64,000 nucleotides of DNA, from positions 2,716,501 through 2,780,500 of the forward strand of contig NZ_JYNQ01000001.1 in assembly GCF_000934685.1 (NCBI RefSeq), read 5' to 3'. The stretch is from Lacinutrix sp. Hel_I_90 (GTDB lineage: Bacteria > Bacteroidota > Bacteroidia > Flavobacteriales > Flavobacteriaceae). Below are positions 1 through 64,000 of the stretch, piece by piece (the stretch's first letter is position 1; each line of letters opens with the position of its first letter). The position numbers were made by a program, and so were the translations under genes. The notes under the pieces were generated by a model. It had not been told where the DNA came from, did no database searches, and was given only the letters and a program-made list of their open reading frames with translations.

Positions 1-1251
1 GCGTACAAATTCACTACGTTTTCCTACGTGACCTTCTAATACCGCTATAGAATTGTGTAATGAAAAGCCCATGGCTATTGAGAAAAAAGTAAAAAAGAGT
101 ACGATGTACTGCGCGAAATTTTTGAGGCCGCTACCATAGGTGCGTTTGTACATAAACCAATAACAGATAAAGAAGATAATGGTGCTAATGACAAAGAAAC
201 TCATGATATAGAAATAGGGTTTCAAATGCGCATATTCGTTTTTAATATATAACATTGGGATGCTTAACACACCAACGATTAACACATTCAAAAACATCGT
301 GCTGTTTAATAAATGCATGATACCATGTAGTTTTGTCTTTTTGGAGATGTTCTTGCTTTTAAGAACTTTCCACATCATTTTTCTAAAGTTTTCTGCACCT
401 CCTTTATTCCAGCGAAATTGCTGAGAACGTGCTGCACTAATAACGACAGGTAATTCGGCAGGCGTTTCTACATCTTCAAGATACTTGAATTTCCAGTTTT
501 TTAATTGTGCACGGTAGCTAAGATCCAAATCTTCAGTTAATGTGTCGCCTTCCCAATTGCCAGCGTCTAAGATGCATTGCTTACGCCAAATGCCTGCTGT
601 ACCGTTAAAATTGATAAAATGACCTTTACTATTTCTTCCCACTTGCTCTAAAGTAAAATGCGCATCGAGTGCGAAGGCCTGAATTTTTGTTAATGTTGAA
701 TAATCACGATTGATATGTCCCCAACGGGTTTGTACCACGCCAACATTACGATTTACAAAATGCGGAATCGTGCGCTTTAACCAATCTTCTTTGGGTAGGA
801 AATCGGCATCAAAAATGGCGATAAACTCACCTTTGGCAATTTTTAAACCTTCTTTTAATGCTCCGGCTTTAAAACCTTCACGATTTGATCTGCAAATGTG
901 TACAATGTCTAAACCTTGCGTCTTTAAACCTTCTATTTGATCGAAAGTCGTTTTCACTGTTTCGTCTGTAGAATCATCTAAAACCTGTATTTCTAGCTTG
1001 TTTTTTGGATAATCAATGCGTGCAATATTTTCTAAAAGCCGCTCCATAACATACAACTCATTAAATACGGGAAGTTGAATGGTAACGTAAGGCACTTCAT
1101 CAGGATTATTAAAATCCATAAAGGGTGTTTTTTTATTTTTCTTTTGCGCACCGAGATAATTAAATAGTAAGTTAAGCTGCGCCAACGAATACATAAATAT
1201 GAGTATTAATGCTATCGTGTAAATTACTATAATGCTAATTTCTATAATCAC
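1..1251 (-). CDS. Membrane GT2 glycosyltransferase, cellulose-synthase-like (C-terminus cut by window edge)
   Basis: The frame is open from a GTG at 1251 to the window edge, 417 codons, so the C-terminal end is missing. An N-terminal membrane helix (about residues 3-30) is followed by a GT-A domain with the processive GT2 signature: DD near 92-93, DAD near 148-150, TED near 239-241 and QQFRW near 277-281. Several membrane helices follow. The last visible residues (GHVGKRSEFVR) look like the end of cellulose-synthase-like proteins, so little is probably missing. It should move a sugar from a nucleotide sugar at the inner membrane; the acceptor is unknown. The GTG overlaps the TGA of the upstream glycosyltransferase (GTGA), which suggests translational coupling. 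An ATG 19 codons in is possible but would cut the first helix. Confidence 0.85.
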   Translation of the reverse strand, partial: MIIEISIIVIYTIALILIFMYSLAQLNLLFNYLGAQKKNKKTPFMDFNNPDEVPYVTIQLPVFNELYVMERLLENIARIDYPKNKLEIQVLDDSTDETVKTTFDQIEGLKTQGLDIVHICRSNREGFKAGALKEGLKIAKGEFIAIFDADFLPKEDWLKRTIPHFVNRNVGVVQTRWGHINRDYSTLTKIQAFALDAHFTLEQVGRNSKGHFINFNGTAGIWRKQCILDAGNWEGDTLTEDLDLSYRAQLKNWKFKYLEDVETPAELPVVISAARSQQFRWNKGGAENFRKMMWKVLKSKNISKKTKLHGIMHLLNSTMFLNVLIVGVLSIPMLYIKNEYAHLKPYFYIMSFFVISTIIFFICYWFMYKRTYGSGLKNFAQYIVLFFTFFSIAMGFSLHNSIAVLEGHVGKRSEFVR

Positions 1252-1940
1252 TTTTTAAAACTGTATTTAAAGATCCAACCTAATATCTTAAAGCCTGCAA
1301 ATATAGTTCCTTTTATTGTGCCAGACACCTTACTTACGCCAATTCTTTGTTTATATTTTACGGGTACTTCTATATATGATAGTTTCTGTTTCAAAGCTTT
1401 AAGCTGCATTTCTACAGTCCAGCCGTAGGTTTTGTCTTCCATATTTAAGCCTAATAGCTTATCGTATTTAATAGCTCTAAAAGGGCCTAAGTCTGTGAAT
1501 TCAGCACTAAAGAGCAATTTCATTAGAAACGTAGCCAGCCAATTACCAAAGACTTGTTGTGGGGTCATCGAACCACTTTCGCGCAGTCTTTTTACTCTGG
1601 CGCCAATTACAAAATCGATGTTTTTATTTATAATCGGCGCTATTAATTTTGTTAATTCTTCAGGGTAATCGCTATAATCGCCATCTAAAAAAACAATAAT
1701 ATCAGGTTTTTGAGAGTGTTTAGAGAGGTAATCCATACCTTTTAAACAGGCATAGCCGTAGCCTTTGCGATTTTCTGTAAGTACCGTTGCTCCAGCATTT
1801 TTAGCATGTTCTACCGTGTTGTCTGTAGAATTGTTATTGACTACAATAATTTCATCAACGATTTCTGGAATGTCATGAATAACAAGCGCAATAGAATCTT
1901 GCTCATTGTAGGCAGGGATGATGACTTTTATTTTGGTCAT
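1248..1940 (-). CDS. GT2 glycosyltransferase, dolichol-/polyprenyl-phosphate sugar synthase-like
   Basis: A 230-residue single-domain GT-A enzyme. The start VIIPAYNEQDSI, the NNSTDNT nucleotide-binding segment near 36-42 and the DGD metal-binding triad near 86-88 are typical of the DPM1/DPG-synthase group, which load a hexose from a nucleotide sugar onto a polyprenyl phosphate. There is no long C-terminal membrane domain; only the last dozen residues are hydrophobic, so it is probably peripheral on the cytoplasmic face. It overlaps the next glycosyltransferase by 3-4 nt, so the two likely serve one glycoconjugate pathway. A promoter at 2221-2250 could drive both. The sugar and the lipid cannot be read from sequence. 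Confidence 0.85.
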   Translation of the reverse strand: MTKIKVIIPAYNEQDSIALVIHDIPEIVDEIIVVNNNSTDNTVEHAKNAGATVLTENRKGYGYACLKGMDYLSKHSQKPDIIVFLDGDYSDYPEELTKLIAPIINKNIDFVIGARVKRLRESGSMTPQQVFGNWLATFLMKLLFSAEFTDLGPFRAIKYDKLLGLNMEDKTYGWTVEMQLKALKQKLSYIEVPVKYKQRIGVSKVSGTIKGTIFAGFKILGWIFKYSFKK

Positions 1941-2374
1941 TTAGGGGCGCTCAATTTATTTTCTTTTTTGAATGGCGCTAAAGCTGTCCATCTTTTATTT
2001 TTTTTCTTCGGAATACGTAGTAAAAGAAATTAATGTCTCATTGTCATAGGATAAATAATAAGCGTTTTTGATTTCTTTTTTGGGGTACGCCTGACTCATT
2101 TGTTACACGGTATCATAAAATAATTACCGATGACTTGTTTTACCGTTGACAAAACAACCGTCTTTTTCCGCTGTTCAATGCTGGTTATAACGTCGTAGTA
2201 ATCCGTAGGTTTATTTATTGCAAATGTACTTTCTTTTTCGAGTTTTCCAATATGAAAATAAAATTTCAGACAATCAGCTGCTTTACCATAAAGATGGCTT
2301 TCCTTTTTTTGTCGTGCTCAGACTTAACTTTGTTTAATTTTAGTAGAACTGGACACTAATACGGCGACTGAATG
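1941..2374. other. 434-bp gap: promoter, long leader, short open frames
   Basis: No recognisable gene. On the minus strand an open stretch without an ATG start runs 2317-2096 (73 codons). Its TGA overlaps an ATG (ATGA) that opens a 34-codon frame, 2099-1995. A strong promoter (2221-2250) lies inside the longer stretch, which argues that it is not a gene. A hairpin with a 7-bp stem (2135-2141 with 2151-2157) lies in the resulting leader. I read the gap mainly as a leader of roughly 270 nt for the glycosyltransferase pair; the 34-codon frame could be a leader peptide, a remnant or chance. Confidence 0.5.
2221..2250 (-). promoter_or_regulatory. Bacteroidota promoter for the glycosyltransferase pair
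   Basis: Read on the minus strand: TTG at 2250-2248, a 19-bp spacer, then TACATTTG at 2228-2221. This fits the Bacteroidota -33/-7 consensus (TTG, 17-23 bp, TAnnTTTG). Transcription would begin near 2214 and reach the glycosyltransferase at 1940 after a leader of about 270 nt. It may make the two transferases independent of the redox pair upstream. Confidence 0.7.
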
Positions 2375-3958
2375 CTACTTTTTATTTAATAAATCCATGA
2401 GATCTACATCGTTTCCTAATAACACTTCTTTCGCATTAATTCTCCCATCCATACTATCGTTTTCTAATTTTAAAACACCGCGCGGACAAACCGCAGCGCA
2501 AATGCCGCAACCCACACAACTTGAGCGCACAATGTTTTCACCTTTTTGAGCATACGCCCGTACATCGATTCCCATTTCGCAATACGTTGAACAATTGCCG
2601 CAAGAAATACATTGTCCCCCATTGGTAGTAATTCTAAATCTTGAAAACAAACGCTGCTGAAAACCTAAAATAGCAGCCATAGGGCAGCCAAAACGACACC
2701 ACACACGATTACCAAAAATAGGGTAGAAGCCAGTGCCAATGACACCAGAGAATATTGAACCAATTAAAAAACCATAACTACTGCGTAATGTTGCCGCATT
2801 AAAAAGAAATATTTTACCATCACCACTAAAGATGTGGAAACCTATTAATGCGAGTATGATAACGAAGTAGCCTACTGCTCCAAATTTGGCGTCTTTAGCT
2901 AATGCATCGCGTTTAAAAATCATAGTCAAAGCAAAAACCAAGGTAAGTAAACCTGCAACGCTATATAAAAAAGTGCTTTTTGTTAACCAGTATTTACTGG
3001 AATCATCACCTAAATAAGAATAAATTACTGCGGTCGTCATAAGTACCACAAAAACAACAACACTATGCACGACCCAACGTTCTACTTTCCATGCGGCTTG
3101 AGACTTGTCACTTAAATGTCTAAAAGAATCTCCCGCCGTTTCTGCAAGGCCACCACAGCCACAAACCCATGAGCAATACCAGCGTTTCCCGTATTTAAAG
3201 GTGAGGATGGGTGTGATAATAAAAATAGAAACCACACCAAATATAATCATGGCCACGCCTATGGTTCCAGCATCTATAAACGCATCAACACGATATTGCT
3301 GAAAATTATAATAGTTTAAAGGCCAAATACTTTTTAAATCGTAATACGGTAAGTCTGAGTTCATAACATACATGAATTCAGGGATTAAAAAGGCAAAGGC
3401 TAATTGAAAGAACATCACAGAAACGGTACGAATTTGCTCGTAACGATTATGACGGTATTTTAACATGAATTTATAGCCAAAGGCCAGTATAGCCATGGTA
3501 TACAATGTCCCGTAAACAAACCATTGGCTGGCTGGACGTCCGCTAAGGAGTTGACTCAAAGGATCGAAAAGCGCGACTAAACCAGTGTTTTCAGCCCCAT
3601 CTACGCCCAATCCTAACCAAACCGGTTTAAAATATAGCACGATATAAAAACCGGTAAGGGCCAAACCAGTAAGCCAGCCTATTAAGCCTCGGGATGACAG
3701 GGATTTAAACCATACTCCATCATTTTTAATGCCTTTACTTTTGTTTAAGTAGGCGATATTGGCAAACCATACCGTACCTGCAAAAATAAGTAGTAAGGCT
3801 ATAGTGAGCCAAAGTGTTTTATTACCAAAATTGACATTAAATGTAGCGAGGACCAGAATAAATAAGCCAACAAGGCCTATTCCAGAAGCTAATTTTTGTT
3901 TCGCAGAGAGGTCCTTAGCATTAGCTAAAGACATGTTATGATTTAATTTATTACTCAT
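2375..3958 (-). CDS. NapH/CcoG-like membrane polyferredoxin (4Fe-4S)
   Basis: An integral membrane electron-transfer protein of 527 residues from the ATG at 3958. I prefer that start because the longer frame (to 4084) overlaps the upstream gene by 50 nt and its extra 42 residues are basic and unlike the family. Many membrane helices surround two cysteine motifs, CSWVCGCGG near 262-270 and CRFGC near 421-425, as in NapH/NosR/CcoG proteins. The C-terminus has two ferredoxin motifs: CxxCxxCxxxC near 450-460 and CxxCxxCxxxCP near 481-492, so it should hold two 4Fe-4S clusters. It directly follows a flavin oxidoreductase gene; together they look like an NAD(P)H-to-Fe-S electron relay at the membrane. 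The terminal acceptor is not evident. Confidence 0.85.
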   Translation of the reverse strand: MSNKLNHNMSLANAKDLSAKQKLASGIGLVGLFILVLATFNVNFGNKTLWLTIALLLIFAGTVWFANIAYLNKSKGIKNDGVWFKSLSSRGLIGWLTGLALTGFYIVLYFKPVWLGLGVDGAENTGLVALFDPLSQLLSGRPASQWFVYGTLYTMAILAFGYKFMLKYRHNRYEQIRTVSVMFFQLAFAFLIPEFMYVMNSDLPYYDLKSIWPLNYYNFQQYRVDAFIDAGTIGVAMIIFGVVSIFIITPILTFKYGKRWYCSWVCGCGGLAETAGDSFRHLSDKSQAAWKVERWVVHSVVVFVVLMTTAVIYSYLGDDSSKYWLTKSTFLYSVAGLLTLVFALTMIFKRDALAKDAKFGAVGYFVIILALIGFHIFSGDGKIFLFNAATLRSSYGFLIGSIFSGVIGTGFYPIFGNRVWCRFGCPMAAILGFQQRLFSRFRITTNGGQCISCGNCSTYCEMGIDVRAYAQKGENIVRSSCVGCGICAAVCPRGVLKLENDSMDGRINAKEVLLGNDVDLMDLLNKK

Positions 3959-4034
3959 CTTTGTTGTTTTAACCAGCGTGGTTTTAAGAACCCATTGGTT
4001 TATGTTAGATTTTTTTTTAAACCTGTTAAGTAAT

Positions 4035-5339
4035 TTACACGGTTTGAAATTGGGTCCTGTAAGTTTTAAGGATGTCTTTCTCAAAATGGCTATAAAGCTC
4101 CGGATCGAAATTGGCTTCAGTTAAATGATTCATGACATAATCTATAGTTCGTTTTTCTGTCAGCCAGCGGTCACAGACCTCATGACGCATTCTAATTCCA
4201 AAGGTGTTTATTCCTAAAAAAATATTGGTGTTTTTATCAAAAGCAATGGTAATACATTTGGTGTCATCTTCATGTTTCCAATGAAAGTGCTGCTCATAAT
4301 CTGGTCTGCCGTTTTCTCCAAAAACCCAACCATACGTTTGATATTCTATATCTAAAAATTTAGCGCTGTTAAACCAATGGCCTGGATTATATTGCATTTT
4401 GTTATCGCAAATGGTTTGTGCTAAAACTTCACCCATCATACGACCTGTGTACCAAACCGCTTCAATAGGTCTGCGCTGCCCAATAGGGTCACGTTGTTGC
4501 GCGCAATCTCCTATGGCATAAATATCTTTACTATTAGTTTCTAAAAAACGATTGACTAATACGCCTTTATCGGTTTCAATGTCTGAGTCTTTTATAAAAT
4601 CAATATTTGGCGACACACCAGCTGTTAAACCCACAACATTACATTCAATTTCTTCGCCAGTTTCTTCAATAATTATGGATTTTGCACGCCCATTTTCGTC
4701 AGACTTGATTTCTTTTAAATTGGTAGATAATCGTAAATCGATATGATGACTTTTAATGTGCCTATTAATCATTTCGCTTTCACCTTGAGGTAAGATCGTG
4801 TTCCAAAAACTCGACTCACGCACTAGAAAGGTCACGGGAATGTTTCGGCTAACCAGCATTTCGGCTAATTCAATACCTATTAATCCACCACCAACGATTA
4901 CCGCACGCTTACAAACTTCATTATTTGGGGCATTAAGCTCTAAGGTTTCTAAATCCTGTTTGCTGTATAAACCTTGAACGCCCTCTAAATCTTGACCCGG
5001 CCAACCAAATTTATTCGGTTTACTACCAGTGGCAATGACTAATTTGTCATATTTTAGTGAATCGCCTGCTGCAAAATGAAGTGTTTTAGAGGCTGTTTCA
5101 ATTGTTTTGACATAGCCCTTTTTAAGTACGATTCTATTCTTTTCCCAAAACCAATTTTCGTAAGGTTGCGTGTGTTTAAACTTCATGTGTCCCATATAGA
5201 TGTACATGAGGGCTGTTCTTGAGAAGAAATAGTCACTTTCAGCAGAAACGATTGTAATCTTTTTGTCAGATAGCTTTCTAATGTGTCGTGCAAGGGTTAC
5301 ACCAGAAATTCCATTTCCTATAATAACAACGTGTTCCAT
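4035..5339 (-). CDS. FAD-dependent NAD(P)H oxidoreductase
   Basis: 434 residues of the two-dinucleotide-domain flavin oxidoreductase family (pyr_redox_2). The FAD-binding GNGISG is at residues 8-13, an ATGS segment near 103-106, the second Rossmann motif GGGLIG near 150-155 and the FAD-contacting IGDCA near 276-280. The N-terminal half resembles ferredoxin, rubredoxin or nitrite-reductase-type reductases. No redox-active CxxxxC pair is seen, so it is not a dithiol reductase. No signal peptide, so cytoplasmic. It is followed by the membrane polyferredoxin, which is the likely electron partner, and is divergent from a DUF547 gene at 5616. Substrate unknown. Confidence 0.88.
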   Translation of the reverse strand: MEHVVIIGNGISGVTLARHIRKLSDKKITIVSAESDYFFSRTALMYIYMGHMKFKHTQPYENWFWEKNRIVLKKGYVKTIETASKTLHFAAGDSLKYDKLVIATGSKPNKFGWPGQDLEGVQGLYSKQDLETLELNAPNNEVCKRAVIVGGGLIGIELAEMLVSRNIPVTFLVRESSFWNTILPQGESEMINRHIKSHHIDLRLSTNLKEIKSDENGRAKSIIIEETGEEIECNVVGLTAGVSPNIDFIKDSDIETDKGVLVNRFLETNSKDIYAIGDCAQQRDPIGQRRPIEAVWYTGRMMGEVLAQTICDNKMQYNPGHWFNSAKFLDIEYQTYGWVFGENGRPDYEQHFHWKHEDDTKCITIAFDKNTNIFLGINTFGIRMRHEVCDRWLTEKRTIDYVMNHLTEANFDPELYSHFEKDILKTYRTQFQTV

Positions 5340-5615
5340 ATATTTGGTTTGATTTTTGAATCTGTATTGTCAATCTGTCGTGTTTAAAGATAAGAACTTA
5401 ATGATTAGTAAGATATTTAGAATGCTTATAAATTAAGATTGTTTTGTAAGCTTTCAGCGATTAGACATCACTAGAAAAGATATCCTCTTTTTTTTGAAAG
5501 TTTACAGCAGAAATTCAGACTGAAGCCGAAGTTAACAAAGATTAAAAGGGTTTAATAATTGAGCCTTTTGTTTATAACAATATTAAATAAATAGTCGCTT
5601 TTTCGGGAAATGGAT

Positions 5616-6335
5616 ATGAAAAAAATAGCAATAGTGATGGTCGTGCTTTTCTTGGGGGATTTTTCTGTCCAGGCACAAAATTTAGACCGCTTTTTTAATA
5701 AGACAGAGGCTTTTTTTAAAGCCAATGTAATTAATGGTAAAGTAGCTTATGATGCGATTAAAAAAGATCAAACGGCTTTAAATGAAGTGCTAAAAATAGC
5801 GGAAGGCATCTCAGTCCAAAAAGGGGCGGCAGCAAATTATCAGGCCTTTTGGATTAATGCCTATAATCTATCTGTAATTAAAGGCATTGTTGATAACTAC
5901 CCTATAAACTCCCCTTTAGATCATAAAGGATTTTTTGACAAAACGACCTATAATTTAGGTGGAATGGCCGTTACCCTTAATGCTATTGAAAATAAGCTGT
6001 TAAGAGAAAATTTTAAAGACCCAAGGTTCCATTTTGTGTTGGTTTGCGGGGCTTTGGGTTGTCCGCCGTTAATTAGTAAGGCTTATTTACCAGACACTTT
6101 AGAATTGCAGTTAGAAACACAAACCAGATTGGCTTTAAATGGCCGTTTTTTAAAAGTAGATACTGCGAACAAAAAGGTAGAAGGTTCAGAACTATTAAAA
6201 TGGTACAAAACAGATTTTACTAGGAATGGGCTAACAGAAATAGATTTTATAAATACCTATCGCACAAAAAAAATTCCAACAGACTATACACTCACCTATT
6301 TTACTTATAACTGGAGCCTAAACAAACAAAAATAA
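5616..6335 (+). CDS. DUF547 secreted protein (copy 1)
   Basis: About 239 residues from the ATG at 5616; an ATG two codons earlier (5610) is also possible. The N-terminus is a signal peptide ending near VQAQ, so the product is periplasmic or surface-exposed. The body matches DUF547: the YQAFWINAYNLSVIKGI core, the VLVCGALGCPPL segment with two cysteines, and a C-terminal tail ending YNWSLNKQK. The second DUF547 protein here (17530-16754) ends YDWSLNKQN and shares the same core. DUF547 has no established activity that I know of. It is divergent from the flavin oxidoreductase across a 276-bp gap in which I see no convincing promoter. Confidence 0.85.
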   Translation: MKKIAIVMVVLFLGDFSVQAQNLDRFFNKTEAFFKANVINGKVAYDAIKKDQTALNEVLKIAEGISVQKGAAANYQAFWINAYNLSVIKGIVDNYPINSPLDHKGFFDKTTYNLGGMAVTLNAIENKLLRENFKDPRFHFVLVCGALGCPPLISKAYLPDTLELQLETQTRLALNGRFLKVDTANKKVEGSELLKWYKTDFTRNGLTEIDFINTYRTKKIPTDYTLTYFTYNWSLNKQK

Positions 6336-6646
6336 CCTTAGGTTTTGCTAATTAAAATAAGCGTAGCAGGTTCTTGAAAACGACCTTTCTTTATGATAAG
6401 TATTTAGTACTTTTAATTAAGTGAGAGTAAATTAAATACAGCTTTTTAAAACGATAGTTTATTACAGCCTGTAGTTGCCCTAATGCATTGTCATCTAGGC
6501 TAGTCAGCATTAGTTGTAAATATCCAGCCAAGATTTTCTCGTTGATTTATGAAACGGAAGCACACAAAACAATACACAATGATTCATTGAATTGAGCCCC
6601 TTTTTTAGTGAGATCTTTTAGTATCTTTAGAGAAATTTTATTCTGT
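6336..6646. other. 311-bp gap before the GH113-like gene
   Basis: No gene and no clear RNA or terminator. A short palindrome (AAGTA, TTTAG, TACTT) lies near 6400. A possible -7 box, TATCTTTA at 6622-6629, is 18 bp upstream of the ATG at 6647 but has no TTG at the usual spacing. Confidence 0.4.
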
Positions 6647-7651
6647 ATGAAATACGTCAAACGCCTTTTTTTATTCTTTTTTTGTTTGGCACAATCCTGT
6701 ACTGCACAAACATCAAAAATTAATGGAGTTAGTTTTGTAGCTTCAAGAATCCCTGTGACAGAGGAACACATTAACCCAGTCGTGTCTGTTAATGCCAATT
6801 ATGCCGCAATCATGCCTTTCGGGTTTATAAAAGACCTAAAAAACCCAGAAATTATTCATAATACCGAAAGACAATGGTATGGAGAAACGAGAGCGGGAGC
6901 CAAACAATATGCTGAAAGCCTAAAAGCTAAGGGCATTAAAATAATGTTAAAACCTCAAATTTGGGTTTCTCATGGTGAATTTACGGGGTATATTAAAATG
7001 GATACTGAAGCGCATTGGAAAACACTAGAAGATTCCTATTCAGTTTTTATTTTAGAATATGCAGATTTAGCTCAAGAAATTAAAGCAGAAAGTTTTTGTA
7101 TTGGAACAGAATTAGAGCAATTTGTGGAGAATAGACCGGGGTATTGGACAAAGTTAATAACTAATGTTAAGAAAATATATAAAGGCAAACTTACTTATGC
7201 TGCCAATTGGGATGAATATAAACGTACTCCGTTTTGGTCGACCTTAGATTATATTGGCATAGATGCCTATTTTCCAGTGAGCAATAGTAAAACGCCAACA
7301 GTTGCTGAGTGTTTAGAAGGTTGGAAAACACATAAAGTAGCGATAAAAGACGTATCAGATCGCTATAAAAAACCTGTAGTTTTTACAGAGTTTGGCTATA
7401 GAAGTGTTGATTTTACGGGAAAGGAACCTTGGAAATTTGATCGTAGTATGACTAACGTAAATTTAGAAGCACAAACCAACACCACAAAAGCATTATTTGA
7501 AACTTTTTGGAAAGAAGATTGGTTTGCTGGCGGATTTGTTTGGAAGTGGTTTCATGATCATCAATCCAGCGGAGGTCAAAGTAATTCACAATTTACACCG
7601 CAAAATAAACCGGTTGAGAAAGTAATAAAAGATTACTATATTTTAAACTAA
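6647..7651 (+). CDS. GH113-like TIM-barrel glycosidase, exported
   Basis: 334 residues from the ATG at 6647; an upstream in-frame GTG at 6608 would put 13 residues before the signal peptide and is less likely. The N-terminus (basic, then FLFFFCLAQSC) is a signal peptide with a possible lipobox cysteine at 18. The rest looks like glycoside hydrolase family 113, whose known members are beta-1,4-mannanases: GTELEQF carries a glutamate at about 155 and FTEFGYRS one at about 248, placed as acid/base and nucleophile on strands 4 and 7. GVSF near the start and KWFHDH near the end also fit. Substrate is an inference from the family. It lies alone, 889 bp upstream of a SusC gene, so it may or may not belong with that system. 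Confidence 0.75.
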   Translation: MKYVKRLFLFFFCLAQSCTAQTSKINGVSFVASRIPVTEEHINPVVSVNANYAAIMPFGFIKDLKNPEIIHNTERQWYGETRAGAKQYAESLKAKGIKIMLKPQIWVSHGEFTGYIKMDTEAHWKTLEDSYSVFILEYADLAQEIKAESFCIGTELEQFVENRPGYWTKLITNVKKIYKGKLTYAANWDEYKRTPFWSTLDYIGIDAYFPVSNSKTPTVAECLEGWKTHKVAIKDVSDRYKKPVVFTEFGYRSVDFTGKEPWKFDRSMTNVNLEAQTNTTKALFETFWKEDWFAGGFVWKWFHDHQSSGGQSNSQFTPQNKPVEKVIKDYYILN

Positions 7652-8540
7652 AGGAAGTATGATTAATATACTAGGAGTCATCATAGCTTTAAGTGATGTT
7701 AGTTTAAGAAAGTGTCTCTTAAAGTCTTACAAAAATTATTTTTTATTATTCGGAGTGACCTTATAATCTATTCATGATTTAATTTTTTGTGGTGGTTCCC
7801 ATTTTTAAATGGGATTAACTCCTAATTCTGTGCCTGGTTTAAAATCTTTTCGTTACAATAAATTACTTTAATAGTATTTATTTGATTTTTTTTAATATTC
7901 TTTTTTCAATGGAGGAGTTATGCTTTTTTAGCATAAATCGGTTACCAAAAAGGGCGAAAGTTTTTTAGCCGATGTTTGAAATTGGAGAGACCTATGCTAT
8001 TGAGTTTCGAGACATGTGTCTATTTGTCGTTCAGATGTTACTTATCATCGAATTAACATAATTCCAATAATTTTAACACAAATATAGATAAACAGGTAAG
8101 CTTAGCTTTTACAACTCGTATATACTAATGCTTTTCGTGGTATAAACCCACGAATTATTGATTATTAGTCATGGTTTTTGATCTTTTTCACTTATTTAAT
8201 TAACACACTTTTCTAGAGTTATTCAGTTGTTTTTTAGTTAAAAACACGTGTTTTTTAGTAAAAAAATAAGTTCCTAGTTAGAATTAATTAATTAATTAAC
8301 ATCTTTTCAGGATTACTTCTAACAGACGTGGCTGTCGGCTTGTTTACTAAATCATTAAAAAAAACATGTAATTTCGCACGCTGAATTTTTTCTTCAAGAA
8401 CTACATACCTATTTAGTTTTTAAAAAAAGAACAGTCAAATTCGAATTATTAATAAACACTATTAACAAGAGTAAAGGATACCTTACTTAACCATTTAAAT
8501 AAAATATTAAAAACCATTCACTCCAATAATACTTAAAATT
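7652..8540. other. 889-bp AT-rich gap upstream of SusC
   Basis: No gene larger than about 30 codons. It contains several inverted repeats: CCCATTT/AAATGGG at 7798-7813, TTATGCT/AGCATAA at 7918-7936, TTCGTGG/CCACGAA at 8134-8154, and a perfect 16-bp palindrome at 8240-8255. A run of AATT repeats covers 8282-8299. A possible -7 box, TAATTTCG at 8369-8376, would give SusC a leader of about 160 nt. The concentration of dyads suggests regulated transcription of the SusC operon. Confidence 0.5.
8240..8255. promoter_or_regulatory. Perfect 16-bp palindrome centred on CACGTG
   Basis: AAAAACACGTGTTTTT is fully self-complementary. It lies about 115 bp upstream of the candidate SusC -7 box and about 285 bp upstream of the SusC start. 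Its length and symmetry fit an operator for a dimeric regulator. No regulator gene adjoins the SusC operon, so any such protein would be encoded elsewhere. Confidence 0.4.
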
Positions 8541-11500
8541 ATGAAAAACCTTCTTGAAGGAATAGGGAAAAACTCCGTGTTCTTCAAATTAGATTTAAAA
8601 ACTAAATCTATTAGTATTTTTTTGTTTGTCACCCTATTTGGTCAGACGGACAATAGTTTTGCTTTAAAAAACAAAACAATAGTTTATGCTTCTGTTTTAC
8701 AAACTACTTATCAGATGCAAACTTATAGTGTACAAAGACAAGTAAGCGGTAAGGTGACCGATACTAATGGCATGCCATTAGTAGGTGTTGCTGTTTTAAT
8801 TAAAGGCACCGATATGGGTGTAACAACAGGTTTTGATGGGGGCTTTGAAATAGAAGCTACGTCTGATAATGTACTTGTGTTTTCGTACATGGGCTATGTA
8901 ACTATAGAAAGAACCGTTTTTGACCGACAAAACATTGTTGTTGAATTAGAAGAACGATTAGAGCAATTAGAAGAGGTGGTTGTTCAGGCGTATCGAAACA
9001 CGACAACTTCAAAAAATACATCAGCGATTGCAACCGTATCGTCATCTGAAATAGAGAACAAACCAAATATTTTAGTGTTAAACGCATTACAGGCAAAAGT
9101 TTCTGGATTAAATGTGAGTAGCGGGTCTGGTCAGCCAGGTGCTTCTCCTTCGGTTATTATTAGAGGCGTAGGTTCTTTAAGTGGAAACTTAAGACCCTTA
9201 TTTGTTATCGATGGTGTTCCTGTAGATTCTTTTAGTTTTTCAGGAATAAACCCTAACGATGTGGAAAGTGTTACTGTTTTAAAAGATGCCGCCTCTGCTG
9301 CTGCTTATGGAAATAGAGGCGCCAATGGTGTTATCATTATAACCACTAAAAATGGAAAATATGAAACCGGTTTACAGGTTGATTATTCTACTTCTTTTGG
9401 TAAGTCATTTAAGCAAAAAAACAATTTTAATTTAATGAATTCTAGAGATTTATTGAATTTTCAAAAAAGGCTTAATATTGGTACAGGTTCAGAACTTACA
9501 GCTGCTGAAATAGACATTTTAGCAAATCAAAACAATACAGACTGGACCGATTTTATTTTTCAGGAAGGGGAGACCGCAAATCATCAAATAGGCATTACCA
9601 CAGGAGGCGAAAACCATAAATCGTATGTTTCTCTTGGGTACTCAAAACAAGAAGGGATTATCAGAGGAACTGGCTTAGAGCGCTATACCTTTAGAGCGAA
9701 CTTAAGTGGTAAAAATGAAAACGATAAATTTAGCTATGCGATACACGCTAGTACAGCGTTGTCTGAGTCTGATACAGCTACAGATATTGGTAGTGGTTCA
9801 GTTTTTTCAAATCCTATTGTAGGAGCTATATTTGGACAACCGTATTTAAACCCTTATCGTCTAGATGGGAGTATTAATGATGACTCCATTGATAGCGATG
9901 CTGCCTATCCATTTTCATTGTCACCTTATGTGATTCTTAATAGTATACGCTATAAAAATGGTGTTTTTAATAAAAACTTAAAAACCGTTATCAATGCTAA
10001 TATTAGCTATAAATTATTAAAAGATTTAACATTCAATGCCAATATAGGAGCAGATTATAATCAGACAGAATCTCTTGATGTTGTACACCCAGAATCTTCT
10101 AACAGCCGTTTCTATATTGGAGGCGCAGATATTCAAGGAAAACAAGGAGAATCTTTCGCCAGAGATTTAGGGGTTAATACCAACCTTTCTCTTGTTTATA
10201 ATAAACGTTTTGGGAAACACGAATTAGAAACGTCTGTTTTCTTCGAAAACTATAATTTTTCTAGAAAAAGCTTTGGTTTTACACAATTTGGACTTAATGC
10301 TATAAATTTTTCTCCTGGTGACGGTAATAGTTTTGTTAACGGCGATAGAGAAGAAAATGGAATTTATCCTTACATACCTCTAGTGAATTCTGGAAAAAAC
10401 AAATCAGGGTTATACTCTTATTTTGCACTTGTAGAATACGATTTTGATAATCGCTTTGGAATTTTTGCAAACTTAAGAAGAGATGCTTCATTTAGGTTTG
10501 TAGGAGATAACAAATGGGGGACTTTTTATTCGGTATCTGCTAGATGGAACATTGGAAGAGAGACTTTTATAGGTCCTGAGTCTATCATAAGTGACCTAAA
10601 ATTAAGAGCGTCTTACGGTAGTAGTGGTAATGAAAGAATTGGAGGCTCTGATATTTTAGGACAAGCAGACGTTACAAGAACACTTTATGATACTGGTAAT
10701 GGTTACAACAACACCGTTAGTTATAATTTCCTTTCTTTAGGTTCTCCAGATACTAAATGGGAAACAATTAAACAAACGAACATAGGAATCGATTACGGCT
10801 TATTCAATAACAGGTTTCGCGGCGCTTTAGATGTTTACAGTAAAAATACTGAAGACCTCTTTACCGCTAGTAATATTTCTGCGGCTAATGGTCAATATGC
10901 AATCAATACCAATGGCGGTGAATTAAGAAACAGAGGGGTTGAATTTAACACGGAATATGATGTCATTTCTGGTAAGAAAGTAACCCTTACACTTAGAGGG
11001 AATGTCTCTTATAATGAAAATGAAATTCTTTCTCTTGAATCAGGAGATCAGGATTTTGGAGCAACCATAAATGCTGTAGGTCACCCAGTAGGGGCACATT
11101 ACTTAGTGCCTTACGTTGGTGTGAATCCAGCAAATGGTAATGCATTATATAGAGATAAAGAAGGAAATATTACTGAAGAATTTAATTCTAGTGATCGTGT
11201 TATTAATGATGATGCCCTTCCTAAAATTCAAGGTGGCTTTGGTTTCGACTTAGGTTACAAAGGTTTTTTCTTACAGTCTAACTTTTCTTTTGTAGGTAAT
11301 TACAAAAGATATAATGACCAACAGCGATTCTTCCAACAAAGTCCTTTGCAGGCACAAAATTTTAATGTCTCTGCTAATTACAACCAAGCTTGGACTCCAG
11401 AAAACGCAATCACAACTGTGGAAGGTTTAAATAGTAAGCAAAATAATTTTGGATCTGATAAGTTTTTACATGATGCCTCTTATGTTAGGTTGAGGTACTT

Positions 11501-11702
11501 ATCTATTGGGTATAATTTACCAGAAAAATATCTTAAAGAAGTCCGTTTAAAAGGCTTACGCTTGTATTTGCAAGGCGAAAATTTAATAACATGGTCAAAA
11601 TGGCAAGCTTTAGACGTCGAGTCAAATATTGGTAGAAGATTTGATTTTGCTAATTATCCTACGCCTCGAATAATAACTTTCGGACTTGATGTTAAATTAT
11701 AA
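8541..11702 (+). CDS. SusC/RagA-family TonB-linked outer membrane protein
   Basis: 1053 residues, normal for the family. An N-terminal hydrophobic export segment lies near 22-42. A carboxypeptidase-D-like regulatory domain follows at about 67-140 (VSGKVTDTNGMPLVGV, then SYMGYVTIE). The plug domain (about 160-270) has the SusC signatures RGVGSL and FVIDGVPVD and ends NGVIIITTKNG. The rest is a beta-barrel ending in GLDVKL. SusC proteins import oligomers across the outer membrane using TonB energy, capped by a SusD lipoprotein; here the SusD gene follows after 10 bp. No ECF sigma factor, anti-sigma factor or hybrid two-component regulator is nearby, and no sure CAZyme is in the operon, so the substrate is open. 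Confidence 0.95.
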   Translation: MKNLLEGIGKNSVFFKLDLKTKSISIFLFVTLFGQTDNSFALKNKTIVYASVLQTTYQMQTYSVQRQVSGKVTDTNGMPLVGVAVLIKGTDMGVTTGFDGGFEIEATSDNVLVFSYMGYVTIERTVFDRQNIVVELEERLEQLEEVVVQAYRNTTTSKNTSAIATVSSSEIENKPNILVLNALQAKVSGLNVSSGSGQPGASPSVIIRGVGSLSGNLRPLFVIDGVPVDSFSFSGINPNDVESVTVLKDAASAAAYGNRGANGVIIITTKNGKYETGLQVDYSTSFGKSFKQKNNFNLMNSRDLLNFQKRLNIGTGSELTAAEIDILANQNNTDWTDFIFQEGETANHQIGITTGGENHKSYVSLGYSKQEGIIRGTGLERYTFRANLSGKNENDKFSYAIHASTALSESDTATDIGSGSVFSNPIVGAIFGQPYLNPYRLDGSINDDSIDSDAAYPFSLSPYVILNSIRYKNGVFNKNLKTVINANISYKLLKDLTFNANIGADYNQTESLDVVHPESSNSRFYIGGADIQGKQGESFARDLGVNTNLSLVYNKRFGKHELETSVFFENYNFSRKSFGFTQFGLNAINFSPGDGNSFVNGDREENGIYPYIPLVNSGKNKSGLYSYFALVEYDFDNRFGIFANLRRDASFRFVGDNKWGTFYSVSARWNIGRETFIGPESIISDLKLRASYGSSGNERIGGSDILGQADVTRTLYDTGNGYNNTVSYNFLSLGSPDTKWETIKQTNIGIDYGLFNNRFRGALDVYSKNTEDLFTASNISAANGQYAINTNGGELRNRGVEFNTEYDVISGKKVTLTLRGNVSYNENEILSLESGDQDFGATINAVGHPVGAHYLVPYVGVNPANGNALYRDKEGNITEEFNSSDRVINDDALPKIQGGFGFDLGYKGFFLQSNFSFVGNYKRYNDQQRFFQQSPLQAQNFNVSANYNQAWTPENAITTVEGLNSKQNNFGSDKFLHDASYVRLRYLSIGYNLPEKYLKEVRLKGLRLYLQGENLITWSKWQALDVESNIGRRFDFANYPTPRIITFGLDVKL

Positions 11703-11712
11703 AAAAAATAAA

Positions 11713-13146
11713 ATGAAAACAATATATAATTTATTTATAATACTCTTTAGTCTTACAATTGTATCCTGTGAGGATTCAGTAAACTTTGAGCAACCAGGTG
11801 AAATACCTGCAGAAAACACATTTAATAGTGTCGCTGACTTACAGTTGGGCTTAAATGATGTTTATTATGGCCTAAATACAGATGAAGCTATACAAATAAG
11901 TAGTTTTTTCACAGACGAAACGGCATTAGGTTTTGAAAACGGAGGGCAAAATGTAGAATTATTACAATTTCAATTAAACGCAGTTAGTGAAATTCCTACC
12001 AATTTATGGCTTAACAATTACAGAACTATTAATAGAGTTAACAGAATTATTGAAGCTGGAAACCTTTTAACAGTTACAGAAGAAGAAGAAGCTGAATTTA
12101 ATGATATTTTAGCTCAATTATATACTATTAGAGCAGCAGAATATTTTGAGCTCCTTAGCTATTTTTCTACAGATCTTACAGATGATAATGCATTAGGAGT
12201 CATGAAAATTGATCGTGTGCCTTCAACATCTGAAGAATTCCCTAGAGTTTCTAATGGAGAGATTTTCGATTTTATAAATAGTGATCTTAGTTTTGCTAAA
12301 GAGAATTTAGATGCAACGAGAACCAATTCCATATATATCACGAGCTATTTTATTACTGCTTTAGAAGCAAGAATGGCATTGTATAGAGGCGACTATCCTT
12401 TGTCGAATACCAAAGCACAAGCATTAATAGATGTGTTTCCTTTAGCTTCTAGAATAGAATACTTTGAGTTTTTTCAAGATGCCAATAGAATTGAATCGAT
12501 TTTTACTGGAGATCGTAACATAAGTAATGGTGCAGCTATTAGTGGTAATTTTTATTTTTCTAGCCCAGGTATTAATGGAGGTCCATTTATGGAACTAGGA
12601 CGCGCATTATTTAACCAATTAGACCCAACAGATATAAGATACAATATGATTGTGCAATTTCAATCTGAAATCGATCCTTCTTATGATACTAATGGTGGTG
12701 TTAATGACATTTTGTTAATTGGAAAATATCCAGGGTCTGATGGTTCTACAGTTAATGATTACAAGTATTTTAGAATATCAGAAATGTACCTTATTAAAGC
12801 AGAAGCGCAAGCAAGAACAGATTTCACTACTGCAGCACAGACATTAAAAGAACTAAGAGATGCTAGATCTTTAAATACTACGGTATTAGATACATATGCT
12901 AATAGTGAAGAAGCTTTAACAGCCGTTTTAAAAGAAAGACGTATAGAGCTTGCTTTTGAAGGGCACAGATATTTAGATCTTAAAAGACTATCACCGTCTG
13001 GCATAGACAGAGATCCAGTAGATTGTCTACCTCTTAATGCTTGTACGCTTAATACTAATGAATTTTATAAATATACTTTCCCAATACCACAATCGGAAAT
13101 CGCTGGTAACTCAGCAATTAGTGGTCAACAAAATCCGGGATATTAA
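11713..13146 (+). CDS. SusD/RagB-family nutrient-binding lipoprotein
   Basis: 477 residues from the ATG at 11713; an earlier in-frame ATG at 11686 overlaps the SusC end and would precede the signal peptide by nine residues. The lipobox SLTIVSCED puts the lipidated cysteine at about 19. The helical TPR-like body is typical: LWLNNYRTINRVNRII near the start, KYFRISEMYLIKAEAQAR and RRIELAFEGHRYLDLKR near the end. SusD sits as a lid on the SusC barrel and binds the ligand. It is cotranscribed with the SusC gene and two lipoproteins. Confidence 0.95.
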   Translation: MKTIYNLFIILFSLTIVSCEDSVNFEQPGEIPAENTFNSVADLQLGLNDVYYGLNTDEAIQISSFFTDETALGFENGGQNVELLQFQLNAVSEIPTNLWLNNYRTINRVNRIIEAGNLLTVTEEEEAEFNDILAQLYTIRAAEYFELLSYFSTDLTDDNALGVMKIDRVPSTSEEFPRVSNGEIFDFINSDLSFAKENLDATRTNSIYITSYFITALEARMALYRGDYPLSNTKAQALIDVFPLASRIEYFEFFQDANRIESIFTGDRNISNGAAISGNFYFSSPGINGGPFMELGRALFNQLDPTDIRYNMIVQFQSEIDPSYDTNGGVNDILLIGKYPGSDGSTVNDYKYFRISEMYLIKAEAQARTDFTTAAQTLKELRDARSLNTTVLDTYANSEEALTAVLKERRIELAFEGHRYLDLKRLSPSGIDRDPVDCLPLNACTLNTNEFYKYTFPIPQSEIAGNSAISGQQNPGY

Positions 13147-13167
13147 TATTTTAAATCCAATTATAAA

Positions 13168-14046
13168 ATGAAAAAAATAGCTTTTATCATTATTTCTTGT
13201 TTGCTTATCGCTTCTTGCGGAGAACAAGAAACACCACAATATGACGTGAATAATAGTCAATCCTTAATCCAATTTGAATCTAATATATCGATATTAGAAC
13301 TCTCAGACGGGGGACAAGCTGTTATTGAAATACCTTTAAGTGTAAGTACTTATGCGCCTTCAGATAGAACAGTAAATGTTGAGGTAACTCCTATCACAGG
13401 GACTAACCTAACACCTGCTAATCCAAATCAGTATAGCTTTAATGGGGTCGTTACTATTCCAGCTAATGAACTTAAAGGTAATCTTACTTTTACTATAGAT
13501 TCTTCAGGCTTGGAAAGCGATGAAACACTTACGGTGCAATTTGAAATCACTTCAGCAAGTTTTGATAACATTAGCATTGTAGATCAAACGCATACCCTTA
13601 AAATCATACAAATATGTCCCATTCCTGAGAATTATTTAGTGGGAACCTATTTATTAAACAGTCCTCTTGCTAATATCTCTTGTGGAGGTCCACTTCCATC
13701 TTTTATTGGAGATAATGTAGAAGTAGAAGTGTCTATAGGAGAGTCTCAATCTAAACGTGTTTTTGAAGCGCGCTATGCTCCAGGTTCTTGTGATGGTTTT
13801 AATGGGCCTTTCGAATTTGTTATTGACTTATCTTGTGGTGGAACTGCATTGCTTTCAAATCAAGTGATTACAGATTTAAGCTGTAATGGTATTACTAATA
13901 TTACTGTAGTAAATGACCCTAACAGACCTTCCACGTATGATATTAATGATGATACATCAATAACCATTAATGTTATTGATGACATCAATGGATCTTGTAA
14001 TAGTGTTCCTTTTGAAAACCAAAGTTTTACCTTAACAAAATTATAA
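13168..14046 (+). CDS. SusCD-associated lipoprotein with six-cysteine C-terminal domain (copy A)
   Basis: 292 residues. The start MKKIAFIIISCLLIASCGEQ is a lipoprotein signal with the lipidated cysteine at about 17. Residues about 35-145 look like a beta-sandwich of the DUF1735/Calx-beta-like kind common in SusE-type proteins. Residues from about 150 to the end form a second domain, also found in the next gene, with six cysteines at matching places and the motifs PSFIGD, YAPGSCDGFNGP and YDINDDTSI. I do not recognise this second domain. Its place after SusD suggests a surface-exposed ligand-binding protein; that is inference. Only 3 bp separate it from its paralogue. Confidence 0.75.
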   Translation: MKKIAFIIISCLLIASCGEQETPQYDVNNSQSLIQFESNISILELSDGGQAVIEIPLSVSTYAPSDRTVNVEVTPITGTNLTPANPNQYSFNGVVTIPANELKGNLTFTIDSSGLESDETLTVQFEITSASFDNISIVDQTHTLKIIQICPIPENYLVGTYLLNSPLANISCGGPLPSFIGDNVEVEVSIGESQSKRVFEARYAPGSCDGFNGPFEFVIDLSCGGTALLSNQVITDLSCNGITNITVVNDPNRPSTYDINDDTSITINVIDDINGSCNSVPFENQSFTLTKL

Positions 14047-14049
14047 ATC

Positions 14050-14934
14050 ATGAAAATATATAACAAACTAATACCGATTTTTAGTGTTTTTATTCTTCTA
14101 ATTACTGCCTTGGCTTGTAATGAAGATGATACTTTTGGGGGTAATAATCCAAAGTCAGGGTATGTTGCTTTAGAAACCGAGAACGAATTCATTCAGGCCA
14201 GTGGAATTCTTGAATTACCAGTAAATTTAAATACTTCTACTAACCCTAACGGCGTAGCAGTAACATATGCTATTGAGGTTGTTAGTGGCGCGTTACCTAG
14301 TAATTTTCAAGATATCACTAATGGAAGTATACTTATTGAAGCAGGAGCAGATTTAGGGATTATTAAATTAAATATAGCAGAGAGCGATAGTGAATATGTA
14401 TTTAAAGTTAATTTAGTAGGAACTAATGATGGCGCTTTTTCCATTGGAATTAGTGATAATTCTAAAATTACAAGTACAAATGTTTTTGTAAGTGCCTGTA
14501 CAATTCCGGAAACATATATGACAGGAACGTATGTGTTAACCAGTCCTTTGGCAAATATATGGTGTACAGATCCTCAGCCTTCTTTTATTGGAGACGGAGT
14601 AAATGTAGAAGTTACTGAAGGGAGCTTATCTAACTCACGCATTTTTCAAGCTTCTTATGCCCCTGGTTCTTGTGATGGATTTAACGGTCCTTATCAATTT
14701 GAAATCATTTTAACTTGTGGCCAAGCCTCACTTATCAATCCAGTAGCTACTGAATTAAGTTGTGATGGTCTTAGATTGTTAACAATAGATAACGACTTCA
14801 ACAGGCCTTCATCTTACGATATAAACGATGATACCTCAATAACGGTTTATGTTATAGATGATGCTTATGGGTCTTGTTCTGATTTTTATGATTCACCATT
14901 TGCGAATCAAAGTTTTACACTTACAAAACTTTAA
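14050..14934 (+). CDS. SusCD-associated lipoprotein with six-cysteine C-terminal domain (copy B)
   Basis: 294 residues, with a lipoprotein signal ending LLITALACNED (cysteine about 23). The N-terminal beta domain differs clearly from that of copy A. The C-terminal domain from about residue 150 is closely similar, sharing PSFIGD, YAPGSCDGFNGP, YDINDDTSI and the ending NQSFTLTKL, with six cysteines at equivalent positions. This looks like a tandem duplication in which the N-terminal halves diverged and the C-terminal halves were kept. A strong terminator follows 16 bp after the stop, closing the SusC operon. Confidence 0.75.
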   Translation: MKIYNKLIPIFSVFILLITALACNEDDTFGGNNPKSGYVALETENEFIQASGILELPVNLNTSTNPNGVAVTYAIEVVSGALPSNFQDITNGSILIEAGADLGIIKLNIAESDSEYVFKVNLVGTNDGAFSIGISDNSKITSTNVFVSACTIPETYMTGTYVLTSPLANIWCTDPQPSFIGDGVNVEVTEGSLSNSRIFQASYAPGSCDGFNGPYQFEIILTCGQASLINPVATELSCDGLRLLTIDNDFNRPSSYDINDDTSITVYVIDDAYGSCSDFYDSPFANQSFTLTKL

Positions 14935-14950
14935 TCTTACAAAACGAATA

Positions 14951-14985
14951 AAAAAAGGCGCATTTTTTAAATGCGCCTTTTTTAT
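14951..14985 (+). terminator. Rho-independent terminator of the SusC operon
   Basis: Stem GGCGCATTT (14957-14965) pairs with AAATGCGCC (14969-14977) around a TTT loop. It is flanked by a run of A before and a run of T after, so it may work in both directions. Confidence 0.9.
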
Positions 14986-15239
14986 TTTAACTAGCTTCTA
15001 TTAAGGATGTTCCTTTTTTTTTGTGTTCTAAAAAAAGAGTTACAAATGATAACCAAACACAGTATCTTTAATTAAATAGAAATTTAAAAAGTATAGCTGA
15101 AGTGTCTAGTCCCTAAAAGTTAATGATATAAAAAAACAGAGGGGATTTTAGGAGTACAGCATTTATTTTCTGTTTAGATAATGGTATTTGGTTATCTGAT
15201 TTTTACCTTATAAATTTATAGTTTTTAGAGCATGACGTT
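14986..15239. other. Gap before the phosphoesterase with a promoter candidate
   Basis: No gene. TTG at 15188-15190, a 20-bp spacer and TAAATTTA at 15211-15218 form a plausible but imperfect Bacteroidota promoter. The -7 box lies inside a 12-bp palindrome (TATAAATTTATA). The leader would be short, about 15-20 nt. Confidence 0.45.
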
Positions 15240-15971
15240 ATGAAGACACTAGCAATTGGAGACATTCACGGTGGGTTAAAAGCCTTAATTCAGCTTATAG
15301 AGCGGCTGAAAATCACAAAACAGGATACACTCATTTTTTTAGGGGATTATATTGATGGTTGGAGTGAGTCTGCACAAGTGATTCAGTATTTAATGGAATT
15401 GTCTAAAACGTACACCTGTGTTTTTATCAAAGGAAATCATGATGTCTGGTGTGAAGATTGGTTAAGAACTCATGAATGTGACTCCGTTTGGTTGGAGCAT
15501 GGGGGTAAGGGAACGGTTGATAGTTATAAGTTGTTTTCCGAAGCTGAAAAGAAACAACATCTTAACTTTTTTGAAGCCATGCGTTTGTATTATATTGATA
15601 CTGAAAAACGCTTGTTTGTTCATGCAGGTTTTACTTCGGTTCATGGTGTTGAATATGAGTATTCTACAAGAAATTTTTATTTTGACAGAACCCTTTGGGA
15701 AATGGCCTTAATAATGGATAAACGAATAAAAAAAGATTCAGAATTATATCCTAACCGATTGAAACATTATAAAGAGATTTACATTGGTCATACACCAACT
15801 ATTAATTATTCTAAGGTGAAACCGATGCATGCTGTAAATGTTTGGAATGTAGATACTGGAGCGGCCTTTACTGGTAAATTATCTGCTATAGATATTGAAA
15901 CAAAGGAGGTCTTCCAAAGTGATACTTTAAAGGATTTGTATCCAGAGGAATTAGGAAGAAACAAGAGTTAA
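15240..15971 (+). CDS. Calcineurin-like metallophosphoesterase
   Basis: 243 residues, cytoplasmic (no signal). All metal-binding blocks of the PPP/PrpA-type phosphatases are present: GDIHG near 7-11, GDYIDG near 37-42, GNHD near 63-66, a HAGF block mid-protein and GHTP near the C-terminal third. The family hydrolyses phosphoprotein or phosphodiester substrates with a dinuclear metal centre; the substrate cannot be read here. It is convergent with the arsenosugar operon, with 67 bp between stops and only a weak CACC/GGTG dyad between them, so it is a neighbour and not an operon member. Confidence 0.85.
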   Translation: MKTLAIGDIHGGLKALIQLIERLKITKQDTLIFLGDYIDGWSESAQVIQYLMELSKTYTCVFIKGNHDVWCEDWLRTHECDSVWLEHGGKGTVDSYKLFSEAEKKQHLNFFEAMRLYYIDTEKRLFVHAGFTSVHGVEYEYSTRNFYFDRTLWEMALIMDKRIKKDSELYPNRLKHYKEIYIGHTPTINYSKVKPMHAVNVWNVDTGAAFTGKLSAIDIETKEVFQSDTLKDLYPEELGRNKS

Positions 15972-16038
15972 AAACACCCATTTAGTAAGGTGCTTCTTAT
16001 AATAGTTAAACAAATTATAGACACTAGTACCAAGCAGA

Positions 16039-16728
16039 TTAGTTTATGTTTTTTTTGTAGTAAGAATAGAGGTCGTCTGCACTAGCACCAAACCATTGCT
16101 TTATATAAATCATGCAAAAATAATATTGTAATTTCCAGATGCCATGACGTTCGTAACGGCGCGCTGAGGTTTTAAGCTTTTCATTAATTACGACAAATTC
16201 GTTGCGTTTATAGAGCTCATTAATTAAAATATTATCCTCATAAATCGTATAGGTTTCATCAAAACCACCAATATCTTCAAACAGTGCCTTGGTGATAAAC
16301 TGACTTTGATCACCACCGCGACAGGCGCGCCAGGAAAATTGTGTTAACCAACTGGTAAGACATAACCACCAGTGATTAGTGTCAAATTTTAGTCTGAAAC
16401 AACCTGCGGAATTTCCTTTTTTAACTTCATCAATAATAAGCTGGTCGTAGTTTAAAGGCGGAAAAGAATCGGCATGCAGAAAATAAAGAATGTGCCCCTT
16501 TGCCGCTTTTGCTCCGGTATTCATTTGTTTGGCTCTGCCCTTTTTGGACGACAACAAATTAATATTAAGGCCTAGTTTTTTTATGATGTCCTGAGAGCCA
16601 TCGGTACTACCACCATCAACCACAATGATTTCAGAAATGTTTTGTAGCGTTGCATGATCTATTAAATGAAACAATAAAGATTCAATAGTTTTTGCTTCAT
16701 TAATAATGGGAATAACAATGCTAATCAT
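16039..16728 (-). CDS. TIGR04283-family glycosyltransferase (arsenosugar / rSAM-associated transferase 2)
   Basis: 229 residues of the GT2 fold. The start SIVIPIINEAKTI, the DGGSTDGS block, the GRAKQMNTGAKAAKG segment and the HADSFPP metal-binding motif are the hallmarks of the family first named rSAM/selenodomain-associated transferase 2 and now tied to arsenosugar synthesis. It is the last gene of the leftward operon, 25 bp after the DUF547 gene. Expected role: moving a sugar or sugar-like group during arsenosugar assembly; donor and acceptor are not established by sequence. Confidence 0.85.
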   Translation of the reverse strand: MISIVIPIINEAKTIESLLFHLIDHATLQNISEIIVVDGGSTDGSQDIIKKLGLNINLLSSKKGRAKQMNTGAKAAKGHILYFLHADSFPPLNYDQLIIDEVKKGNSAGCFRLKFDTNHWWLCLTSWLTQFSWRACRGGDQSQFITKALFEDIGGFDETYTIYEDNILINELYKRNEFVVINEKLKTSARRYERHGIWKLQYYFCMIYIKQWFGASADDLYSYYKKNIN

Positions 16729-16753
16729 AGAATGGTGTGCGAAAATCGGTTAG

Positions 16754-17530
16754 TTAATTTTGTTTATTTAAACTCCAGTCGTACTCTAAATATTGTATTT
16801 CAGTAGTTGCGCTAACCTTAACATCGCTATACATGTTAATATAGTCAATGATACTGCCATCTTCCTTGAAATCGCCTTTATACCATTTAAAAATTTCGGA
16901 CACTTTTGCTTTGTTTATGCCTAATTCATTCTTCTTAGAATTATTAATAAAACCCTTGGTCGCACGTTCCATTAATGCCATGACATTTTTTTCAGTGTAG
17001 GCTTCATTTAATAATTTAGGACATGATACTGATGCACAATTAATGGCAAAATGAATTCTAGGTTCGTTCATCTTACGTAATATCCCGTTTTCTAATCCTG
17101 CTAGTGAAAAGGCTTTTCCACCAATTATAAAACGATTTTTTAACCACGGATTGTAAATGTCTTTTATGCTTTTTACTGGGTAATTTTCCAATATTAATTT
17201 AATGGTATTGGCATTATAAACATTTATAAAGTAAGCTAATTGTGTGTTAATACTCCAGTCGTCTTTAGGTACTTGCTGTTCTAAATAGCTAATGTATTCG
17301 TTTAGCTTATTAGCATCATTTTTAAGGCCTTTATAATCCACGTCTCCATTTGTAGCGACGTATTTTTTTAGTAAACTATCCCAAGTAGAATGGTCTAAAT
17401 TTGAAGTGTTTGTTTGTTTTGGCATAGCCGTTTCATCACTTTCATTAACTGTTTTTACAGGTAATCCTTTGGCCGAAAAACAGCTATTAAGGGTTATAAC
17501 GATAACGGATACTATTAGTATTTTTTTCAT
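16754..17530 (-). CDS. DUF547 lipoprotein (copy 2, arsenosugar operon)
   Basis: 258 residues from the ATG at 17530; an ATG at 17548 would add six residues before the signal. The N-terminus MKKILIVSVIVITLNSCFS is a lipoprotein signal, cysteine about 17, so the product is probably anchored facing the periplasm or surface. The DUF547 core is clear: LAYFINVYNANTIKLIL, the FAINCASVSCPKLL segment with two cysteines, and the terminal YDWSLNKQN shared with the copy at 5616-6335. Function unknown. A membrane-exposed protein in an arsenosugar operon hints at a step or export outside the cytoplasm; that is inference. Confidence 0.85.
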   Translation of the reverse strand: MKKILIVSVIVITLNSCFSAKGLPVKTVNESDETAMPKQTNTSNLDHSTWDSLLKKYVATNGDVDYKGLKNDANKLNEYISYLEQQVPKDDWSINTQLAYFINVYNANTIKLILENYPVKSIKDIYNPWLKNRFIIGGKAFSLAGLENGILRKMNEPRIHFAINCASVSCPKLLNEAYTEKNVMALMERATKGFINNSKKNELGINKAKVSEIFKWYKGDFKEDGSIIDYINMYSDVKVSATTEIQYLEYDWSLNKQN

Positions 17531-17570
17531 TGCAAATGGCTTTATCATTTCGGTGAAGTTGGAAGTCTAA

Positions 17571-18467
17571 TTATTTTTTAAATTTTAAAGGATACAGTTC
17601 TTGATGAATAAAATTTTTCGGGAAATCTTCGTCGCCACTAAATCCCAGTTCAATAGTTTTGCCATTGTAAGGTACGTGATTGGTGTTAAATATAAAATCC
17701 CAAACACTTAATGTTAAGCCAAAATTCACTCCATATTTTGCTTTTTCAGGTAATTTTTTAGCGTGATGCCAAATGTGCATTTTTGGATTATTAAATACAT
17801 ACTTTAAAACACCATAATCCCAGCCCAGATTTGCATGATTTAAATGTCCAATAGCAATACTAAAAAAATGTACGATGGCAACATGTTGCGCATCAAAACC
17901 GCCAATTATAGCGATTGGAATGTAAAGAAGGGACTTATAAACGATAGGCTCCATCCAATGGTAGCGCAAATGCGCGGCAAACCCCATTTCTTTAACACTA
18001 TGATGTACTTTGTGAAAATTCCATAGAAAAGGTATACGATGTAATAACCTGTGCGTGTTCCATTGTGTAAAATCGCTAACAATAAAAAAGATAAGCAAGC
18101 CTAGCCAAAGTGGGAGTTTATCGACATCGAATAGTTGAAAATTTGATACTGAGAGTCCAACGAGTCCAAGGATATCATTAAAAAATTCAGAGGCTGTTTC
18201 TGATAATGCAATGAGTATCATTAAATTCAGTAAAAAGAAATTAAAGAACATATAAAAGGTGTCCAACCAAAAATCTTTTCTAAATATGGACTGTTGTTTT
18301 CGCCAAGGGAAAATGATTTCAAGAATCCAAACGAAAAGAGAAATGGCAATCAAGCCATAAAAATAGTTATCCCAATGGTTAATAGTGATAATCTCATTTT
18401 TGAGATAATTCCAGTAACCAGAATACGCATTTTTAATGATATCTAAATATTTTTCGATAGGGTTCAA
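17571..18467 (-). CDS. Fatty acid hydroxylase / sterol desaturase-like di-iron membrane enzyme
   Basis: 298 residues with about five membrane helices and the histidine clusters of the fatty acid hydroxylase superfamily: HRLLH with FHKVHHS in the middle, HFFSIAIGHLNHANL, and MHIWHH near residue 250. These bind a di-iron centre that uses oxygen to hydroxylate or desaturate a lipid. Bacterial members act on carotenoids, ceramide-like lipids or other acyl chains, so the substrate is not fixed by the fold. It lies 2 bp after the PiT gene, so it is tightly cotranscribed. In this setting it could modify the lipid part of an arsenolipid; that is a hypothesis. Confidence 0.85.
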   Translation of the reverse strand: MNPIEKYLDIIKNAYSGYWNYLKNEIITINHWDNYFYGLIAISLFVWILEIIFPWRKQQSIFRKDFWLDTFYMFFNFFLLNLMILIALSETASEFFNDILGLVGLSVSNFQLFDVDKLPLWLGLLIFFIVSDFTQWNTHRLLHRIPFLWNFHKVHHSVKEMGFAAHLRYHWMEPIVYKSLLYIPIAIIGGFDAQHVAIVHFFSIAIGHLNHANLGWDYGVLKYVFNNPKMHIWHHAKKLPEKAKYGVNFGLTLSVWDFIFNTNHVPYNGKTIELGFSGDEDFPKNFIHQELYPLKFKK

Positions 18468-18469
18468 GA

Positions 18470-19585
18470 TTAAGACAGTGTTTCTAATACTTTAAATAGT
18501 AAGCCACTTACAATAGCTGCCATTGGAAGTGTTAGTAACCAAGATAATAATATTTTACCAATCATTCTATAATCGGCTTTTTTAGTCACGGTTCCAATTC
18601 CAAAAATTGAGCCTACAGATACATGTGTTGTAGAAACTGGCATACCATGAATACTTGCAGTTGTTACTAATAAACCAGTAACCATATTTGCAGTAAATCC
18701 CTGACCAGAATTCATAGGGGTTATTTTTTTGCTCATGGTTACGCCTACTTTTTTTGAATTAAGTAATCCACCAACAGCCATAACAAGCGCAATGATAATC
18801 ATACTCCATTTAATATCCATAGCATTGATTATTAATAGTAAACCTACAATTTTCGGAGTATCGTTTAAGCCACGGGCGAAACTAACAATTCCAGCACTTA
18901 AGTAATGAAGTGTATCTAGTACTTTTTGAGCGCTTAGTCCAAAAATTAGGCCATCATAAGTTTCTGTTTTGTTATTTATGGAGGCTTCTATTGTTGTATT
19001 CGTTTTTAAAGTCGCGGTATTATCCATGTTATAAGACGCAATTTCAGGCGTGTGTTTTTCATGAATATTAAGGTTTGTCTTTTTTGTAATGTGTAGTTTT
19101 TTTCTAAAAAATCTAAAAATAAGGTAAGCAATAAAACTAACTAAGGCAGCCATTAAGGGGCTTACAATTAACGGCATTAAAAAAGTGCCACCTAATTTTA
19201 CGAAATTAAATTGCGAGCCAACAGCCATAATACCTGCGCCAAATAAAGCGCCAACCAAACTGTGAGTTGTAGAAATAGGCATGCCTATTTTAGTTGCAAT
19301 AAATACAGTTAAAGCAGCACCAAATGCAATAGAAATTGCAAAAATAGGCATGGTTATTAATTCATTTGGCACTAGTCCTTTACCAGAAAAGTTTTTAACT
19401 AATGCGTTAGCAAAAAAAATGGCAGTTACAGATCCAGTGAAGGTTGTAACAGTAGCCCAATTTATTGCTTTTTTATAATTAGTTGTACCACTTCCAAAGA
19501 GCGTTGCTACACCCTTGAAATTATCATTAGCCCCATTACTATATGCTAAGAAACATGCAGAAATAAACAGTAAAATTAAAATCAT
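18470..19585 (-). CDS. PiT-family inorganic phosphate (arsenate) transporter
   Basis: 371 residues, about ten helices, with the two inverted PiT signatures: SNGANDNFKGVATLFGS near the N-terminus and ARGLNDTPKIVGLLL in the second half. GMPISTTHSLVG and GMPVSTTHVSVG repeat in each half, as expected. The hydrophilic loop between halves is long (about 175-215) and poorly conserved. PiT carriers import phosphate by ion symport and do not exclude arsenate well. Its place between arsM and the hydroxylase gene fits either supply of arsenate or replacement of phosphate uptake under arsenate stress. Confidence 0.92.
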   Translation of the reverse strand: MILILLFISACFLAYSNGANDNFKGVATLFGSGTTNYKKAINWATVTTFTGSVTAIFFANALVKNFSGKGLVPNELITMPIFAISIAFGAALTVFIATKIGMPISTTHSLVGALFGAGIMAVGSQFNFVKLGGTFLMPLIVSPLMAALVSFIAYLIFRFFRKKLHITKKTNLNIHEKHTPEIASYNMDNTATLKTNTTIEASINNKTETYDGLIFGLSAQKVLDTLHYLSAGIVSFARGLNDTPKIVGLLLIINAMDIKWSMIIIALVMAVGGLLNSKKVGVTMSKKITPMNSGQGFTANMVTGLLVTTASIHGMPVSTTHVSVGSIFGIGTVTKKADYRMIGKILLSWLLTLPMAAIVSGLLFKVLETLS

Positions 19586-19659
19586 AGTTAGGGCTTTTGT
19601 TTTTTATAGATCGTTGTTCCTTCTATACTAATGATAAAAAAATAAATTAGGATTATGGT

Positions 19660-20628
19660 CTAGCAACATCCACCACCATCGTAATGGAAAGTCGATTCGC
19701 TAATAAAAATATCATCTCTTCCTAAATCAGAAAGAGCTCCAGCTGTTTTATCGCAAATAGCGATAGGTTGGTTTTTTAGTAAGATGTGGCCTTTATTATC
19801 ATCGAAAAAATCCTGATTACCATAATAAATAGCGGCTTTCCCTGTAAAAACACAAGGCCCATCTTCTGGCATTGGATCTTTAATAGCAGCTACTTCTATA
19901 GATTCAATATAAATGAGTTCTTCAGTTGGATAATTTTTAGGATCTAAGATTCTGTATGGTTTTCTAGCTCGAATTTCAATAGTACCAAAACCAGCATCGG
20001 TTAATGCTTTTACGTATTCTGCTATTGGTAGACTGCCACTTAAACATAGGGCACGCAATCTATCATCGTTACGTAAAGTGTCATTCATTTCTTGTTCACA
20101 AGTAGGATCACTCATTACTAATTTACCATGTGGTTTCAAAACACGGTACATTTCTTCGATGGCTTTCTTTAAATCTTCAGCTTTAAAAATGTTGAATAAA
20201 CAGTTTTGTGCAGCAACATCAATAGAGTTGTCTTCTACATTAAGGTTTAAAGCGTCTCCTTTTATAAGATCTACAAAGTCACTTTTAAACCAATCATTTT
20301 GAGCCTCTGCTTCGATAAAGTTTTTACGTGAGGCCTCCAACATCTCATCAACCACATCAATACCAATGACACCACCTTTTTGACGATTAAAATAGGCGAA
20401 TTGTAACAGTTCCATACCACCACCAACGCCAACATATAACATTTTAGGATTGTTAGTTAAATCGCGAGCATTCACTGTACTCCCACAACCATAGTTCATT
20501 TCCTGCATGATACGCGGAATTTTTAAACCAGGTAACTCCCAGATAGGATTGGTTGTACAGCATAGACCAACGTCTGGGGTTAATGCTGCTTCTTTATATA
20601 AATCGTTTGTTGCGTCTAAGTAACTCAT
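19660..20628 (-). CDS. arsM: ArsM-type arsenite S-adenosylmethionine methyltransferase
   Basis: 322 residues, class I methyltransferase with the SAM-binding segment VGVGGGMELLQF near 66-77. Cysteines expected for trivalent arsenic binding are visible: GLCCTT near 22-25, NYGCGST near 46-52, AQNC near 140 and DPTCEQ near 180; the protein also ends GGGCC. ArsM methylates As(III) stepwise to mono- and dimethyl arsenicals, and dimethylarsenical is the substrate for ArsS. The setting, with ArsS, PNP and both transferases, supports the arsenosugar-specific branch. Which cysteines are catalytic needs alignment. Confidence 0.88.
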   Translation of the reverse strand: MSYLDATNDLYKEAALTPDVGLCCTTNPIWELPGLKIPRIMQEMNYGCGSTVNARDLTNNPKMLYVGVGGGMELLQFAYFNRQKGGVIGIDVVDEMLEASRKNFIEAEAQNDWFKSDFVDLIKGDALNLNVEDNSIDVAAQNCLFNIFKAEDLKKAIEEMYRVLKPHGKLVMSDPTCEQEMNDTLRNDDRLRALCLSGSLPIAEYVKALTDAGFGTIEIRARKPYRILDPKNYPTEELIYIESIEVAAIKDPMPEDGPCVFTGKAAIYYGNQDFFDDNKGHILLKNQPIAICDKTAGALSDLGRDDIFISESTFHYDGGGCC

Positions 20629-20651
20629 ATTTTTTAGTTTGAAATGTTAAG

Positions 20652-20683
20652 TTTTCAGTTTACAGTTTCAGTGTGACTGAAAA
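20652..20683 (-). repeat. Inverted repeat between the PNP and arsM genes
   Basis: TTTTCAGT (20652-20659) is matched by ACTGAAAA (20676-20683) around a 16-base loop. It lies in the 82-bp gap between PNP and arsM and could be an RNA processing or attenuation hairpin. No T-run follows on the minus strand, so it is not a clear terminator. Confidence 0.35.
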
Positions 20684-20710
20684 TTGCTTATTGAAGACTG
20701 CTTACTAGTT

Positions 20711-21523
20711 TTAAATTGTTTTTATTAATTCTTTAAAAAGGGTAATCATATTAGGTTCTGCTTTTGCCGCCATAGCAATAATTTCAGCAATATCTACAGG
20801 TTTTAGATGCTCTGGGTCGCATTCATCTGTTAAAACAGACACAGCAGCCACTTTTAAATTGAGATGATTGGCGACTATAATTTCAGGTACGGTGCTCATC
20901 CCCACAGCATCTGCACCAATAATTTTTAGCATTCGGTACTCTGCCCTTGTTTCAAGTTGGGGTCCAAAAACGCTAGCATATACGCCTTTGTGCAATGTGA
21001 TGTTATTTGCTTTTGCTATGGTTTCAAATTTGGTGTTTATACTCATGTCATAAGGTGCACTCATATCTGTAAAACGTTCGCCTAAAGCTTCAACTCCTTT
21101 AAAAGCTAATGGGGAATTGCCTTGTAGATTAATATGGTCGTCTATGAGCATCAATTCTCCTTTCTTGAAATTGAGATTTATTGCCCCGGCGGCATTAGAA
21201 ACTAACAACGTTTTAATGCCCAATTTTTCCATAACACGCACAGGATAGGTAACGTCTTGAAGCGTATAACCTTCGTATAAATGAAAACGGCCTTGCATAA
21301 CAATTACGGTTTTACCTTCTAAGGTTCCGTAGATTAATTTTCCTTTATGGAACTCCACTGTTGCCGTAGGAAAATGTGGAATATCGTTATAGCTTACTTG
21401 TTCAATAACTTCAATTTCATTAGTAAATTGACCTAATCCAGTTCCTAGAATAATTCCAATTTCAGGTTTCTCAAAGCCTTTATTTTGTAAATACTCGACT
21501 GTTTTATTAATGTAATTAATCAT
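20711..21523 (-). CDS. punA: Purine nucleoside phosphorylase
   Basis: 270 residues of the trimeric PNP family (inosine/guanosine type). Seen: IILGTGLGQF near 23-32 (phosphate loop), MQGRFHLYEGY near 75-85, VSNAAGAIN near 108-116 and GPQLETRAEYRM with VGMSTVPE in the C-terminal third. It cleaves the glycosidic bond of purine nucleosides with phosphate. In this operon it may release adenine from the 5'-deoxy-5'-dimethylarsinoyl adenosine made by ArsS, giving the ribosyl arsenosugar core; this is inferred from context. It overlaps the upstream transferase gene by 8 bp. Confidence 0.92.
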   Translation of the reverse strand: MINYINKTVEYLQNKGFEKPEIGIILGTGLGQFTNEIEVIEQVSYNDIPHFPTATVEFHKGKLIYGTLEGKTVIVMQGRFHLYEGYTLQDVTYPVRVMEKLGIKTLLVSNAAGAINLNFKKGELMLIDDHINLQGNSPLAFKGVEALGERFTDMSAPYDMSINTKFETIAKANNITLHKGVYASVFGPQLETRAEYRMLKIIGADAVGMSTVPEIIVANHLNLKVAAVSVLTDECDPEHLKPVDIAEIIAMAAKAEPNMITLFKELIKTI

Positions 21524-22130
21524 TCTGTTTTATAATATTTTGCAAAGGTTCAATATACTCCAAGTCTTCGTATAAATCAATATCATTTAAGATCTCAAGC
21601 AATCGGATTTTATTTTGTTTTAAATTTACAATTGTGTCATTAAAAACGGTTTCAGTGCCCCAGTTTTTATTTTTAAATATGGAAGCGTGCATCGTTTTCA
21701 TGCCTAATAAATAATAGCCTCCATCTTCTGCAGGTCCAATGACCACGTCATTTTCATCTAAAGCTATAAAGGCTTCATTAATATGGTTTGGTTGAAGATG
21801 AAACAAATCACTACCAACAATTACTATTTTCTCATAACCTTTATTAAAACCGTCCTCAAATGCTTTTTGCATGCGTTCACCTAAGTCGTCTCCAACTTGT
21901 TGGTACTTTTGAAAAGCCGACCCATCCCAAATGTCATTCTCTCTAACTTTAATAGAATAGTACACGGCCTTATCTGCGTCAATTTGTTTGATTACCTGTT
22001 TGGTATGTTGTAGCAAATACTTATAAACACGCAAAGCAGCTGCATCTCCAACTGTTTTAGCCAAACGTGTTTTACATTTGCCTAACTCTGGATTTCGAGT
22101 GAATGTTATGATAAGATTTCTTGAATTCAA
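21516..22130 (-). CDS. TIGR04282-family transferase (DUF2064, arsenosugar / rSAM-associated transferase 1)
   Basis: 204 residues with a nucleotidyltransferase-like GT-A fold. The start NLIITFTRNPELGKCKTRLAKTVGD holds the conserved lysine/arginine loop; IVGSDLFHLQP near 108-118 and GPAEDGGYYLLGM near 133-145 complete the DUF2064 pattern. The family was named rSAM/selenodomain-associated transferase 1 and is a regular partner of ArsS. By fold it may activate or move a sugar or alcohol phosphate. Its end overlaps the PNP start by 8 bp, so the two are translationally linked. Confidence 0.85.
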   Translation of the reverse strand: MNSRNLIITFTRNPELGKCKTRLAKTVGDAAALRVYKYLLQHTKQVIKQIDADKAVYYSIKVRENDIWDGSAFQKYQQVGDDLGERMQKAFEDGFNKGYEKIVIVGSDLFHLQPNHINEAFIALDENDVVIGPAEDGGYYLLGMKTMHASIFKNKNWGTETVFNDTIVNLKQNKIRLLEILNDIDLYEDLEYIEPLQNIIKQND

Positions 22131-22179
22131 TTCGTTTTATTTATTTGAGTGTATTGTAAAGGATACCGAGACTGTGAAT

Positions 22180-22692
22180 TTATTTTTTAGTGTCTTCAGT
22201 TTCATAAATTTTCTCACCGTTTTTCAGCCATTTGCTCCATGCTTTATTAAAAGTATGTACTTTCTCGGTTTCTTTCGCTTCCGAATCTATGAGACTAAAG
22301 CCTTTATTCTTCCATTCAAAAATACCGCCGTAAAGATTATAAACATTAGTGTAACCTGCCTTTTTTAATTTTTTACCAGTAGTTTCAGAACGAATACCGA
22401 GAGAACAATACACTACTATTTTTTCATTTTTATCTGGATATTTTTCTTGAATTGAATCAATGTTAAATGTATTATAACCAACAAAAACGGCCTCTTTTAA
22501 ATGGCTTACAGCATATTCTTGCGGCTCACGGGAATCAAAAATAATAGCTTTGGTTTTAGGCATGGCTAACGCTTCAACCGATATATAAGGCACCTCATTA
22601 GTATTGTGTTGTTTTAGTAAGGCATCGAGTGTTTTTTGTGCAATCGCTTCCACAGAGATAAAACTAAATAATAACAAAAAGAGGTGTTTCAT
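22180..22692 (-). CDS. Exported rhodanese-like sulfurtransferase
   Basis: 170 residues. A signal peptide (MKHLFLLLFSFISVEAIAQ) is followed by one rhodanese domain: DSREPQEY near 53-60 and the active-site loop YCSLGIRS with the catalytic cysteine at about 96. GGIFEWKNKG follows as expected. Rhodaneses move a sulfane sulfur or act on related oxyanions; some act on arsenate. Being periplasmic and set between arsS and the transferase gene, it may handle thiolated arsenic species or serve as a thiol donor, but this is inference. Confidence 0.85.
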   Translation of the reverse strand: MKHLFLLLFSFISVEAIAQKTLDALLKQHNTNEVPYISVEALAMPKTKAIIFDSREPQEYAVSHLKEAVFVGYNTFNIDSIQEKYPDKNEKIVVYCSLGIRSETTGKKLKKAGYTNVYNLYGGIFEWKNKGFSLIDSEAKETEKVHTFNKAWSKWLKNGEKIYETEDTKK

Positions 22693-22720
22693 GAGCTACT
22701 TTGAAGTTTAAGTACTTATA

Positions 22721-23788
22721 TTAATCTGTTACAACACCTTGACAACTGCTTCCTGCGCCCGCTGTACACCCATAGCAGTGTTGGGAAATGACGATGTTTC
22801 TACCTTCTAATAAATCTTCTTGGTATTGCGAAATGTGTTTTGATTTGCTATTCACTGGTAGCGCTAACATCTGGTTAAAATCACAATCATATAAATAACC
22901 GTCCCAACTTACTGAAAGTGTATTGGTGCACATCACGTTTTTTACAGCAGCGGGATTGTAAGCGTCTACTAGGGCGTGCATATAATCTTCATAATTTTCT
23001 GATGCAATTAAATAATCCAAAAAACGAGCAATTGGTAAATTGGTGATGGCAAATAAATTATGAAATTGAATATCAAAATCTTCTTTCAGGGCTTTTTTGA
23101 AATCTTTTTCCATGGTGGCCTGATTTCCTGGTAAATAGGCGCCATTTGGATTGTAAACTAAGTCGAGTTTTAAATCACTGTCCGGCATGCCATAGCCTCT
23201 GGCATTTAATTCTTGTAGGGCTTTAATAGATAAGTCAAAAACCCCTTCGCCTCTTTGTTTGTCGGTTTTGCCCCTGGTCCAGTGTGGCATAGACGACACC
23301 ACGTGTATGTTGTGTTTTTTAAAGAAATCGGGTAGGTCGTAATATTTTTTATTGGCGCGAATAATAGTTAAGTTAGAGCGTACAATAAAATCTTTAACGC
23401 CAACTTTGGACGCTTCTTCTACAAACCACCTAAAGTGCGGATTCATTTCAGGAGCGCCACCCGTTAAATCCAGGGTATGAGCGCCTGTTGTTTTAATAAC
23501 CTCGAGAATTTGCTGCATGGTTTCCCTTGTCATGATCTCTTTTCTGTCTGGACCGGCATCTACATGACAATGTTCACATACTTGATTACACATATAACCA
23601 ACATTGATTTGTAGAATTTCAAGCTTTTTTGCTTTTAAAGGAAACTGGTTGGTTTCAGAAATTTTATCTTTAAACTTAGGTAATTCACCACTTTGAAAAA
23701 TACCATTAGAGAGTATTTCCAATTGTCTATTACTATTTGCTAAATCACTATCTCTTTTGTGTAGTGATTGTGTTTTTACTTTCGTCAT
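22721..23788 (-). CDS. arsS: ArsS, arsenosugar-biosynthesis radical SAM enzyme
   Basis: 355 residues. The radical SAM cluster motif CxxxCxxC is at about C67, C71, C74 (MCNQVCEHCHVDAG), followed by LDLTGGAPEMNPHF for SAM binding. A cysteine-rich C-terminal domain follows, with MCTNTLSVSWDG, YDCDFNQM and the end CYGCTAGAGSSCQG (cysteines near 338, 341, 349). This is the TIGR04167 radical SAM/Cys-rich family, which adds a 5'-deoxyadenosyl group to dimethylarsenical. Some homologues carry selenocysteine in this tail; here the position is plain cysteine and the gene stops at TAA. It follows the peroxidase-like gene after 117 bp and leads the rest of the operon. Confidence 0.9.
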   Translation of the reverse strand: MTKVKTQSLHKRDSDLANSNRQLEILSNGIFQSGELPKFKDKISETNQFPLKAKKLEILQINVGYMCNQVCEHCHVDAGPDRKEIMTRETMQQILEVIKTTGAHTLDLTGGAPEMNPHFRWFVEEASKVGVKDFIVRSNLTIIRANKKYYDLPDFFKKHNIHVVSSMPHWTRGKTDKQRGEGVFDLSIKALQELNARGYGMPDSDLKLDLVYNPNGAYLPGNQATMEKDFKKALKEDFDIQFHNLFAITNLPIARFLDYLIASENYEDYMHALVDAYNPAAVKNVMCTNTLSVSWDGYLYDCDFNQMLALPVNSKSKHISQYQEDLLEGRNIVISQHCYGCTAGAGSSCQGVVTD

Positions 23789-23905
23789 TAATTATGTTTT
23801 ACATAATCTTTACGTAAAATTTGTAAAGTAAGTTTTGTTTTCGGGACTATTTTTGGGTATTCAACTTAGTGAAAACCTATTTATTCGTTAAAAACTATAG
23901 GGCGC

Positions 23906-24241
23906 TTACATTTCAAGTTTATTAACTTTATTCATCATTTGTACCCCGTGTACTAATGTGGCACCACTTTTAATAGCAGCACCCACATGTAAGGCTTCCA
24001 TCATTTCTTCCTTAGTAATGCCGCGTTGTAAACCGTCTTTTGTATAGGCGTCAATGCAATACGGGCACTGTTCTGTATGTGCCACCGCTAGGGCTATTAA
24101 CGATTTTTCTCGTGCTGTAAGTGCCCCTTCTTCAAAGACTTTCCCGTAATAATCGAAAAATTTATCGCCTAATTCCTGATTCCATTCGCTTATTTTTCCA
24201 AATTTTCTAAGGTCAGCCGGATCATAATATGTTTTCTGCAT
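23906..24241 (-). CDS. AhpD-like protein, arsenosugar-associated peroxidase-like
   Basis: 111 residues of the carboxymuconolactone decarboxylase/AhpD fold. The redox motif EQCPYC has cysteines at about 59 and 62, with a histidine four residues before the first cysteine and another near 85 (ALHVGAAI). The family member next to ArsS genes is annotated as an arsenosugar-associated peroxidase-like protein. It may reduce pentavalent arsenicals or peroxides with its dithiol; not proved by sequence. It is the first gene of the operon; a weak -7 box (TATCTTAG, 24265-24258 on the minus strand) lies 17 bp upstream. Confidence 0.85.
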   Translation of the reverse strand: MQKTYYDPADLRKFGKISEWNQELGDKFFDYYGKVFEEGALTAREKSLIALAVAHTEQCPYCIDAYTKDGLQRGITKEEMMEALHVGAAIKSGATLVHGVQMMNKVNKLEM

Positions 24242-24354
24242 GTTAATAAAATTTTAGCTAAGATATAAATCTAATGTCTAAAGTCGGAAATAGAAATCGT
24301 TCATAACAAATATTCCCATATATATTTTAAATTAGCACAATAAACAGTTTTATC

Positions 24355-25620
24355 ATGAATGATTACTTTTTTATAATAGCTATACTTGTAATATTAGCAG
24401 CAGCTTTTGGTTATATAAATGTGCGCTTTTTTAAGCTGCCAAATGCCATTGGTTTAATGTTGATTACGATTCTTTTTACCTTAGGTATTTTTGCAATAAG
24501 TTATTTTGATTCTACACTTTTAGATGCCGAACGCTACATTATTAGACAAATTGATTTCAAGAGTGTTTTGTTAGATATTATGTTGAGTTTTTTACTGTTT
24601 GCAGGAGCCTTACATACCAATTTTGAACAGCTAAAAGTACAACGTTGGCCGGTATTGGTATTCTCAACTTTAGGGGTATTAGTGTCAACATTTTTAGTGG
24701 GTACAGTTGTGTATTTCATGCTGCAAATTATTGGGTTACAAGTGCAATTTATCTACTGTCTTTTATTTGGAGCATTAATTTCACCTACAGATCCTATCGC
24801 TGTTTTAGGAATCCTAAAAAAAGCGGGGGTTCCAAAAAAATTGGAAACCAAAATTGTAGGGGAATCTCTTTTTAATGATGGTGTTGGTGTTGTTATCTTT
24901 TTAACCATTTTTCAGATTGCCGATTTAGGTATTGCCAATATTGAAACCCTAGATGTTGCTAAACTTTTTGTTCAGGAAGTAATCGGTGGGATTCTTTTAG
25001 GTGGTGCTTTAGGTTGGATTACTTTTAGATTAATGCGGTCTATAGATGATTATGATATAGAAGTCATCATCACACTAGCTGCGGTTATGGGTGGTACATT
25101 ACTAGCGCACGAATTTCATGTTTCTGCACCACTAGCAGTGGTTACAGCGGGTTTAATTATTGGAAACGATACGGTTAGAAGTAGTGCCATGTCTGCAACT
25201 ACAGAAACCTATGTAGATAAGTTCTGGGAATTAATAGACATTTTATTAAATACGATTCTATTTGTTTTAATAGGTATGGAAATGTTGGTTCTGGCTTTAG
25301 AAGGAAAATATATTTTAGCAGGTTTATTAGCAATTCCAATAGTATTATTATGCCGTTACGCATCTTTATTACTACCCATCAATTTTTTCAAAAAGAAATT
25401 AAATTTTGTTCCAAAAACTAATCTGATTATGACCTGGGGAGGCTTGCGTGGGGGTATCTCTATTGCCTTGGCATTAGGTTTAACAGAGGCCATGCATCGG
25501 GATTTATTTTTGGTGGTTACTTATATTGTAGTCGTGTTCTCTATCTTGGTTCAAGGCTTAACCGTTGGTAAATTGGTGAAGAAAATTGAATTGAAATACG
25601 CTAAAACGGATAACCAATAG
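24355..25620 (+). CDS. CPA1-family sodium/proton antiporter (NhaP-like)
   Basis: 421 residues, about twelve helices. The core motifs of CPA1 exchangers are present: SPTDPIAVLGILK near 142-154 and GESLFNDGVGVV near 168-179, where the aspartate pairs carry the ion; WGGLRGGISIALAL near 360 is the conserved late helix. It exports sodium or potassium against protons at the inner membrane. It is divergent from the arsenosugar operon across 113 bp and convergent with the TamL gene, whose last 20 bp overlap its 3' end on the other strand. Confidence 0.92.
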   Translation: MNDYFFIIAILVILAAAFGYINVRFFKLPNAIGLMLITILFTLGIFAISYFDSTLLDAERYIIRQIDFKSVLLDIMLSFLLFAGALHTNFEQLKVQRWPVLVFSTLGVLVSTFLVGTVVYFMLQIIGLQVQFIYCLLFGALISPTDPIAVLGILKKAGVPKKLETKIVGESLFNDGVGVVIFLTIFQIADLGIANIETLDVAKLFVQEVIGGILLGGALGWITFRLMRSIDDYDIEVIITLAAVMGGTLLAHEFHVSAPLAVVTAGLIIGNDTVRSSAMSATTETYVDKFWELIDILLNTILFVLIGMEMLVLALEGKYILAGLLAIPIVLLCRYASLLLPINFFKKKLNFVPKTNLIMTWGGLRGGISIALALGLTEAMHRDLFLVVTYIVVVFSILVQGLTVGKLVKKIELKYAKTDNQ

Positions 25621-27898
25621 CAAAATTTAGAATAGGCTCGTCTGCTTCAAAATCAAAACGTTGTCCTTTTGGTTGAGCAGGATCATGAAATGGTGCGGCT
25701 AAATCTAAACGGATAACAAAACCCTGGACATCTACCCGTAAACCAACTCCAGCTCCCATTCCTAATTCGCTTAAAAAGTCTCCAGAAAATTTACCGCCTG
25801 GTAAAGCAGGATTTTCCTCTGAGTTCCAAATATTACCAGCATCTGTAAATACGGCGCCTTTAAAGAAACCGAAAATAGGAAAACGGTACTCTATATTCGC
25901 TTCCAAGCGGATGTTTCCAGTCTGGTCAAAAAACGCACCTTCTTCTGTGCCTTGCTCGTTATAAGTTCCAGGACCCAAGGAGCGAATTCTAAAGGCACGC
26001 ACGCTGTAAGGGCCGCCAGAATAATATTGTTTTGTAAATGGTAAAACGTCTGAATTGCCATAAGCCAGGCCGTAGCCTGCAAACAATCTCGTGGCGACTG
26101 TTTGCTCTTTTCCAAAATTAAAGTGATAGCGTAAATCGATATCTGCTTTTGCATATTGCGCGTATTCTAAACCTAAAAATTCCTTGGGTGTACCAGGCTC
26201 TTTTTCTTTGCCTAGTAAACTAACGGAATTTCCGGCAATATCAAAAGTAAAATTGGCATAAAAGTTATGTGTTTTACCAGCATCAACTAACCCGTTGTAA
26301 GTAAAAGAGTAGGTAAGCCCAGAGATAAACTCCTGATCAAAACTGCGTTGTAAAAACGGGTTGTCGTCTAATATCTTTTGAAATTCTGGAGTCGTGTTAG
26401 AAAGACGGGTATAGTAAACAGAAATAGGATTGACTTTATGGGTTACAAAACGATTGGCATCCCATACATAGCCAAACAGTGTGTTAGCAGACAAGAGCGT
26501 GTACAATTTACTTCGGTTTAAATAATCGAAACCTAGAGATGTTATGGTTTTAGGAATGGAGTATTCGAAAAAATCTGCACTAATTTTGAATGGCGAAATA
26601 ACTCTTGGAAAAATTAATTCGCCTTCCAAGCCCAATTCCAAACTACTTAATCCAGCTTGATTGCCACTGGCAATTTGAGTTTCATAGCCTGCCTTTGTGC
26701 TTATATTTAATGTTTCACCACCTTTAAATAAATTCCGATTACTATAAGTTAAAACCAATGCGGGACCTGCAAAATTATTAGATTTTGTTACCGCCCGTAA
26801 TTCTGCTCTAATGGCCCGTTTGTTTAATGGAGAGAGATAGATATTTGCTTCTAAAAGTCCTAGGCCATTTTCAGCTAAAGAATCTGTTTCTTTATATTGG
26901 ATGTTTACAAATTTGTATGCCCCTATAGATGATAAACGTCTAGCGGTATTTTTTGAGGTTACCGGGCTATATAATTGCCCTTCTTTTAATGTAATAAAAG
27001 GATCTAAATGTTCTGGTTTGAAAAAAACAGAATCTTGTATGTACGTTTTATTATTATAGCGTTCATCATCAGAAATTTTTGAATCTTTTGTTAAATCATA
27101 GTCAGGATAAATAGTCACCCGCTCTAAACGATAGGGGATAATAGCTTTTTGTGGTACTTCGGCTTTCAGCTTCAAAAACAAATCAATACGCTTATTATCG
27201 TAACGATTACTGTCTGCTTCAAAAATTAAAAAATCAGAATTAAAATTATAATAGCCTTTGCGTTTTAGCATCGCATCCAGGCGTTCACGCTCTAACTTCA
27301 TAGCCTTTAAATCAAAACGAATGTCTTTTTTAAAATTTGATTCGGCAACGCTAGCTTTCAATGCTTCATATAAAGGGGAAGGCACAGAATCTATTTGATA
27401 GGTTTCAATTTTATACGGTGTAGGGACTTGCACGGTATAAGTTATAGCAGCTTCTTTTGCCTCTTGATCTTCGGTGAAGGATGAGGTTGCAAGACTGTAG
27501 AAAAACCCATTATTTTCTAGTTTATTGACAAGGATGTCTTCTATTTCATAAGGTTTAACATCACTTTGGTACACGGGTTCTTCGCCAAACTGTTTGTACA
27601 ACCATTTATTGAGAAATCCCGGTTTTTCTTGTTGCACTTTATAGTAATAATGTAAACCAGGTCGCAGACCCAGAAATTTTGAATTGGGTTCTGGGCGCAA
27701 AATGGTTTCTAATTCAGTTTTTAAATCGGAAGGATTTTCTACCAGACTATCGGCATTAACTTCAATAGTGGCTCCAGTATATAATAACGCACCTTCTGGA
27801 ATGTATTTTTTTACAGCACAGGATTGTGCAATGAAAATTGCAAAACTAATGCTGAAGAGCATAAAAATACTTCTGAGATTTCTAGATTGATAAGTCAC
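25601..27898 (-). CDS. tamL: TamL-type BamA/TamA-family outer membrane lipoprotein
   Basis: 765 residues from a GTG at 27898; an ATG at 27862 (12 codons in) is also credible and gives a tidier signal. The lipobox FAIFIAQSCAVKKYIPEG marks a lipoprotein, the feature that separates Bacteroidota TamL from TamA. POTRA-like repeats fill roughly residues 150-350, and the C-terminal half is a bacterial surface antigen (D15/Omp85) barrel with GGPYSVRAFRIRSLGPG and the closing FAIGYPF. It should insert proteins or move lipids at the outer membrane together with TamB, whose gene lies directly upstream; the TamB stop and this GTG overlap by one base (TAGTG). Confidence 0.9.
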   Translation of the reverse strand: MTYQSRNLRSIFMLFSISFAIFIAQSCAVKKYIPEGALLYTGATIEVNADSLVENPSDLKTELETILRPEPNSKFLGLRPGLHYYYKVQQEKPGFLNKWLYKQFGEEPVYQSDVKPYEIEDILVNKLENNGFFYSLATSSFTEDQEAKEAAITYTVQVPTPYKIETYQIDSVPSPLYEALKASVAESNFKKDIRFDLKAMKLERERLDAMLKRKGYYNFNSDFLIFEADSNRYDNKRIDLFLKLKAEVPQKAIIPYRLERVTIYPDYDLTKDSKISDDERYNNKTYIQDSVFFKPEHLDPFITLKEGQLYSPVTSKNTARRLSSIGAYKFVNIQYKETDSLAENGLGLLEANIYLSPLNKRAIRAELRAVTKSNNFAGPALVLTYSNRNLFKGGETLNISTKAGYETQIASGNQAGLSSLELGLEGELIFPRVISPFKISADFFEYSIPKTITSLGFDYLNRSKLYTLLSANTLFGYVWDANRFVTHKVNPISVYYTRLSNTTPEFQKILDDNPFLQRSFDQEFISGLTYSFTYNGLVDAGKTHNFYANFTFDIAGNSVSLLGKEKEPGTPKEFLGLEYAQYAKADIDLRYHFNFGKEQTVATRLFAGYGLAYGNSDVLPFTKQYYSGGPYSVRAFRIRSLGPGTYNEQGTEEGAFFDQTGNIRLEANIEYRFPIFGFFKGAVFTDAGNIWNSEENPALPGGKFSGDFLSELGMGAGVGLRVDVQGFVIRLDLAAPFHDPAQPKGQRFDFEADEPILNFAIGYPF

Positions 27899-30800
27899 TA
27901 CTTGTTATTTATTTCTTCGTTTTCAGGATCAATTTTTTCCTTGTCTTTTTGCTTCTGTTGAGCTTTTAAACGCTCTCTTTCTGATTTCTCTTCTTTGGTT
28001 TCATTATAAAAAACAGCATCCCAAAGCTCCTTAAATTTATTGAATTCTTGAGTAAATATAAGTCCAATCCCACTAACGATGGTTTGACCGTCAATAACAT
28101 TTTCAAACTCATTCCTTCTAAAACCTTTTAGCTTATAGCGTCCGTTTTCAGTCAATAAATATTCTAGACTCACATTCCCAATTAAAGGAGTTGCCTCGCC
28201 AGTTGAGCTACTGCCTTGTATGTCTACTTCGCTACCAACACGAACAATCAATCGGTCATCAAACAAACGTTTTTGTGCGGCAATATTAAGTTGTGTGCGG
28301 TCTTGTGGTGCGTCACCTTGGTAGTCTGTATAACTGTCTAAACCAAAATCAAGTTCAAAGCCGGTGTCTTCTAAAAATTTATTTGAAAAAACGTTCAATT
28401 GGTCGGACACCGCATCGTTTAAATTGCTTCTGGCAACTGTGGCAAAACCACCTTTGCTGCCATCACTTCCAGGTTCTGGGTAAAATCGATTTAATACTAA
28501 TAAAGAAAACACCTGTCTGTTTAATTCACCTTCTTGCTGGTTTACCTGTTGCACACGCCCATAAACCTGACCACCAATAGCACCTTGCTCATTTTCTGGC
28601 ATGTCTAATTTAAATGAAATTTTAGGCTGAAGTAATTCGCCATTAATGTTTAAGTACACATAAAAAGGTAAGACTTGTCTGTATTTACTTTGTATAGCGG
28701 GGTCTGCTCCAGAAGTTTGTGCCGCCATAAGCGGAGAAGCTGAAGCTTTTAGGTTATAGATAGCACGCACATCTAACTTAGCATCAAACGGATCGCCAGA
28801 CCAGCTGACTTTGCTTCCAGGAGCCAATTCAAACTTTCTGTTAACTAAGTTGTAAAGGTTTAATTCATATAACCCAGCATCAACATTATAGGTTCCTACC
28901 AAATTCATACGCCCGTTTGGTTTCATAGTAAAGTTAAAATCACCATGACCAGATACTTTAAAATAATCGCCGGTCTCCTCATCAATAATAATGGTAACGG
29001 TTGCTTTCTTTCCAACTTTTAAAAAGCTTTTAATATCGAAACCTTTAATCGTTGCTGTAGCTTCTTCTGTTTGTGTTAGAATGGCATCGGGGTTTTCGCG
29101 ATTGACAAATATAACGACGCCGTCGCGCTGTTCAACATTTACAGCCGCTGAAGGCATCACGTAAGTAACATCTGTATTTTCACTAAGACTTATATTTGCA
29201 TCTAATTTCGGGATTTGTAAATCGCCATTTAAATTAGCATCAGCATCAAAACTAGCTACGCCATAAAGGAAATTATTATCTTTCTTAGTCGCATTTAGAA
29301 ACTGAAAGTTTTTAGCATTTAGTTTTAAATCAAATTTGGGATTAAAAATATTTTTAGTAAATAGCGCTCCTGAAACGATGAGACTGTTTTTGTTTTTATC
29401 ACGAATAGTGAAGTTAGATAATGTTATGCCTTTATTGTCAATGCTTAAGTCTTCATTCTCTAACATAAAAGCAGCGTTAAACATGCTGATATTAAAAGCG
29501 GCATTATTGAAATTAAGTTGGCCTTTATACTGCGGCGATGCAGTAGTACCATTTACTTTAAAACGACCAGAGAAGCTCCCGCTAGTTTCTTTTAATAGCC
29601 CTTGTGAAAAATTTTCTAAAGCTTTCATTTTAAAGCTATTTAGCTTTAAATCCAAATCGAGATTCGCACCATTCTCATTAGCTAAATAATCACCTGTTAG
29701 ATCAAGATCTATGGCCCCCTCTTTTAGTTTAGCATTAAAATCATAACTGTTACCACCTAAAGACTTGGCATCAAGGGTGAATGTGCCTAATTTTGATTTT
29801 AGAATTTCTAACTCAGATATAGTAACATCGGCTATGATTCCAGTATCTTTAAAAGGGTCTTCTATAACAAACTCACCATTAATTTTTCCGGAGGCTAAGG
29901 TTTTATCTGCATTAAAATAACTTAGAAAATCGTCTAATCTAAAATTATTAAAATCCAAAGCGACATGTGCTTTGCTAATGTTTGGTAATTTATCGGTAAT
30001 CCTTACTTGTTGTGTGCCATTACTAATACTAAAATTATTAAATTCAAGTTTACCTGTGGTGTATATAATTTCGTTATTCTCAGGTGTGATCCAAGACTCT
30101 TCATTAAATATCAAGTCTTTTTGAAGCACATGATACCGTAATTCATCTCGTGAGCCTGTAATTTGGGATAATACATTAATGAGTTTTTTATCGTCGTTAT
30201 AGGCAGTAATGTTAAGTGCCATTTCGTTATTTTTCTGAGCACCAGAAATCATGGTTTTTTGAATAGCAATGGGGCCAGCCTTTAGGGCCTTAAAACTTAA
30301 ATCAAAATTTAAATCGTTTTTGGTAGTGTTTAAGGTAAAAGCTAAACTGTCTAATTCATTGCCACTATAATTAATATGCGGGGCAGTAATGTTTGCCGAT
30401 AACTGGCGTTCTTTTTGTTTAAAATCAACAGAAATAGCAATGGTGTCTAAATCTTTTACATTAACCAAAAATACTTCATTAAGTAAAGGGGATTGCGCGA
30501 TATGACCTCTTAATTTTAATTGTACATCATTAATACTGTCTTGAATCACTTCATCTTTATAGAAATAGCTATACAAATGCGCTTTAATAGCAACACCAAA
30601 GGTTTTTGGGTCTGTATTAGACTGTAGATCTAAGTCGACCAATTTATTTTCAAAACGTACCGAAGTGGTGTCTTGCCTTACTAAACCTTTAGCATCAATA
30701 CGTCCCAGGAGATAGGTTTTATTGTCGTACACAACAACGCCATCATCAATTTGAGCATCAAAGGTATATTTTTCGGCATTACCTTTAAAATCGGCCTTTA

Positions 30801-32988
30801 GTTTTAAGCCTGTTCTAACGTCGCGCTGCATTAAGCCAAGGCCTTTTATATTTGCACCAATGACGTTTAGATTTACCTTAGCCTCAGGTGCAATAGAATC
30901 CAGTATAACAAAAGTGTTGAGCTCTAAATTAAGATTCTCGTCTTTGTATTGTGAGGTAATAGTCCCTTTCCCATTTTTAATGTCCCCAAGAATTTTAAGG
31001 TCTTTTATAGCATAGGTATCGTAGTTAAAACTAGAAATGGTGGCTTCTGCTCTTGCGTCAAGTGTGTTAATCGTTTGGCCTTTGCCGTTGGCCTTAATTG
31101 TAAGACTTACTTCCCCTAAAGTTTTATTTTTTAGGAGTTCACTTAGTTTGTAATCTTCCACTTTTAAGGTTGCATCAAAAGCAATGGTGTTTTCACTATT
31201 AAAGCGACCAGCTATCGTAGCGATGCCTTGAGAAGTGGTGATTTTAGAGTTTGTATATATGTTTTTTAAATTACCTTTAACAGTTCCCGCTATCTTTATG
31301 TTTTCTGGAAGAGAAACACCTAATGCGGTTTCATCGACAAAGGTTACGAGGTCTTTTTTAATCGTTTCTGCTGAAAATTTTGGAATATTAAATTGAAGAT
31401 TGTCAGGATCTGTTGTGTTTTTAAGGGTTCCGCTGGCAGAAATTCGAGTTGTTTTACCCCAGTTAACTAATACTTTTGGAATAGAAACATTTGATAAATA
31501 CCCTGAAGCTTGAAGATGTCCAGTTAGAGGTTTTTTGCTTAATTTTTTTAAATACGCGTTTTGCTCAAGTGCTGGTTGAAATTTAAACAGTTCATTTAAA
31601 TCCAAATTAAAGCTGGGAAAGTCTACAGCGATTTTTGCGTTTTCTGGTTTTTCTATTAAGGCTTTTAACGAGTTGTAATCCAATTTAAGTGTCCCATTAA
31701 GAGCATTGTTATTCAATTTTAATTTTAGACCATCTATCTTTAGTTCTTGATCTGAAATATTAAAATTAAGCGCTAAATCCTTTAAGTTTAAACCTGAAGT
31801 TTCGTTAAAACTTAAAGCCTCTAGGTTTAATCTGCCTTTTTTTTCTTTTAGAAAAATAGAATGTCCTTCTAAGTTTATGGTTTTTAATACGATAGCATTC
31901 GGATTGAATTGCTTTTTGCTTGGTTTAGCGTTACCAACAAAATAACTGAAGTTATCGTTCTCCAAATTAATGCTTCCAATAGAAACTCTTAAATCTGGCC
32001 ATTCGAAATTTTTGATGTCTTTTTTGATGCCTTCTGAAACTTCTTTAACCTTTTCTGTTATAGCATTGTCTTCTGTTTCTGTATAAACGGTAATGACTGA
32101 ATTTCTTAAATCTAGAGTGTTAATTTCAAAGGTATTATCTGGGAGATTAGCGGTTGGAATTTCAGCATAGAAATCGGCAACATCTACATTTACAGTAATT
32201 CTATCCGCTTGCGATTTATAGTTCGCAAAGACGTTTTTTAGTGTTAATTTTTCTGTGGAGAGTTTAGGTAAAGGTATGTTTTCTGCGTTAGGGTCTCTGG
32301 GCACAGGACTTTGAAAGAATCTAATTTTCGCATTGGACAATTCAATTTCCGAAGCTTTAAAATCCATGGCCTCCAGATTTATTTGATCCATTTCTAATTG
32401 GAGTTTTCCTATATCAAAGCGACTATCTATACCGGAAACAGCGTCATCGTAAAGAATAGCAATGTTTTTAAAATCCAACTGGCCAATGATTAGATTTAAA
32501 GGCTTAGCGGTTTGGGTTTGTATGGTATCAGGTTTAGTCGCAAAGGCATCAATTAAAAACTGAAAGTTAAATCCGTTAATCGTGTCTTTTCTTATAATAT
32601 TGGCGCGAAGCCCTTGCACCTGTAAGTCATCAACTCCAACACCATTCCCTTTAATCATTGACCATAACGGTACGTTGGCTTCTAAGGTTTTCGAATAAAT
32701 TAAGGTGTCCCCCTTTTTGTCTTCAAGGTAGAGACCATCCAATTGAATATCACCATCAAAAGTAACGAAGAGCTTTTTTATCTCGATCTTAGTCTTGGTT
32801 TTGTTTGATACATAGGAAATAGCCTTATTAACTATTATGTTTTGACCAAAAGGACTGCGAATGAATAGTATAAGGATAATGAAAAGAAGCAAAAGGCTAA
32901 GAAAAATCTTTCCTATGACCTTTAAAATGCGGTTGACCTTCTTTTTAGATTTAGGTATTTTATCTTTTTTGTTTTCCAATAGCAACAC
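27898..32988 (-). CDS. tamB: TamB-like translocation and assembly module protein (DUF490)
   Basis: 1696 residues, large even for this family. After a basic stretch, one membrane helix (about 25-47, FLSLLLLFIILILF) anchors the protein in the inner membrane. The body is a long run of beta-rich AsmA-like repeats, expected to form a periplasm-spanning lipid groove. The C-terminal DUF490 domain occupies roughly residues 1180-1620, and the tail is highly charged (EEKSERERLKAQQKQ). The start is GTG (or the next codon TTG); no ATG lies near. A -7 box ends 11 bases before this GTG, so the leader is very short or absent. It forms an operon with the TamL gene. Confidence 0.9.
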   Translation of the reverse strand: MLLLENKKDKIPKSKKKVNRILKVIGKIFLSLLLLFIILILFIRSPFGQNIIVNKAISYVSNKTKTKIEIKKLFVTFDGDIQLDGLYLEDKKGDTLIYSKTLEANVPLWSMIKGNGVGVDDLQVQGLRANIIRKDTINGFNFQFLIDAFATKPDTIQTQTAKPLNLIIGQLDFKNIAILYDDAVSGIDSRFDIGKLQLEMDQINLEAMDFKASEIELSNAKIRFFQSPVPRDPNAENIPLPKLSTEKLTLKNVFANYKSQADRITVNVDVADFYAEIPTANLPDNTFEINTLDLRNSVITVYTETEDNAITEKVKEVSEGIKKDIKNFEWPDLRVSIGSINLENDNFSYFVGNAKPSKKQFNPNAIVLKTINLEGHSIFLKEKKGRLNLEALSFNETSGLNLKDLALNFNISDQELKIDGLKLKLNNNALNGTLKLDYNSLKALIEKPENAKIAVDFPSFNLDLNELFKFQPALEQNAYLKKLSKKPLTGHLQASGYLSNVSIPKVLVNWGKTTRISASGTLKNTTDPDNLQFNIPKFSAETIKKDLVTFVDETALGVSLPENIKIAGTVKGNLKNIYTNSKITTSQGIATIAGRFNSENTIAFDATLKVEDYKLSELLKNKTLGEVSLTIKANGKGQTINTLDARAEATISSFNYDTYAIKDLKILGDIKNGKGTITSQYKDENLNLELNTFVILDSIAPEAKVNLNVIGANIKGLGLMQRDVRTGLKLKADFKGNAEKYTFDAQIDDGVVVYDNKTYLLGRIDAKGLVRQDTTSVRFENKLVDLDLQSNTDPKTFGVAIKAHLYSYFYKDEVIQDSINDVQLKLRGHIAQSPLLNEVFLVNVKDLDTIAISVDFKQKERQLSANITAPHINYSGNELDSLAFTLNTTKNDLNFDLSFKALKAGPIAIQKTMISGAQKNNEMALNITAYNDDKKLINVLSQITGSRDELRYHVLQKDLIFNEESWITPENNEIIYTTGKLEFNNFSISNGTQQVRITDKLPNISKAHVALDFNNFRLDDFLSYFNADKTLASGKINGEFVIEDPFKDTGIIADVTISELEILKSKLGTFTLDAKSLGGNSYDFNAKLKEGAIDLDLTGDYLANENGANLDLDLKLNSFKMKALENFSQGLLKETSGSFSGRFKVNGTTASPQYKGQLNFNNAAFNISMFNAAFMLENEDLSIDNKGITLSNFTIRDKNKNSLIVSGALFTKNIFNPKFDLKLNAKNFQFLNATKKDNNFLYGVASFDADANLNGDLQIPKLDANISLSENTDVTYVMPSAAVNVEQRDGVVIFVNRENPDAILTQTEEATATIKGFDIKSFLKVGKKATVTIIIDEETGDYFKVSGHGDFNFTMKPNGRMNLVGTYNVDAGLYELNLYNLVNRKFELAPGSKVSWSGDPFDAKLDVRAIYNLKASASPLMAAQTSGADPAIQSKYRQVLPFYVYLNINGELLQPKISFKLDMPENEQGAIGGQVYGRVQQVNQQEGELNRQVFSLLVLNRFYPEPGSDGSKGGFATVARSNLNDAVSDQLNVFSNKFLEDTGFELDFGLDSYTDYQGDAPQDRTQLNIAAQKRLFDDRLIVRVGSEVDIQGSSSTGEATPLIGNVSLEYLLTENGRYKLKGFRRNEFENVIDGQTIVSGIGLIFTQEFNKFKELWDAVFYNETKEEKSERERLKAQQKQKDKEKIDPENEEINNK

Positions 32989-32998
32989 TAATAATCTA

Positions 32999-33025
32999 CA
33001 AATTTATTAAATTACAGATTAACAA
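32999..33025 (-). promoter_or_regulatory. Promoter of the tamB-tamL operon
   Basis: Minus strand: TTG at 33025-33023, a 16-bp spacer, TAAATTTG at 33006-32999. The -7 box matches the consensus fully; the spacer is one base short. Transcription would start only a few bases before the GTG at 32988. Confidence 0.6.
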
Positions 33026-33073
33026 AGGTGCTCTAAAAGTTTTATTAATACCAAGAAATGATAACAAATCTGC

Positions 33074-33502
33074 TTATTTAGCGCGAGGTACATTAGAGTG
33101 TTTATTACTCGTTTTTTTCCATATTTGTTCTGAATTTAAATAGAAACTCCCGATAAAATCAAAATTGCATTCATCAGGCGCAATGATAGATAAAAATGGA
33201 TTTTGAGAGTTGTCTCTGTAAAGATGATAGGTCTGGCCAATAATGGGTTCGAAATTAAACTTAGCGTTATAAACCAAATTGTTATATTCTAGTTCTTCCA
33301 TCATTTTATCATATTCGGCTTTTAATTCTAAGTATTTTGCCTCAATTTGTTTATTGGCTTTTAGTATGTTTTTGTTTTTCCAAGTGATATTATCTGTTGC
33401 TATTATGGCTGGAGCTCCAACATTTGTAGCATAGGGCTTTAGTGACGCGTTATACTTTTGGGAAGCCTCATCAAAAACTATATTATCAGGTTTTTTTTTC
33501 AT
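33074..33502 (-). CDS. DUF2452 protein
   Basis: 142 residues, soluble, no signal peptide. The sequence fits DUF2452: NIVFDEASQKYNASLKPYATNVGAPAI at the start, a charged helical middle (about 50-90) and IIGQTYHLYRD with LSIIAPDEC near the end. The conserved aromatic and acidic residues give no catalytic clue I can name. It lies between a hypothetical gene and tamB, on the same strand, and has its own 80-bp upstream gap containing a hairpin. Function unknown. Confidence 0.75.
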   Translation of the reverse strand: MKKKPDNIVFDEASQKYNASLKPYATNVGAPAIIATDNITWKNKNILKANKQIEAKYLELKAEYDKMMEELEYNNLVYNAKFNFEPIIGQTYHLYRDNSQNPFLSIIAPDECNFDFIGSFYLNSEQIWKKTSNKHSNVPRAK

Positions 33503-33519
33503 AATTCACTTATAATAAG

Positions 33520-33558
33520 AATGGATTTGATTTTCAGTATTAAAAAATCAAATCCATT
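33520..33558 (-). terminator. 15-bp perfect hairpin between two small genes
   Basis: AATGGATTTGATTTT (33520-33534) is fully complementary to 33544-33558 around a 9-base loop. It follows the stop of the 73-residue gene on the minus strand. No clean T-run follows, so it could be a terminator or an RNA-stabilising stem. Confidence 0.5.
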
Positions 33559-33582
33559 ATAGGTAATGTTTTAAAAGCGCCC

Positions 33583-33804
33583 TTAAACTCGGGGAACACC
33601 TTTTATTCGTTTTTCGATTTTACGTTTTTTCTCTGTTAAGACTTTCATAACATCCATTAAGTGAGCGTCTTTGGTCTTTTTATAAACTTCATTTATTGCT
33701 AAAATTAATTTTTTAGCTTTTCTCGAGGCTACAACGCGATCACTTGTAGACATATGACTCATTTTAGCTTTTTCAAACTTCTCAGCTTCTAATAATAAAT
33801 CCAT
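33583..33804 (-). CDS. Small basic helical protein, unknown
   Basis: 73 residues, no signal peptide and no membrane helix. The sequence is rich in lysine and arginine (KKRKIEKRIKGVP at the end) and is predicted by eye to be mostly helical. I do not recognise a family. It has an upstream gap of over 500 bp, no close partner, and is followed by a 15-bp hairpin. Its length, codon use and ATG make it a likely gene, but the function is open. Confidence 0.6.
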   Translation of the reverse strand: MDLLLEAEKFEKAKMSHMSTSDRVVASRKAKKLILAINEVYKKTKDAHLMDVMKVLTEKKRKIEKRIKGVPRV

Positions 33805-34388
33805 AGTTAATTTTGTTTAAATTTTCATAAAAATAATTAAACACCTATAAAATTATGCTAAGAAAATCATAAAACTATTTTATAGCCAAATTGTTTAAAC
33901 CTATATAATTTATTATTTCCCTTAATTTTAGTGTGTTTTACTAGTTTTTATTCTGTAATGTTCTTGGGTTAAAAGCAGTTATAATTGTACTTGTTTGTGG
34001 TAACAACATCAAGCGAAATCAGAGTTGTCTAAAATAATTAGATAGTACTTAGTTAACAATGTGTTGCCCTATAAATGTTTCTATTTCGGTTATTTTAGTT
34101 TAAATTTATTATTTAATTTTATCTAGTATTAAAAGTGATTTTACCTTAACTATATTTTTTAGAATGTATGATAGGATGAAGAAATAGTGTCTGAAATTAT
34201 ATAAATGTTTAAATTAGCTACTGTTTCTAAATCTTTAAAGTCTAGTCGCTGGTGTAAAGGTCAAAAAATAAGAAGCATAGTGGTGTTGCCAAAATTTTAT
34301 TTGAACTTATTAACCTCTTTTATCTTTGAGTTCTTATAAAATTGGTTAATATCAGGAAAAAAAAGGGCCTTGATTTAAACTAAAACAT
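33805..34388. other. 584-bp gap between divergent genes
   Basis: Very AT-rich, stop-filled on both strands, with no gene. The one convincing element is the promoter at 34301-34328 for the downstream MscS gene. I see no riboswitch or RNA fold I can support. Confidence 0.5.
34301..34328 (+). promoter_or_regulatory. Promoter of the MscS gene
   Basis: TTG at 34301-34303, a 17-bp spacer and TATCTTTG at 34321-34328 match the Bacteroidota consensus. The leader to the ATG at 34389 would be about 55 nt. Confidence 0.65.
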
Positions 34389-35279
34389 ATGGATAATAAC
34401 ACGACGCTTTCTAAATTGAAAGATTCATTACTGGAGCACTGGAACGATTTTATTTATCAGGTTCCAAACATTATAATAGCAATATTAATCGTAACCTTTG
34501 GGTTTTTACTTTCTAATAGTGTAGCGCTCTTTTTTAAAAAAATTATAGCTGCAAGGACGCAAGATCCACTCATGACTAATTTCCTGGCTAAAACCATAAA
34601 ACTTGGCCTTATTATTTTAGTTATTTTATTGGCTCTTAATATTGCAGGTTTAGGTGGTATAGCGACAGGGCTTTTAACAGCGGCCGGAGCATCTGCTATT
34701 GTGATTGGGTTCGCTTTTAAGGATATAGGAGAAAACTTCATTGCAGGAATTATATTATCATTTAATAGGCCTTTTAACTTAAATGATACTGTTAAAATAG
34801 ATGATATTTTTGGTAAGGTAAAGACCATGCAATTTCGTTATACCAAACTCAAAACCTTTGATGGTAGAGACGTGTATATCCCAAACAGTGACATCATCAA
34901 AAAAGCGGTATTTAATTACACAGAAGATGGTTTTTTCAGGCTAGATTTTATTGTGGGTATTGATTATGATGATGATATTGATATTGCAAAACAAGTCATC
35001 CTTGATGCTGTTCTTAAATCTGAAGGGGTTATTAACACAGAGACACATGAGTGTTTTGTAACTGTAGACTCTTTAGGGGTAAGCACTGTGAATCTTAAAA
35101 TATTATTCTGGACTAAAACCAAGGAATATAGGCGTGTAGCTTTAGAAGTGCGTAGCGATGTGATTAAAAATGTCAAGCAAGTTATTTTGAAAAACGGATT
35201 GAACATGCCTGCTGATATTACAGAAATTAAGCTTTACGGCTCTCAAACTAGTATTCCTATCACGGTTAAAAAGGAGTAA
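34389..35279 (+). CDS. Small-conductance mechanosensitive channel, MscS family
   Basis: 296 residues, the size of the minimal MscS fold. About three membrane helices occupy residues 20-105; the third, pore-lining helix is rich in glycine and alanine (TAAGASAIVIGFAFKDIG). NRPFNLNDTVKI begins the beta domain and VYIPNSDIIKKAVFN is the conserved cytoplasmic segment. The channel opens under membrane tension to release solutes in osmotic downshock. It stands alone with its own promoter and is closed by a terminator shared with the facing tRNA gene. Confidence 0.92.
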   Translation: MDNNTTLSKLKDSLLEHWNDFIYQVPNIIIAILIVTFGFLLSNSVALFFKKIIAARTQDPLMTNFLAKTIKLGLIILVILLALNIAGLGGIATGLLTAAGASAIVIGFAFKDIGENFIAGIILSFNRPFNLNDTVKIDDIFGKVKTMQFRYTKLKTFDGRDVYIPNSDIIKKAVFNYTEDGFFRLDFIVGIDYDDDIDIAKQVILDAVLKSEGVINTETHECFVTVDSLGVSTVNLKILFWTKTKEYRRVALEVRSDVIKNVKQVILKNGLNMPADITEIKLYGSQTSIPITVKKE

Positions 35280-35371
35280 TTTACTTTTGTTATTTGCCCA
35301 AAACGGATCAAAGATCAATTTCAAAAGTTGTGAGAATTCAATATAGATTTTTAAACAAAATCATACAAACC

Positions 35372-35403
35372 AAAAAACCCAATCTTTTCAGATTGGGTTT
35401 TTA
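35372..35403. terminator. Bidirectional terminator between mscS and tRNA-Phe
   Basis: Stem AAAAACCCAATC (35373-35384) pairs with GATTGGGTTTTT (35391-35402) around TTTTCA. The A-run on the left and T-run on the right allow termination from either side, which suits the convergent genes. Confidence 0.85.
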
Positions 35404-35404
35404 G

Positions 35405-35480
35405 TGGTGGTGCCTCCAGGAATCGAACCAGGGACACAAGGATTTTCAGTCCTTTGCTCTACCAACTGAGCTAAGGCACC
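35405..35480 (-). tRNA. tRNA-Phe (anticodon GAA), CCA encoded
   Basis: The cloverleaf is complete: acceptor GGTGCCT/AGGCACC, D-arm GCTC/GAGC with AGTTGGTA loop, anticodon arm AAGGA/TCCTT with the loop CTGAAAA (GAA, Phe), variable loop GTGTC, and T-arm CCTGG/CCAGG with TTCGATT. The discriminator is A, and CCA is encoded, so the gene ends at 35405. It has its own promoter at 35502-35531. Confidence 0.97.
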
Positions 35481-35501
35481 AGTTGCATTAAATTGCGAGT
35501 G

Positions 35502-35531
35502 CAAATATAGTTTCAATTTTAATACTTGCAA
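35502..35531 (-). promoter_or_regulatory. Promoter of tRNA-Phe
   Basis: Minus strand: TTG at 35531-35529, 19-bp spacer, TATATTTG at 35509-35502. An exact fit to the Bacteroidota consensus. Transcription would begin near 35495, about 15 bases before the tRNA. This is the best promoter reference in the window. Confidence 0.85.
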
Positions 35532-35583
35532 AAGAAAATTTATAAAATTTCATTTACTAAATTTACATTTTTTAAATTGAACT

Positions 35584-36312
35584 ATGAATTTAATCGTTGA
35601 TGTTGGTAATAGTTTTACTAAACTAGCTGTTTTTGAGCAGAGTAGCATGTTACTCAAAGTGCGTATTGAAACAGAAGATTGTGTAAAAGAAATAAAAAAA
35701 CTTCAGAACATTTATGAGAATTTTGAGTTTGCAATCGTTTCTTCGGTAGGAAAACTAGATGAAACGGCTATAAATTTTTTAAAAAAAGCGTTTCAGCTAC
35801 AAATTTTAACGCACGAAACTAATTTACCATTTAAGAATTTATATGCGACACCAAAAACATTAGGTATCGATCGTATGGCCTTGGTTTGTGCTGCTGTAAA
35901 ACAATTTCCAGATAGAAACGTATTAATTATTGATGCTGGAACCTGTATCACTTTCGATTTTATAACTGCAGAAAATGAATATCTTGGTGGTGCAATATCA
36001 CCTGGCATTCGTATGCGTTACAAAGCGATGCACAATCAAACGGCTAATTTACCGTTATTAGATACCGGAATTCCAAATCATATTATTGGTAATTCTACAG
36101 CAACATCTATGCATTCTGGTGTTTTTTATGGAGTCATAAGTGAAATAGACGGGAATATTGAAAGGTATCTCGAAAAATATTCAGATTTAACAGTAATTTT
36201 AACAGGAGGAGATACTAAAATGTTGTCTAAACAATTTAAAAGTAGCATATTTGCGGACTCGGATTTCCTTTTAAAAGGATTAAATTTTATTTTACAATAT
36301 AACTCACACTAA
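35584..36312 (+). CDS. coaX: Type III pantothenate kinase
   Basis: 242 residues of the ASKHA fold. The phosphate-binding start LIVDVGNSFTKLAVF (DxGNT-like), GIDRMALVCAA near 95-105, DAGTCITFDF near 117-126 and GGAISPGIRMRYKAMH near 134-149 are the CoaX signatures. It phosphorylates pantothenate in the first step of coenzyme A synthesis; type III enzymes need a monovalent cation and resist CoA feedback. It heads a rightward gene run: its TAA overlaps the ATG of the next gene by one base (TAATG). Confidence 0.95.
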   Translation: MNLIVDVGNSFTKLAVFEQSSMLLKVRIETEDCVKEIKKLQNIYENFEFAIVSSVGKLDETAINFLKKAFQLQILTHETNLPFKNLYATPKTLGIDRMALVCAAVKQFPDRNVLIIDAGTCITFDFITAENEYLGGAISPGIRMRYKAMHNQTANLPLLDTGIPNHIIGNSTATSMHSGVFYGVISEIDGNIERYLEKYSDLTVILTGGDTKMLSKQFKSSIFADSDFLLKGLNFILQYNSH

Positions 36313-37628
36313 TGATAAAAAAACTTGTATTAGTTTTTATTGCACTTTTCGCAATTCAAAGTTACGCCCAAGAAACTACTGCTTCACCGTATTCATTTTA
36401 TGGTATAGGAACCTTAAAATTTAAAGGATCTGTAGAAAATAAGAGTATGGGTGGCTTGAGCATCTATAAAGACAGTATTCATATTAATTTTAGAAATCCT
36501 GCAACTTACGGTGGCTTAAATATTCAGTCCTTTAAAAACGAAAGTCGCCCTGTGACGTTTACTGTAGGCGGTAGCCATACATCAACTGAACTAGAAAGTA
36601 ATTTTGGTAGCGATCGCGTAAAAGCCTCGACGTTTGATTATTTAGCATTGTCTATTCCGGTGGGAAAACTAGGTTTCGGCTTTGGTTTATTGCCCTATAC
36701 AGCTGTTGGCTATCGCTTAGAGACCAATAATGATGTTGGAAATATTGATACAAGGTTTAGAGGAGAAGGCGGGTTGAACAAGGCCTTTTTATCTGCAGGA
36801 TATCAAATTACTGATGAATTAAGTGCTGGTATTGATGCTAATTATAATTTTGGAAACATTCAAAATAGTACCATACAGTTTAATTATAATGCTCAAAATG
36901 AACCGCTGCAAACGCAGTCTCGTGAGAATAACAGATCAGATTTAAGTGGTCTCAGTCTTAATATTGGATTGCATTACCAACGTATGATAACTAATAAATT
37001 AGAGCTGCAATCTTCATTTACCTATGCGCCTTCAAGTGATTTAAATTCTAAAAATGAGCGCTCATTTTCAAGTATCATTATTAATCCTACAACAGGAGCT
37101 GAAAGTCCTATAGAAACTATGGAAGGTGATTTAGCAGCATCTGGTTTAGAAGAAACTAGCTTAACCTTACCTTCAAGAGTCTCGTTTGGAGCTGGAATAG
37201 GAGAACCAAGAAAATGGTTTGCTGGCTTAGAATATACAGCGCAAAATACAAGTGAGTTTTCAAATGTCTTATACCAAAACACAGGATCTACTTTTGAAGA
37301 TGCTTCAACCTTGTCTATCGGCGGATTTTATATTCCAGAATACAATTCGTTTACAAGCTATTGGAAAAGAGTAGTTTATAGAGGTGGCCTGCGCTTTGAG
37401 AACACCGGTTTGAAAATAGAAAACGAATCTATTAAAGAGTTTGGCATAGCTTTTGGAATAGGTATACCAGTTGGTACAATTAGAAATCCATTCTCTAACG
37501 CCAATATAGGTTTTGAAATAGGACAACGCGGTACAACAAATGCGAATCTTATTCAAGAGAATTTTATAAAAGTCCAATTGAGTCTGTCGTTAAACGATAG
37601 ATGGTTTGATAAAAGAAAATACGACTAA
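36312..37628 (+). CDS. Outer-membrane beta-barrel protein, unknown role
   Basis: 438 residues. A signal peptide (MIKKLVLVFIALFAIQSYAQ) is followed by SPYSFYGIGTLKFKG, a start often seen in Bacteroidota outer-membrane barrels, and by many alternating amphipathic segments rich in Asn, Gly and aromatic residues. It ends in IKVQLSLSLNDRWFDKRKYD. I cannot assign a substrate. It overlaps coaX by one base and precedes a TPR protein and LptC, so it may belong to envelope maintenance. Confidence 0.75.
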   Translation: MIKKLVLVFIALFAIQSYAQETTASPYSFYGIGTLKFKGSVENKSMGGLSIYKDSIHINFRNPATYGGLNIQSFKNESRPVTFTVGGSHTSTELESNFGSDRVKASTFDYLALSIPVGKLGFGFGLLPYTAVGYRLETNNDVGNIDTRFRGEGGLNKAFLSAGYQITDELSAGIDANYNFGNIQNSTIQFNYNAQNEPLQTQSRENNRSDLSGLSLNIGLHYQRMITNKLELQSSFTYAPSSDLNSKNERSFSSIIINPTTGAESPIETMEGDLAASGLEETSLTLPSRVSFGAGIGEPRKWFAGLEYTAQNTSEFSNVLYQNTGSTFEDASTLSIGGFYIPEYNSFTSYWKRVVYRGGLRFENTGLKIENESIKEFGIAFGIGIPVGTIRNPFSNANIGFEIGQRGTTNANLIQENFIKVQLSLSLNDRWFDKRKYD

Positions 37629-37650
37629 CAAAACATTAAAATTAAAGATT

Positions 37651-38985
37651 ATGAAAACTAACATGACACTACTTATAGCCTTTTTATTTTTAGGTCTAAC
37701 AACAAGTTTCGCTCAGGACAATGAAGCGTGTAATAATAACTTGTCGTTGTTTACAGAGGCGGTAAAAGGAAAAAATTGTAAAGAAGCTTATCCTTATTAT
37801 CAAAAAGCAATAAAAGATTGTCCAAAGTATAATCAATCTGCCATATATAAATATGGAGAAGATATGTTTGAACTTTGTATTGATGAGTCTTCTGGAGAGG
37901 CAAAAAAGAAGTACATTAATGAGTTAATTAGTCTGTGGGAATCAAGAATGGTAAATTATGCCAGTAAATCTCCTAAAGGGAAGTACGGTTCAAAAATTGC
38001 TGAGTTGAAATATGATAACAGAGAATTGTTAGGTTTAACAGACGAACAAATTTATAATGAATTTGATGCGGTATACACTTCAGATTTAAAAAACTTTAGC
38101 AGTCCAAAGGGATTATATGTTTACTTTAAAATGATGGTAAACCTTTATGATGCTGGAAAGAAAACACCACAACAATTATTTGATAAATATGATGATGTTG
38201 TAGATAAAATAGAAACTGAAGTTGCTGAAAATGCTTCTGAGCTGAATAAGTTAGTGGCTAAAGAAGAGGCAGGAACACCGTTAACAAAAAAGGATAAGCA
38301 GTACAAGCCCTTTTATGAGCGAATGATAGAAGTTTTAGATAAGATTTCTGGTAGCGTAGATCAAGAATTAGGAGATAGAGCCAATTGTGAAAACTTAATT
38401 CCATTGTATCAAAAAGACTATGAGTCTAAGAAAAATGACGCACAATGGTTACAAAGAGCAATGAACAAGTTGTATGCTAAAGATTGTAAAGAAGATCCAA
38501 TGTTTGTGAAAATTGTAAAACAAAAGTATTCTTTAGAGCCAAATGCAGATACCGCCCGTTATTTATACGTAATTACTGGAGAACAAAAATATTTAGACGA
38601 AACGTTTAGACTAGAAAAAAATCCAATTAAAAAAGCGAAGTTGTATTACCAACAGGCTAATGATTATAAGTCTAAAGGGAATTATAGTCAAGCGAGAAAT
38701 TACTATATGAAATCTGTTGAACTAAACCCTTCTAATAGAAAGCCATACTTACAAATAGCAAACATGTATGCAAGTAGCGCTAAAGATTGTGGTTCTGATG
38801 CTTTTAATCAAAGAGCAGTGTATTGGTTAGCTGCACAAGAAGCAGATAAAGGAGGAAGCGCATCTGCAGCGGCTTCATATAGAGGTTATGCACCAACCAA
38901 GGTTGATATTTTTGATAAAAACATGAGTGGTAAAACAATAAAAATAGGATGTTGGATTCAAAGAAGTGTAACAGTGCCTAACTAA
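37651..38985 (+). CDS. Secreted TPR protein
   Basis: 444 residues from the ATG at 37651; the longer frame from 37606 overlaps the upstream gene and has no signal until this ATG. The signal peptide ends TTSFAQ. Helical repeats follow, and the C-terminal part holds readable TPR units (YYQQANDYKSKGNYSQARNY and SVELNPSNRKPYLQIANMY). TPRs mediate protein contacts in the periplasm. Its TAA overlaps the ATG of lptC (TAATG), so the two are translationally coupled; a scaffold role in lipopolysaccharide export or the envelope is possible but inferred. Confidence 0.8.
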   Translation: MKTNMTLLIAFLFLGLTTSFAQDNEACNNNLSLFTEAVKGKNCKEAYPYYQKAIKDCPKYNQSAIYKYGEDMFELCIDESSGEAKKKYINELISLWESRMVNYASKSPKGKYGSKIAELKYDNRELLGLTDEQIYNEFDAVYTSDLKNFSSPKGLYVYFKMMVNLYDAGKKTPQQLFDKYDDVVDKIETEVAENASELNKLVAKEEAGTPLTKKDKQYKPFYERMIEVLDKISGSVDQELGDRANCENLIPLYQKDYESKKNDAQWLQRAMNKLYAKDCKEDPMFVKIVKQKYSLEPNADTARYLYVITGEQKYLDETFRLEKNPIKKAKLYYQQANDYKSKGNYSQARNYYMKSVELNPSNRKPYLQIANMYASSAKDCGSDAFNQRAVYWLAAQEADKGGSASAAASYRGYAPTKVDIFDKNMSGKTIKIGCWIQRSVTVPN

Positions 38986-39542
38986 TGATTATTAATAAAC
39001 AATATATATTCAAAAACGGAGTCATAGCATTAGCTATGACTTTGTTTTTTTCTTGTAAAAACAACTTTCAAGAGATTAAAAACATTGGTGTTTCAGAAAA
39101 TGAGCCTCAAGGGGTTGGTATCGATATTAACGCCAAACGTACAGACTCTGGTCGTGTAGTGGCTAATTTGATGACTCCAAAAATGCTGGATTTTGAAAAC
39201 CGAAAGTTTGGGTATTCAGAATGTCCACAGGGTGTTGTTTTAGATATTTTTGATGAAAACAATCAAAAAACCAGGGTTATTGCAGATTATGCCATTATCT
39301 ATAGCGCTACAGATTTAGTAGACTTACAAGGCAATGTTATCGTCGCCTCTTCTGAAAAAGATTCTTTATTTGCAGAGCAATTGTACTTTGACCAAAACAA
39401 GCAATGGTTATTTACCAATTTACCTGTGACTTATAAATCTAAAGACTACCTCACTAAAGGGAGTGGTTTTGATTCGGATAGGGATTTTAAAAAGGCCGAA
39501 GTTCTTGAAATTAGTGGTCTTTTTGCGGTTCAGGAAGATTAG
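38985..39542 (+). CDS. lptC: LptC, lipopolysaccharide export protein
   Basis: 185 residues. The N-terminal hydrophobic segment ends in a lipobox-like FFSCKN (cysteine about 24), so it may be a lipoprotein, unlike the helix-anchored LptC of enterobacteria. Two beta-rich stretches match the LptC fold: the GVVLDIFDENNQKTRVIADYA segment and DLVDLQGNVIVASSEKDSLFAEQLYFD. LptC takes lipopolysaccharide from LptB2FG and hands it to LptA across the periplasm. The other lpt genes are not in this window. Confidence 0.85.
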   Translation: MIINKQYIFKNGVIALAMTLFFSCKNNFQEIKNIGVSENEPQGVGIDINAKRTDSGRVVANLMTPKMLDFENRKFGYSECPQGVVLDIFDENNQKTRVIADYAIIYSATDLVDLQGNVIVASSEKDSLFAEQLYFDQNKQWLFTNLPVTYKSKDYLTKGSGFDSDRDFKKAEVLEISGLFAVQED

Positions 39543-39604
39543 AGAACTATTGGTTTAGCTTCTGTATTATTTTTTATATATCTTTACAGCACAAATCATT
39601 TTAC

Positions 39605-39802
39605 ATGTTAAAATATTTAAAGATCTTTCAATACATCTACCTTGTAGCAGGTGTGTTTTTTTTATACGATGCCATAGTGACTTGGAATAGCGATAGAAAT
39701 CACGCCTATCTATCTTTGTTTCTATGCATTTTAGCCGCTTTTATGTTTTTCTTTAGGAGGCGTTTTCATAAAAAATATGAAGACAAAAACAAAAAACAAT
39801 AG
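39605..39802 (+). CDS. Small two-helix membrane protein
   Basis: 65 residues with two membrane helices (about 10-23 and 37-49) and a basic tail (RRRFHKKYEDKNKKQ). No family recognised. Its TAG directly abuts the ATG of the CorC/HlyC-like gene with no gap, so the two are cotranscribed and perhaps coupled. A possible -7 box, TATCTTTA at 39579-39586, lies 18 bp upstream, though without a TTG at normal spacing. Confidence 0.7.
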   Translation: MLKYLKIFQYIYLVAGVFFLYDAIVTWNSDRNHAYLSLFLCILAAFMFFFRRRFHKKYEDKNKKQ

Positions 39803-41095
39803 ATGTCTATAACGGCAATTATCGTTATTATAGTATCCTTACTATTATCTGCTTTCTTTTCAGGAATGGAAATAGCGTATGTTTCTGCTAATAAAATTCA
39901 CATTGAAATTGAAAAGAAGCAAGGCGATTTTTTAGCCAAAATTTTGTCTAGGTTAACCGCAAAACCCTCAAAATTTATTGCCACAATGCTTATTGGCAAT
40001 AACATAGCCCTGGTGATCTATGGTTTTTTTATGGGAGATTTACTCATGAATTGGTTTAAAACAATAGTGCCTACGGGATTTGGTTTTATAGATGTTTTAT
40101 TTACCGATTTTGATTTACTCTCACAAACGATCATTTCGACCTTAGTGATTTTATTTACTGCGGAATTCCTGCCTAAAGTATTCTTTCAAATTTATAGTAA
40201 CACATTTATAAAGATATTTGCCTTTCCTGCCTATGTGTTTTATTTAGCATTTTGGCATATATCATGGTTTGTGCTTTGGATTTCAGACTTTGTACTGAAG
40301 CGTTTTTTTAAAACAGAAGGTGATCAGGTACAACTCGCGTTTACTAAAGTAGAATTGGGAAATTACATTAGTGAACAAATGGAATCTATTGAGTCACACG
40401 ATGATATTGATACCGAGATTCAAATTTTTCAGAATGCGCTAGAGTTTGCAGAGGTCAAAGCGAGAGAGGTCATGATTCCGCGAACAGAAATAGTGGCTTT
40501 AGAACTTAATGATTCTGTAGCTAACCTAAGTGCGTTGTTTACAGAAACAGGGATGTCAAAAATATTGATTTATAAAGAAACTATAGATGATATTGTAGGT
40601 TATGCGCACGCTTTCGAACTGTTTAAAACTCCAAAAACCATCAAATCGATGATTTTGCCTGTTGAGTTTGTGCCCGAGACCATGCTGGCAAATGATATTC
40701 TAAACGCACTTATTAAAAAACGTAAAAGTATTGCTGTAGTTTTAGATGAGTACGGCGGAACTTCTGGTATAATGACGGTTGAAGATATTGTTGAAGAACT
40801 CTTTGGTGAAATTCATGATGAACATGATACCGTCATATTAATAGAAGAAAGAGTAGATGAGGAGAACTATACGTTTTCAGCGCGATTAGAAGTAGATTAT
40901 ATAAACGAAACCTATAAATTGAATTTACCTGAAGGTGAGAATTATGAAACACTTGGAGGTATGATAGTCGATTTTACGGAAGAAATTCCGCAGCAAAATG
41001 AAATTGTTATAATGGATAAATTTCAGTTTAAAATCTTAGAAGTTTCAAACACCAAAATAGATTTAGTCTCACTCAAAATTAAAACAGACGATTAA
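39803..41095 (+). CDS. CNNM/CBS/CorC-domain membrane protein (HlyC/CorC family)
   Basis: 430 residues in the classic order: CNNM (DUF21) membrane domain (about 1-180, starting with SAFFSGMEIAYVSANKI), two CBS domains (about 205-335, with VMIPRTEIVAL and VLDEYGGTSGIMTVEDI) and a C-terminal CorC/HlyC domain (about 345-428). Proteins of this type take part in magnesium or other divalent-ion efflux and in envelope resistance; hemolysin is a historic name only. The adenosine- and magnesium-sensing role is known for CBS pairs, not shown here. Confidence 0.9.
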   Translation: MSITAIIVIIVSLLLSAFFSGMEIAYVSANKIHIEIEKKQGDFLAKILSRLTAKPSKFIATMLIGNNIALVIYGFFMGDLLMNWFKTIVPTGFGFIDVLFTDFDLLSQTIISTLVILFTAEFLPKVFFQIYSNTFIKIFAFPAYVFYLAFWHISWFVLWISDFVLKRFFKTEGDQVQLAFTKVELGNYISEQMESIESHDDIDTEIQIFQNALEFAEVKAREVMIPRTEIVALELNDSVANLSALFTETGMSKILIYKETIDDIVGYAHAFELFKTPKTIKSMILPVEFVPETMLANDILNALIKKRKSIAVVLDEYGGTSGIMTVEDIVEELFGEIHDEHDTVILIEERVDEENYTFSARLEVDYINETYKLNLPEGENYETLGGMIVDFTEEIPQQNEIVIMDKFQFKILEVSNTKIDLVSLKIKTDD

Positions 41096-41239
41096 CCACT
41101 ATATCGTGAGTTTATGGAGTATTTTTATTAAAAATGCTACCCAATTTTAAATAATTATAATTAATGCGATTTTCTACTTTTTTTATTAAACAGAAAATGG
41201 TATTTTCGCCCACTATATTACCTAAAATCAATACTAAAA

Positions 41240-43369
41240 ATGGCAATTTTAAATAAAATTAGAGAAAAAACAGTCGTACTTATTTTAGTAATCGCATTAG
41301 CATTATTTGCGTTTATATTATCAGGGCTTTTAGATAACAAAGATGTTTTGTTCTCTAAGTCACCAAACACAGTAGTTACTGTTAATGGTAAAGATATTTC
41401 TCGCGAGCAATTTATGGCTCAGGTGGAAGCAAGACAAAACCCAAACGCAACACAATCTCAAATCATGAATCAAGTATTTGATGCAATGGTTAGAAAAGCG
41501 GTCATGGAAGCGCAATATGATAAATTAGGATTAAAAGTGGGTAGAGAGCAAATGCGTGATTTGCTAAAGCAACGTTATGCTAACAGTCCTCAGTTTTTAA
41601 ATGCAGAGGGCGTTTTTGATGAGTCTCTAATGAACCAATACATTGCCGATTTAAAAAAATCATCACCACAGTTTTATCAAAGATGGATTGAAGGAGAAAA
41701 GGAAATAGCGGCAAATGCTATGCAGCAAAATTACATAAACATGATTAAAGGTGCTACAACAGCTACTGTAGCAGAAGGTGAACTAGAATATAAGTTAGAG
41801 AATGATAAAGTAGATATTCAATTCGTCCAAATTCCCTTTGCTTCTATACCAGACAGTACGGTGTCTGTGTCTAAATCTGAAATTAAAGATTATATGACAA
41901 AAAACAGTTCAAAATACGAAGTTGAAGCTTCTAGAAATTTTCAATATGTAAAGTTTGAAGAAGTCGCTTCTAAAAAAGACGAAGATGAGATTCAAGATGC
42001 TTTAATAACATTAATTAAAGGTCGTGAGGTATACAATGAGGCTACTAAAGAAACTGAGAAAGCCCCAGGTTTTGCGGCTGTTTCTGTAGAAAATGCTGAA
42101 GATTTTGTTAATGAGAATTCTGATGCAGCGGTTAAGTATCAAGACAGGTTTGTGTTTGTAAACAATCTTTCTCCTAATCTTAAGGACAGTATAACAAGCT
42201 TAAAGGTAGGGGCTGTTTATGGGCCTTATAAAGACGCTCAAAGCCTTAAGGTTACAAAATTACTAGCTGTTAAAAAAGCATACGATTCTTTAAAGGTAAG
42301 ACACATATTAATACCTTTTAAAGATTCATTAAATCCTGCGCCTGGAGTTGTTAAAACAGAACTGCAAGCTGAAAAAACAGCAGATAGTATATTAGCTATA
42401 GTGAAAAAGGATAACTCTAAATTCTCAGAATTAGTTCAAACCATGTCTTCAGATCAAGGGAGCTTGGCTAATGAAGGTGTTTATGATTGGCATCCAGAAG
42501 GAACAATGGTTGAAGAATTTAACGCCTTTGAAATAACTAAGAATGTAGGTGATTTAGGTGTTGTAAAAACACAGTTTGGATTTCATATCATGGAATTATT
42601 GGATAGAAAATCTCCAAAAGAGGCTTACAAACTAGCAACTATTGAACGAAAAATCGAACCATCAATAGAAACGGAAGATGCTATATTTAGAGAAGCTTCT
42701 AATTTTGAGGTTTTGGTTGGCGATAAAGATTTTCAAGAGGCTGCTAAGGCTGAAAACTTAAAAGTGAATCCTGTAAATACCGTAAAAGTTTTAGACGAAA
42801 ACATTCCAGGTGCAGGCCCACAAAGAGGTCTTGTGCGTTGGATGTTTGAAGACGGAACAGAGGTTGGCGATGTGAAGCGTTTTAAAACAACTGATGGTTA
42901 TATTGTTGCACAATTAACAAAGAAGAACGAAGCTGGTTTAATGAATGTTGAAGATGCTTCTGTAACGGCATTACCAGAAATTAGAAAAGAGAAAAAAGCG
43001 AAGTTGATTAAAGACAGAGTTAGTGCAACGAATATAACAGATTTAGCTGCTGCTGAAAAACAAGCTATTAAATCTGCTTTAGCCATTAATATGAAGAACC
43101 CAACAGTTGCTGGAGCAGGATTAGAACCTGTAGTAGTAGGTACTGCTTTTGGATTAAAAGAAGGGAAAACTTCCAGATTAATCACAGGAAATAAGGGTGT
43201 TTATATGGTGAAATTAATAAAAAAGACACCAGCAACTAAATTAGATAATTACCAGTCATTCGCTAATCAAGTATCCACTAAAAAGGCCACTGAAATCAAT
43301 ACGAGGCTATATAATGCTTTAAAAGTATCGGCAGAAATTGAGGATAATAGGGCGAATACGGTTCAATAA
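41240..43369 (+). CDS. ppiD: PpiD-like periplasmic foldase (SurA_N, PPIase)
   Basis: 709 residues. One N-terminal membrane helix (about 10-30) anchors it in the inner membrane. SurA_N-like helical segments follow, and a parvulin-type PPIase domain lies near 350-455 (VRHILIPFKDS, then QGSLANEGVYDWHPEGTMVEEFN). PpiD binds proteins as they leave the Sec translocon and assists folding of envelope proteins. The last 150 residues are a second, poorly conserved helical part. A possible -7 box, TATTTTCG at 41201-41208, lies 31 bp upstream. Confidence 0.9.
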   Translation: MAILNKIREKTVVLILVIALALFAFILSGLLDNKDVLFSKSPNTVVTVNGKDISREQFMAQVEARQNPNATQSQIMNQVFDAMVRKAVMEAQYDKLGLKVGREQMRDLLKQRYANSPQFLNAEGVFDESLMNQYIADLKKSSPQFYQRWIEGEKEIAANAMQQNYINMIKGATTATVAEGELEYKLENDKVDIQFVQIPFASIPDSTVSVSKSEIKDYMTKNSSKYEVEASRNFQYVKFEEVASKKDEDEIQDALITLIKGREVYNEATKETEKAPGFAAVSVENAEDFVNENSDAAVKYQDRFVFVNNLSPNLKDSITSLKVGAVYGPYKDAQSLKVTKLLAVKKAYDSLKVRHILIPFKDSLNPAPGVVKTELQAEKTADSILAIVKKDNSKFSELVQTMSSDQGSLANEGVYDWHPEGTMVEEFNAFEITKNVGDLGVVKTQFGFHIMELLDRKSPKEAYKLATIERKIEPSIETEDAIFREASNFEVLVGDKDFQEAAKAENLKVNPVNTVKVLDENIPGAGPQRGLVRWMFEDGTEVGDVKRFKTTDGYIVAQLTKKNEAGLMNVEDASVTALPEIRKEKKAKLIKDRVSATNITDLAAAEKQAIKSALAINMKNPTVAGAGLEPVVVGTAFGLKEGKTSRLITGNKGVYMVKLIKKTPATKLDNYQSFANQVSTKKATEINTRLYNALKVSAEIEDNRANTVQ

Positions 43370-43379
43370 AAATAGTGTT

Positions 43380-43784
43380 ATGAAAAAATTATTATTACTT
43401 TGTTTCCTCGTTTTGGCATTTAGTTGCTCAAAAGATGATGATACAGCAACTACAGATTCTCCATTTCCTAAAACAACTACGATGAAATTTGAAGTTGATT
43501 TAACAACGGTAAGAGATGCTAATATTACAACAACGATTAATGATGTTGAGGTTTTGGAATTGTCAAGTACTGCTAACTTCTCTAAATCTTATGAAAACAT
43601 CGTGGTGAGCTTGCAAACTGTGTTTAAATTAGAATACGTAGATATAAGTCCTATGCCTTTTCAGCCTTACGAAGCAACTTTGAAAATTCTAGACATTGAT
43701 AACATTGTGAAGTCTCAAAATTTTAGTGTAACAGAACAAGGTCAGATCCTAGAAATAGAATATATGTTTAGTGAAGATAATTAA
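43380..43784 (+). CDS. Small lipoprotein, unknown
   Basis: 134 residues from the ATG at 43380; the frame from 43338 overlaps ppiD and would place 14 residues before the signal. MKKLLLLCFLVLAFSCSKDD is a lipoprotein signal, with the lipidated cysteine at about 16. The rest is mainly beta-strand by eye, Asp/Thr-rich at the start, and matches no family I know. It lies 10 bp after ppiD and is probably cotranscribed; the large hairpin at 43796 ends the run. Confidence 0.75.
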   Translation: MKKLLLLCFLVLAFSCSKDDDTATTDSPFPKTTTMKFEVDLTTVRDANITTTINDVEVLELSSTANFSKSYENIVVSLQTVFKLEYVDISPMPFQPYEATLKILDIDNIVKSQNFSVTEQGQILEIEYMFSEDN

Positions 43785-43795
43785 AGCTAACTAAT

Positions 43796-43852
43796 ACTTC
43801 TTATCAAATAGAAAGGTCTCGCATTGCGAGACCTTTCTATTTGATAAGAAGT
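43796..43852. terminator. Perfect 27-bp hairpin, bidirectional terminator
   Basis: The arm 43796-43822 is exactly complementary to 43826-43852 around the loop ATT; the GC-rich core GGTCTCGC/GCGAGACC faces the loop. It lies between two convergent genes and its right arm contains the first base of the TAA of the GYDIA kinase. Such a long perfect stem is more than a terminator needs; it could block antisense read-through. Confidence 0.85.
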
Positions 43853-44781
43853 TAATGCGATTCTAGAATCATTTCTGTAAAAGGAATAATAGTGTGGTAG
43901 CCTTTGCCTTTAAAATAAGTGCTAACCTCATTTTTTGTGCCTGTTGCTAAGATAAAATCGCCTCCCCAACCTCCAAGGCTTTTAATGGCATATTTATAAT
44001 CATCAAAGAGGCGCTGCTTAACTGGGGTTTGATTCGTGATTGTTCCAATTAAGGTTTCATGTGCATCAATAAGTAGTTCAAACGCCTTTAGTGAATCACA
44101 TTCCAAAATTTGCTGAGTGAGAGCATTTATTTTAACAATGATTGCTTTACTATTTTTTTTATTTTCTTGATAGGTTTTTATAGCCTCACGACTGTTTTGT
44201 TTTTGATTTAAATGAATAAAAAACAACTTATTTTCAAAGGCTTTATTAAAAGCAACAGGTGTGATTTTTGATATTGTTTTATTTAATTCATAAACAATTG
44301 CCGAATCATGTTGCGCACAGGCAATGTCGTACCCACTACCACCAAAAGTGGCATGCGACAATGCGAAGGCATCAATTTTTGCCCACTGGGCTATATTATT
44401 GAGTAATGTGGATGAAGACCCCAATCCCCAATCATTAGGAAACTCTAATTTAGAAGTGACACTGTACCCTTTTTTAGTGCTCAGAAATTCCGGATTTAGC
44501 TTTTTAGCAGCGTGCAATATGTTAATCAACCGTTTTGATACTGGGTTATCATTTTGAGTCGTGAGCAGCCTGGCAAACTGTTCGTTAAGAAGAGCAAATT
44601 CATCTTCAAACCAAACGGCCCCTTTTTCATCTAAACTTCGCCAACTCAATTTGGGTTCATCAATACCTTCTACCGTTAATGTTTGCCCGAATGTTGTAGG
44701 TAAAGCTAAGGCTTTTGCGCCATCAAGAACCACATATTCTCCAGTAAGCAACAATTTACCGTGGCTGTAGAACCTTTCCAT
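43852..44781 (-). CDS. GYDIA-family GHMP kinase (mevalonate pathway)
   Basis: 309 residues of the GHMP kinase superfamily. GKLLLTGEYVVLDGAKALALPT opens the protein; the ATP-binding glycine/serine loop is WGLGSSSTLL near 117-126, and SGYDIACA near 148-155 is the motif that names the group. GYDIA kinases sit beside HMG-CoA reductase in Flavobacteriia and probably phosphorylate mevalonate or phosphomevalonate. Its ATG overlaps the TAA of the HMG-CoA reductase gene by one base (TAATG), so the two are coupled. Confidence 0.88.
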   Translation of the reverse strand: MERFYSHGKLLLTGEYVVLDGAKALALPTTFGQTLTVEGIDEPKLSWRSLDEKGAVWFEDEFALLNEQFARLLTTQNDNPVSKRLINILHAAKKLNPEFLSTKKGYSVTSKLEFPNDWGLGSSSTLLNNIAQWAKIDAFALSHATFGGSGYDIACAQHDSAIVYELNKTISKITPVAFNKAFENKLFFIHLNQKQNSREAIKTYQENKKNSKAIIVKINALTQQILECDSLKAFELLIDAHETLIGTITNQTPVKQRLFDDYKYAIKSLGGWGGDFILATGTKNEVSTYFKGKGYHTIIPFTEMILESH

Positions 44782-46079
44782 TAGCGTCTTAGTTTTTCAA
44801 TTTCAGAAACAACAGCGCTATGGGTCACTATATTGGTTTTAAAATGATTAACAATGGTCTCTTTTTCAGTAGTTGTGGCTTCAAACTGGTTTAAAATATT
44901 CATCAAATGCATTTTCATGTGGCCCTCTTGAATCCCTGTTGTTGTTAATGAACGCAGAGCGCCAAAATTTTGAGCCAGACCAGCAACCGCTACAATTTGC
45001 ATGAGTTCTTTCGCTGTTGGTTTTCCTAAAATATCTAATGCGACTTTCACTAAAGGATGTAAATTGGTCAATCCGCCAACGGTTCCAAGTGCTAATGGAA
45101 TTTCCATCCAAAAAGTGAAAATGCCGTTTTCAATTTTTGCATGCGTTAAGCTTGTGTATTTTCCATCTTTAGAAGCATAGGCGTGTACTCCGGCTTCAAC
45201 CGCTCTAAAATCATTGCCAGTCGCTAAAACGACAGCGTCAATACCATTCATAATGCCTTTATTATGAGTGACCGCTCTATAGGGCTCAACTTCGGCAATG
45301 GCTACGGCTTGTACAAACTTTTGGGCAAATGTTTCAGCCGGGATATGCTTGTCTTTTAATGCTTCAACTTTACACGATACTTCTGCTCTAACCAAACAAT
45401 CGGGAACGTAGTTAGAGAGAATACTCATAATAATTTCTATAGAAACATTGCGTTGTTTTTTTGCTTCAGTTTTAAACGTTTTTGCAAATTGCTCTAAACA
45501 AGAGTTTATAAAATTCGCTCCCATGGCATCCAGTGTTTCAAAGGTAGCATGCAGCTGGTAATACCCATTTATTGCTTCAGTTTTATTTCGTAATTCAATA
45601 TCTAGAATACCACCGCCACGTTTTTCCATGTTTCTGGTAATAGGCTTTGCATCAGCAATTAATTGTGATTTTACGTTTTTAAAAAAAGCAGTCAACACAT
45701 TAAAATCACCAGCATATATAAAATGAACTTGCCCAATTTTAGTAGTGGAAATAACAGTGGTTTTAAACCCACCACGATCCATCCAAAACTTTGCCGCTTT
45801 ACTGGCAGCGGCGACTACAGAACTTTCTTCAATGGCCATCGGTATCGCGTAGGTCTTGCCATTGATTAAAAAGTTTGGTGCCACTCCAAAGGGTAAGTAG
45901 TAATTAGAAATCGTATTTTCTATAAACTCATCATGTAATTGCTGAAGTTTTTTATCTTCATTAAAGTATTGTACTATAGTTTCTTTTGCTGTGCTTGAAT
46001 TAGAAAGGTAATTGGTGACAATCCAATCTATTTTTTCAGATTTTGTAAGCTTAGAAAAGCCAGAAATTGATGTGCTCAT
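44781..46079 (-). CDS. mvaA: Hydroxymethylglutaryl-CoA reductase, class II type
   Basis: 432 residues, the class II (bacterial, soluble) length, without a membrane domain. Substrate and cofactor regions are recognisable: HNKGIMNGIDAVVLATGNDFRAVEAG for the active-site lysine and aspartate, and GHMKMH in the C-terminal region carries the catalytic histidine. Although class II enzymes are called degradative, the neighbouring GYDIA kinase indicates that here it makes mevalonate for isoprenoids. The operon has a consensus -7 box upstream at 46099-46106. Confidence 0.93.
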   Translation of the reverse strand: MSTSISGFSKLTKSEKIDWIVTNYLSNSSTAKETIVQYFNEDKKLQQLHDEFIENTISNYYLPFGVAPNFLINGKTYAIPMAIEESSVVAAASKAAKFWMDRGGFKTTVISTTKIGQVHFIYAGDFNVLTAFFKNVKSQLIADAKPITRNMEKRGGGILDIELRNKTEAINGYYQLHATFETLDAMGANFINSCLEQFAKTFKTEAKKQRNVSIEIIMSILSNYVPDCLVRAEVSCKVEALKDKHIPAETFAQKFVQAVAIAEVEPYRAVTHNKGIMNGIDAVVLATGNDFRAVEAGVHAYASKDGKYTSLTHAKIENGIFTFWMEIPLALGTVGGLTNLHPLVKVALDILGKPTAKELMQIVAVAGLAQNFGALRSLTTTGIQEGHMKMHLMNILNQFEATTTEKETIVNHFKTNIVTHSAVVSEIEKLRR

Positions 46080-46098
46080 TCAATAGGTATTATGTTTG

Positions 46099-46106
46099 CA
46101 AAGATA
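46099..46106 (-). promoter_or_regulatory. -7 box of the mvaA operon
   Basis: TATCTTTG on the minus strand matches TAnnTTTG and lies 20 bp upstream of the ATG. I find no TTG at the normal -33 distance. Confidence 0.5.
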
Positions 46107-46226
46107 CTGTTCTCATAATCATATTTCGAATATGAAATGTAGTTTGCATATTTAACTGTTAATAAATAGGGTTTTTTGCTTATTTTTTAGTAAACTTGGC
46201 ATTCTTTTAAGATAAAAATATTCTGA

Positions 46227-48458
46227 ATGCAATATTATAAATATTTACTACTTTTCTGCTTTTTAGCAAGCGCTTTATCCTCAGCACAAAACAAATTAAT
46301 TACATTAGAAGACATCTGGAATGATGGTACTTTTAGAACCGAAAGACTAGATGCGCTGCACTCTATGAATAACGGACAAGAATACTCCGTTTTGAACCTT
46401 GATAGAGATAACGGGATGACTACTATAGATGTTTATGATTATAAAACACTAGAGAAGGTAAAAACATTGGTGAATTCTTCGGCGATTAAAGACTTAAACT
46501 ATTTTACAAACTATACGTTTAGTGACGATGAAAATCAGGTGCTTTTAGCAACAGAGGAAGCCGCTATTTTTAGGCGTTCTACGTTAGCGAAATACTACGT
46601 TTACAATGTTAAATCTGAGACATTACTATTAGTTGCTGAAGACAAAATACAAGAGCCAACCTTTTCTCCTAATGGAAAAATGGTTGCTTATGGTTTAAAC
46701 AATAATCTATACATTAAAGACTTAGCCTCAGGAAAAACCACACAAGTAACTGCTGATGGTGTAAAGAATAAAATCATTAATGGCATTACAGATTGGGTTT
46801 ACGAAGAAGAATTTGGTTTTGTTCGTGCCTTCGAGTGGAATGCAGATAGCGATAAAATTGCATTTATTCGTTTTGATGAAACTGCTGTGCCAGAATTTTC
46901 AATGGATGTATATGGTAAGGATTTATACCAAACCCAAAACGTTTTTAAATATCCAAAAGCCGGTGAAGCGAATGCCATAGTATCACTGCATGTTTACGAT
47001 TTGAAGAAAAATGAAACGCAAGCAGTAACGGTCGATAAAACCTACAGCGATTTTTATATTCCAAGAATTGAATGGACTAATGATCCAGAGGTCTTAAGTG
47101 CACAATACATGAATCGTCATCAGGACGCCTTAGATTTATGGTTGGTTAATGCAAAGACTAAGGAAGCGACCTTGACGATCGCAGAAACAGATAAAGCCTA
47201 TGTTGATGTAACAGACAATTTAACCTTTCTAAAAGATAACAGCATTATCTGGACCAGTGAAAAGGACGGCTATAACCATATCTACCATTATACTAAAAAA
47301 GGAAAACTCATTAATCAAGTGACCAAAGGTAATTGGGAAGTGACTAATTATTATGGCTACGATGAAGAAACAGATAAAATATATTATCAATCTGTAGAGA
47401 ATGGCTCTATAAATCGTGATGTGTATTCTATAAAATTGGATGGTACAGATAAGCAACGATTGTCTAAAGCTCAAGGTACAAATAATGCCGACTTTAGTGC
47501 TGATTTCACCTACTTTATCAACACGTATTCAAGTGCTACAACACCTCCTTTGTACACATTAAATGACGCTTCAAATGGTGATGTAATAAAAACCATAAAA
47601 GATAACGCTGAAGTTTTAGAGGTTGTTTCAGAATATAAAATAGTACCAAAAGAATTTTCTACTATTCGTGTTAATGGTAATGATTTGAACATGTGGACGA
47701 TAAAGCCTGCTGATTTTGATGCCAATAAAGAATATCCTTTATTCATGTATCAATATTCAGGACCAGGATCACAACAAGTGGCTAATCGCTGGAATGTTGC
47801 AAACGATTATTGGTACCAAATGTTAGCGCAAAAAGGCTATATAGTAGCCTGCGTAGATGGAAGAGGTACGGGGTTAAAAGGCGCGGACTTCAAAAAAGTA
47901 ACACAAAACGAACTAGGTAAATACGAATTAGAAGATCAAATCGAAGCGGCAAAACAATTAGGACAACGCCCGTACATAGATGAAGCGCGCATTGGTATTT
48001 GGGGATGGAGTTATGGTGGGTTTATGAGTAGTAATGCCTTATTTAAAGGAAATGACGTCTTTAAAATGGCCATTGCAGTTGCACCAGTGACCAGTTGGAG
48101 ATTTTATGATTCTATTTATACAGAACGTTACATGACTACACCGCAGGAAAACGCAAGTGGTTATGATGACAATTCACCCATTAATCATGTCGATAAATTA
48201 AAAGGCGATTTCTTATTAATTCATGGCACGGGTGATGATAATGTACATGTACAAAACACAATGCGTATGGTTGAGGCTTTAATTCAAGCCGATAAGCAGT
48301 TTGAATGGATGATTTATCCAGATAAAAATCACGGTATTTATGGTGGCAACACGCGCTTACACTTATATAAAAAGATGACTAATTTTATTGATCGCACATT
48401 AGGTGATAAAATAGGCACCACAAGCGTAAAAATGGAAGCAGTAAAAGTTAAAGGATAA
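46227..48458 (+). CDS. Dipeptidyl peptidase IV (S9 family)
   Basis: 743 residues. A signal peptide (ending LSSAQ) directs it to the periplasm or cell surface. An eight-bladed propeller domain, DPPIV_N, covers about 70-470; WVYEEEFGFVRAFEWN carries the double glutamate that grips the substrate N-terminus. The alpha/beta hydrolase part holds GWSYGGF (serine near 594), GTGDDNVHVQN (aspartate near 670) and KNHGIYGG (histidine near 702). It removes X-Pro dipeptides. The POT peptide transporter gene follows 25 bp later, which links cleavage with uptake of the products. Confidence 0.93.
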   Translation: MQYYKYLLLFCFLASALSSAQNKLITLEDIWNDGTFRTERLDALHSMNNGQEYSVLNLDRDNGMTTIDVYDYKTLEKVKTLVNSSAIKDLNYFTNYTFSDDENQVLLATEEAAIFRRSTLAKYYVYNVKSETLLLVAEDKIQEPTFSPNGKMVAYGLNNNLYIKDLASGKTTQVTADGVKNKIINGITDWVYEEEFGFVRAFEWNADSDKIAFIRFDETAVPEFSMDVYGKDLYQTQNVFKYPKAGEANAIVSLHVYDLKKNETQAVTVDKTYSDFYIPRIEWTNDPEVLSAQYMNRHQDALDLWLVNAKTKEATLTIAETDKAYVDVTDNLTFLKDNSIIWTSEKDGYNHIYHYTKKGKLINQVTKGNWEVTNYYGYDEETDKIYYQSVENGSINRDVYSIKLDGTDKQRLSKAQGTNNADFSADFTYFINTYSSATTPPLYTLNDASNGDVIKTIKDNAEVLEVVSEYKIVPKEFSTIRVNGNDLNMWTIKPADFDANKEYPLFMYQYSGPGSQQVANRWNVANDYWYQMLAQKGYIVACVDGRGTGLKGADFKKVTQNELGKYELEDQIEAAKQLGQRPYIDEARIGIWGWSYGGFMSSNALFKGNDVFKMAIAVAPVTSWRFYDSIYTERYMTTPQENASGYDDNSPINHVDKLKGDFLLIHGTGDDNVHVQNTMRMVEALIQADKQFEWMIYPDKNHGIYGGNTRLHLYKKMTNFIDRTLGDKIGTTSVKMEAVKVKG

Positions 48459-48483
48459 ACTAACTATTAAATTATTTATAAAC

Positions 48484-50073
48484 ATGGAATTTAAATTTGG
48501 AGGTTCAGAAACCAATCAAAAAACAGTATTAGGTCATCCGTCAGGATTATTTGTGTTGTTTTTTACAGAAATGTGGGAACGCTTTTCTTACTACGGTATG
48601 CGCGCACTTTTAGTATTATTTTTAGTCTCGACTTTAATAGATGGTGGCTGGGAATGGGATAGAGCTGATGCTTTAGTACTATATGGTTGGTATACTGGAT
48701 TGGTTTATTTAACACCAATTATTGGTGGTTTTATTGCTGATAAATTTATGGGCTATAGAAAGGCAATTATTTTAGGTGCATTTATTATGACACTTGGGCA
48801 CGCATCTATGGCTTTAGAAGGAATAACTTCTGTTTTCTTTTATGCAGGTTTAACTTTTTTAATTATTGGTAATGGCTTATTTAAGCCGAATATTTCTTCA
48901 ATGGTTGGGCAACTATATAAATCACAAGGAAAAGAGAAAGATGCTGGGTACACCATTTTTTATATGGGTATTAATGCTGGCGCTTTTTTAGGTATTCTTT
49001 TGTGCGGATATATAGGAGAAAATGTTAATTGGCATTATGGTTTTGGTCTCGCTGGTGTGTTTATGTTTTTCGGAATGTTACAATTTTATTTCTCTCAAAA
49101 AATATTTGGTAAAATAGGATTAACACCTGTTAAAACTGGAGCTGTTGATGAGGTAATAGAAGACAGTGTAGAAAAAATAGGAGAGGATATTGAAGCTGTG
49201 GTAGAAGGTGTAGAAAATTCTAAAGTTGTGAGAGACAGAATGATTGTTATTGGTGTTTTATCATTATTCGTAGTGTTCTTTTGGTGGGCCTTCGAGCAAG
49301 CAGGTGGTTCTATGACCGTTTTTGCTGCAGACTATACAGACAGGGCTCTAGAAGGTAGTGCTGCTACATCATTTAAAATTATAAATACAATAATAACTGT
49401 TATTCCTATGTTGGTTATTACATGGGTTTTAGCTATGTTGTTTAAACAAACTTTCAGCAAATATGCCCTTGCTAATATTATCTTAGGATTTAGTTTTGTT
49501 ATAATTTGGGGCATTGTGATTTGGATGTTAAATAGAGAGTTTCAATCAGATACTACAGAAGTTCCTGCTTCATGGTTCTCAGTCTTAAACTCTTTATTTA
49601 TTATTTTATTTGCTCCTTTATTTTCTAAGGTATGGGAAAGTAAATTCAATCCTTCAGGACCAGTTAAATTCGCCATCGGATTGTTTTTAGTAGGTCTAGG
49701 GTTTGCAGCTTTGGCTTATGGAGCTTCAGGAATACCAGATGGTGCTAAAACGGCATCTGTTAGTTTAGTTTTCTTGGTTATTGCATATTTTCTTCATACC
49801 ATGGGGGAACTATGCGTTTCACCAGTGGGATTAAGCTATGTTAGTAAATTAGCACCAGTGAAATTTGTAAGTCTTATGTTTGGAATTTGGTTCACAGCTA
49901 ATTTCTTTGCAAATCTTTTAGGTGGTGTTACGGGAAGTTATATTGATCCAATTTCTGAAGAGCATGGGTTGTCTACTTTCTTTTTAATATTTACTATAAT
50001 ACCAATAGTTGCGGCTTTGATAATGTTAGCTCTTAATCGTACATTATTAAAAATGATGCATGGTATAAAATAA
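48484..50073 (+). CDS. POT/PTR-family proton-dependent peptide transporter
   Basis: 529 residues with 12-14 helices. Helix 1 has the family motif EMWERFSYYGMRALLVLFL (ExxERFxYY), and GGFIADKFMGYRKAI is the MFS loop after helix 2. A long cytoplasmic loop near 215-255 (rich in Val and Glu) separates the two halves. POT carriers import di- and tripeptides with protons. Being 25 bp behind the dipeptidyl peptidase gene, it is well placed to take up released dipeptides. A terminator follows at 50097. Confidence 0.93.
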   Translation: MEFKFGGSETNQKTVLGHPSGLFVLFFTEMWERFSYYGMRALLVLFLVSTLIDGGWEWDRADALVLYGWYTGLVYLTPIIGGFIADKFMGYRKAIILGAFIMTLGHASMALEGITSVFFYAGLTFLIIGNGLFKPNISSMVGQLYKSQGKEKDAGYTIFYMGINAGAFLGILLCGYIGENVNWHYGFGLAGVFMFFGMLQFYFSQKIFGKIGLTPVKTGAVDEVIEDSVEKIGEDIEAVVEGVENSKVVRDRMIVIGVLSLFVVFFWWAFEQAGGSMTVFAADYTDRALEGSAATSFKIINTIITVIPMLVITWVLAMLFKQTFSKYALANIILGFSFVIIWGIVIWMLNREFQSDTTEVPASWFSVLNSLFIILFAPLFSKVWESKFNPSGPVKFAIGLFLVGLGFAALAYGASGIPDGAKTASVSLVFLVIAYFLHTMGELCVSPVGLSYVSKLAPVKFVSLMFGIWFTANFFANLLGGVTGSYIDPISEEHGLSTFFLIFTIIPIVAALIMLALNRTLLKMMHGIK

Positions 50074-50096
50074 AACAGTACAATACAAAATTTAAC

Positions 50097-50128
50097 AAAA
50101 CGCCTCTTTGGGGCGTTTTGTATTTTTG
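50097..50128 (+). terminator. Terminator after the peptide transporter
   Basis: AAAACGCC (50097-50104) pairs with GGCGTTTT (50112-50119) around a 7-base loop, followed by a T-rich tract. The next promoter starts inside this hairpin's loop. Confidence 0.8.
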
Positions 50129-50136
50129 TAACTTTG
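50108..50136 (+). promoter_or_regulatory. Promoter of the thioredoxin-like gene
   Basis: TTG at 50108-50110, an 18-bp spacer and TAACTTTG at 50129-50136 match the consensus. A second -7-like box, TATTTTTG, lies directly before it at 50121-50128. The -33 element sits in the loop of the terminator, so the two overlap. Confidence 0.65.
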
Positions 50137-50174
50137 GAACACTATTTGCAATTAGGTTTATAAAATATATAGAA

Positions 50175-50723
50175 ATGAAAAAATACATTGTTTTAGCTTT
50201 TATTGGTTTTTTTGCAACAGCAACATTAGTTGCACAAGAAATCAATTGGGTGACACTAGAAAAAGCTGTTGAGCTTCAAAAGAAGAATCCTAAAAAAATT
50301 ATGATGGACATGTATACCGTTTGGTGTGGTCCCTGTAAAATGCTCGATCGTAATACGTTTAGTAATAAAGATGTTGCAACCTATGTTAACAAACATTATT
50401 ATGCTGTAAAATTCAACGCAGAAGGTAACGACACAGTAAAATTTAAGGATAAAACCTTTGGTAATCCAAGCTATAATCCTGCGAAAGCTAAAAGCAGAAA
50501 TTCAGGGCATGAATTGTCACGTTTCTTTAGCGTGCGTGCCTACCCAACATTAGTGTTTTTAGATGAAAAAGCAGAGTTTATAGCACCAATTTCTGGGTAT
50601 AAAACACCAAAGCAATTAGAGTTGTATTTAAAAATGTTTAAAAAAGATGACCACTTAGCAATGGATACGCAAGCCAAATTTGGTGAGTACGCCAAAAACT
50701 TTACGGCAGAATTTTCAGAGTAA
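50175..50723 (+). CDS. Exported thioredoxin-like protein
   Basis: 182 residues from the ATG at 50175; the longer frame from 50118 would begin upstream of the promoter start site and hide the signal peptide. The signal ends TATLVAQ. The thioredoxin active site is WCGPCK, cysteines near 51 and 54, in the DMYTVWCGPC setting. A cis-proline segment (RAYPTLVF) is present. It likely works as a periplasmic thiol-disulfide reductase or oxidase. It is convergent with comEC; a hairpin inside the comEC 3' end may end its transcript. Confidence 0.88.
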   Translation: MKKYIVLAFIGFFATATLVAQEINWVTLEKAVELQKKNPKKIMMDMYTVWCGPCKMLDRNTFSNKDVATYVNKHYYAVKFNAEGNDTVKFKDKTFGNPSYNPAKAKSRNSGHELSRFFSVRAYPTLVFLDEKAEFIAPISGYKTPKQLELYLKMFKKDDHLAMDTQAKFGEYAKNFTAEFSE

Positions 50724-50728
50724 TACAC

Positions 50729-52756
50729 TCAATCTATAGGTAGTACAAAAGCACCCCTTTCACCAGTATAGTGAAAAGGGGTGTTTTGTTTTATGCAAGT
50801 CGTCTTCCAGCGTGAAATGTAAGACTTATAATTACTCCCATCTGCAATAATCATTTTAGGTTGAAGAGAATCAATCAGGCGAATCATATTCAATTTTGGG
50901 GATTGTGTAAGTAATATGTAATCTACTTTAAAACCTTTAATTTGATACGCTCCCAGACTATCGATAATTAGTAAATGTTGTTTTTTACTAAGTTTTAAAA
51001 CGGAAGGTAAGGTGTTTTTCTGAATACTTTTAATGTTGTTTCCTACGCTATAATCTTTCAAATTATAAAACTGCTGAAGACTATCCAAATTAGAATAGAC
51101 CTTAAAAGCATTAGCTGTTTTTTCTCCAATAATAGTATATCTCGTTTTATGAAAAATGGCGAATTCACGTGAGCTGTTTTTTAGTTTTGAAAATAGATAA
51201 GTCCCTTGAAATAATAGAACGGTAACTAAGGTGAAGCGCAACCATTTATAGTTAGGCTTCATCGCAAATTGGACTGCCGCTATAATTAGTAAATAAGCCG
51301 CAAACAACTGAAACAGGGTAAATGAAATATCCTTAAATAAAAAAGATTCTTGGAGTGATAGCCATTTCATGAGACTATTCATGCCAGATATAATTAAACT
51401 GAATACCTCTACTAACCATTCGGGTAAAACGTTAAGCAAAGCAAGTACAATAACTAAAATGCCAACACCCAGAATAATCCCCAAAAAAGGAATGATAACA
51501 ATATTAGCGACAAAAAATAAGCCAGGAAATTGATGAAAGTAATAGAGGCTAACGGGTAAAACACCCAATTGAGCCGCGAGTCCAACCGTAAAGTAAATCC
51601 ATAGCTTTGATAAGACATAATTTTTAGGTTGCCATAGCTTAACTAGTTTTGGTTGTATGGCAACAATGGCTATTACCGCTAAATAACTTAATTGAAAGCC
51701 GACGTCAAATAAAAATAAGGGTTTAAACAGTAATAATACAAATACAGAAATTGCTAAGGTATTGTAAATGTTCGTTGGGCGCTTTAAGTGCATGCCAATA
51801 GCAATAATGCTAAACATGGTTACCGCACGTGTTACTGAAGCTGTTAAGCCCGCAATTACTGCAAAACACCACATGAGAAGAACTAGTAAGGCGATGGTAG
51901 TTTGTCTCCCATATTTAAAGCGCTTTAATGGTTTAAATAGCGTATTTAGTAGCACTAAAATGAGGGCAACATGAAGTCCTGAAACGGCCAGAATATGTAT
52001 CGCACCTGCATCTGTATAATTCTCATAAATATCTTTACTTAAATCTTGTCTTTGGCCTAAAATCAACGCATTGAGAATTGCTAAAACATCTGGTGGAAAG
52101 TTGTAGTTTTTAAGTTTGGTGTTAATTTGTTCTCGAACGGCATCAGCGTAACCATAAATGGTGTGTTTTTTATTGCTTACACTAAAAAGGCGTTCAGGGT
52201 TTACCGTTAACTGTTTATAAACGTATTGTTTTTCTAAGTAGCTTTTATAATTAAATTGATGCGGATTGATAATACCAGTAATCTCTTTAAAATTTTCTGA
52301 GGTAATCAATACATCATCCACTTTTAAGTGTTCTGTCAAACTGTCTTTTGAAACATTTAATAAAGCTTTGCCAGAGGTCATAACCGCATTTATTTTTAAA
52401 ATATCAACAATATATTTATCATTATAATGACCAGACTTTAACCGTTTTCGGATTCTAAATGTAATTTGATTTTCTGCAGAATTTATAGCGGTATAATGTA
52501 AAGGACCTTGCTGTTCTTCATGACTATTTGTGGTTAATACACCAATTGAAATCATGGTGAGAAAGCTAAACATACCAAACCAAATTGTTTTTAATTTATT
52601 TTGTTTCGATATAAAATAAATAACACCTAAAATGGCGATGAAAAAAACCGTTGCATACAGAGACCAAGCTAAAGGAATAGCAAAAAAATGAGCAATTAAT
52701 ATTCCTAAAACTAAGCAAGCAGTGAGCTTAATTATAGTGAAGTTTAGGAGTTTCAC
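50729..52756 (-). CDS. comEC: ComEC/Rec2-family DNA-uptake channel
   Basis: 675 residues. An N-terminal three-helix segment (about 1-75) leads to the periplasmic DUF4131 domain (about 90-200). The competence domain follows with HILAVSGLHVALIL near 251-264 and many helices to about residue 520. The last 130 residues align in place with the beta-lactamase-like domain but lack a HxHxDH metal site; the end (ADGSNYKSYISRW, then GERGAFVL) is of the short Bacteroidota type. ComEC passes single-stranded DNA through the inner membrane during transformation. It follows a chimeric gene that begins with a copy of its own N-terminus. Confidence 0.9.
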   Translation of the reverse strand: MKLLNFTIIKLTACLVLGILIAHFFAIPLAWSLYATVFFIAILGVIYFISKQNKLKTIWFGMFSFLTMISIGVLTTNSHEEQQGPLHYTAINSAENQITFRIRKRLKSGHYNDKYIVDILKINAVMTSGKALLNVSKDSLTEHLKVDDVLITSENFKEITGIINPHQFNYKSYLEKQYVYKQLTVNPERLFSVSNKKHTIYGYADAVREQINTKLKNYNFPPDVLAILNALILGQRQDLSKDIYENYTDAGAIHILAVSGLHVALILVLLNTLFKPLKRFKYGRQTTIALLVLLMWCFAVIAGLTASVTRAVTMFSIIAIGMHLKRPTNIYNTLAISVFVLLLFKPLFLFDVGFQLSYLAVIAIVAIQPKLVKLWQPKNYVLSKLWIYFTVGLAAQLGVLPVSLYYFHQFPGLFFVANIVIIPFLGIILGVGILVIVLALLNVLPEWLVEVFSLIISGMNSLMKWLSLQESFLFKDISFTLFQLFAAYLLIIAAVQFAMKPNYKWLRFTLVTVLLFQGTYLFSKLKNSSREFAIFHKTRYTIIGEKTANAFKVYSNLDSLQQFYNLKDYSVGNNIKSIQKNTLPSVLKLSKKQHLLIIDSLGAYQIKGFKVDYILLTQSPKLNMIRLIDSLQPKMIIADGSNYKSYISRWKTTCIKQNTPFHYTGERGAFVLPID
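50747..50792 (+). terminator. Terminator hairpin inside the 3' end of comEC
   Basis: CACCCCTTTCAC (50752-50763) pairs with GTGAAAAGGGGTG (50771-50783, one A bulged) around a 7-base loop, with T-rich sequence after it. It suits the thioredoxin-like gene, which ends 29 bp before it, although these bases also encode the last residues of ComEC on the other strand. Confidence 0.6.
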
Positions 52757-52780
52757 TCCTTGAAGATAGTAAAAAAAATT

Positions 52781-53419
52781 CTACAATACGCGTCGCGCCT
52801 GCACAAACGCAAAAAGCCAGTATTTTTCTGTCAATTTAGAGGTAATAACCCCTTGACTCGTGGTGGCGTGAATAAATGCTATAGTATCACCTTTTATAGT
52901 GGTGACCAAGCCAACATGGTTAATGCGCGGATTTCTTTTTTTAGTAGTAAAAAATAACAAATCACCAACTTTTATTTCTTTTAAAGCGATCCATTCACCC
53001 GTTTTTGCCATCTCATGCGAAGCACGCGGTAACGGAATATTCTCTTCCTTAAATACGGTGCGAATTAAACCAGAACAATCCATACCTTTTTTTGTGGTAC
53101 CACCATGTTTATAACGTGTGCCCTCGTATTTTTCAGCGTTTTTAATTAGAGCAAGAGCAACTGTAGGCATATGTTTTTCTTGATGAAAACCCGTAGTTAA
53201 CCCATCAATAAAAAGTATTGACAAAAAGCTAAAAATCACAAGCCGAATCGATGTTATTTTTTTTTGTTTATAAAAATAAAAGAGTGTGGCTAAAGCAGCG
53301 ATATGAAAAACTGTGGCATACAAAGAAATCGCAGTAGGAATAGCAAAAAAATAAGCAATCAATATTCCTAAAACTAGGCAAGCCATTAGTTCTATAACAG
53401 TGAATTTTGGGGGTTTCAC
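52781..53419 (-). CDS. Chimeric protein: ComEC N-terminal membrane segment fused to NlpC/P60 peptidase
   Basis: 212 residues in two parts. Residues 1 to about 80 copy the ComEC N-terminus (shared ACLVLGILIA, FFAIP, SLYATVF, MFSFL-like and LTT blocks), giving three membrane helices. From about residue 88 the protein copies the NlpC/P60 domain of the next upstream gene (KNAEKYEGTRYK to FAFVQARRVL, mostly identical). The catalytic cysteine (about 115, MDCSGL) and two histidines (about 168 and 184) are kept, so it should cut peptidoglycan peptides. The flanking spacers are also duplicated. This is what a tandem duplication with breakpoints inside nlpC and comEC would make. It replaces the ComEC periplasmic domain by the peptidase, so the enzyme would face the periplasm. 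Confidence 0.85.
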   Translation of the reverse strand: MKPPKFTVIELMACLVLGILIAYFFAIPTAISLYATVFHIAALATLFYFYKQKKITSIRLVIFSFLSILFIDGLTTGFHQEKHMPTVALALIKNAEKYEGTRYKHGGTTKKGMDCSGLIRTVFKEENIPLPRASHEMAKTGEWIALKEIKVGDLLFFTTKKRNPRINHVGLVTTIKGDTIAFIHATTSQGVITSKLTEKYWLFAFVQARRVL

Positions 53420-53444
53420 CTATTGAAGATACGAAAAATTTATA

Positions 53445-53987
53445 TTATAATACACGTCGGGCCTGTACAAACGCAAAATACCAGTATTTTTCTTTGAGTT
53501 TTGAAGTAATAACGCCTCTACTAGTTGTGGCGTGAATAAATTCTACGTCATCATCTTTGATAGCAGTCACCAATCCTACATGGTTAACACTTCTATTGTT
53601 TTTTTTAGTGGCGAAAAAAAGCAAGTCCCCTTTTTGCACTTCTTTTAAATCTATCCAGTCGCCAGATGTTGCCATAGCATGAGACACGCGTGGAATAGTA
53701 ATATTTTCTTCTTTAAAAGCAGTATAGATTAATCCTGAGCAGTCCATACCTTTCTTAGTGGTGCCACCATATTTATAACGCGTCCCTTCATACTTCTCAG
53801 CATTTTTAATAATGTCCTTAGCTAAAGGTAGCTCTAGAGTAGCAGATCTCACAACCGTTTGTGTTCTTTTAACAGGTCGTGTTGCTTTTGTGGTCTTTGA
53901 TTTCGTTGTAATGACCCGCCTGTTTTTTGCACTTCCGCAAGAAGAAAGTGAAAAAACGATAAGTAACATTAGGGCAATCTGTCTCAT
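53445..53987 (-). CDS. NlpC/P60-family peptidoglycan endopeptidase lipoprotein
   Basis: 180 residues. A lipoprotein signal ends VFSLSSCGS (cysteine about 17), followed by a basic Lys/Arg/Thr-rich linker (about 20-48). The NlpC/P60 domain starts near 55: MDCSGL holds the catalytic cysteine (about 83), VNHVGLV the first histidine (about 136) and FIHATTS the second (about 152). Such enzymes cleave D-Glu-diaminopimelate bonds in peptidoglycan stem peptides. It is the likely donor of the peptidase half of the chimera that follows after 25 bp, and it follows lpxB after 7 bp. Confidence 0.92.
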   Translation of the reverse strand: MRQIALMLLIVFSLSSCGSAKNRRVITTKSKTTKATRPVKRTQTVVRSATLELPLAKDIIKNAEKYEGTRYKYGGTTKKGMDCSGLIYTAFKEENITIPRVSHAMATSGDWIDLKEVQKGDLLFFATKKNNRSVNHVGLVTAIKDDDVEFIHATTSRGVITSKLKEKYWYFAFVQARRVL

Positions 53988-53994
53988 CTTAAGT

Positions 53995-55110
53995 TTAAGC
54001 TTTTATTGAATCATAAATGAGTTTAGCAGTATTTTCACTAGCACCTTTTCCGCCCAAAGCTTTTTCTAAATCGTAATAATTGATAAAAAATTTGGTCCGT
54101 TCATAAGGGTCTAGGATTCTATTTAACTCTTTTTTTAGGTTTTTCGTATTAAAATCGTCTTGAATTAATTCGGTTACGGCTTCTTTATTCAAAATTAAAT
54201 TAACTAAAGAAATGTAATCTAAATTCACCACACGTTTCCCAATCTGATAAGAAATCCAACTGCCTTTGTAGCAAACGACTTGTGGTACTTTAAACAATCC
54301 AGTTTCTAAAGTGGCTGTTCCAGAGGTAACTAAAGCGGCAGTTGAAACACTTAATAAATCGTAGGTTTTATTAGATAGAAAATGCACGTTCGCTTTTTTT
54401 ATAAATTGCTCGTAAAACGTATAATCTTGACTTGGTGCTCCTGCTATAACAAATTGATAGTCTGCGTAGTCATCGACAACGCTTAGCATTATAGAAAGGA
54501 TTTTGGTGATCTCTTGTTTTCGGCTTCCTGGTAATAGCGCAATAATTGGTTTTTCGCTTAATCCGTTTTCAGCTCTAAAGGTGTATTCATCGACCTGATG
54601 TCTATCTCCAATGGCATCAATTAAAGGATGGCCAACAAATTGTACTGGAAAATGATGCTTGTTTTCATAAAACGTTTTTTCAAAAGGTAAAATCACATAC
54701 ATCGCATCAATGTCATTTTTAATGGCTTTGATCCGGTTTTCTTTCCACGCCCAGATTTGAGGCGAAATGTAATAATGGTTTTTTAAACCTTTTTGTTTTG
54801 CCCATTTGGCAATACGTAAATTAAAACCAGGATAATCGATGTAAATAATAACATCAGGGTTGTAGGCTTTGATATCTTCTTTACAAAAAGACAAGTTTTT
54901 AGCGATGGTTCTTAAATTTTGAACCACTTCTATAAAGCCCATAAAAGCTAAATCGCGATAATGCTTAACTAGTGTCCCGCCAACAGCTTGCATTAAATCA
55001 CCTCCCCAAAACCTAAAATCAGCTTCAACATCTTCACGTTGTATGGCTTTCATAAGGTTCGAGCCATGCAAATCGCCTGAGGCTTCTCCAGAAATGATGT
55101 AGTACTTCAT
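53995..55110 (-). CDS. lpxB: Lipid-A-disaccharide synthase
   Basis: 371 residues of the GT19 family. The start YYIISGEASGDLHGSNLM with GEASGD is diagnostic, FWGGDLMQAVGG and IDYPGFNLRIAKWAK follow, and LLPGSRKQEI near 194-203 with SGTATLETGLF near 268-278 form the nucleotide-sugar site. It condenses UDP-2,3-diacylglucosamine with lipid X to form the lipid A disaccharide at the inner membrane. It lies 3 bp after a small membrane protein gene in the surE operon. Confidence 0.95.
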   Translation of the reverse strand: MKYYIISGEASGDLHGSNLMKAIQREDVEADFRFWGGDLMQAVGGTLVKHYRDLAFMGFIEVVQNLRTIAKNLSFCKEDIKAYNPDVIIYIDYPGFNLRIAKWAKQKGLKNHYYISPQIWAWKENRIKAIKNDIDAMYVILPFEKTFYENKHHFPVQFVGHPLIDAIGDRHQVDEYTFRAENGLSEKPIIALLPGSRKQEITKILSIMLSVVDDYADYQFVIAGAPSQDYTFYEQFIKKANVHFLSNKTYDLLSVSTAALVTSGTATLETGLFKVPQVVCYKGSWISYQIGKRVVNLDYISLVNLILNKEAVTELIQDDFNTKNLKKELNRILDPYERTKFFINYYDLEKALGGKGASENTAKLIYDSIKA

Positions 55111-55113
55111 TAG

Positions 55114-55401
55114 TTAAAATTTATCGATCATAAATATAAGGGCTACAATAATAATACCAAGGAGTATGCCTTTTGCATGCGCTTCCTTTTTTTTATTTAA
55201 AAATAAATAAAAAACGGGAATATTTAAAAGCACTCCAATACTTGCGCGTTTGCCCAAAACGCTGGGAGATACTATTTTATTAATGATTTGGTCTGTACTT
55301 AAATTTAATTGGAAACCAATAAAAAGAGTGTACATGGTGATGCCAATAAAAGTAGTAATTAAACCAATGACTAATCCTATAATGATCTGTTTATTAATCA
55401 T
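55114..55401 (-). CDS. Small membrane protein between surE and lpxB
   Basis: 95 residues with three hydrophobic segments (about 5-29, 52-68 and 75-91). No family recognised. It overlaps the end of surE by 8 bp and is followed by lpxB after 3 bp, so it is part of one tightly packed operon. Its context suggests a role near lipid A synthesis, but nothing in the sequence shows one. Confidence 0.7.
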   Translation of the reverse strand: MINKQIIIGLVIGLITTFIGITMYTLFIGFQLNLSTDQIINKIVSPSVLGKRASIGVLLNIPVFYLFLNKKKEAHAKGILLGIIIVALIFMIDKF

Positions 55402-56170
55402 TAAATTCCCAGGTATTTAGTTGTTGTATCGCATGGTGTGCGGTCAAATCAAATTGTACAGGCACTACAGAAATATAACCGTTTTCTAAAGCCCATTCGT
55501 CTGTATCTGTGCCTTCATCGTAATTTACAAAGGTGCCAGTTAGCCAATAATAGTCTTTACCATACGGTGTTTGGCGTTTATCAAATTTCTCTTCCCAATT
55601 AGCACGTGCTTGTCTGCAGATCTTCACGCCTTTTATAGCCTCTTTTTCTAATTTAGGAATATTAACGTTAAGCACTGTATTTTTTGCGATGCCTTTTTCT
55701 AAAACATGTTTTGCTATTTGTCTGACATAGTTTTTTGACGCTTCAAAATTGGCGTTCCAACTATAATCCAATAACGAAAAGCCAATAGCAGGAATGCTTT
55801 CAATTCCTGCTTCTATAGCGGCGCTCATCGTTCCAGAATAAATAACATTTATAGAAGAATTTGAACCATGGTTAATGCCAGAAACACATAAATCTGGCTT
55901 TCTGTCTAAAATTTCATTAACAGCAATTTTTACACAGTCTGCCGGTGTGCCAGAGCAACTGTAAGCTTCATAGTCACCCTTGGCAACTCTGATCTTTTCA
56001 ATATGTAACGTTGAGTTTAAAGTAATGGCATGTCCCATGCCACTTTGAGGACTATCGGGAGCTACAACGAGAACATCTCCAAGTGTTTTCATGATAGCCA
56101 CTAATGTCACAATTCCTGGGGCAGTAATGCCATCATCATTGGTTACTAAAATAAGCGGTTTTTTAGTCAT
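55394..56170 (-). CDS. surE: 5'-nucleotidase SurE
   Basis: 258 residues. LILVTNDDGITAPG near 6-19 has the acidic metal-binding NDDG, SGMGHAIT near 43-50 gives the conserved serine/histidine loop, and SGINHGSNSSINVIYSGTMSAAIEA near 97-121 is the SurE core. It removes phosphate from nucleoside monophosphates and short polyphosphates. It is the first gene of the operon that continues into lpxB, nlpC, the chimera and comEC; a consensus -7 box lies upstream (56192-56199). Confidence 0.94.
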   Translation of the reverse strand: MTKKPLILVTNDDGITAPGIVTLVAIMKTLGDVLVVAPDSPQSGMGHAITLNSTLHIEKIRVAKGDYEAYSCSGTPADCVKIAVNEILDRKPDLCVSGINHGSNSSINVIYSGTMSAAIEAGIESIPAIGFSLLDYSWNANFEASKNYVRQIAKHVLEKGIAKNTVLNVNIPKLEKEAIKGVKICRQARANWEEKFDKRQTPYGKDYYWLTGTFVNYDEGTDTDEWALENGYISVVPVQFDLTAHHAIQQLNTWEFND

Positions 56171-56191
56171 TAAAAGGCCTTAAATTATTAG

Positions 56192-56199
56192 CAAAAATA
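56192..56199 (-). promoter_or_regulatory. -7 box of the surE-comEC operon
   Basis: TATTTTTG on the minus strand fits TAnnTTTG, 22 bp upstream of the surE ATG. No TTG at the -33 distance. Confidence 0.5.
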
Positions 56200-56261
56200 C
56201 ATAATTTCTTAAGGAATCTTTAATTTTAAGTGGTTTAACAAAAAATTAGCGCATCATTAAA

Positions 56262-56291
56262 TTGTTGGCACGGTTTTTTCTACTATTTTAG
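56262..56291 (+). promoter_or_regulatory. Candidate promoter of the tail-specific protease gene
   Basis: TTG at 56262-56264, a 19-bp spacer and TATTTTAG at 56284-56291, one base off consensus. Leader about 40-45 nt. Confidence 0.45.
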
Positions 56292-56337
56292 TAAAACTTT
56301 ACGTTTAGAATAACGAAACAAAAGATTAAGAACGCTT

Positions 56338-58479
56338 ATGAAAAGGAAATATAAAATTCTCATGCTGGTACTTTTACTGGCATTTGGTTCATGTAGTTTT
56401 ACAGCCAAAGTTGATAACGACCCAAATAAAGATAAACTTTTAATTCAAATTGTAACGATGGCTTTAGCGCAGTTACATTTTCAGCCAAAAGATTTTAATA
56501 ACGATTTCTCAAAAGATGTTTACAAGACATACTTAGAAAGACTTGACCCTTTAAAACGATTTTTCTTAAAATCAGATATAGAAGAATTTCAAAAATATGA
56601 GTTGATGATTGATAATCAACTTCGTGACTATGAAATTACGTTTTTCAATATTACACATGAACGCTTAGTTCAAAGAATGCTGGAAGCTCAAACCTATTAC
56701 AAGGAGGTCTTGGAAGAACCTTTTGATTTTACTGCTAGTGAAGATTTTGATACAGATTATGAAAACCATGAGTATGTAAAAACTAAAAAGCAATTAAAAG
56801 AGCGCTGGAGAAAGCTGTTAAAGTTTAGTACTATTGCCAGTTATGATGAATTAATCACACAACAGGAAACAGATACTATAAAAGTTGATGGTAAGGCATT
56901 AAAAGCTAAAAAATCATTTAAAGAAATAGAAGTAGAGGCTAGAGGCGAAACATTAAAGAATCTTGATGTTTATTATACAGATTACATTAATGACATGGAG
57001 CGAAAAGATTGGTTTTCTATGTATGTGAATGTTATCGTTGAAGAATTTGACCCGCATACCTCATATTTAGCACCAGTGGATAAAGATCGTTTTGATCAGC
57101 AAATGTCTGGGAAATTAGAAGGGATTGGCGCAAGGCTTCAAAAACGTATGGACTATACTAAAATAGTTGAGGTTATTTCTGGTGGTCCAGCCTGGAGAGG
57201 TCAGCAGCTAGAAGTAGGTGACATTATTTTAAAAGTGAGACAAGAAGGAGAGGCAGCAGCAGTGAGTATTGTTGGGATGCGTATTGATGACGCTATTAAA
57301 TTAATAAAAGGACCAAAAGGAACGAAAGTCATCTTAACCGTTAAAAAAGTGGATGGTACGATTAAAGATATTACCATCACCCGTGACTTAGTAGAGTTAG
57401 AAGAAACCTATGCTAAGTCTTCAACTGTTGTAAAAGATGGAAAAAACTTTGGCGTTATTAATCTCCCAAAATTCTATATCGATTTTGAAGATTATAATAA
57501 GCGTAATTCGGCTTCAGATGTTAGGCAGGAAATTGAAAGACTAAAGGAGCAAAACATTGAAGGTTTAGTTTTAGACCTAAGAAACAATGGAGGGGGCTCA
57601 TTAAAAACAGTTGTAGATATTGCTGGATTATTTATAAAAGACGGACCAATTGTTCAGGTGCGTTCTACAAATGAACCAAAAGAAGTATTGGAAGATGAAG
57701 ACGAATCAATTGTTTGGGACGGCCCATTAGTAATTCTAGTTAATGAGTTATCAGCTTCTGCTTCAGAGATTTTGGCGGCAGCAATGCAGGATTACAAACG
57801 CGCCATTATTATTGGAAGTAAGCAAACCTATGGTAAAGGAACCGTTCAAAATATTTTAGATTTAAATCGAATGGTGAGAAACAGTTCCCATGGCGATTTA
57901 GGCGCCATTAAAATTACAAGGCAGAAGTTTTATAGAATAAATGGAGGTTCTACACAATTAGAAGGTGTAAAGAGTGATGTTGTTGTTCCAGATCGCTACA
58001 GTTTTGTAGAGATTGGAGAACGCGACCAGCATAACCCATTGCCTTGGGATAAGATTGAGGCAGTAGATTATGATTTCTGGAATAGTTATTTCGATTATGA
58101 CACAACCATAAGTAACAGTAAAGCACGAATGGCTAATAATGAACAGTTAAAATTAATTGAGAAAAATGCTAGGTGGATAAAAACACAAATGGATGATAAT
58201 ACATACTCACTTAACTATGCTATTTATAAGGCGGAACAAAAAGCAAATGAGAAAGAAGCAGAAGAGTATGATGCGATTGGTAAGTATAAAACTAATTTAA
58301 CATTTGAATCACTACCATACGAAAAACAACTTTTTAAAAAAGACACTGTTTTAAAGGAAAAGCGTGTGCGCTGGCATGAAAGTTTAAGTCAGGATGTTTA
58401 TATGGATGAAGCATTAAATGTGCTTAACGATTTAAAAATGACTTACGAAATAAAGAAAGTAGCGACCTTAAAAAACTAA
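56338..58479 (+). CDS. Carboxy-terminal processing (tail-specific) protease, S41
   Basis: 713 residues. A signal or anchor sequence ends LLLAFGSCSF, possibly a lipobox (cysteine about 19). A helical N-terminal Tsp domain (about 35-225) precedes a PDZ domain (about 250-345, with GIGARLQK and GDIILKVR). The S41 peptidase part contains VLVNELSASASEIL near 465-479 and KQTYGKGTVQ near 499-508, giving the catalytic serine and lysine. The C-terminal DUF3340-like helical part is also present. Such proteases degrade misfolded or tagged envelope proteins and trim lipoprotein partners. Confidence 0.93.
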   Translation: MKRKYKILMLVLLLAFGSCSFTAKVDNDPNKDKLLIQIVTMALAQLHFQPKDFNNDFSKDVYKTYLERLDPLKRFFLKSDIEEFQKYELMIDNQLRDYEITFFNITHERLVQRMLEAQTYYKEVLEEPFDFTASEDFDTDYENHEYVKTKKQLKERWRKLLKFSTIASYDELITQQETDTIKVDGKALKAKKSFKEIEVEARGETLKNLDVYYTDYINDMERKDWFSMYVNVIVEEFDPHTSYLAPVDKDRFDQQMSGKLEGIGARLQKRMDYTKIVEVISGGPAWRGQQLEVGDIILKVRQEGEAAAVSIVGMRIDDAIKLIKGPKGTKVILTVKKVDGTIKDITITRDLVELEETYAKSSTVVKDGKNFGVINLPKFYIDFEDYNKRNSASDVRQEIERLKEQNIEGLVLDLRNNGGGSLKTVVDIAGLFIKDGPIVQVRSTNEPKEVLEDEDESIVWDGPLVILVNELSASASEILAAAMQDYKRAIIIGSKQTYGKGTVQNILDLNRMVRNSSHGDLGAIKITRQKFYRINGGSTQLEGVKSDVVVPDRYSFVEIGERDQHNPLPWDKIEAVDYDFWNSYFDYDTTISNSKARMANNEQLKLIEKNARWIKTQMDDNTYSLNYAIYKAEQKANEKEAEEYDAIGKYKTNLTFESLPYEKQLFKKDTVLKEKRVRWHESLSQDVYMDEALNVLNDLKMTYEIKKVATLKN

Positions 58480-58486
58480 AATAAGA

Positions 58487-59575
58487 ATGAGTGCAAGTAC
58501 GAACTCATTAAGCACATTAGCGCTCCAAAAATTCAAAAGGAATTTTTGGGGCGTTTTTAGTTTTTGGTTTATCGTATTTATTGGGAGTGTCTCTGTTTTT
58601 GCTTACGTATTTGCACCTGATAATTCGCAGAATGCCAACCAAATGCATGTGTCTATTCATTCGAAAAGACCTGGTTTTAAGGTGACAATGCTTACGCAAC
58701 CTTCAGAAATAAAAAACCAGCAAAATGTCTTTGACAAGCTCTTCTTTGGAACCGTAAATACGGAAACCGAAATACCTATTTCAAATTATGAAATTCAGGG
58801 CCAAACGATCAACTATACCGAATATGCTGCAGATGGGATGGAAGGTTTAGACAAAACGTATTTAACTAAAACAGCTCAACCACCAGAAACTTTAATTACA
58901 GAAAAAACATTCTACCTAGGAACCGATAAATATGGTCGTGATTTATTAAGTCGTGTCTTAGTTGGTGCGCGTATTTCCTTTTTTATAGGTTTTGTGGCTG
59001 TATTTATTTCTTTAGTTATTGGAATATTCATGGGAAGTATTGCAGGTTACTTTGGTGGCAAGGCAGACGCGTTCATTATGTGGATTATTAACGTCACCTG
59101 GTCGATTCCAACATTATTGTTGGTTATTGCAATCACCTTAGCTTTGGGAAAAGGGTTTTGGCAAGTGTTTATTGCAGTGGGTTTAACGATGTGGGTGGAA
59201 GTCGCCAGAGTCGTTCGTGGACAAATCATAAGTGCTAAAGAGTTGCAGTATGTTACTGCAGCACGCGCTTTGGGTTATAATAATTACCGCATTATCACCA
59301 AGCATATTTTACCTAATATTATGGCACCAGTTATTGTTATTTGTGCAGCTAATTTTGCAGCAGCAATTTTAATAGAATCTGGTTTAAGTTTTTTAGGTAT
59401 TGGCGCACAGCCACCAATGGCGAGTTGGGGAGCGATGATAAAAGACCACTATAATTATATTATTTTAGGAAAGCCTTATTTAGCCATTATTCCAGGCTTG
59501 TGTATTATGACCTTAGTAATGGCTTTCATGTTAATTGGAAACGCGCTTCGTGATGCTCTAGATGTAAAGAGTTGA
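58487..59575 (+). CDS. OppC/DppC-type ABC transporter permease (orphan)
   Basis: 362 residues. One N-terminal helix (about 22-45) is followed by a periplasmic loop of about 100 residues. Then GTDKYGRDLLSRVLVGARIS opens the permease domain with five helices and the EAA loop near 255-275 (AARALGYNNYRIITKHILPN). It belongs to the oligopeptide or nickel permease family. Neither the OppB-type partner nor ATPases or a binding protein are adjacent; the partner genes must lie elsewhere. Only 7 bp separate it from the protease gene, so they are cotranscribed. Confidence 0.9.
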   Translation: MSASTNSLSTLALQKFKRNFWGVFSFWFIVFIGSVSVFAYVFAPDNSQNANQMHVSIHSKRPGFKVTMLTQPSEIKNQQNVFDKLFFGTVNTETEIPISNYEIQGQTINYTEYAADGMEGLDKTYLTKTAQPPETLITEKTFYLGTDKYGRDLLSRVLVGARISFFIGFVAVFISLVIGIFMGSIAGYFGGKADAFIMWIINVTWSIPTLLLVIAITLALGKGFWQVFIAVGLTMWVEVARVVRGQIISAKELQYVTAARALGYNNYRIITKHILPNIMAPVIVICAANFAAAILIESGLSFLGIGAQPPMASWGAMIKDHYNYIILGKPYLAIIPGLCIMTLVMAFMLIGNALRDALDVKS

Positions 59576-59594
59576 TTTTTTTTTTAGCGCTTAA

Positions 59595-60275
59595 TTAACG
59601 AAATATAACTTTAAAGTTTTCAGACACTTCATCATAGTCTTGGTTTGTTAAATGGCCTTTTTTCAGCCTTTTCAACACTAATTTGTCACTTTCTAAAATT
59701 AAACGCGCAATCATTTCTCGCGTATCTTTTGAATAATTAAAAGACAGCGCCTTCCAGTTTTTCTGTAATATTGGAGATTGTAGCCACATTAAAAAATTAT
59801 TAATCCACACATTACTTCCAGTGAGATCATGAGAGCCAATAGTTAAAAAATCTTCCATAGCCTGAAAAACCCTTATAGAACTAACAATTTCAATTTGATT
59901 TCTTTTTGCAGGGTCATAATCAGCAGGTTCAAAGCGATCATGACTAAGATCTGGAGTCATCGATTTAAAAAGAAAGAATCCTTCAGGATAGGCTTGAGAG
60001 AGTTCAATTTGAGGTGAAAGCCAATTTCTTTGGATGTTTTCTAAAGTAATATGTGCCGTTCTGTTTTCTTCAATACGATTGTTTGAATGGGTATTTAATA
60101 TGAGATTATACATGACCATTATTATTGATACTCCTGCAGTGATTCCAATAATGAGTTCAAGCTTTCTATCTTTTTCAGTATTTAGTTTTTTTACAAAAAC
60201 AAAACCCACAATTATAATAGTAACTACAGCAAGAAGTATAAAGTATAAGTTATATTCTATTAAAAATTTTGTCAT
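59595..60275 (-). CDS. Membrane protein, unknown
   Basis: 226 residues with two membrane helices at the N-terminus (about 10-28 and 41-61) and a soluble remainder, rich in charged residues, that would face the cytoplasm. I do not recognise a family. It is convergent with the ABC permease gene, with 19 bp between stops, and has an 81-bp gap from engB. Codon use looks normal for the window. Confidence 0.65.
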   Translation of the reverse strand: MTKFLIEYNLYFILLAVVTIIIVGFVFVKKLNTEKDRKLELIIGITAGVSIIMVMYNLILNTHSNNRIEENRTAHITLENIQRNWLSPQIELSQAYPEGFFLFKSMTPDLSHDRFEPADYDPAKRNQIEIVSSIRVFQAMEDFLTIGSHDLTGSNVWINNFLMWLQSPILQKNWKALSFNYSKDTREMIARLILESDKLVLKRLKKGHLTNQDYDEVSENFKVIFR

Positions 60276-60356
60276 TCCTGTAGTTATTAAATTGTAGCTA
60301 TAGTATTTCTTGTTTCTGGTATTTAAAGCATTGCAAAACCAGGGCGTATTTTAGAA

Positions 60357-60962
60357 TTAATCAATAATCATATTGCTATTCAATTCTCCAATAAAATCAA
60401 GCACTTCATCTTTGCCTATGTCTTTAGAAGAAGAGGTGATAAAATACTGAGGCATGTCTTCCCAGGTTTCTAAAAGAACAGATTTATAGTCTTCCACATG
60501 CTTTTCTATCGCTTTAGGCTTTAACTTGTCGGCCTTGGTGAAAATAATACAAAAAGGAACGCCATTTTCACCTAAATACTGCATGAATTCCAAGTCTATA
60601 GGCTGTGGCTCGTGACGAATATCGACTAAAACAAATGCACAAACTAATTGTTCTCTAAACTTAAAATACTGCGTAATAAACTTCTGAAACACTTTCTTTG
60701 CACTCTTAGAAACTTTCGCGTAACCATACCCTGGTAAATCTACCAAATACCATTCTTGGTTTATAATAAAATGATTGATAAGTTGTGTTTTTCCCGGCCT
60801 TCCAGAAGTTTTTGCTAAACTCTTTTTGCTGGTTAACATATTAATTAATGATGATTTCCCAACGTTACTTCTGCCTATAAAAGCATATTCGGGGATTTTT
60901 CCTTTAGGACAGCGTTCCACATCGGAATTACTGATTACAAACTCTGCAGATTTTATCTTCAT
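60357..60962 (-). CDS. engB: Ribosome biogenesis GTPase EngB (YsxC/YihA)
   Basis: 201 residues, one small GTPase domain. G1 is GRSNVGKSS near 31-39, G3 is DLPGYGYA near 75-82 and G4 is TKAD near 141-144; the G5-like TSSSKD lies near 176-181. EngB binds GTP and helps late assembly of the large ribosomal subunit; it is usually essential. A 6-bp stem (ATTCCT/AGGAAT) sits in the leader at about 60971-60990. It stands between a hypothetical gene and an alpha/beta hydrolase, all leftward. Confidence 0.94.
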
Positions 60963-61208
60963 CTTGTCATTCCTACTAGGGCAGGAATTTTTTTAATTAA
61001 ACTATTTTTTTTCAGCAATAATCAGACTTATTAATAGACTAAGCCAAAAAAACTAAGCCACAAAAGTAAGCAGTTAAGAGTAAGCAAACAAGAGTAAGTA
61101 ATTAAAAGCAAAAAGTCACTCGCTTAAATAACCCAAGAATTACTGGAATAGTAGTTAATTTCGAAATTTAAAATGGGAGATACAGAATTTTAAGCTAAGA
61201 TTAGAAAA

Positions 61209-61973
61209 CTAAAGTCCTCTGCTCTTAAACCACTCATGAAGAATTTGATTGAACTCTTGAGGATGTTCCATCATTGCGGCATGGCCGCATTTGTCAATCC
61301 AAAATAAATCAGAATTTGGGAGCAGTCTGTTAAATTCATCGGCAACCTCAGGAGGTGTAACGGCATCATTTTTTCCCCAGACAATACAAGTAGGAGTATG
61401 CATGTCTGGTAAATCTTTCGCCATATTATGCCTAATGGCACTTTTTGCAATGGCTAAGGTTTTTATAAGTTTACTTCTGTCGTTTACCGTATCATAGACT
61501 TCATCAACTATTTCTTTAGTGGCTACGGCGGGATCATAAAAAACGTCTTGCGCTTTTTTCTTAATCACTTCGTAATCGCTACGTTTTGTATAGCCGCCAC
61601 CCAAGGCGCTTTCGTATAAGCCAGAACTGCCAGTGATAATTAAAGCTTTAACATTCTCCGGGTTTAACTTTGTGTAGTATAAACCAATATGTCCGCCTAG
61701 AGAATTTCCTAACAGAATCACTTTGTCATAACCCTTAAAAGTTATGAATTCACCCAAATATTTAGCAAAGGCTTTAACATTGGTTTTAATAAGCGACATT
61801 GAATAAACAGGAAGCTCGGGAATAATGACTTTATAGCCTTTATCACTAAAGTAATCAATCACCGCATCAAAATTGCTTAAACCACCCATTAAGCCATGTA
61901 ATACTATAATTGGTGTGCCTTCTCCAGCTTCGATGTAGTTGTACCTTCCTTCGGTTTTAAGTGTGTGAGACAT
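61209..61973 (-). CDS. Alpha/beta hydrolase
   Basis: 254 residues, no signal peptide. The oxyanion region IVLHGLMGG near 23-31, the nucleophile elbow GNSLGGH (serine near 91), an aspartate in GKNDAVTPPE near 203, and the histidine in CGHAAMMEHP near 232 form a full catalytic set. It could be an esterase, lipase or C-C hydrolase; the substrate is not clear. A -7 box TATATTTG lies upstream on the minus strand at 62007-62000, about 26 bp from the start. Confidence 0.88.
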   Translation of the reverse strand: MSHTLKTEGRYNYIEAGEGTPIIVLHGLMGGLSNFDAVIDYFSDKGYKVIIPELPVYSMSLIKTNVKAFAKYLGEFITFKGYDKVILLGNSLGGHIGLYYTKLNPENVKALIITGSSGLYESALGGGYTKRSDYEVIKKKAQDVFYDPAVATKEIVDEVYDTVNDRSKLIKTLAIAKSAIRHNMAKDLPDMHTPTCIVWGKNDAVTPPEVADEFNRLLPNSDLFWIDKCGHAAMMEHPQEFNQILHEWFKSRGL

Positions 61974-61999
61974 TCAGTTTTTAGTCAATCAGTTGAAAG

Positions 62000-62007
62000 C
62001 AAATATA
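62000..62007 (-). promoter_or_regulatory. -7 box of the alpha/beta hydrolase gene
   Basis: TATATTTG on the minus strand, exact consensus, 26 bp from the ATG; no TTG at the normal -33 distance. Confidence 0.5.
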
Positions 62008-62090
62008 GGTAATTCCTTTAAAAAATGATAGTAATCTTTAGATACTTAAAAAAATGAATTTTGCAGACATATTAACAAGTGTTCATTGGT

Positions 62091-62151
62091 ATTTCGCACG
62101 CTTTTTAATCGCCTGAAAACTATCGTTTTAAGCTTTAAAAGCGTGCGAAAT
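62091..62151. repeat. 15-bp inverted repeat between abh and mraZ
   Basis: ATTTCGCACGCTTTT (62091-62105) is matched exactly in reverse by 62137-62151, with 31 bases between. It lies between divergent genes, so it is not a terminator. The first 12 bases (ATTTCGCACGCT) also occur at 8371-8382 upstream of SusC. Confidence 0.6.
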
Positions 62152-62193
62152 CTCTTTTAAAAAGTATTACTCTAAAGACTATTTATCAACAAA

Positions 62194-62218
62194 GTGGTAA
62201 AATGTGGTAAATAGTGGT
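62194..62218 (+). promoter_or_regulatory. MraZ operator: three GTGGT boxes at 10-bp spacing
   Basis: GTGGT occurs at 62194-62198, 62204-62208 and 62214-62218, each separated by five bases. This is the known MraZ-binding pattern (direct GTGG repeats, one per helical turn). It directly precedes, and overlaps the -33 position of, the mraZ promoter, so MraZ should repress its own operon. Confidence 0.88.
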
Positions 62219-62228
62219 AAAATTTCGA

Positions 62229-62236
62229 TATATTTG
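62229..62236 (+). promoter_or_regulatory. -7 box of the mraZ operon
   Basis: TATATTTG, exact TAnnTTTG. There is no TTG at -33; the GTGGT boxes occupy that place. The leader to the TTG start codon is about 28 nt. Confidence 0.7.
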
Positions 62237-62268
62237 AATTTAAAATCTCAACGACTCAAAAATACGTT

Positions 62269-62739
62269 TTGAACTCATTAATAGGAACATACGAATGTAA
62301 AGCAGATGCCAAAGGAAGGTTAATGCTGCCTGCTGCGCTTAAAAAGCAGTTGACGCCTGTGTTGCAAAATGGGTTTGTATTAAAGCGTGCTGTTTTTCAG
62401 CCTTGTTTGGAATTGTATCCAATGGCGGAGTGGGAACTGTTGATGCAAAAAGTGAATAAGCTCAACCGATTCAAAAAGAAAAATAACGATTTTATTCGTC
62501 GTTTTACGGCAGGTGTAAAAATGGTTGAGGTTGATACTAATGGGAGATTGTTAATTCCGAAAGACTTAATCAATTTCGCTGCTATTTCCAAAGATATTGT
62601 AGTGTCTTCAGCGGTTAACATAGTAGAGATTTGGGATAAAGAAAAGTATGAACAAGCCATAGATGATGCGACTGTAGATTTTGCAGATTTAGCTGAAGAA
62701 GTTATGGGCCAAGATGAAAGCGACGATGGAATATCATAA
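62269..62739 (+). CDS. mraZ: Transcriptional regulator MraZ
   Basis: 156 residues. The start is TTG at 62269, since no ATG or GTG stands in frame before the first conserved residues (NSLIGTYECKADAKGR). The two AbrB-like half-domains are seen at about 5-50 (GRLMLPAALK) and 75-125 (DTNGRLLIPKDL), each with its DXXGR motif. MraZ binds the operator just upstream and controls the division and cell wall cluster. The gene overlaps rsmH by at least 14 bp. Confidence 0.93.
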   Translation: MNSLIGTYECKADAKGRLMLPAALKKQLTPVLQNGFVLKRAVFQPCLELYPMAEWELLMQKVNKLNRFKKKNNDFIRRFTAGVKMVEVDTNGRLLIPKDLINFAAISKDIVVSSAVNIVEIWDKEKYEQAIDDATVDFADLAEEVMGQDESDDGIS

Positions 62740-63622
62740 CCCAGTATTATTAAAAGAAACTGTTGATGGTTTAAATATTAAAGAAGCCGGCGTTTATGTG
62801 GATGTTACTTTTGGTGGTGGCGGGCACAGTAAAGAAATATTAAAGCGACTTGGTGATAAAGGGAGATTATTTGCGTTTGACCAAGATGTAGATGCGCTAG
62901 AAAATACAATTGACGATTCCAGATTTACCCTTATACATGAGAATTTTAGATACATTAAGCGTTTTTTAAGATTTCATGGTGTTAAAGAAGTGGATGGCAT
63001 CTTAGCTGATTTTGGAGTCTCATCACATCAATTTGATGTTGCGTCACGTGGTTTTTCAACCCGTTTTGAAGCAGAGTTAGATATGCGAATGAATCAAAAC
63101 AATCAATTATCTGCTTACCATGTAATAAATGAATACGATGAAGCTCAGATTAAGCAGGTTTTATTGCAATATGGGGAGTTAAGAGCTGCGCCTGCAATGG
63201 CAAAAATGATAGTAGAGTATCGCGAAACCGAAGTGATAAAAACCAGTGATCAACTTAAAAGCGTTTTGAAATCATTTTTATCTCCAAAATACGAGAACAA
63301 AATATTGGCTCAGATATACCAAGCCATTCGAATTGAGGTGAATCAGGAAATAGAAGCTTTAAAAGAGTTTTTGCAACAAACACCAGAAATACTTAAGCCT
63401 AAAGGGCGAGTGAGCTTAATAAGCTACCACTCTTTAGAAGATCGATTAGTAAAACGATTTATAAGAAATGGATTGTTTGAAGGAGAACCCGAGCGCGACA
63501 TGTTTGGCAATTTTGAAGTGCCACTTAAAAAAGTTGGTGGTTTGATAGTTCCTTCTTCTGAAGAAATAAAAATGAACAATAGAGCAAGAAGTGCGAAGTT
63601 GCGCATTGCTGAAAAGCTTTAA
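62726..63622 (+). CDS. rsmH: 16S rRNA (cytosine-1402-N4)-methyltransferase
   Basis: 298 residues from the ATG at 62726 (MEYHNPVLLKE), the usual family start; an ATG four codons earlier (62714) is possible. VDVTFGGGGHSKEIL near 25-39 is the SAM-binding loop, DFGVSSHQFD near 96-105 and GRVSLISYHSLEDRLVKRF near 230-248 complete the RsmH pattern. It methylates N4 of C1402 in the ribosomal decoding centre. It is second in the cluster, overlapping mraZ and 50 bp before ftsL. Confidence 0.96.
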   Translation: MEYHNPVLLKETVDGLNIKEAGVYVDVTFGGGGHSKEILKRLGDKGRLFAFDQDVDALENTIDDSRFTLIHENFRYIKRFLRFHGVKEVDGILADFGVSSHQFDVASRGFSTRFEAELDMRMNQNNQLSAYHVINEYDEAQIKQVLLQYGELRAAPAMAKMIVEYRETEVIKTSDQLKSVLKSFLSPKYENKILAQIYQAIRIEVNQEIEALKEFLQQTPEILKPKGRVSLISYHSLEDRLVKRFIRNGLFEGEPERDMFGNFEVPLKKVGGLIVPSSEEIKMNNRARSAKLRIAEKL

Positions 63623-63672
63623 TAATTATTAATTGGTCTCTTTAGGGAGGATGTCGCAAAGCGAGAGAAGGT

Positions 63673-63993
63673 ATGAAAAAAAACATCTATAGCATATTAA
63701 GAGGAACTTTTCTGGTGAGTGACGACTCCTTTAAGAATTGGAGAATGATCCTCTTTGTTTCTGTATTGGCTATAGTGATGATTGCTAGTTCGCATAGCGC
63801 CGATAAAAAAGTGTATGATATTGCAAGATTAGGTAATGAGGCAAAAGAATTGAGAAGTGCTTTTATAGATGGTAGAGGGCGGTTGATGGAATTGAAAAAA
63901 GAATCAGTGGTCTCTCAAAAAATGAAAGCGAAAGGCTTAAAAACCTCAGAGGTTCCGCCTCAAAAAATAAAAGTTAAACCACAACAAAACTAA
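63673..63993 (+). CDS. ftsL: FtsL-like division protein
   Basis: 106 residues. A short cytoplasmic part with FLVSDDSFKNW precedes one membrane helix (about 25-42) and a helical, coiled-coil-like tail rich in Lys and Glu. The family is defined by this shape and by its place between rsmH and the penicillin-binding protein FtsI, expected just beyond the window. FtsL bridges FtsQ/DivIB and FtsB/DivIC in the divisome. Sequence alone is weak, but the context makes the call firm. Confidence 0.85.
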   Translation: MKKNIYSILRGTFLVSDDSFKNWRMILFVSVLAIVMIASSHSADKKVYDIARLGNEAKELRSAFIDGRGRLMELKKESVVSQKMKAKGLKTSEVPPQKIKVKPQQN

Positions 63994-64000
63994 GTTCACT

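Follow-up and report, generated by a model that had tools for sequence, protein, structure and literature searches.

A chimeric gene of two Lacinutrix genomes, formed by tandem duplication, joins the start of comEC to an NlpC/P60 peptidase domain and is under purifying selection

Lacinutrix sp. Hel_I_90 carries an additional gene between nlpC and comEC, which begins as comEC and ends as nlpC. It is located in a window of 64,000 nt (the whole stretch of DNA that was analysed; contig NZ_JYNQ01000001.1, positions 2,716,501 to 2,780,500), to which all positions given here refer; all features described are on the minus strand. This chimera was made by a tandem duplication of about 664 nt and has been kept by purifying selection, and we consider it likely that it encodes a MepS-like endopeptidase anchored in the inner membrane and acting in the periplasm. 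The duplication took place in a common ancestor of the source Lacinutrix and L. neustonica, and both parents survived it intact. The third gene that arose at the join received the upstream element, the start codon and the first membrane helices (three are predicted) of comEC, and its end is the complete catalytic domain of the MepS-like NlpC/P60 lipoprotein. The product would be placed in the inner membrane with its cysteine peptidase domain in the periplasm. It would cleave the cross-links of peptidoglycan from the side of the inner membrane, while the parent would be lipid-anchored, probably in the outer membrane.

The order of genes on the minus strand is a gene that we take to be surE-like, a gene for a hydrophobic protein of 95 aa, lpxB (53995-55110; Pfam LpxB, E 3.3e-85), nlpC (53445-53987), the chimera (52781-53419) and comEC (50729-52756). 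The lpxB gene is located upstream of nlpC in relatives too. The parent nlpC encodes a MepS-like NlpC/P60 lipoprotein of 180 aa (Pfam NLPC_P60, E 8.9e-26) with the lipobox LSSC, which was read by eye from the sequence (MRQIALMLLIVFSLSSC). The second parent, comEC, starts with GTG and encodes 675 aa with the Pfam domains DUF4131 (E 4.9e-19) and Competence (E 4.5e-58). The chimera also starts with GTG and encodes 212 aa. About codons 1-81 are derived from ComEC (53177-53419) and codons 92-212 form the NlpC/P60 catalytic part (52784-53146). Between them, a junction zone of codons 82-91 (53147-53176) has no clear match to either parent. The original prediction had the coordinates and the order nlpC, chimera, comEC right; it had also described a ComEC-like start of about 80 residues and an NlpC-like end of about 125, and its guess of a junction near 53150-53180 was close to the zone found.

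The origin of the gene by duplication was demonstrated by comparing the region with itself. When 50000-54200 was searched by blastn against itself, a single off-diagonal match was obtained at E<=0.01, between 53810-53177 and 53146-52514, with 73.3% identity over 637 alignment columns (E 3.7e-105). This match starts inside nlpC, runs over the nlpC stop codon and the spacer, and extends through roughly the first 81 codons of comEC. Of the two copies of the unit, the upstream one (53177-53810) thus comprises the end of nlpC, the spacer and the start of the chimera, and the downstream one (52514-53146) the end of the chimera, the spacer and the start of comEC. The resulting order is A, B'-A', B, and since one match spans both gene boundaries, we regard it as the trace of one tandem duplication of about 664 nt. 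A DNA alignment of the two copies had been suggested as a check, and it supported the proposed duplication of an ancestral nlpC-comEC pair from the interior of nlpC to the interior of comEC, as did the undoubled gene order in relatives. The likeness to ComEC ends near codon 81, and from codon 92 onwards the sequence resembles NlpC. The codons in between, 82-91, have diverged so far that they fit neither parent, and with them the precise breakpoint and any short repeat there are lost. An assembly artefact was ruled out, because there is a 27% difference between the copies and the join recurs in an independent assembly.

The similarity of the two spacers, which had also been predicted, was confirmed. 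The spacer before the chimera (53420-53444, 25 nt) is a copy of the comEC upstream region, and the spacer before comEC itself (52757-52780) has 24 nt. Both contain TATCTT exactly 6 nt before the GTG (53426-53431 and 52763-52768, respectively), and the global alignment of the two spacers scored 6, a value that 24 out of 2000 shuffles of single bases also attained.

We searched for the chimera among relatives and found it in two of 13 Lacinutrix genomes, the source genome and L. neustonica HL-RS19. In the other 11 genomes the halves match separate genes, and nlpC and comEC lie 23-127 nt apart. Of 120 tabulated loci, three (L001, L005 and L059), corresponding to two genomes, have a match that covers the two halves together; some of the tabulated loci are one genome taken from two collections. 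The search for relatives with only nlpC and comEC, another check proposed beforehand, returned 115 of the 117 non-chimera loci: here the start of comEC lies -1 to 249 nt from the stop of nlpC, which leaves no room for a chimera gene. For the other two (L046 and L101) a match to the comEC start was not found within the stretch fetched. In 397 genomes of the family, a draw without the L. neustonica genome, no further match over the full span appeared among the matches listed. The only listed match that started before query residue 47 was the source's own; nine others started at residues 47-57, and the three of these that were checked (L039, L042 and L048) each had a single nlpC and a single start of comEC. 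When this sample was searched with a profile, the source itself stayed unmatched at E<=1e-45, the mixed alignment having collapsed to 94 positions. The statement that the chimera is restricted to two genomes is therefore weaker for the family than for the genus.

Some further features of these loci were observed. Six Gelidibacter loci (L076, L110, L113, L119, L124 and L134) have a tandem pair of whole nlpC genes upstream of comEC, and a seventh (L114) has one nlpC copy. The pairs were ruled out as chimeras, as each of the two genes aligns with residues 1-180 of the parent. Five Lacinutrix loci (L007, L008, L009, L010 and L012) have 109-127 nt between nlpC and comEC, compared to about 24 nt. 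That such long spacers are remains of a lost chimera was unsupported in L007, L009, L010 and L012, where shuffled sequences reached the score of likeness to the chimera 44, 27, 74 and 110 times out of 300. In L. neustonica (L059, 192-8502), the surE, nlpC, comEC, thioredoxin-like and S41 protease genes are frame-broken, and lpxB and the chimera are intact. This genome is rated 84% complete. We did not conclude that the parent nlpC is lost in L. neustonica, because four other genes in 10.9 kb are frame-broken too; the frame breaks are probably sequencing errors.

The original prediction had called the chimera newborn, and this was refuted by the second species that carries it and by its divergence. 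The two chimeras are identical at 148 of 212 residues (70%) without any indel. The dS between the two species was 0.91 for lpxB, 1.05 for nlpC and 0.985 for the whole chimera, with values for parts of genes ranging from 0.43 (comEC codons 1-84) to 1.66 (comEC codons 260-675). Between the chimera and its parent nlpC, dS was saturated (3.5). In trees, the source Lacinutrix and L. neustonica were sisters (support 100/99, lpxB plus ComEC residues 85-190). The chimeras formed one clade for the NlpC half (99/96) and for the ComEC half (100/99), and the parents of the two species also paired (nlpC 99/94, comEC start 85/86). Given these clades of chimeras and of parents, the sequences are most simply explained by a single origin of the chimera, by one duplication before the two species split. 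In neither the NlpC tree (AU p 0.11) nor the concatenated one (p 0.233) did all four copies group as a single clade; the ComEC tree grouped them, with a support of 35/0. A duplication on the stem of the two species is the simplest reading, the alternative being a deeper origin with later losses.

Comparison of the codons showed that the chimera has been under purifying selection since before the species split. A dN/dS analysis, which had been proposed together with the view that selection maintains a working product, gave an omega of 0.203 between the two chimeras, with an LRT against omega=1 of 55.3. For the catalytic part, omega was 0.134 (LRT 52.0), and for the ComEC part 0.449 (LRT 4.5, 84 codons). 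In the parents, the corresponding values between the species were 0.032 for the catalytic part of nlpC and 0.382 for comEC codons 1-84. With a branch model on seven sequences and a fixed tree, omega in the NlpC half was 0.129 on the chimera branches and 0.029 on all others (LRT 18.0); for the ComEC half the two values were 0.444 and 0.217 (LRT 4.4). Relative to synonymous change, the catalytic half of the chimera thus evolved about 4 times faster than the rest in this model. The chimera is therefore under less constraint than the parent genes but still far from neutral. The ComEC half changes fast in comEC too, and the evidence for a constraint of its own on this half is weak. A free omega for the chimera stem in the NlpC half was 0.63 and did not improve the fit (LRT 0.9), so this value does not demonstrate a burst of change after birth.

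The C-terminal part of the chimera clearly belongs to the NlpC/P60 family (PF00877, residues 100-210, 88.9 bits compared to a cut-off of 23). As predicted, the reading frame and the three catalytic residues are kept: Cys115 (53075-53077), His168 (52916-52918) and His184 (52868-52870) are present in both known chimeras and align with the catalytic residues of E. coli Spr/MepS, at the positions in Spr that we take to be the catalytic ones. By sequence, the best solved match was E. coli Spr/MepS (2k1g, E 6e-21). In a Foldseek search, the top chain came from an NlpI-MepS complex entry, and MepS itself (7v6s_A) was fourth. The MepS equivalog NF008096 (PRK10838) was the best NCBIfam match of the chimera with 87.8 bits, below the cut-off of 186, which the parent nlpC, although likewise nearest to E. 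coli MepS/Spr, does not reach either (93.8). The NlpC domain was modelled by AlphaFold2 in blocks with pLDDT values of 89-97.

The location and activity of the product we infer from its predicted structure. As read by eye, the chimera has no lipobox and the parent nlpC has one; its Cys14 lies inside helix 1, was inherited from ComEC and is invariant in 13 Lacinutrix ComEC proteins. The chimera is clearly similar to the comEC start (56% over ComEC residues 6-85, E 7e-25). Pfam detected neither DUF4131 (PF13567) at E<=1 nor the Competence domain (PF03772) in the chimera, the latter being present in the real comEC. For the N-terminus, AlphaFold2 predicted helices at residues 7-24, 29-51 and 57-81 with moderate confidence (pLDDT values of 61-82 in blocks of 10 residues). 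The charges fit a cytoplasmic N-terminus for three helices, with K2 and K5 at the start and K51, K53 and K54 between helices 2 and 3. Charged residues also occur within the predicted helices (E10, R59 and D72), and helix 3 of L. neustonica is weakly hydrophobic (best 19-residue mean 1.38). In B. subtilis ComEC, the N-loop, which holds the OB fold, was placed outside the cell by reporter fusions, and the N-terminal region before the OB fold is described as a helix pair, not three helices (PMC5031224). Since the NlpC domain is attached approximately where the ComEC N-loop begins, it should reach the periplasm. The inward orientation of the N-terminus is less sure than the outside position of the part that follows, because that report speaks of a helix pair (PMC5031224). 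Most likely, the chimera resides in the inner membrane with its cysteine peptidase domain in the periplasm, where ComEC has its OB domain, and the parent NlpC is probably lipid-anchored in the outer membrane.

Other explanations had to be weighed against this reading. Selection may have favoured more NlpC enzyme, the ComEC helices being a tolerated device for export and anchoring and the product duplicating the job of the parent. This fits the constraint on the catalytic half, which is much lower in the ComEC half, and also the pairs of whole nlpC genes at the same place in six of seven Gelidibacter loci, which indicate that extra nlpC copies can be kept there. It is compatible with the explanation that we prefer, which concerns where and how the chimera acts. 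We nevertheless regard it as unlikely: the location very likely differs, given the lipobox in the parent and its absence from the chimera, and 11 residues of the N-terminal half are common to both chimeras and absent from the 13 Lacinutrix ComEC proteins, perhaps by shared descent. A decaying leftover of a neutral duplication that by chance stayed open in both species is very improbable. The faster amino-acid change than in the parent is what decay would produce, but neutrality was rejected with the LRT of 55.3, no indel has arisen between the species in 212 codons, and the triad is kept. In simulations of neutral substitution, the frame remained open in 1580, 94, 10 and 1 of 20,000 runs at 0.1, 0.25, 0.5 and 1.0 substitutions per site, respectively.

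We also considered that the chimera works together with ComEC, its helices lying beside or within the DNA-uptake channel and its NlpC domain opening the wall for incoming DNA. Of 26 positions (residues 2-84) that are invariant in the 13 Lacinutrix ComEC proteins, 15 are kept in both chimeras, 10 of them in residues 6-28, and the chimera is directly upstream of comEC. However, the other 11 positions are altered in at least one chimera, descent alone accounts for the kept residues, and the adjacency adds no extra evidence, since the ancestral nlpC already adjoined comEC. A partnership of this kind thus appears improbable. Slightly less probable still is its most specific form, a dedicated gate-opener for DNA uptake, which would take the position of the OB domain at the ComEC channel, docked by its ComEC-derived helices, and would cut the wall exactly at the site of entry; if this were true, a single duplication would at once have relocated an enzyme and added a component to the uptake machinery.

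Known systems offer points of comparison for the reading that we prefer, in which a MepS-like endopeptidase was relocated to the inner membrane. The chimera shares with E. coli MepS (Spr) the same NlpC/P60 domain and the Cys-His-His residues. MepM is an M23 metallopeptidase with a fold unrelated to NlpC/P60. According to PMC8278236, MepS is located in the outer membrane, MepM is a wall endopeptidase of the inner membrane, and either of them alone restores growth of the E. coli double mutant. The chimera, with predicted membrane helices and no lipobox, differs from MepS and resembles MepM in its predicted place. The DUF4131 region of ComEC, a helix pair and an OB fold (PMC5031224), was the source of about the first 81 residues of the chimera, which, unlike ComEC, has no OB fold and no Competence domain.

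Chimeras of the same kind are known from the laboratory. In S. aureus, nusG'-'sigH and rplK'-'sigH chimeras arose by short-junction tandem duplication under a positive selection screen, and revertants were found (PMC3486894). As in Lacinutrix, the start of the downstream gene was joined to the end of the upstream gene with the parents intact, and the promoter, RBS and start codon of the downstream gene drive the fusion. Unlike those of S. aureus, the Lacinutrix chimera is common to two species, diverged and constrained; the gain in S. aureus was expression (PMC3486894), and in Lacinutrix it would be a new membrane anchor. Fusion genes of bacteria born by deletion, as presented in a preprint (PMC12803068), were also joined from two pre-existing coding pieces, whereas the Lacinutrix chimera came from a duplication that kept both parents. 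A literature search of titles and abstract starts, with most subscription journals outside it, returned no description of this chimera among the matches listed. Two of the listed papers name ComEC and NlpC once each, and the only listed paper in which L. neustonica occurs is a list of names. What is new is a natural and conserved tandem-duplication chimera with a predicted change of membrane anchor, a kind of gene known from laboratory selection (PMC3486894). In this natural case, both parents are intact alongside, close relatives have the undoubled order, and selection was tested. The case illustrates how a gene can acquire its enzyme domain, a signal for its expression and a new membrane anchor in one short duplication, and the predicted move of the enzyme from a lipid anchor to the inner membrane is directly testable.

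As to the expression signal, 76 of the 97 distinct stretches upstream of comEC have a TAnnTT element whose end is 4-9 nt from the start codon; 500 shuffles of single bases gave 18 such stretches on average and 29 at most. TAnnTT resembles the -7 promoter box of Bacteroidota. Both chimeras keep TATCTT at the same 6-nt distance. As the element was copied by the duplication, its sequence suggests that the chimera may have had expression of its own from the outset, in addition to whatever read-through comes from nlpC. In many Flavobacteriaceae, TAnnTT may be a -7 promoter box that gives rise to a nearly leaderless comEC mRNA.
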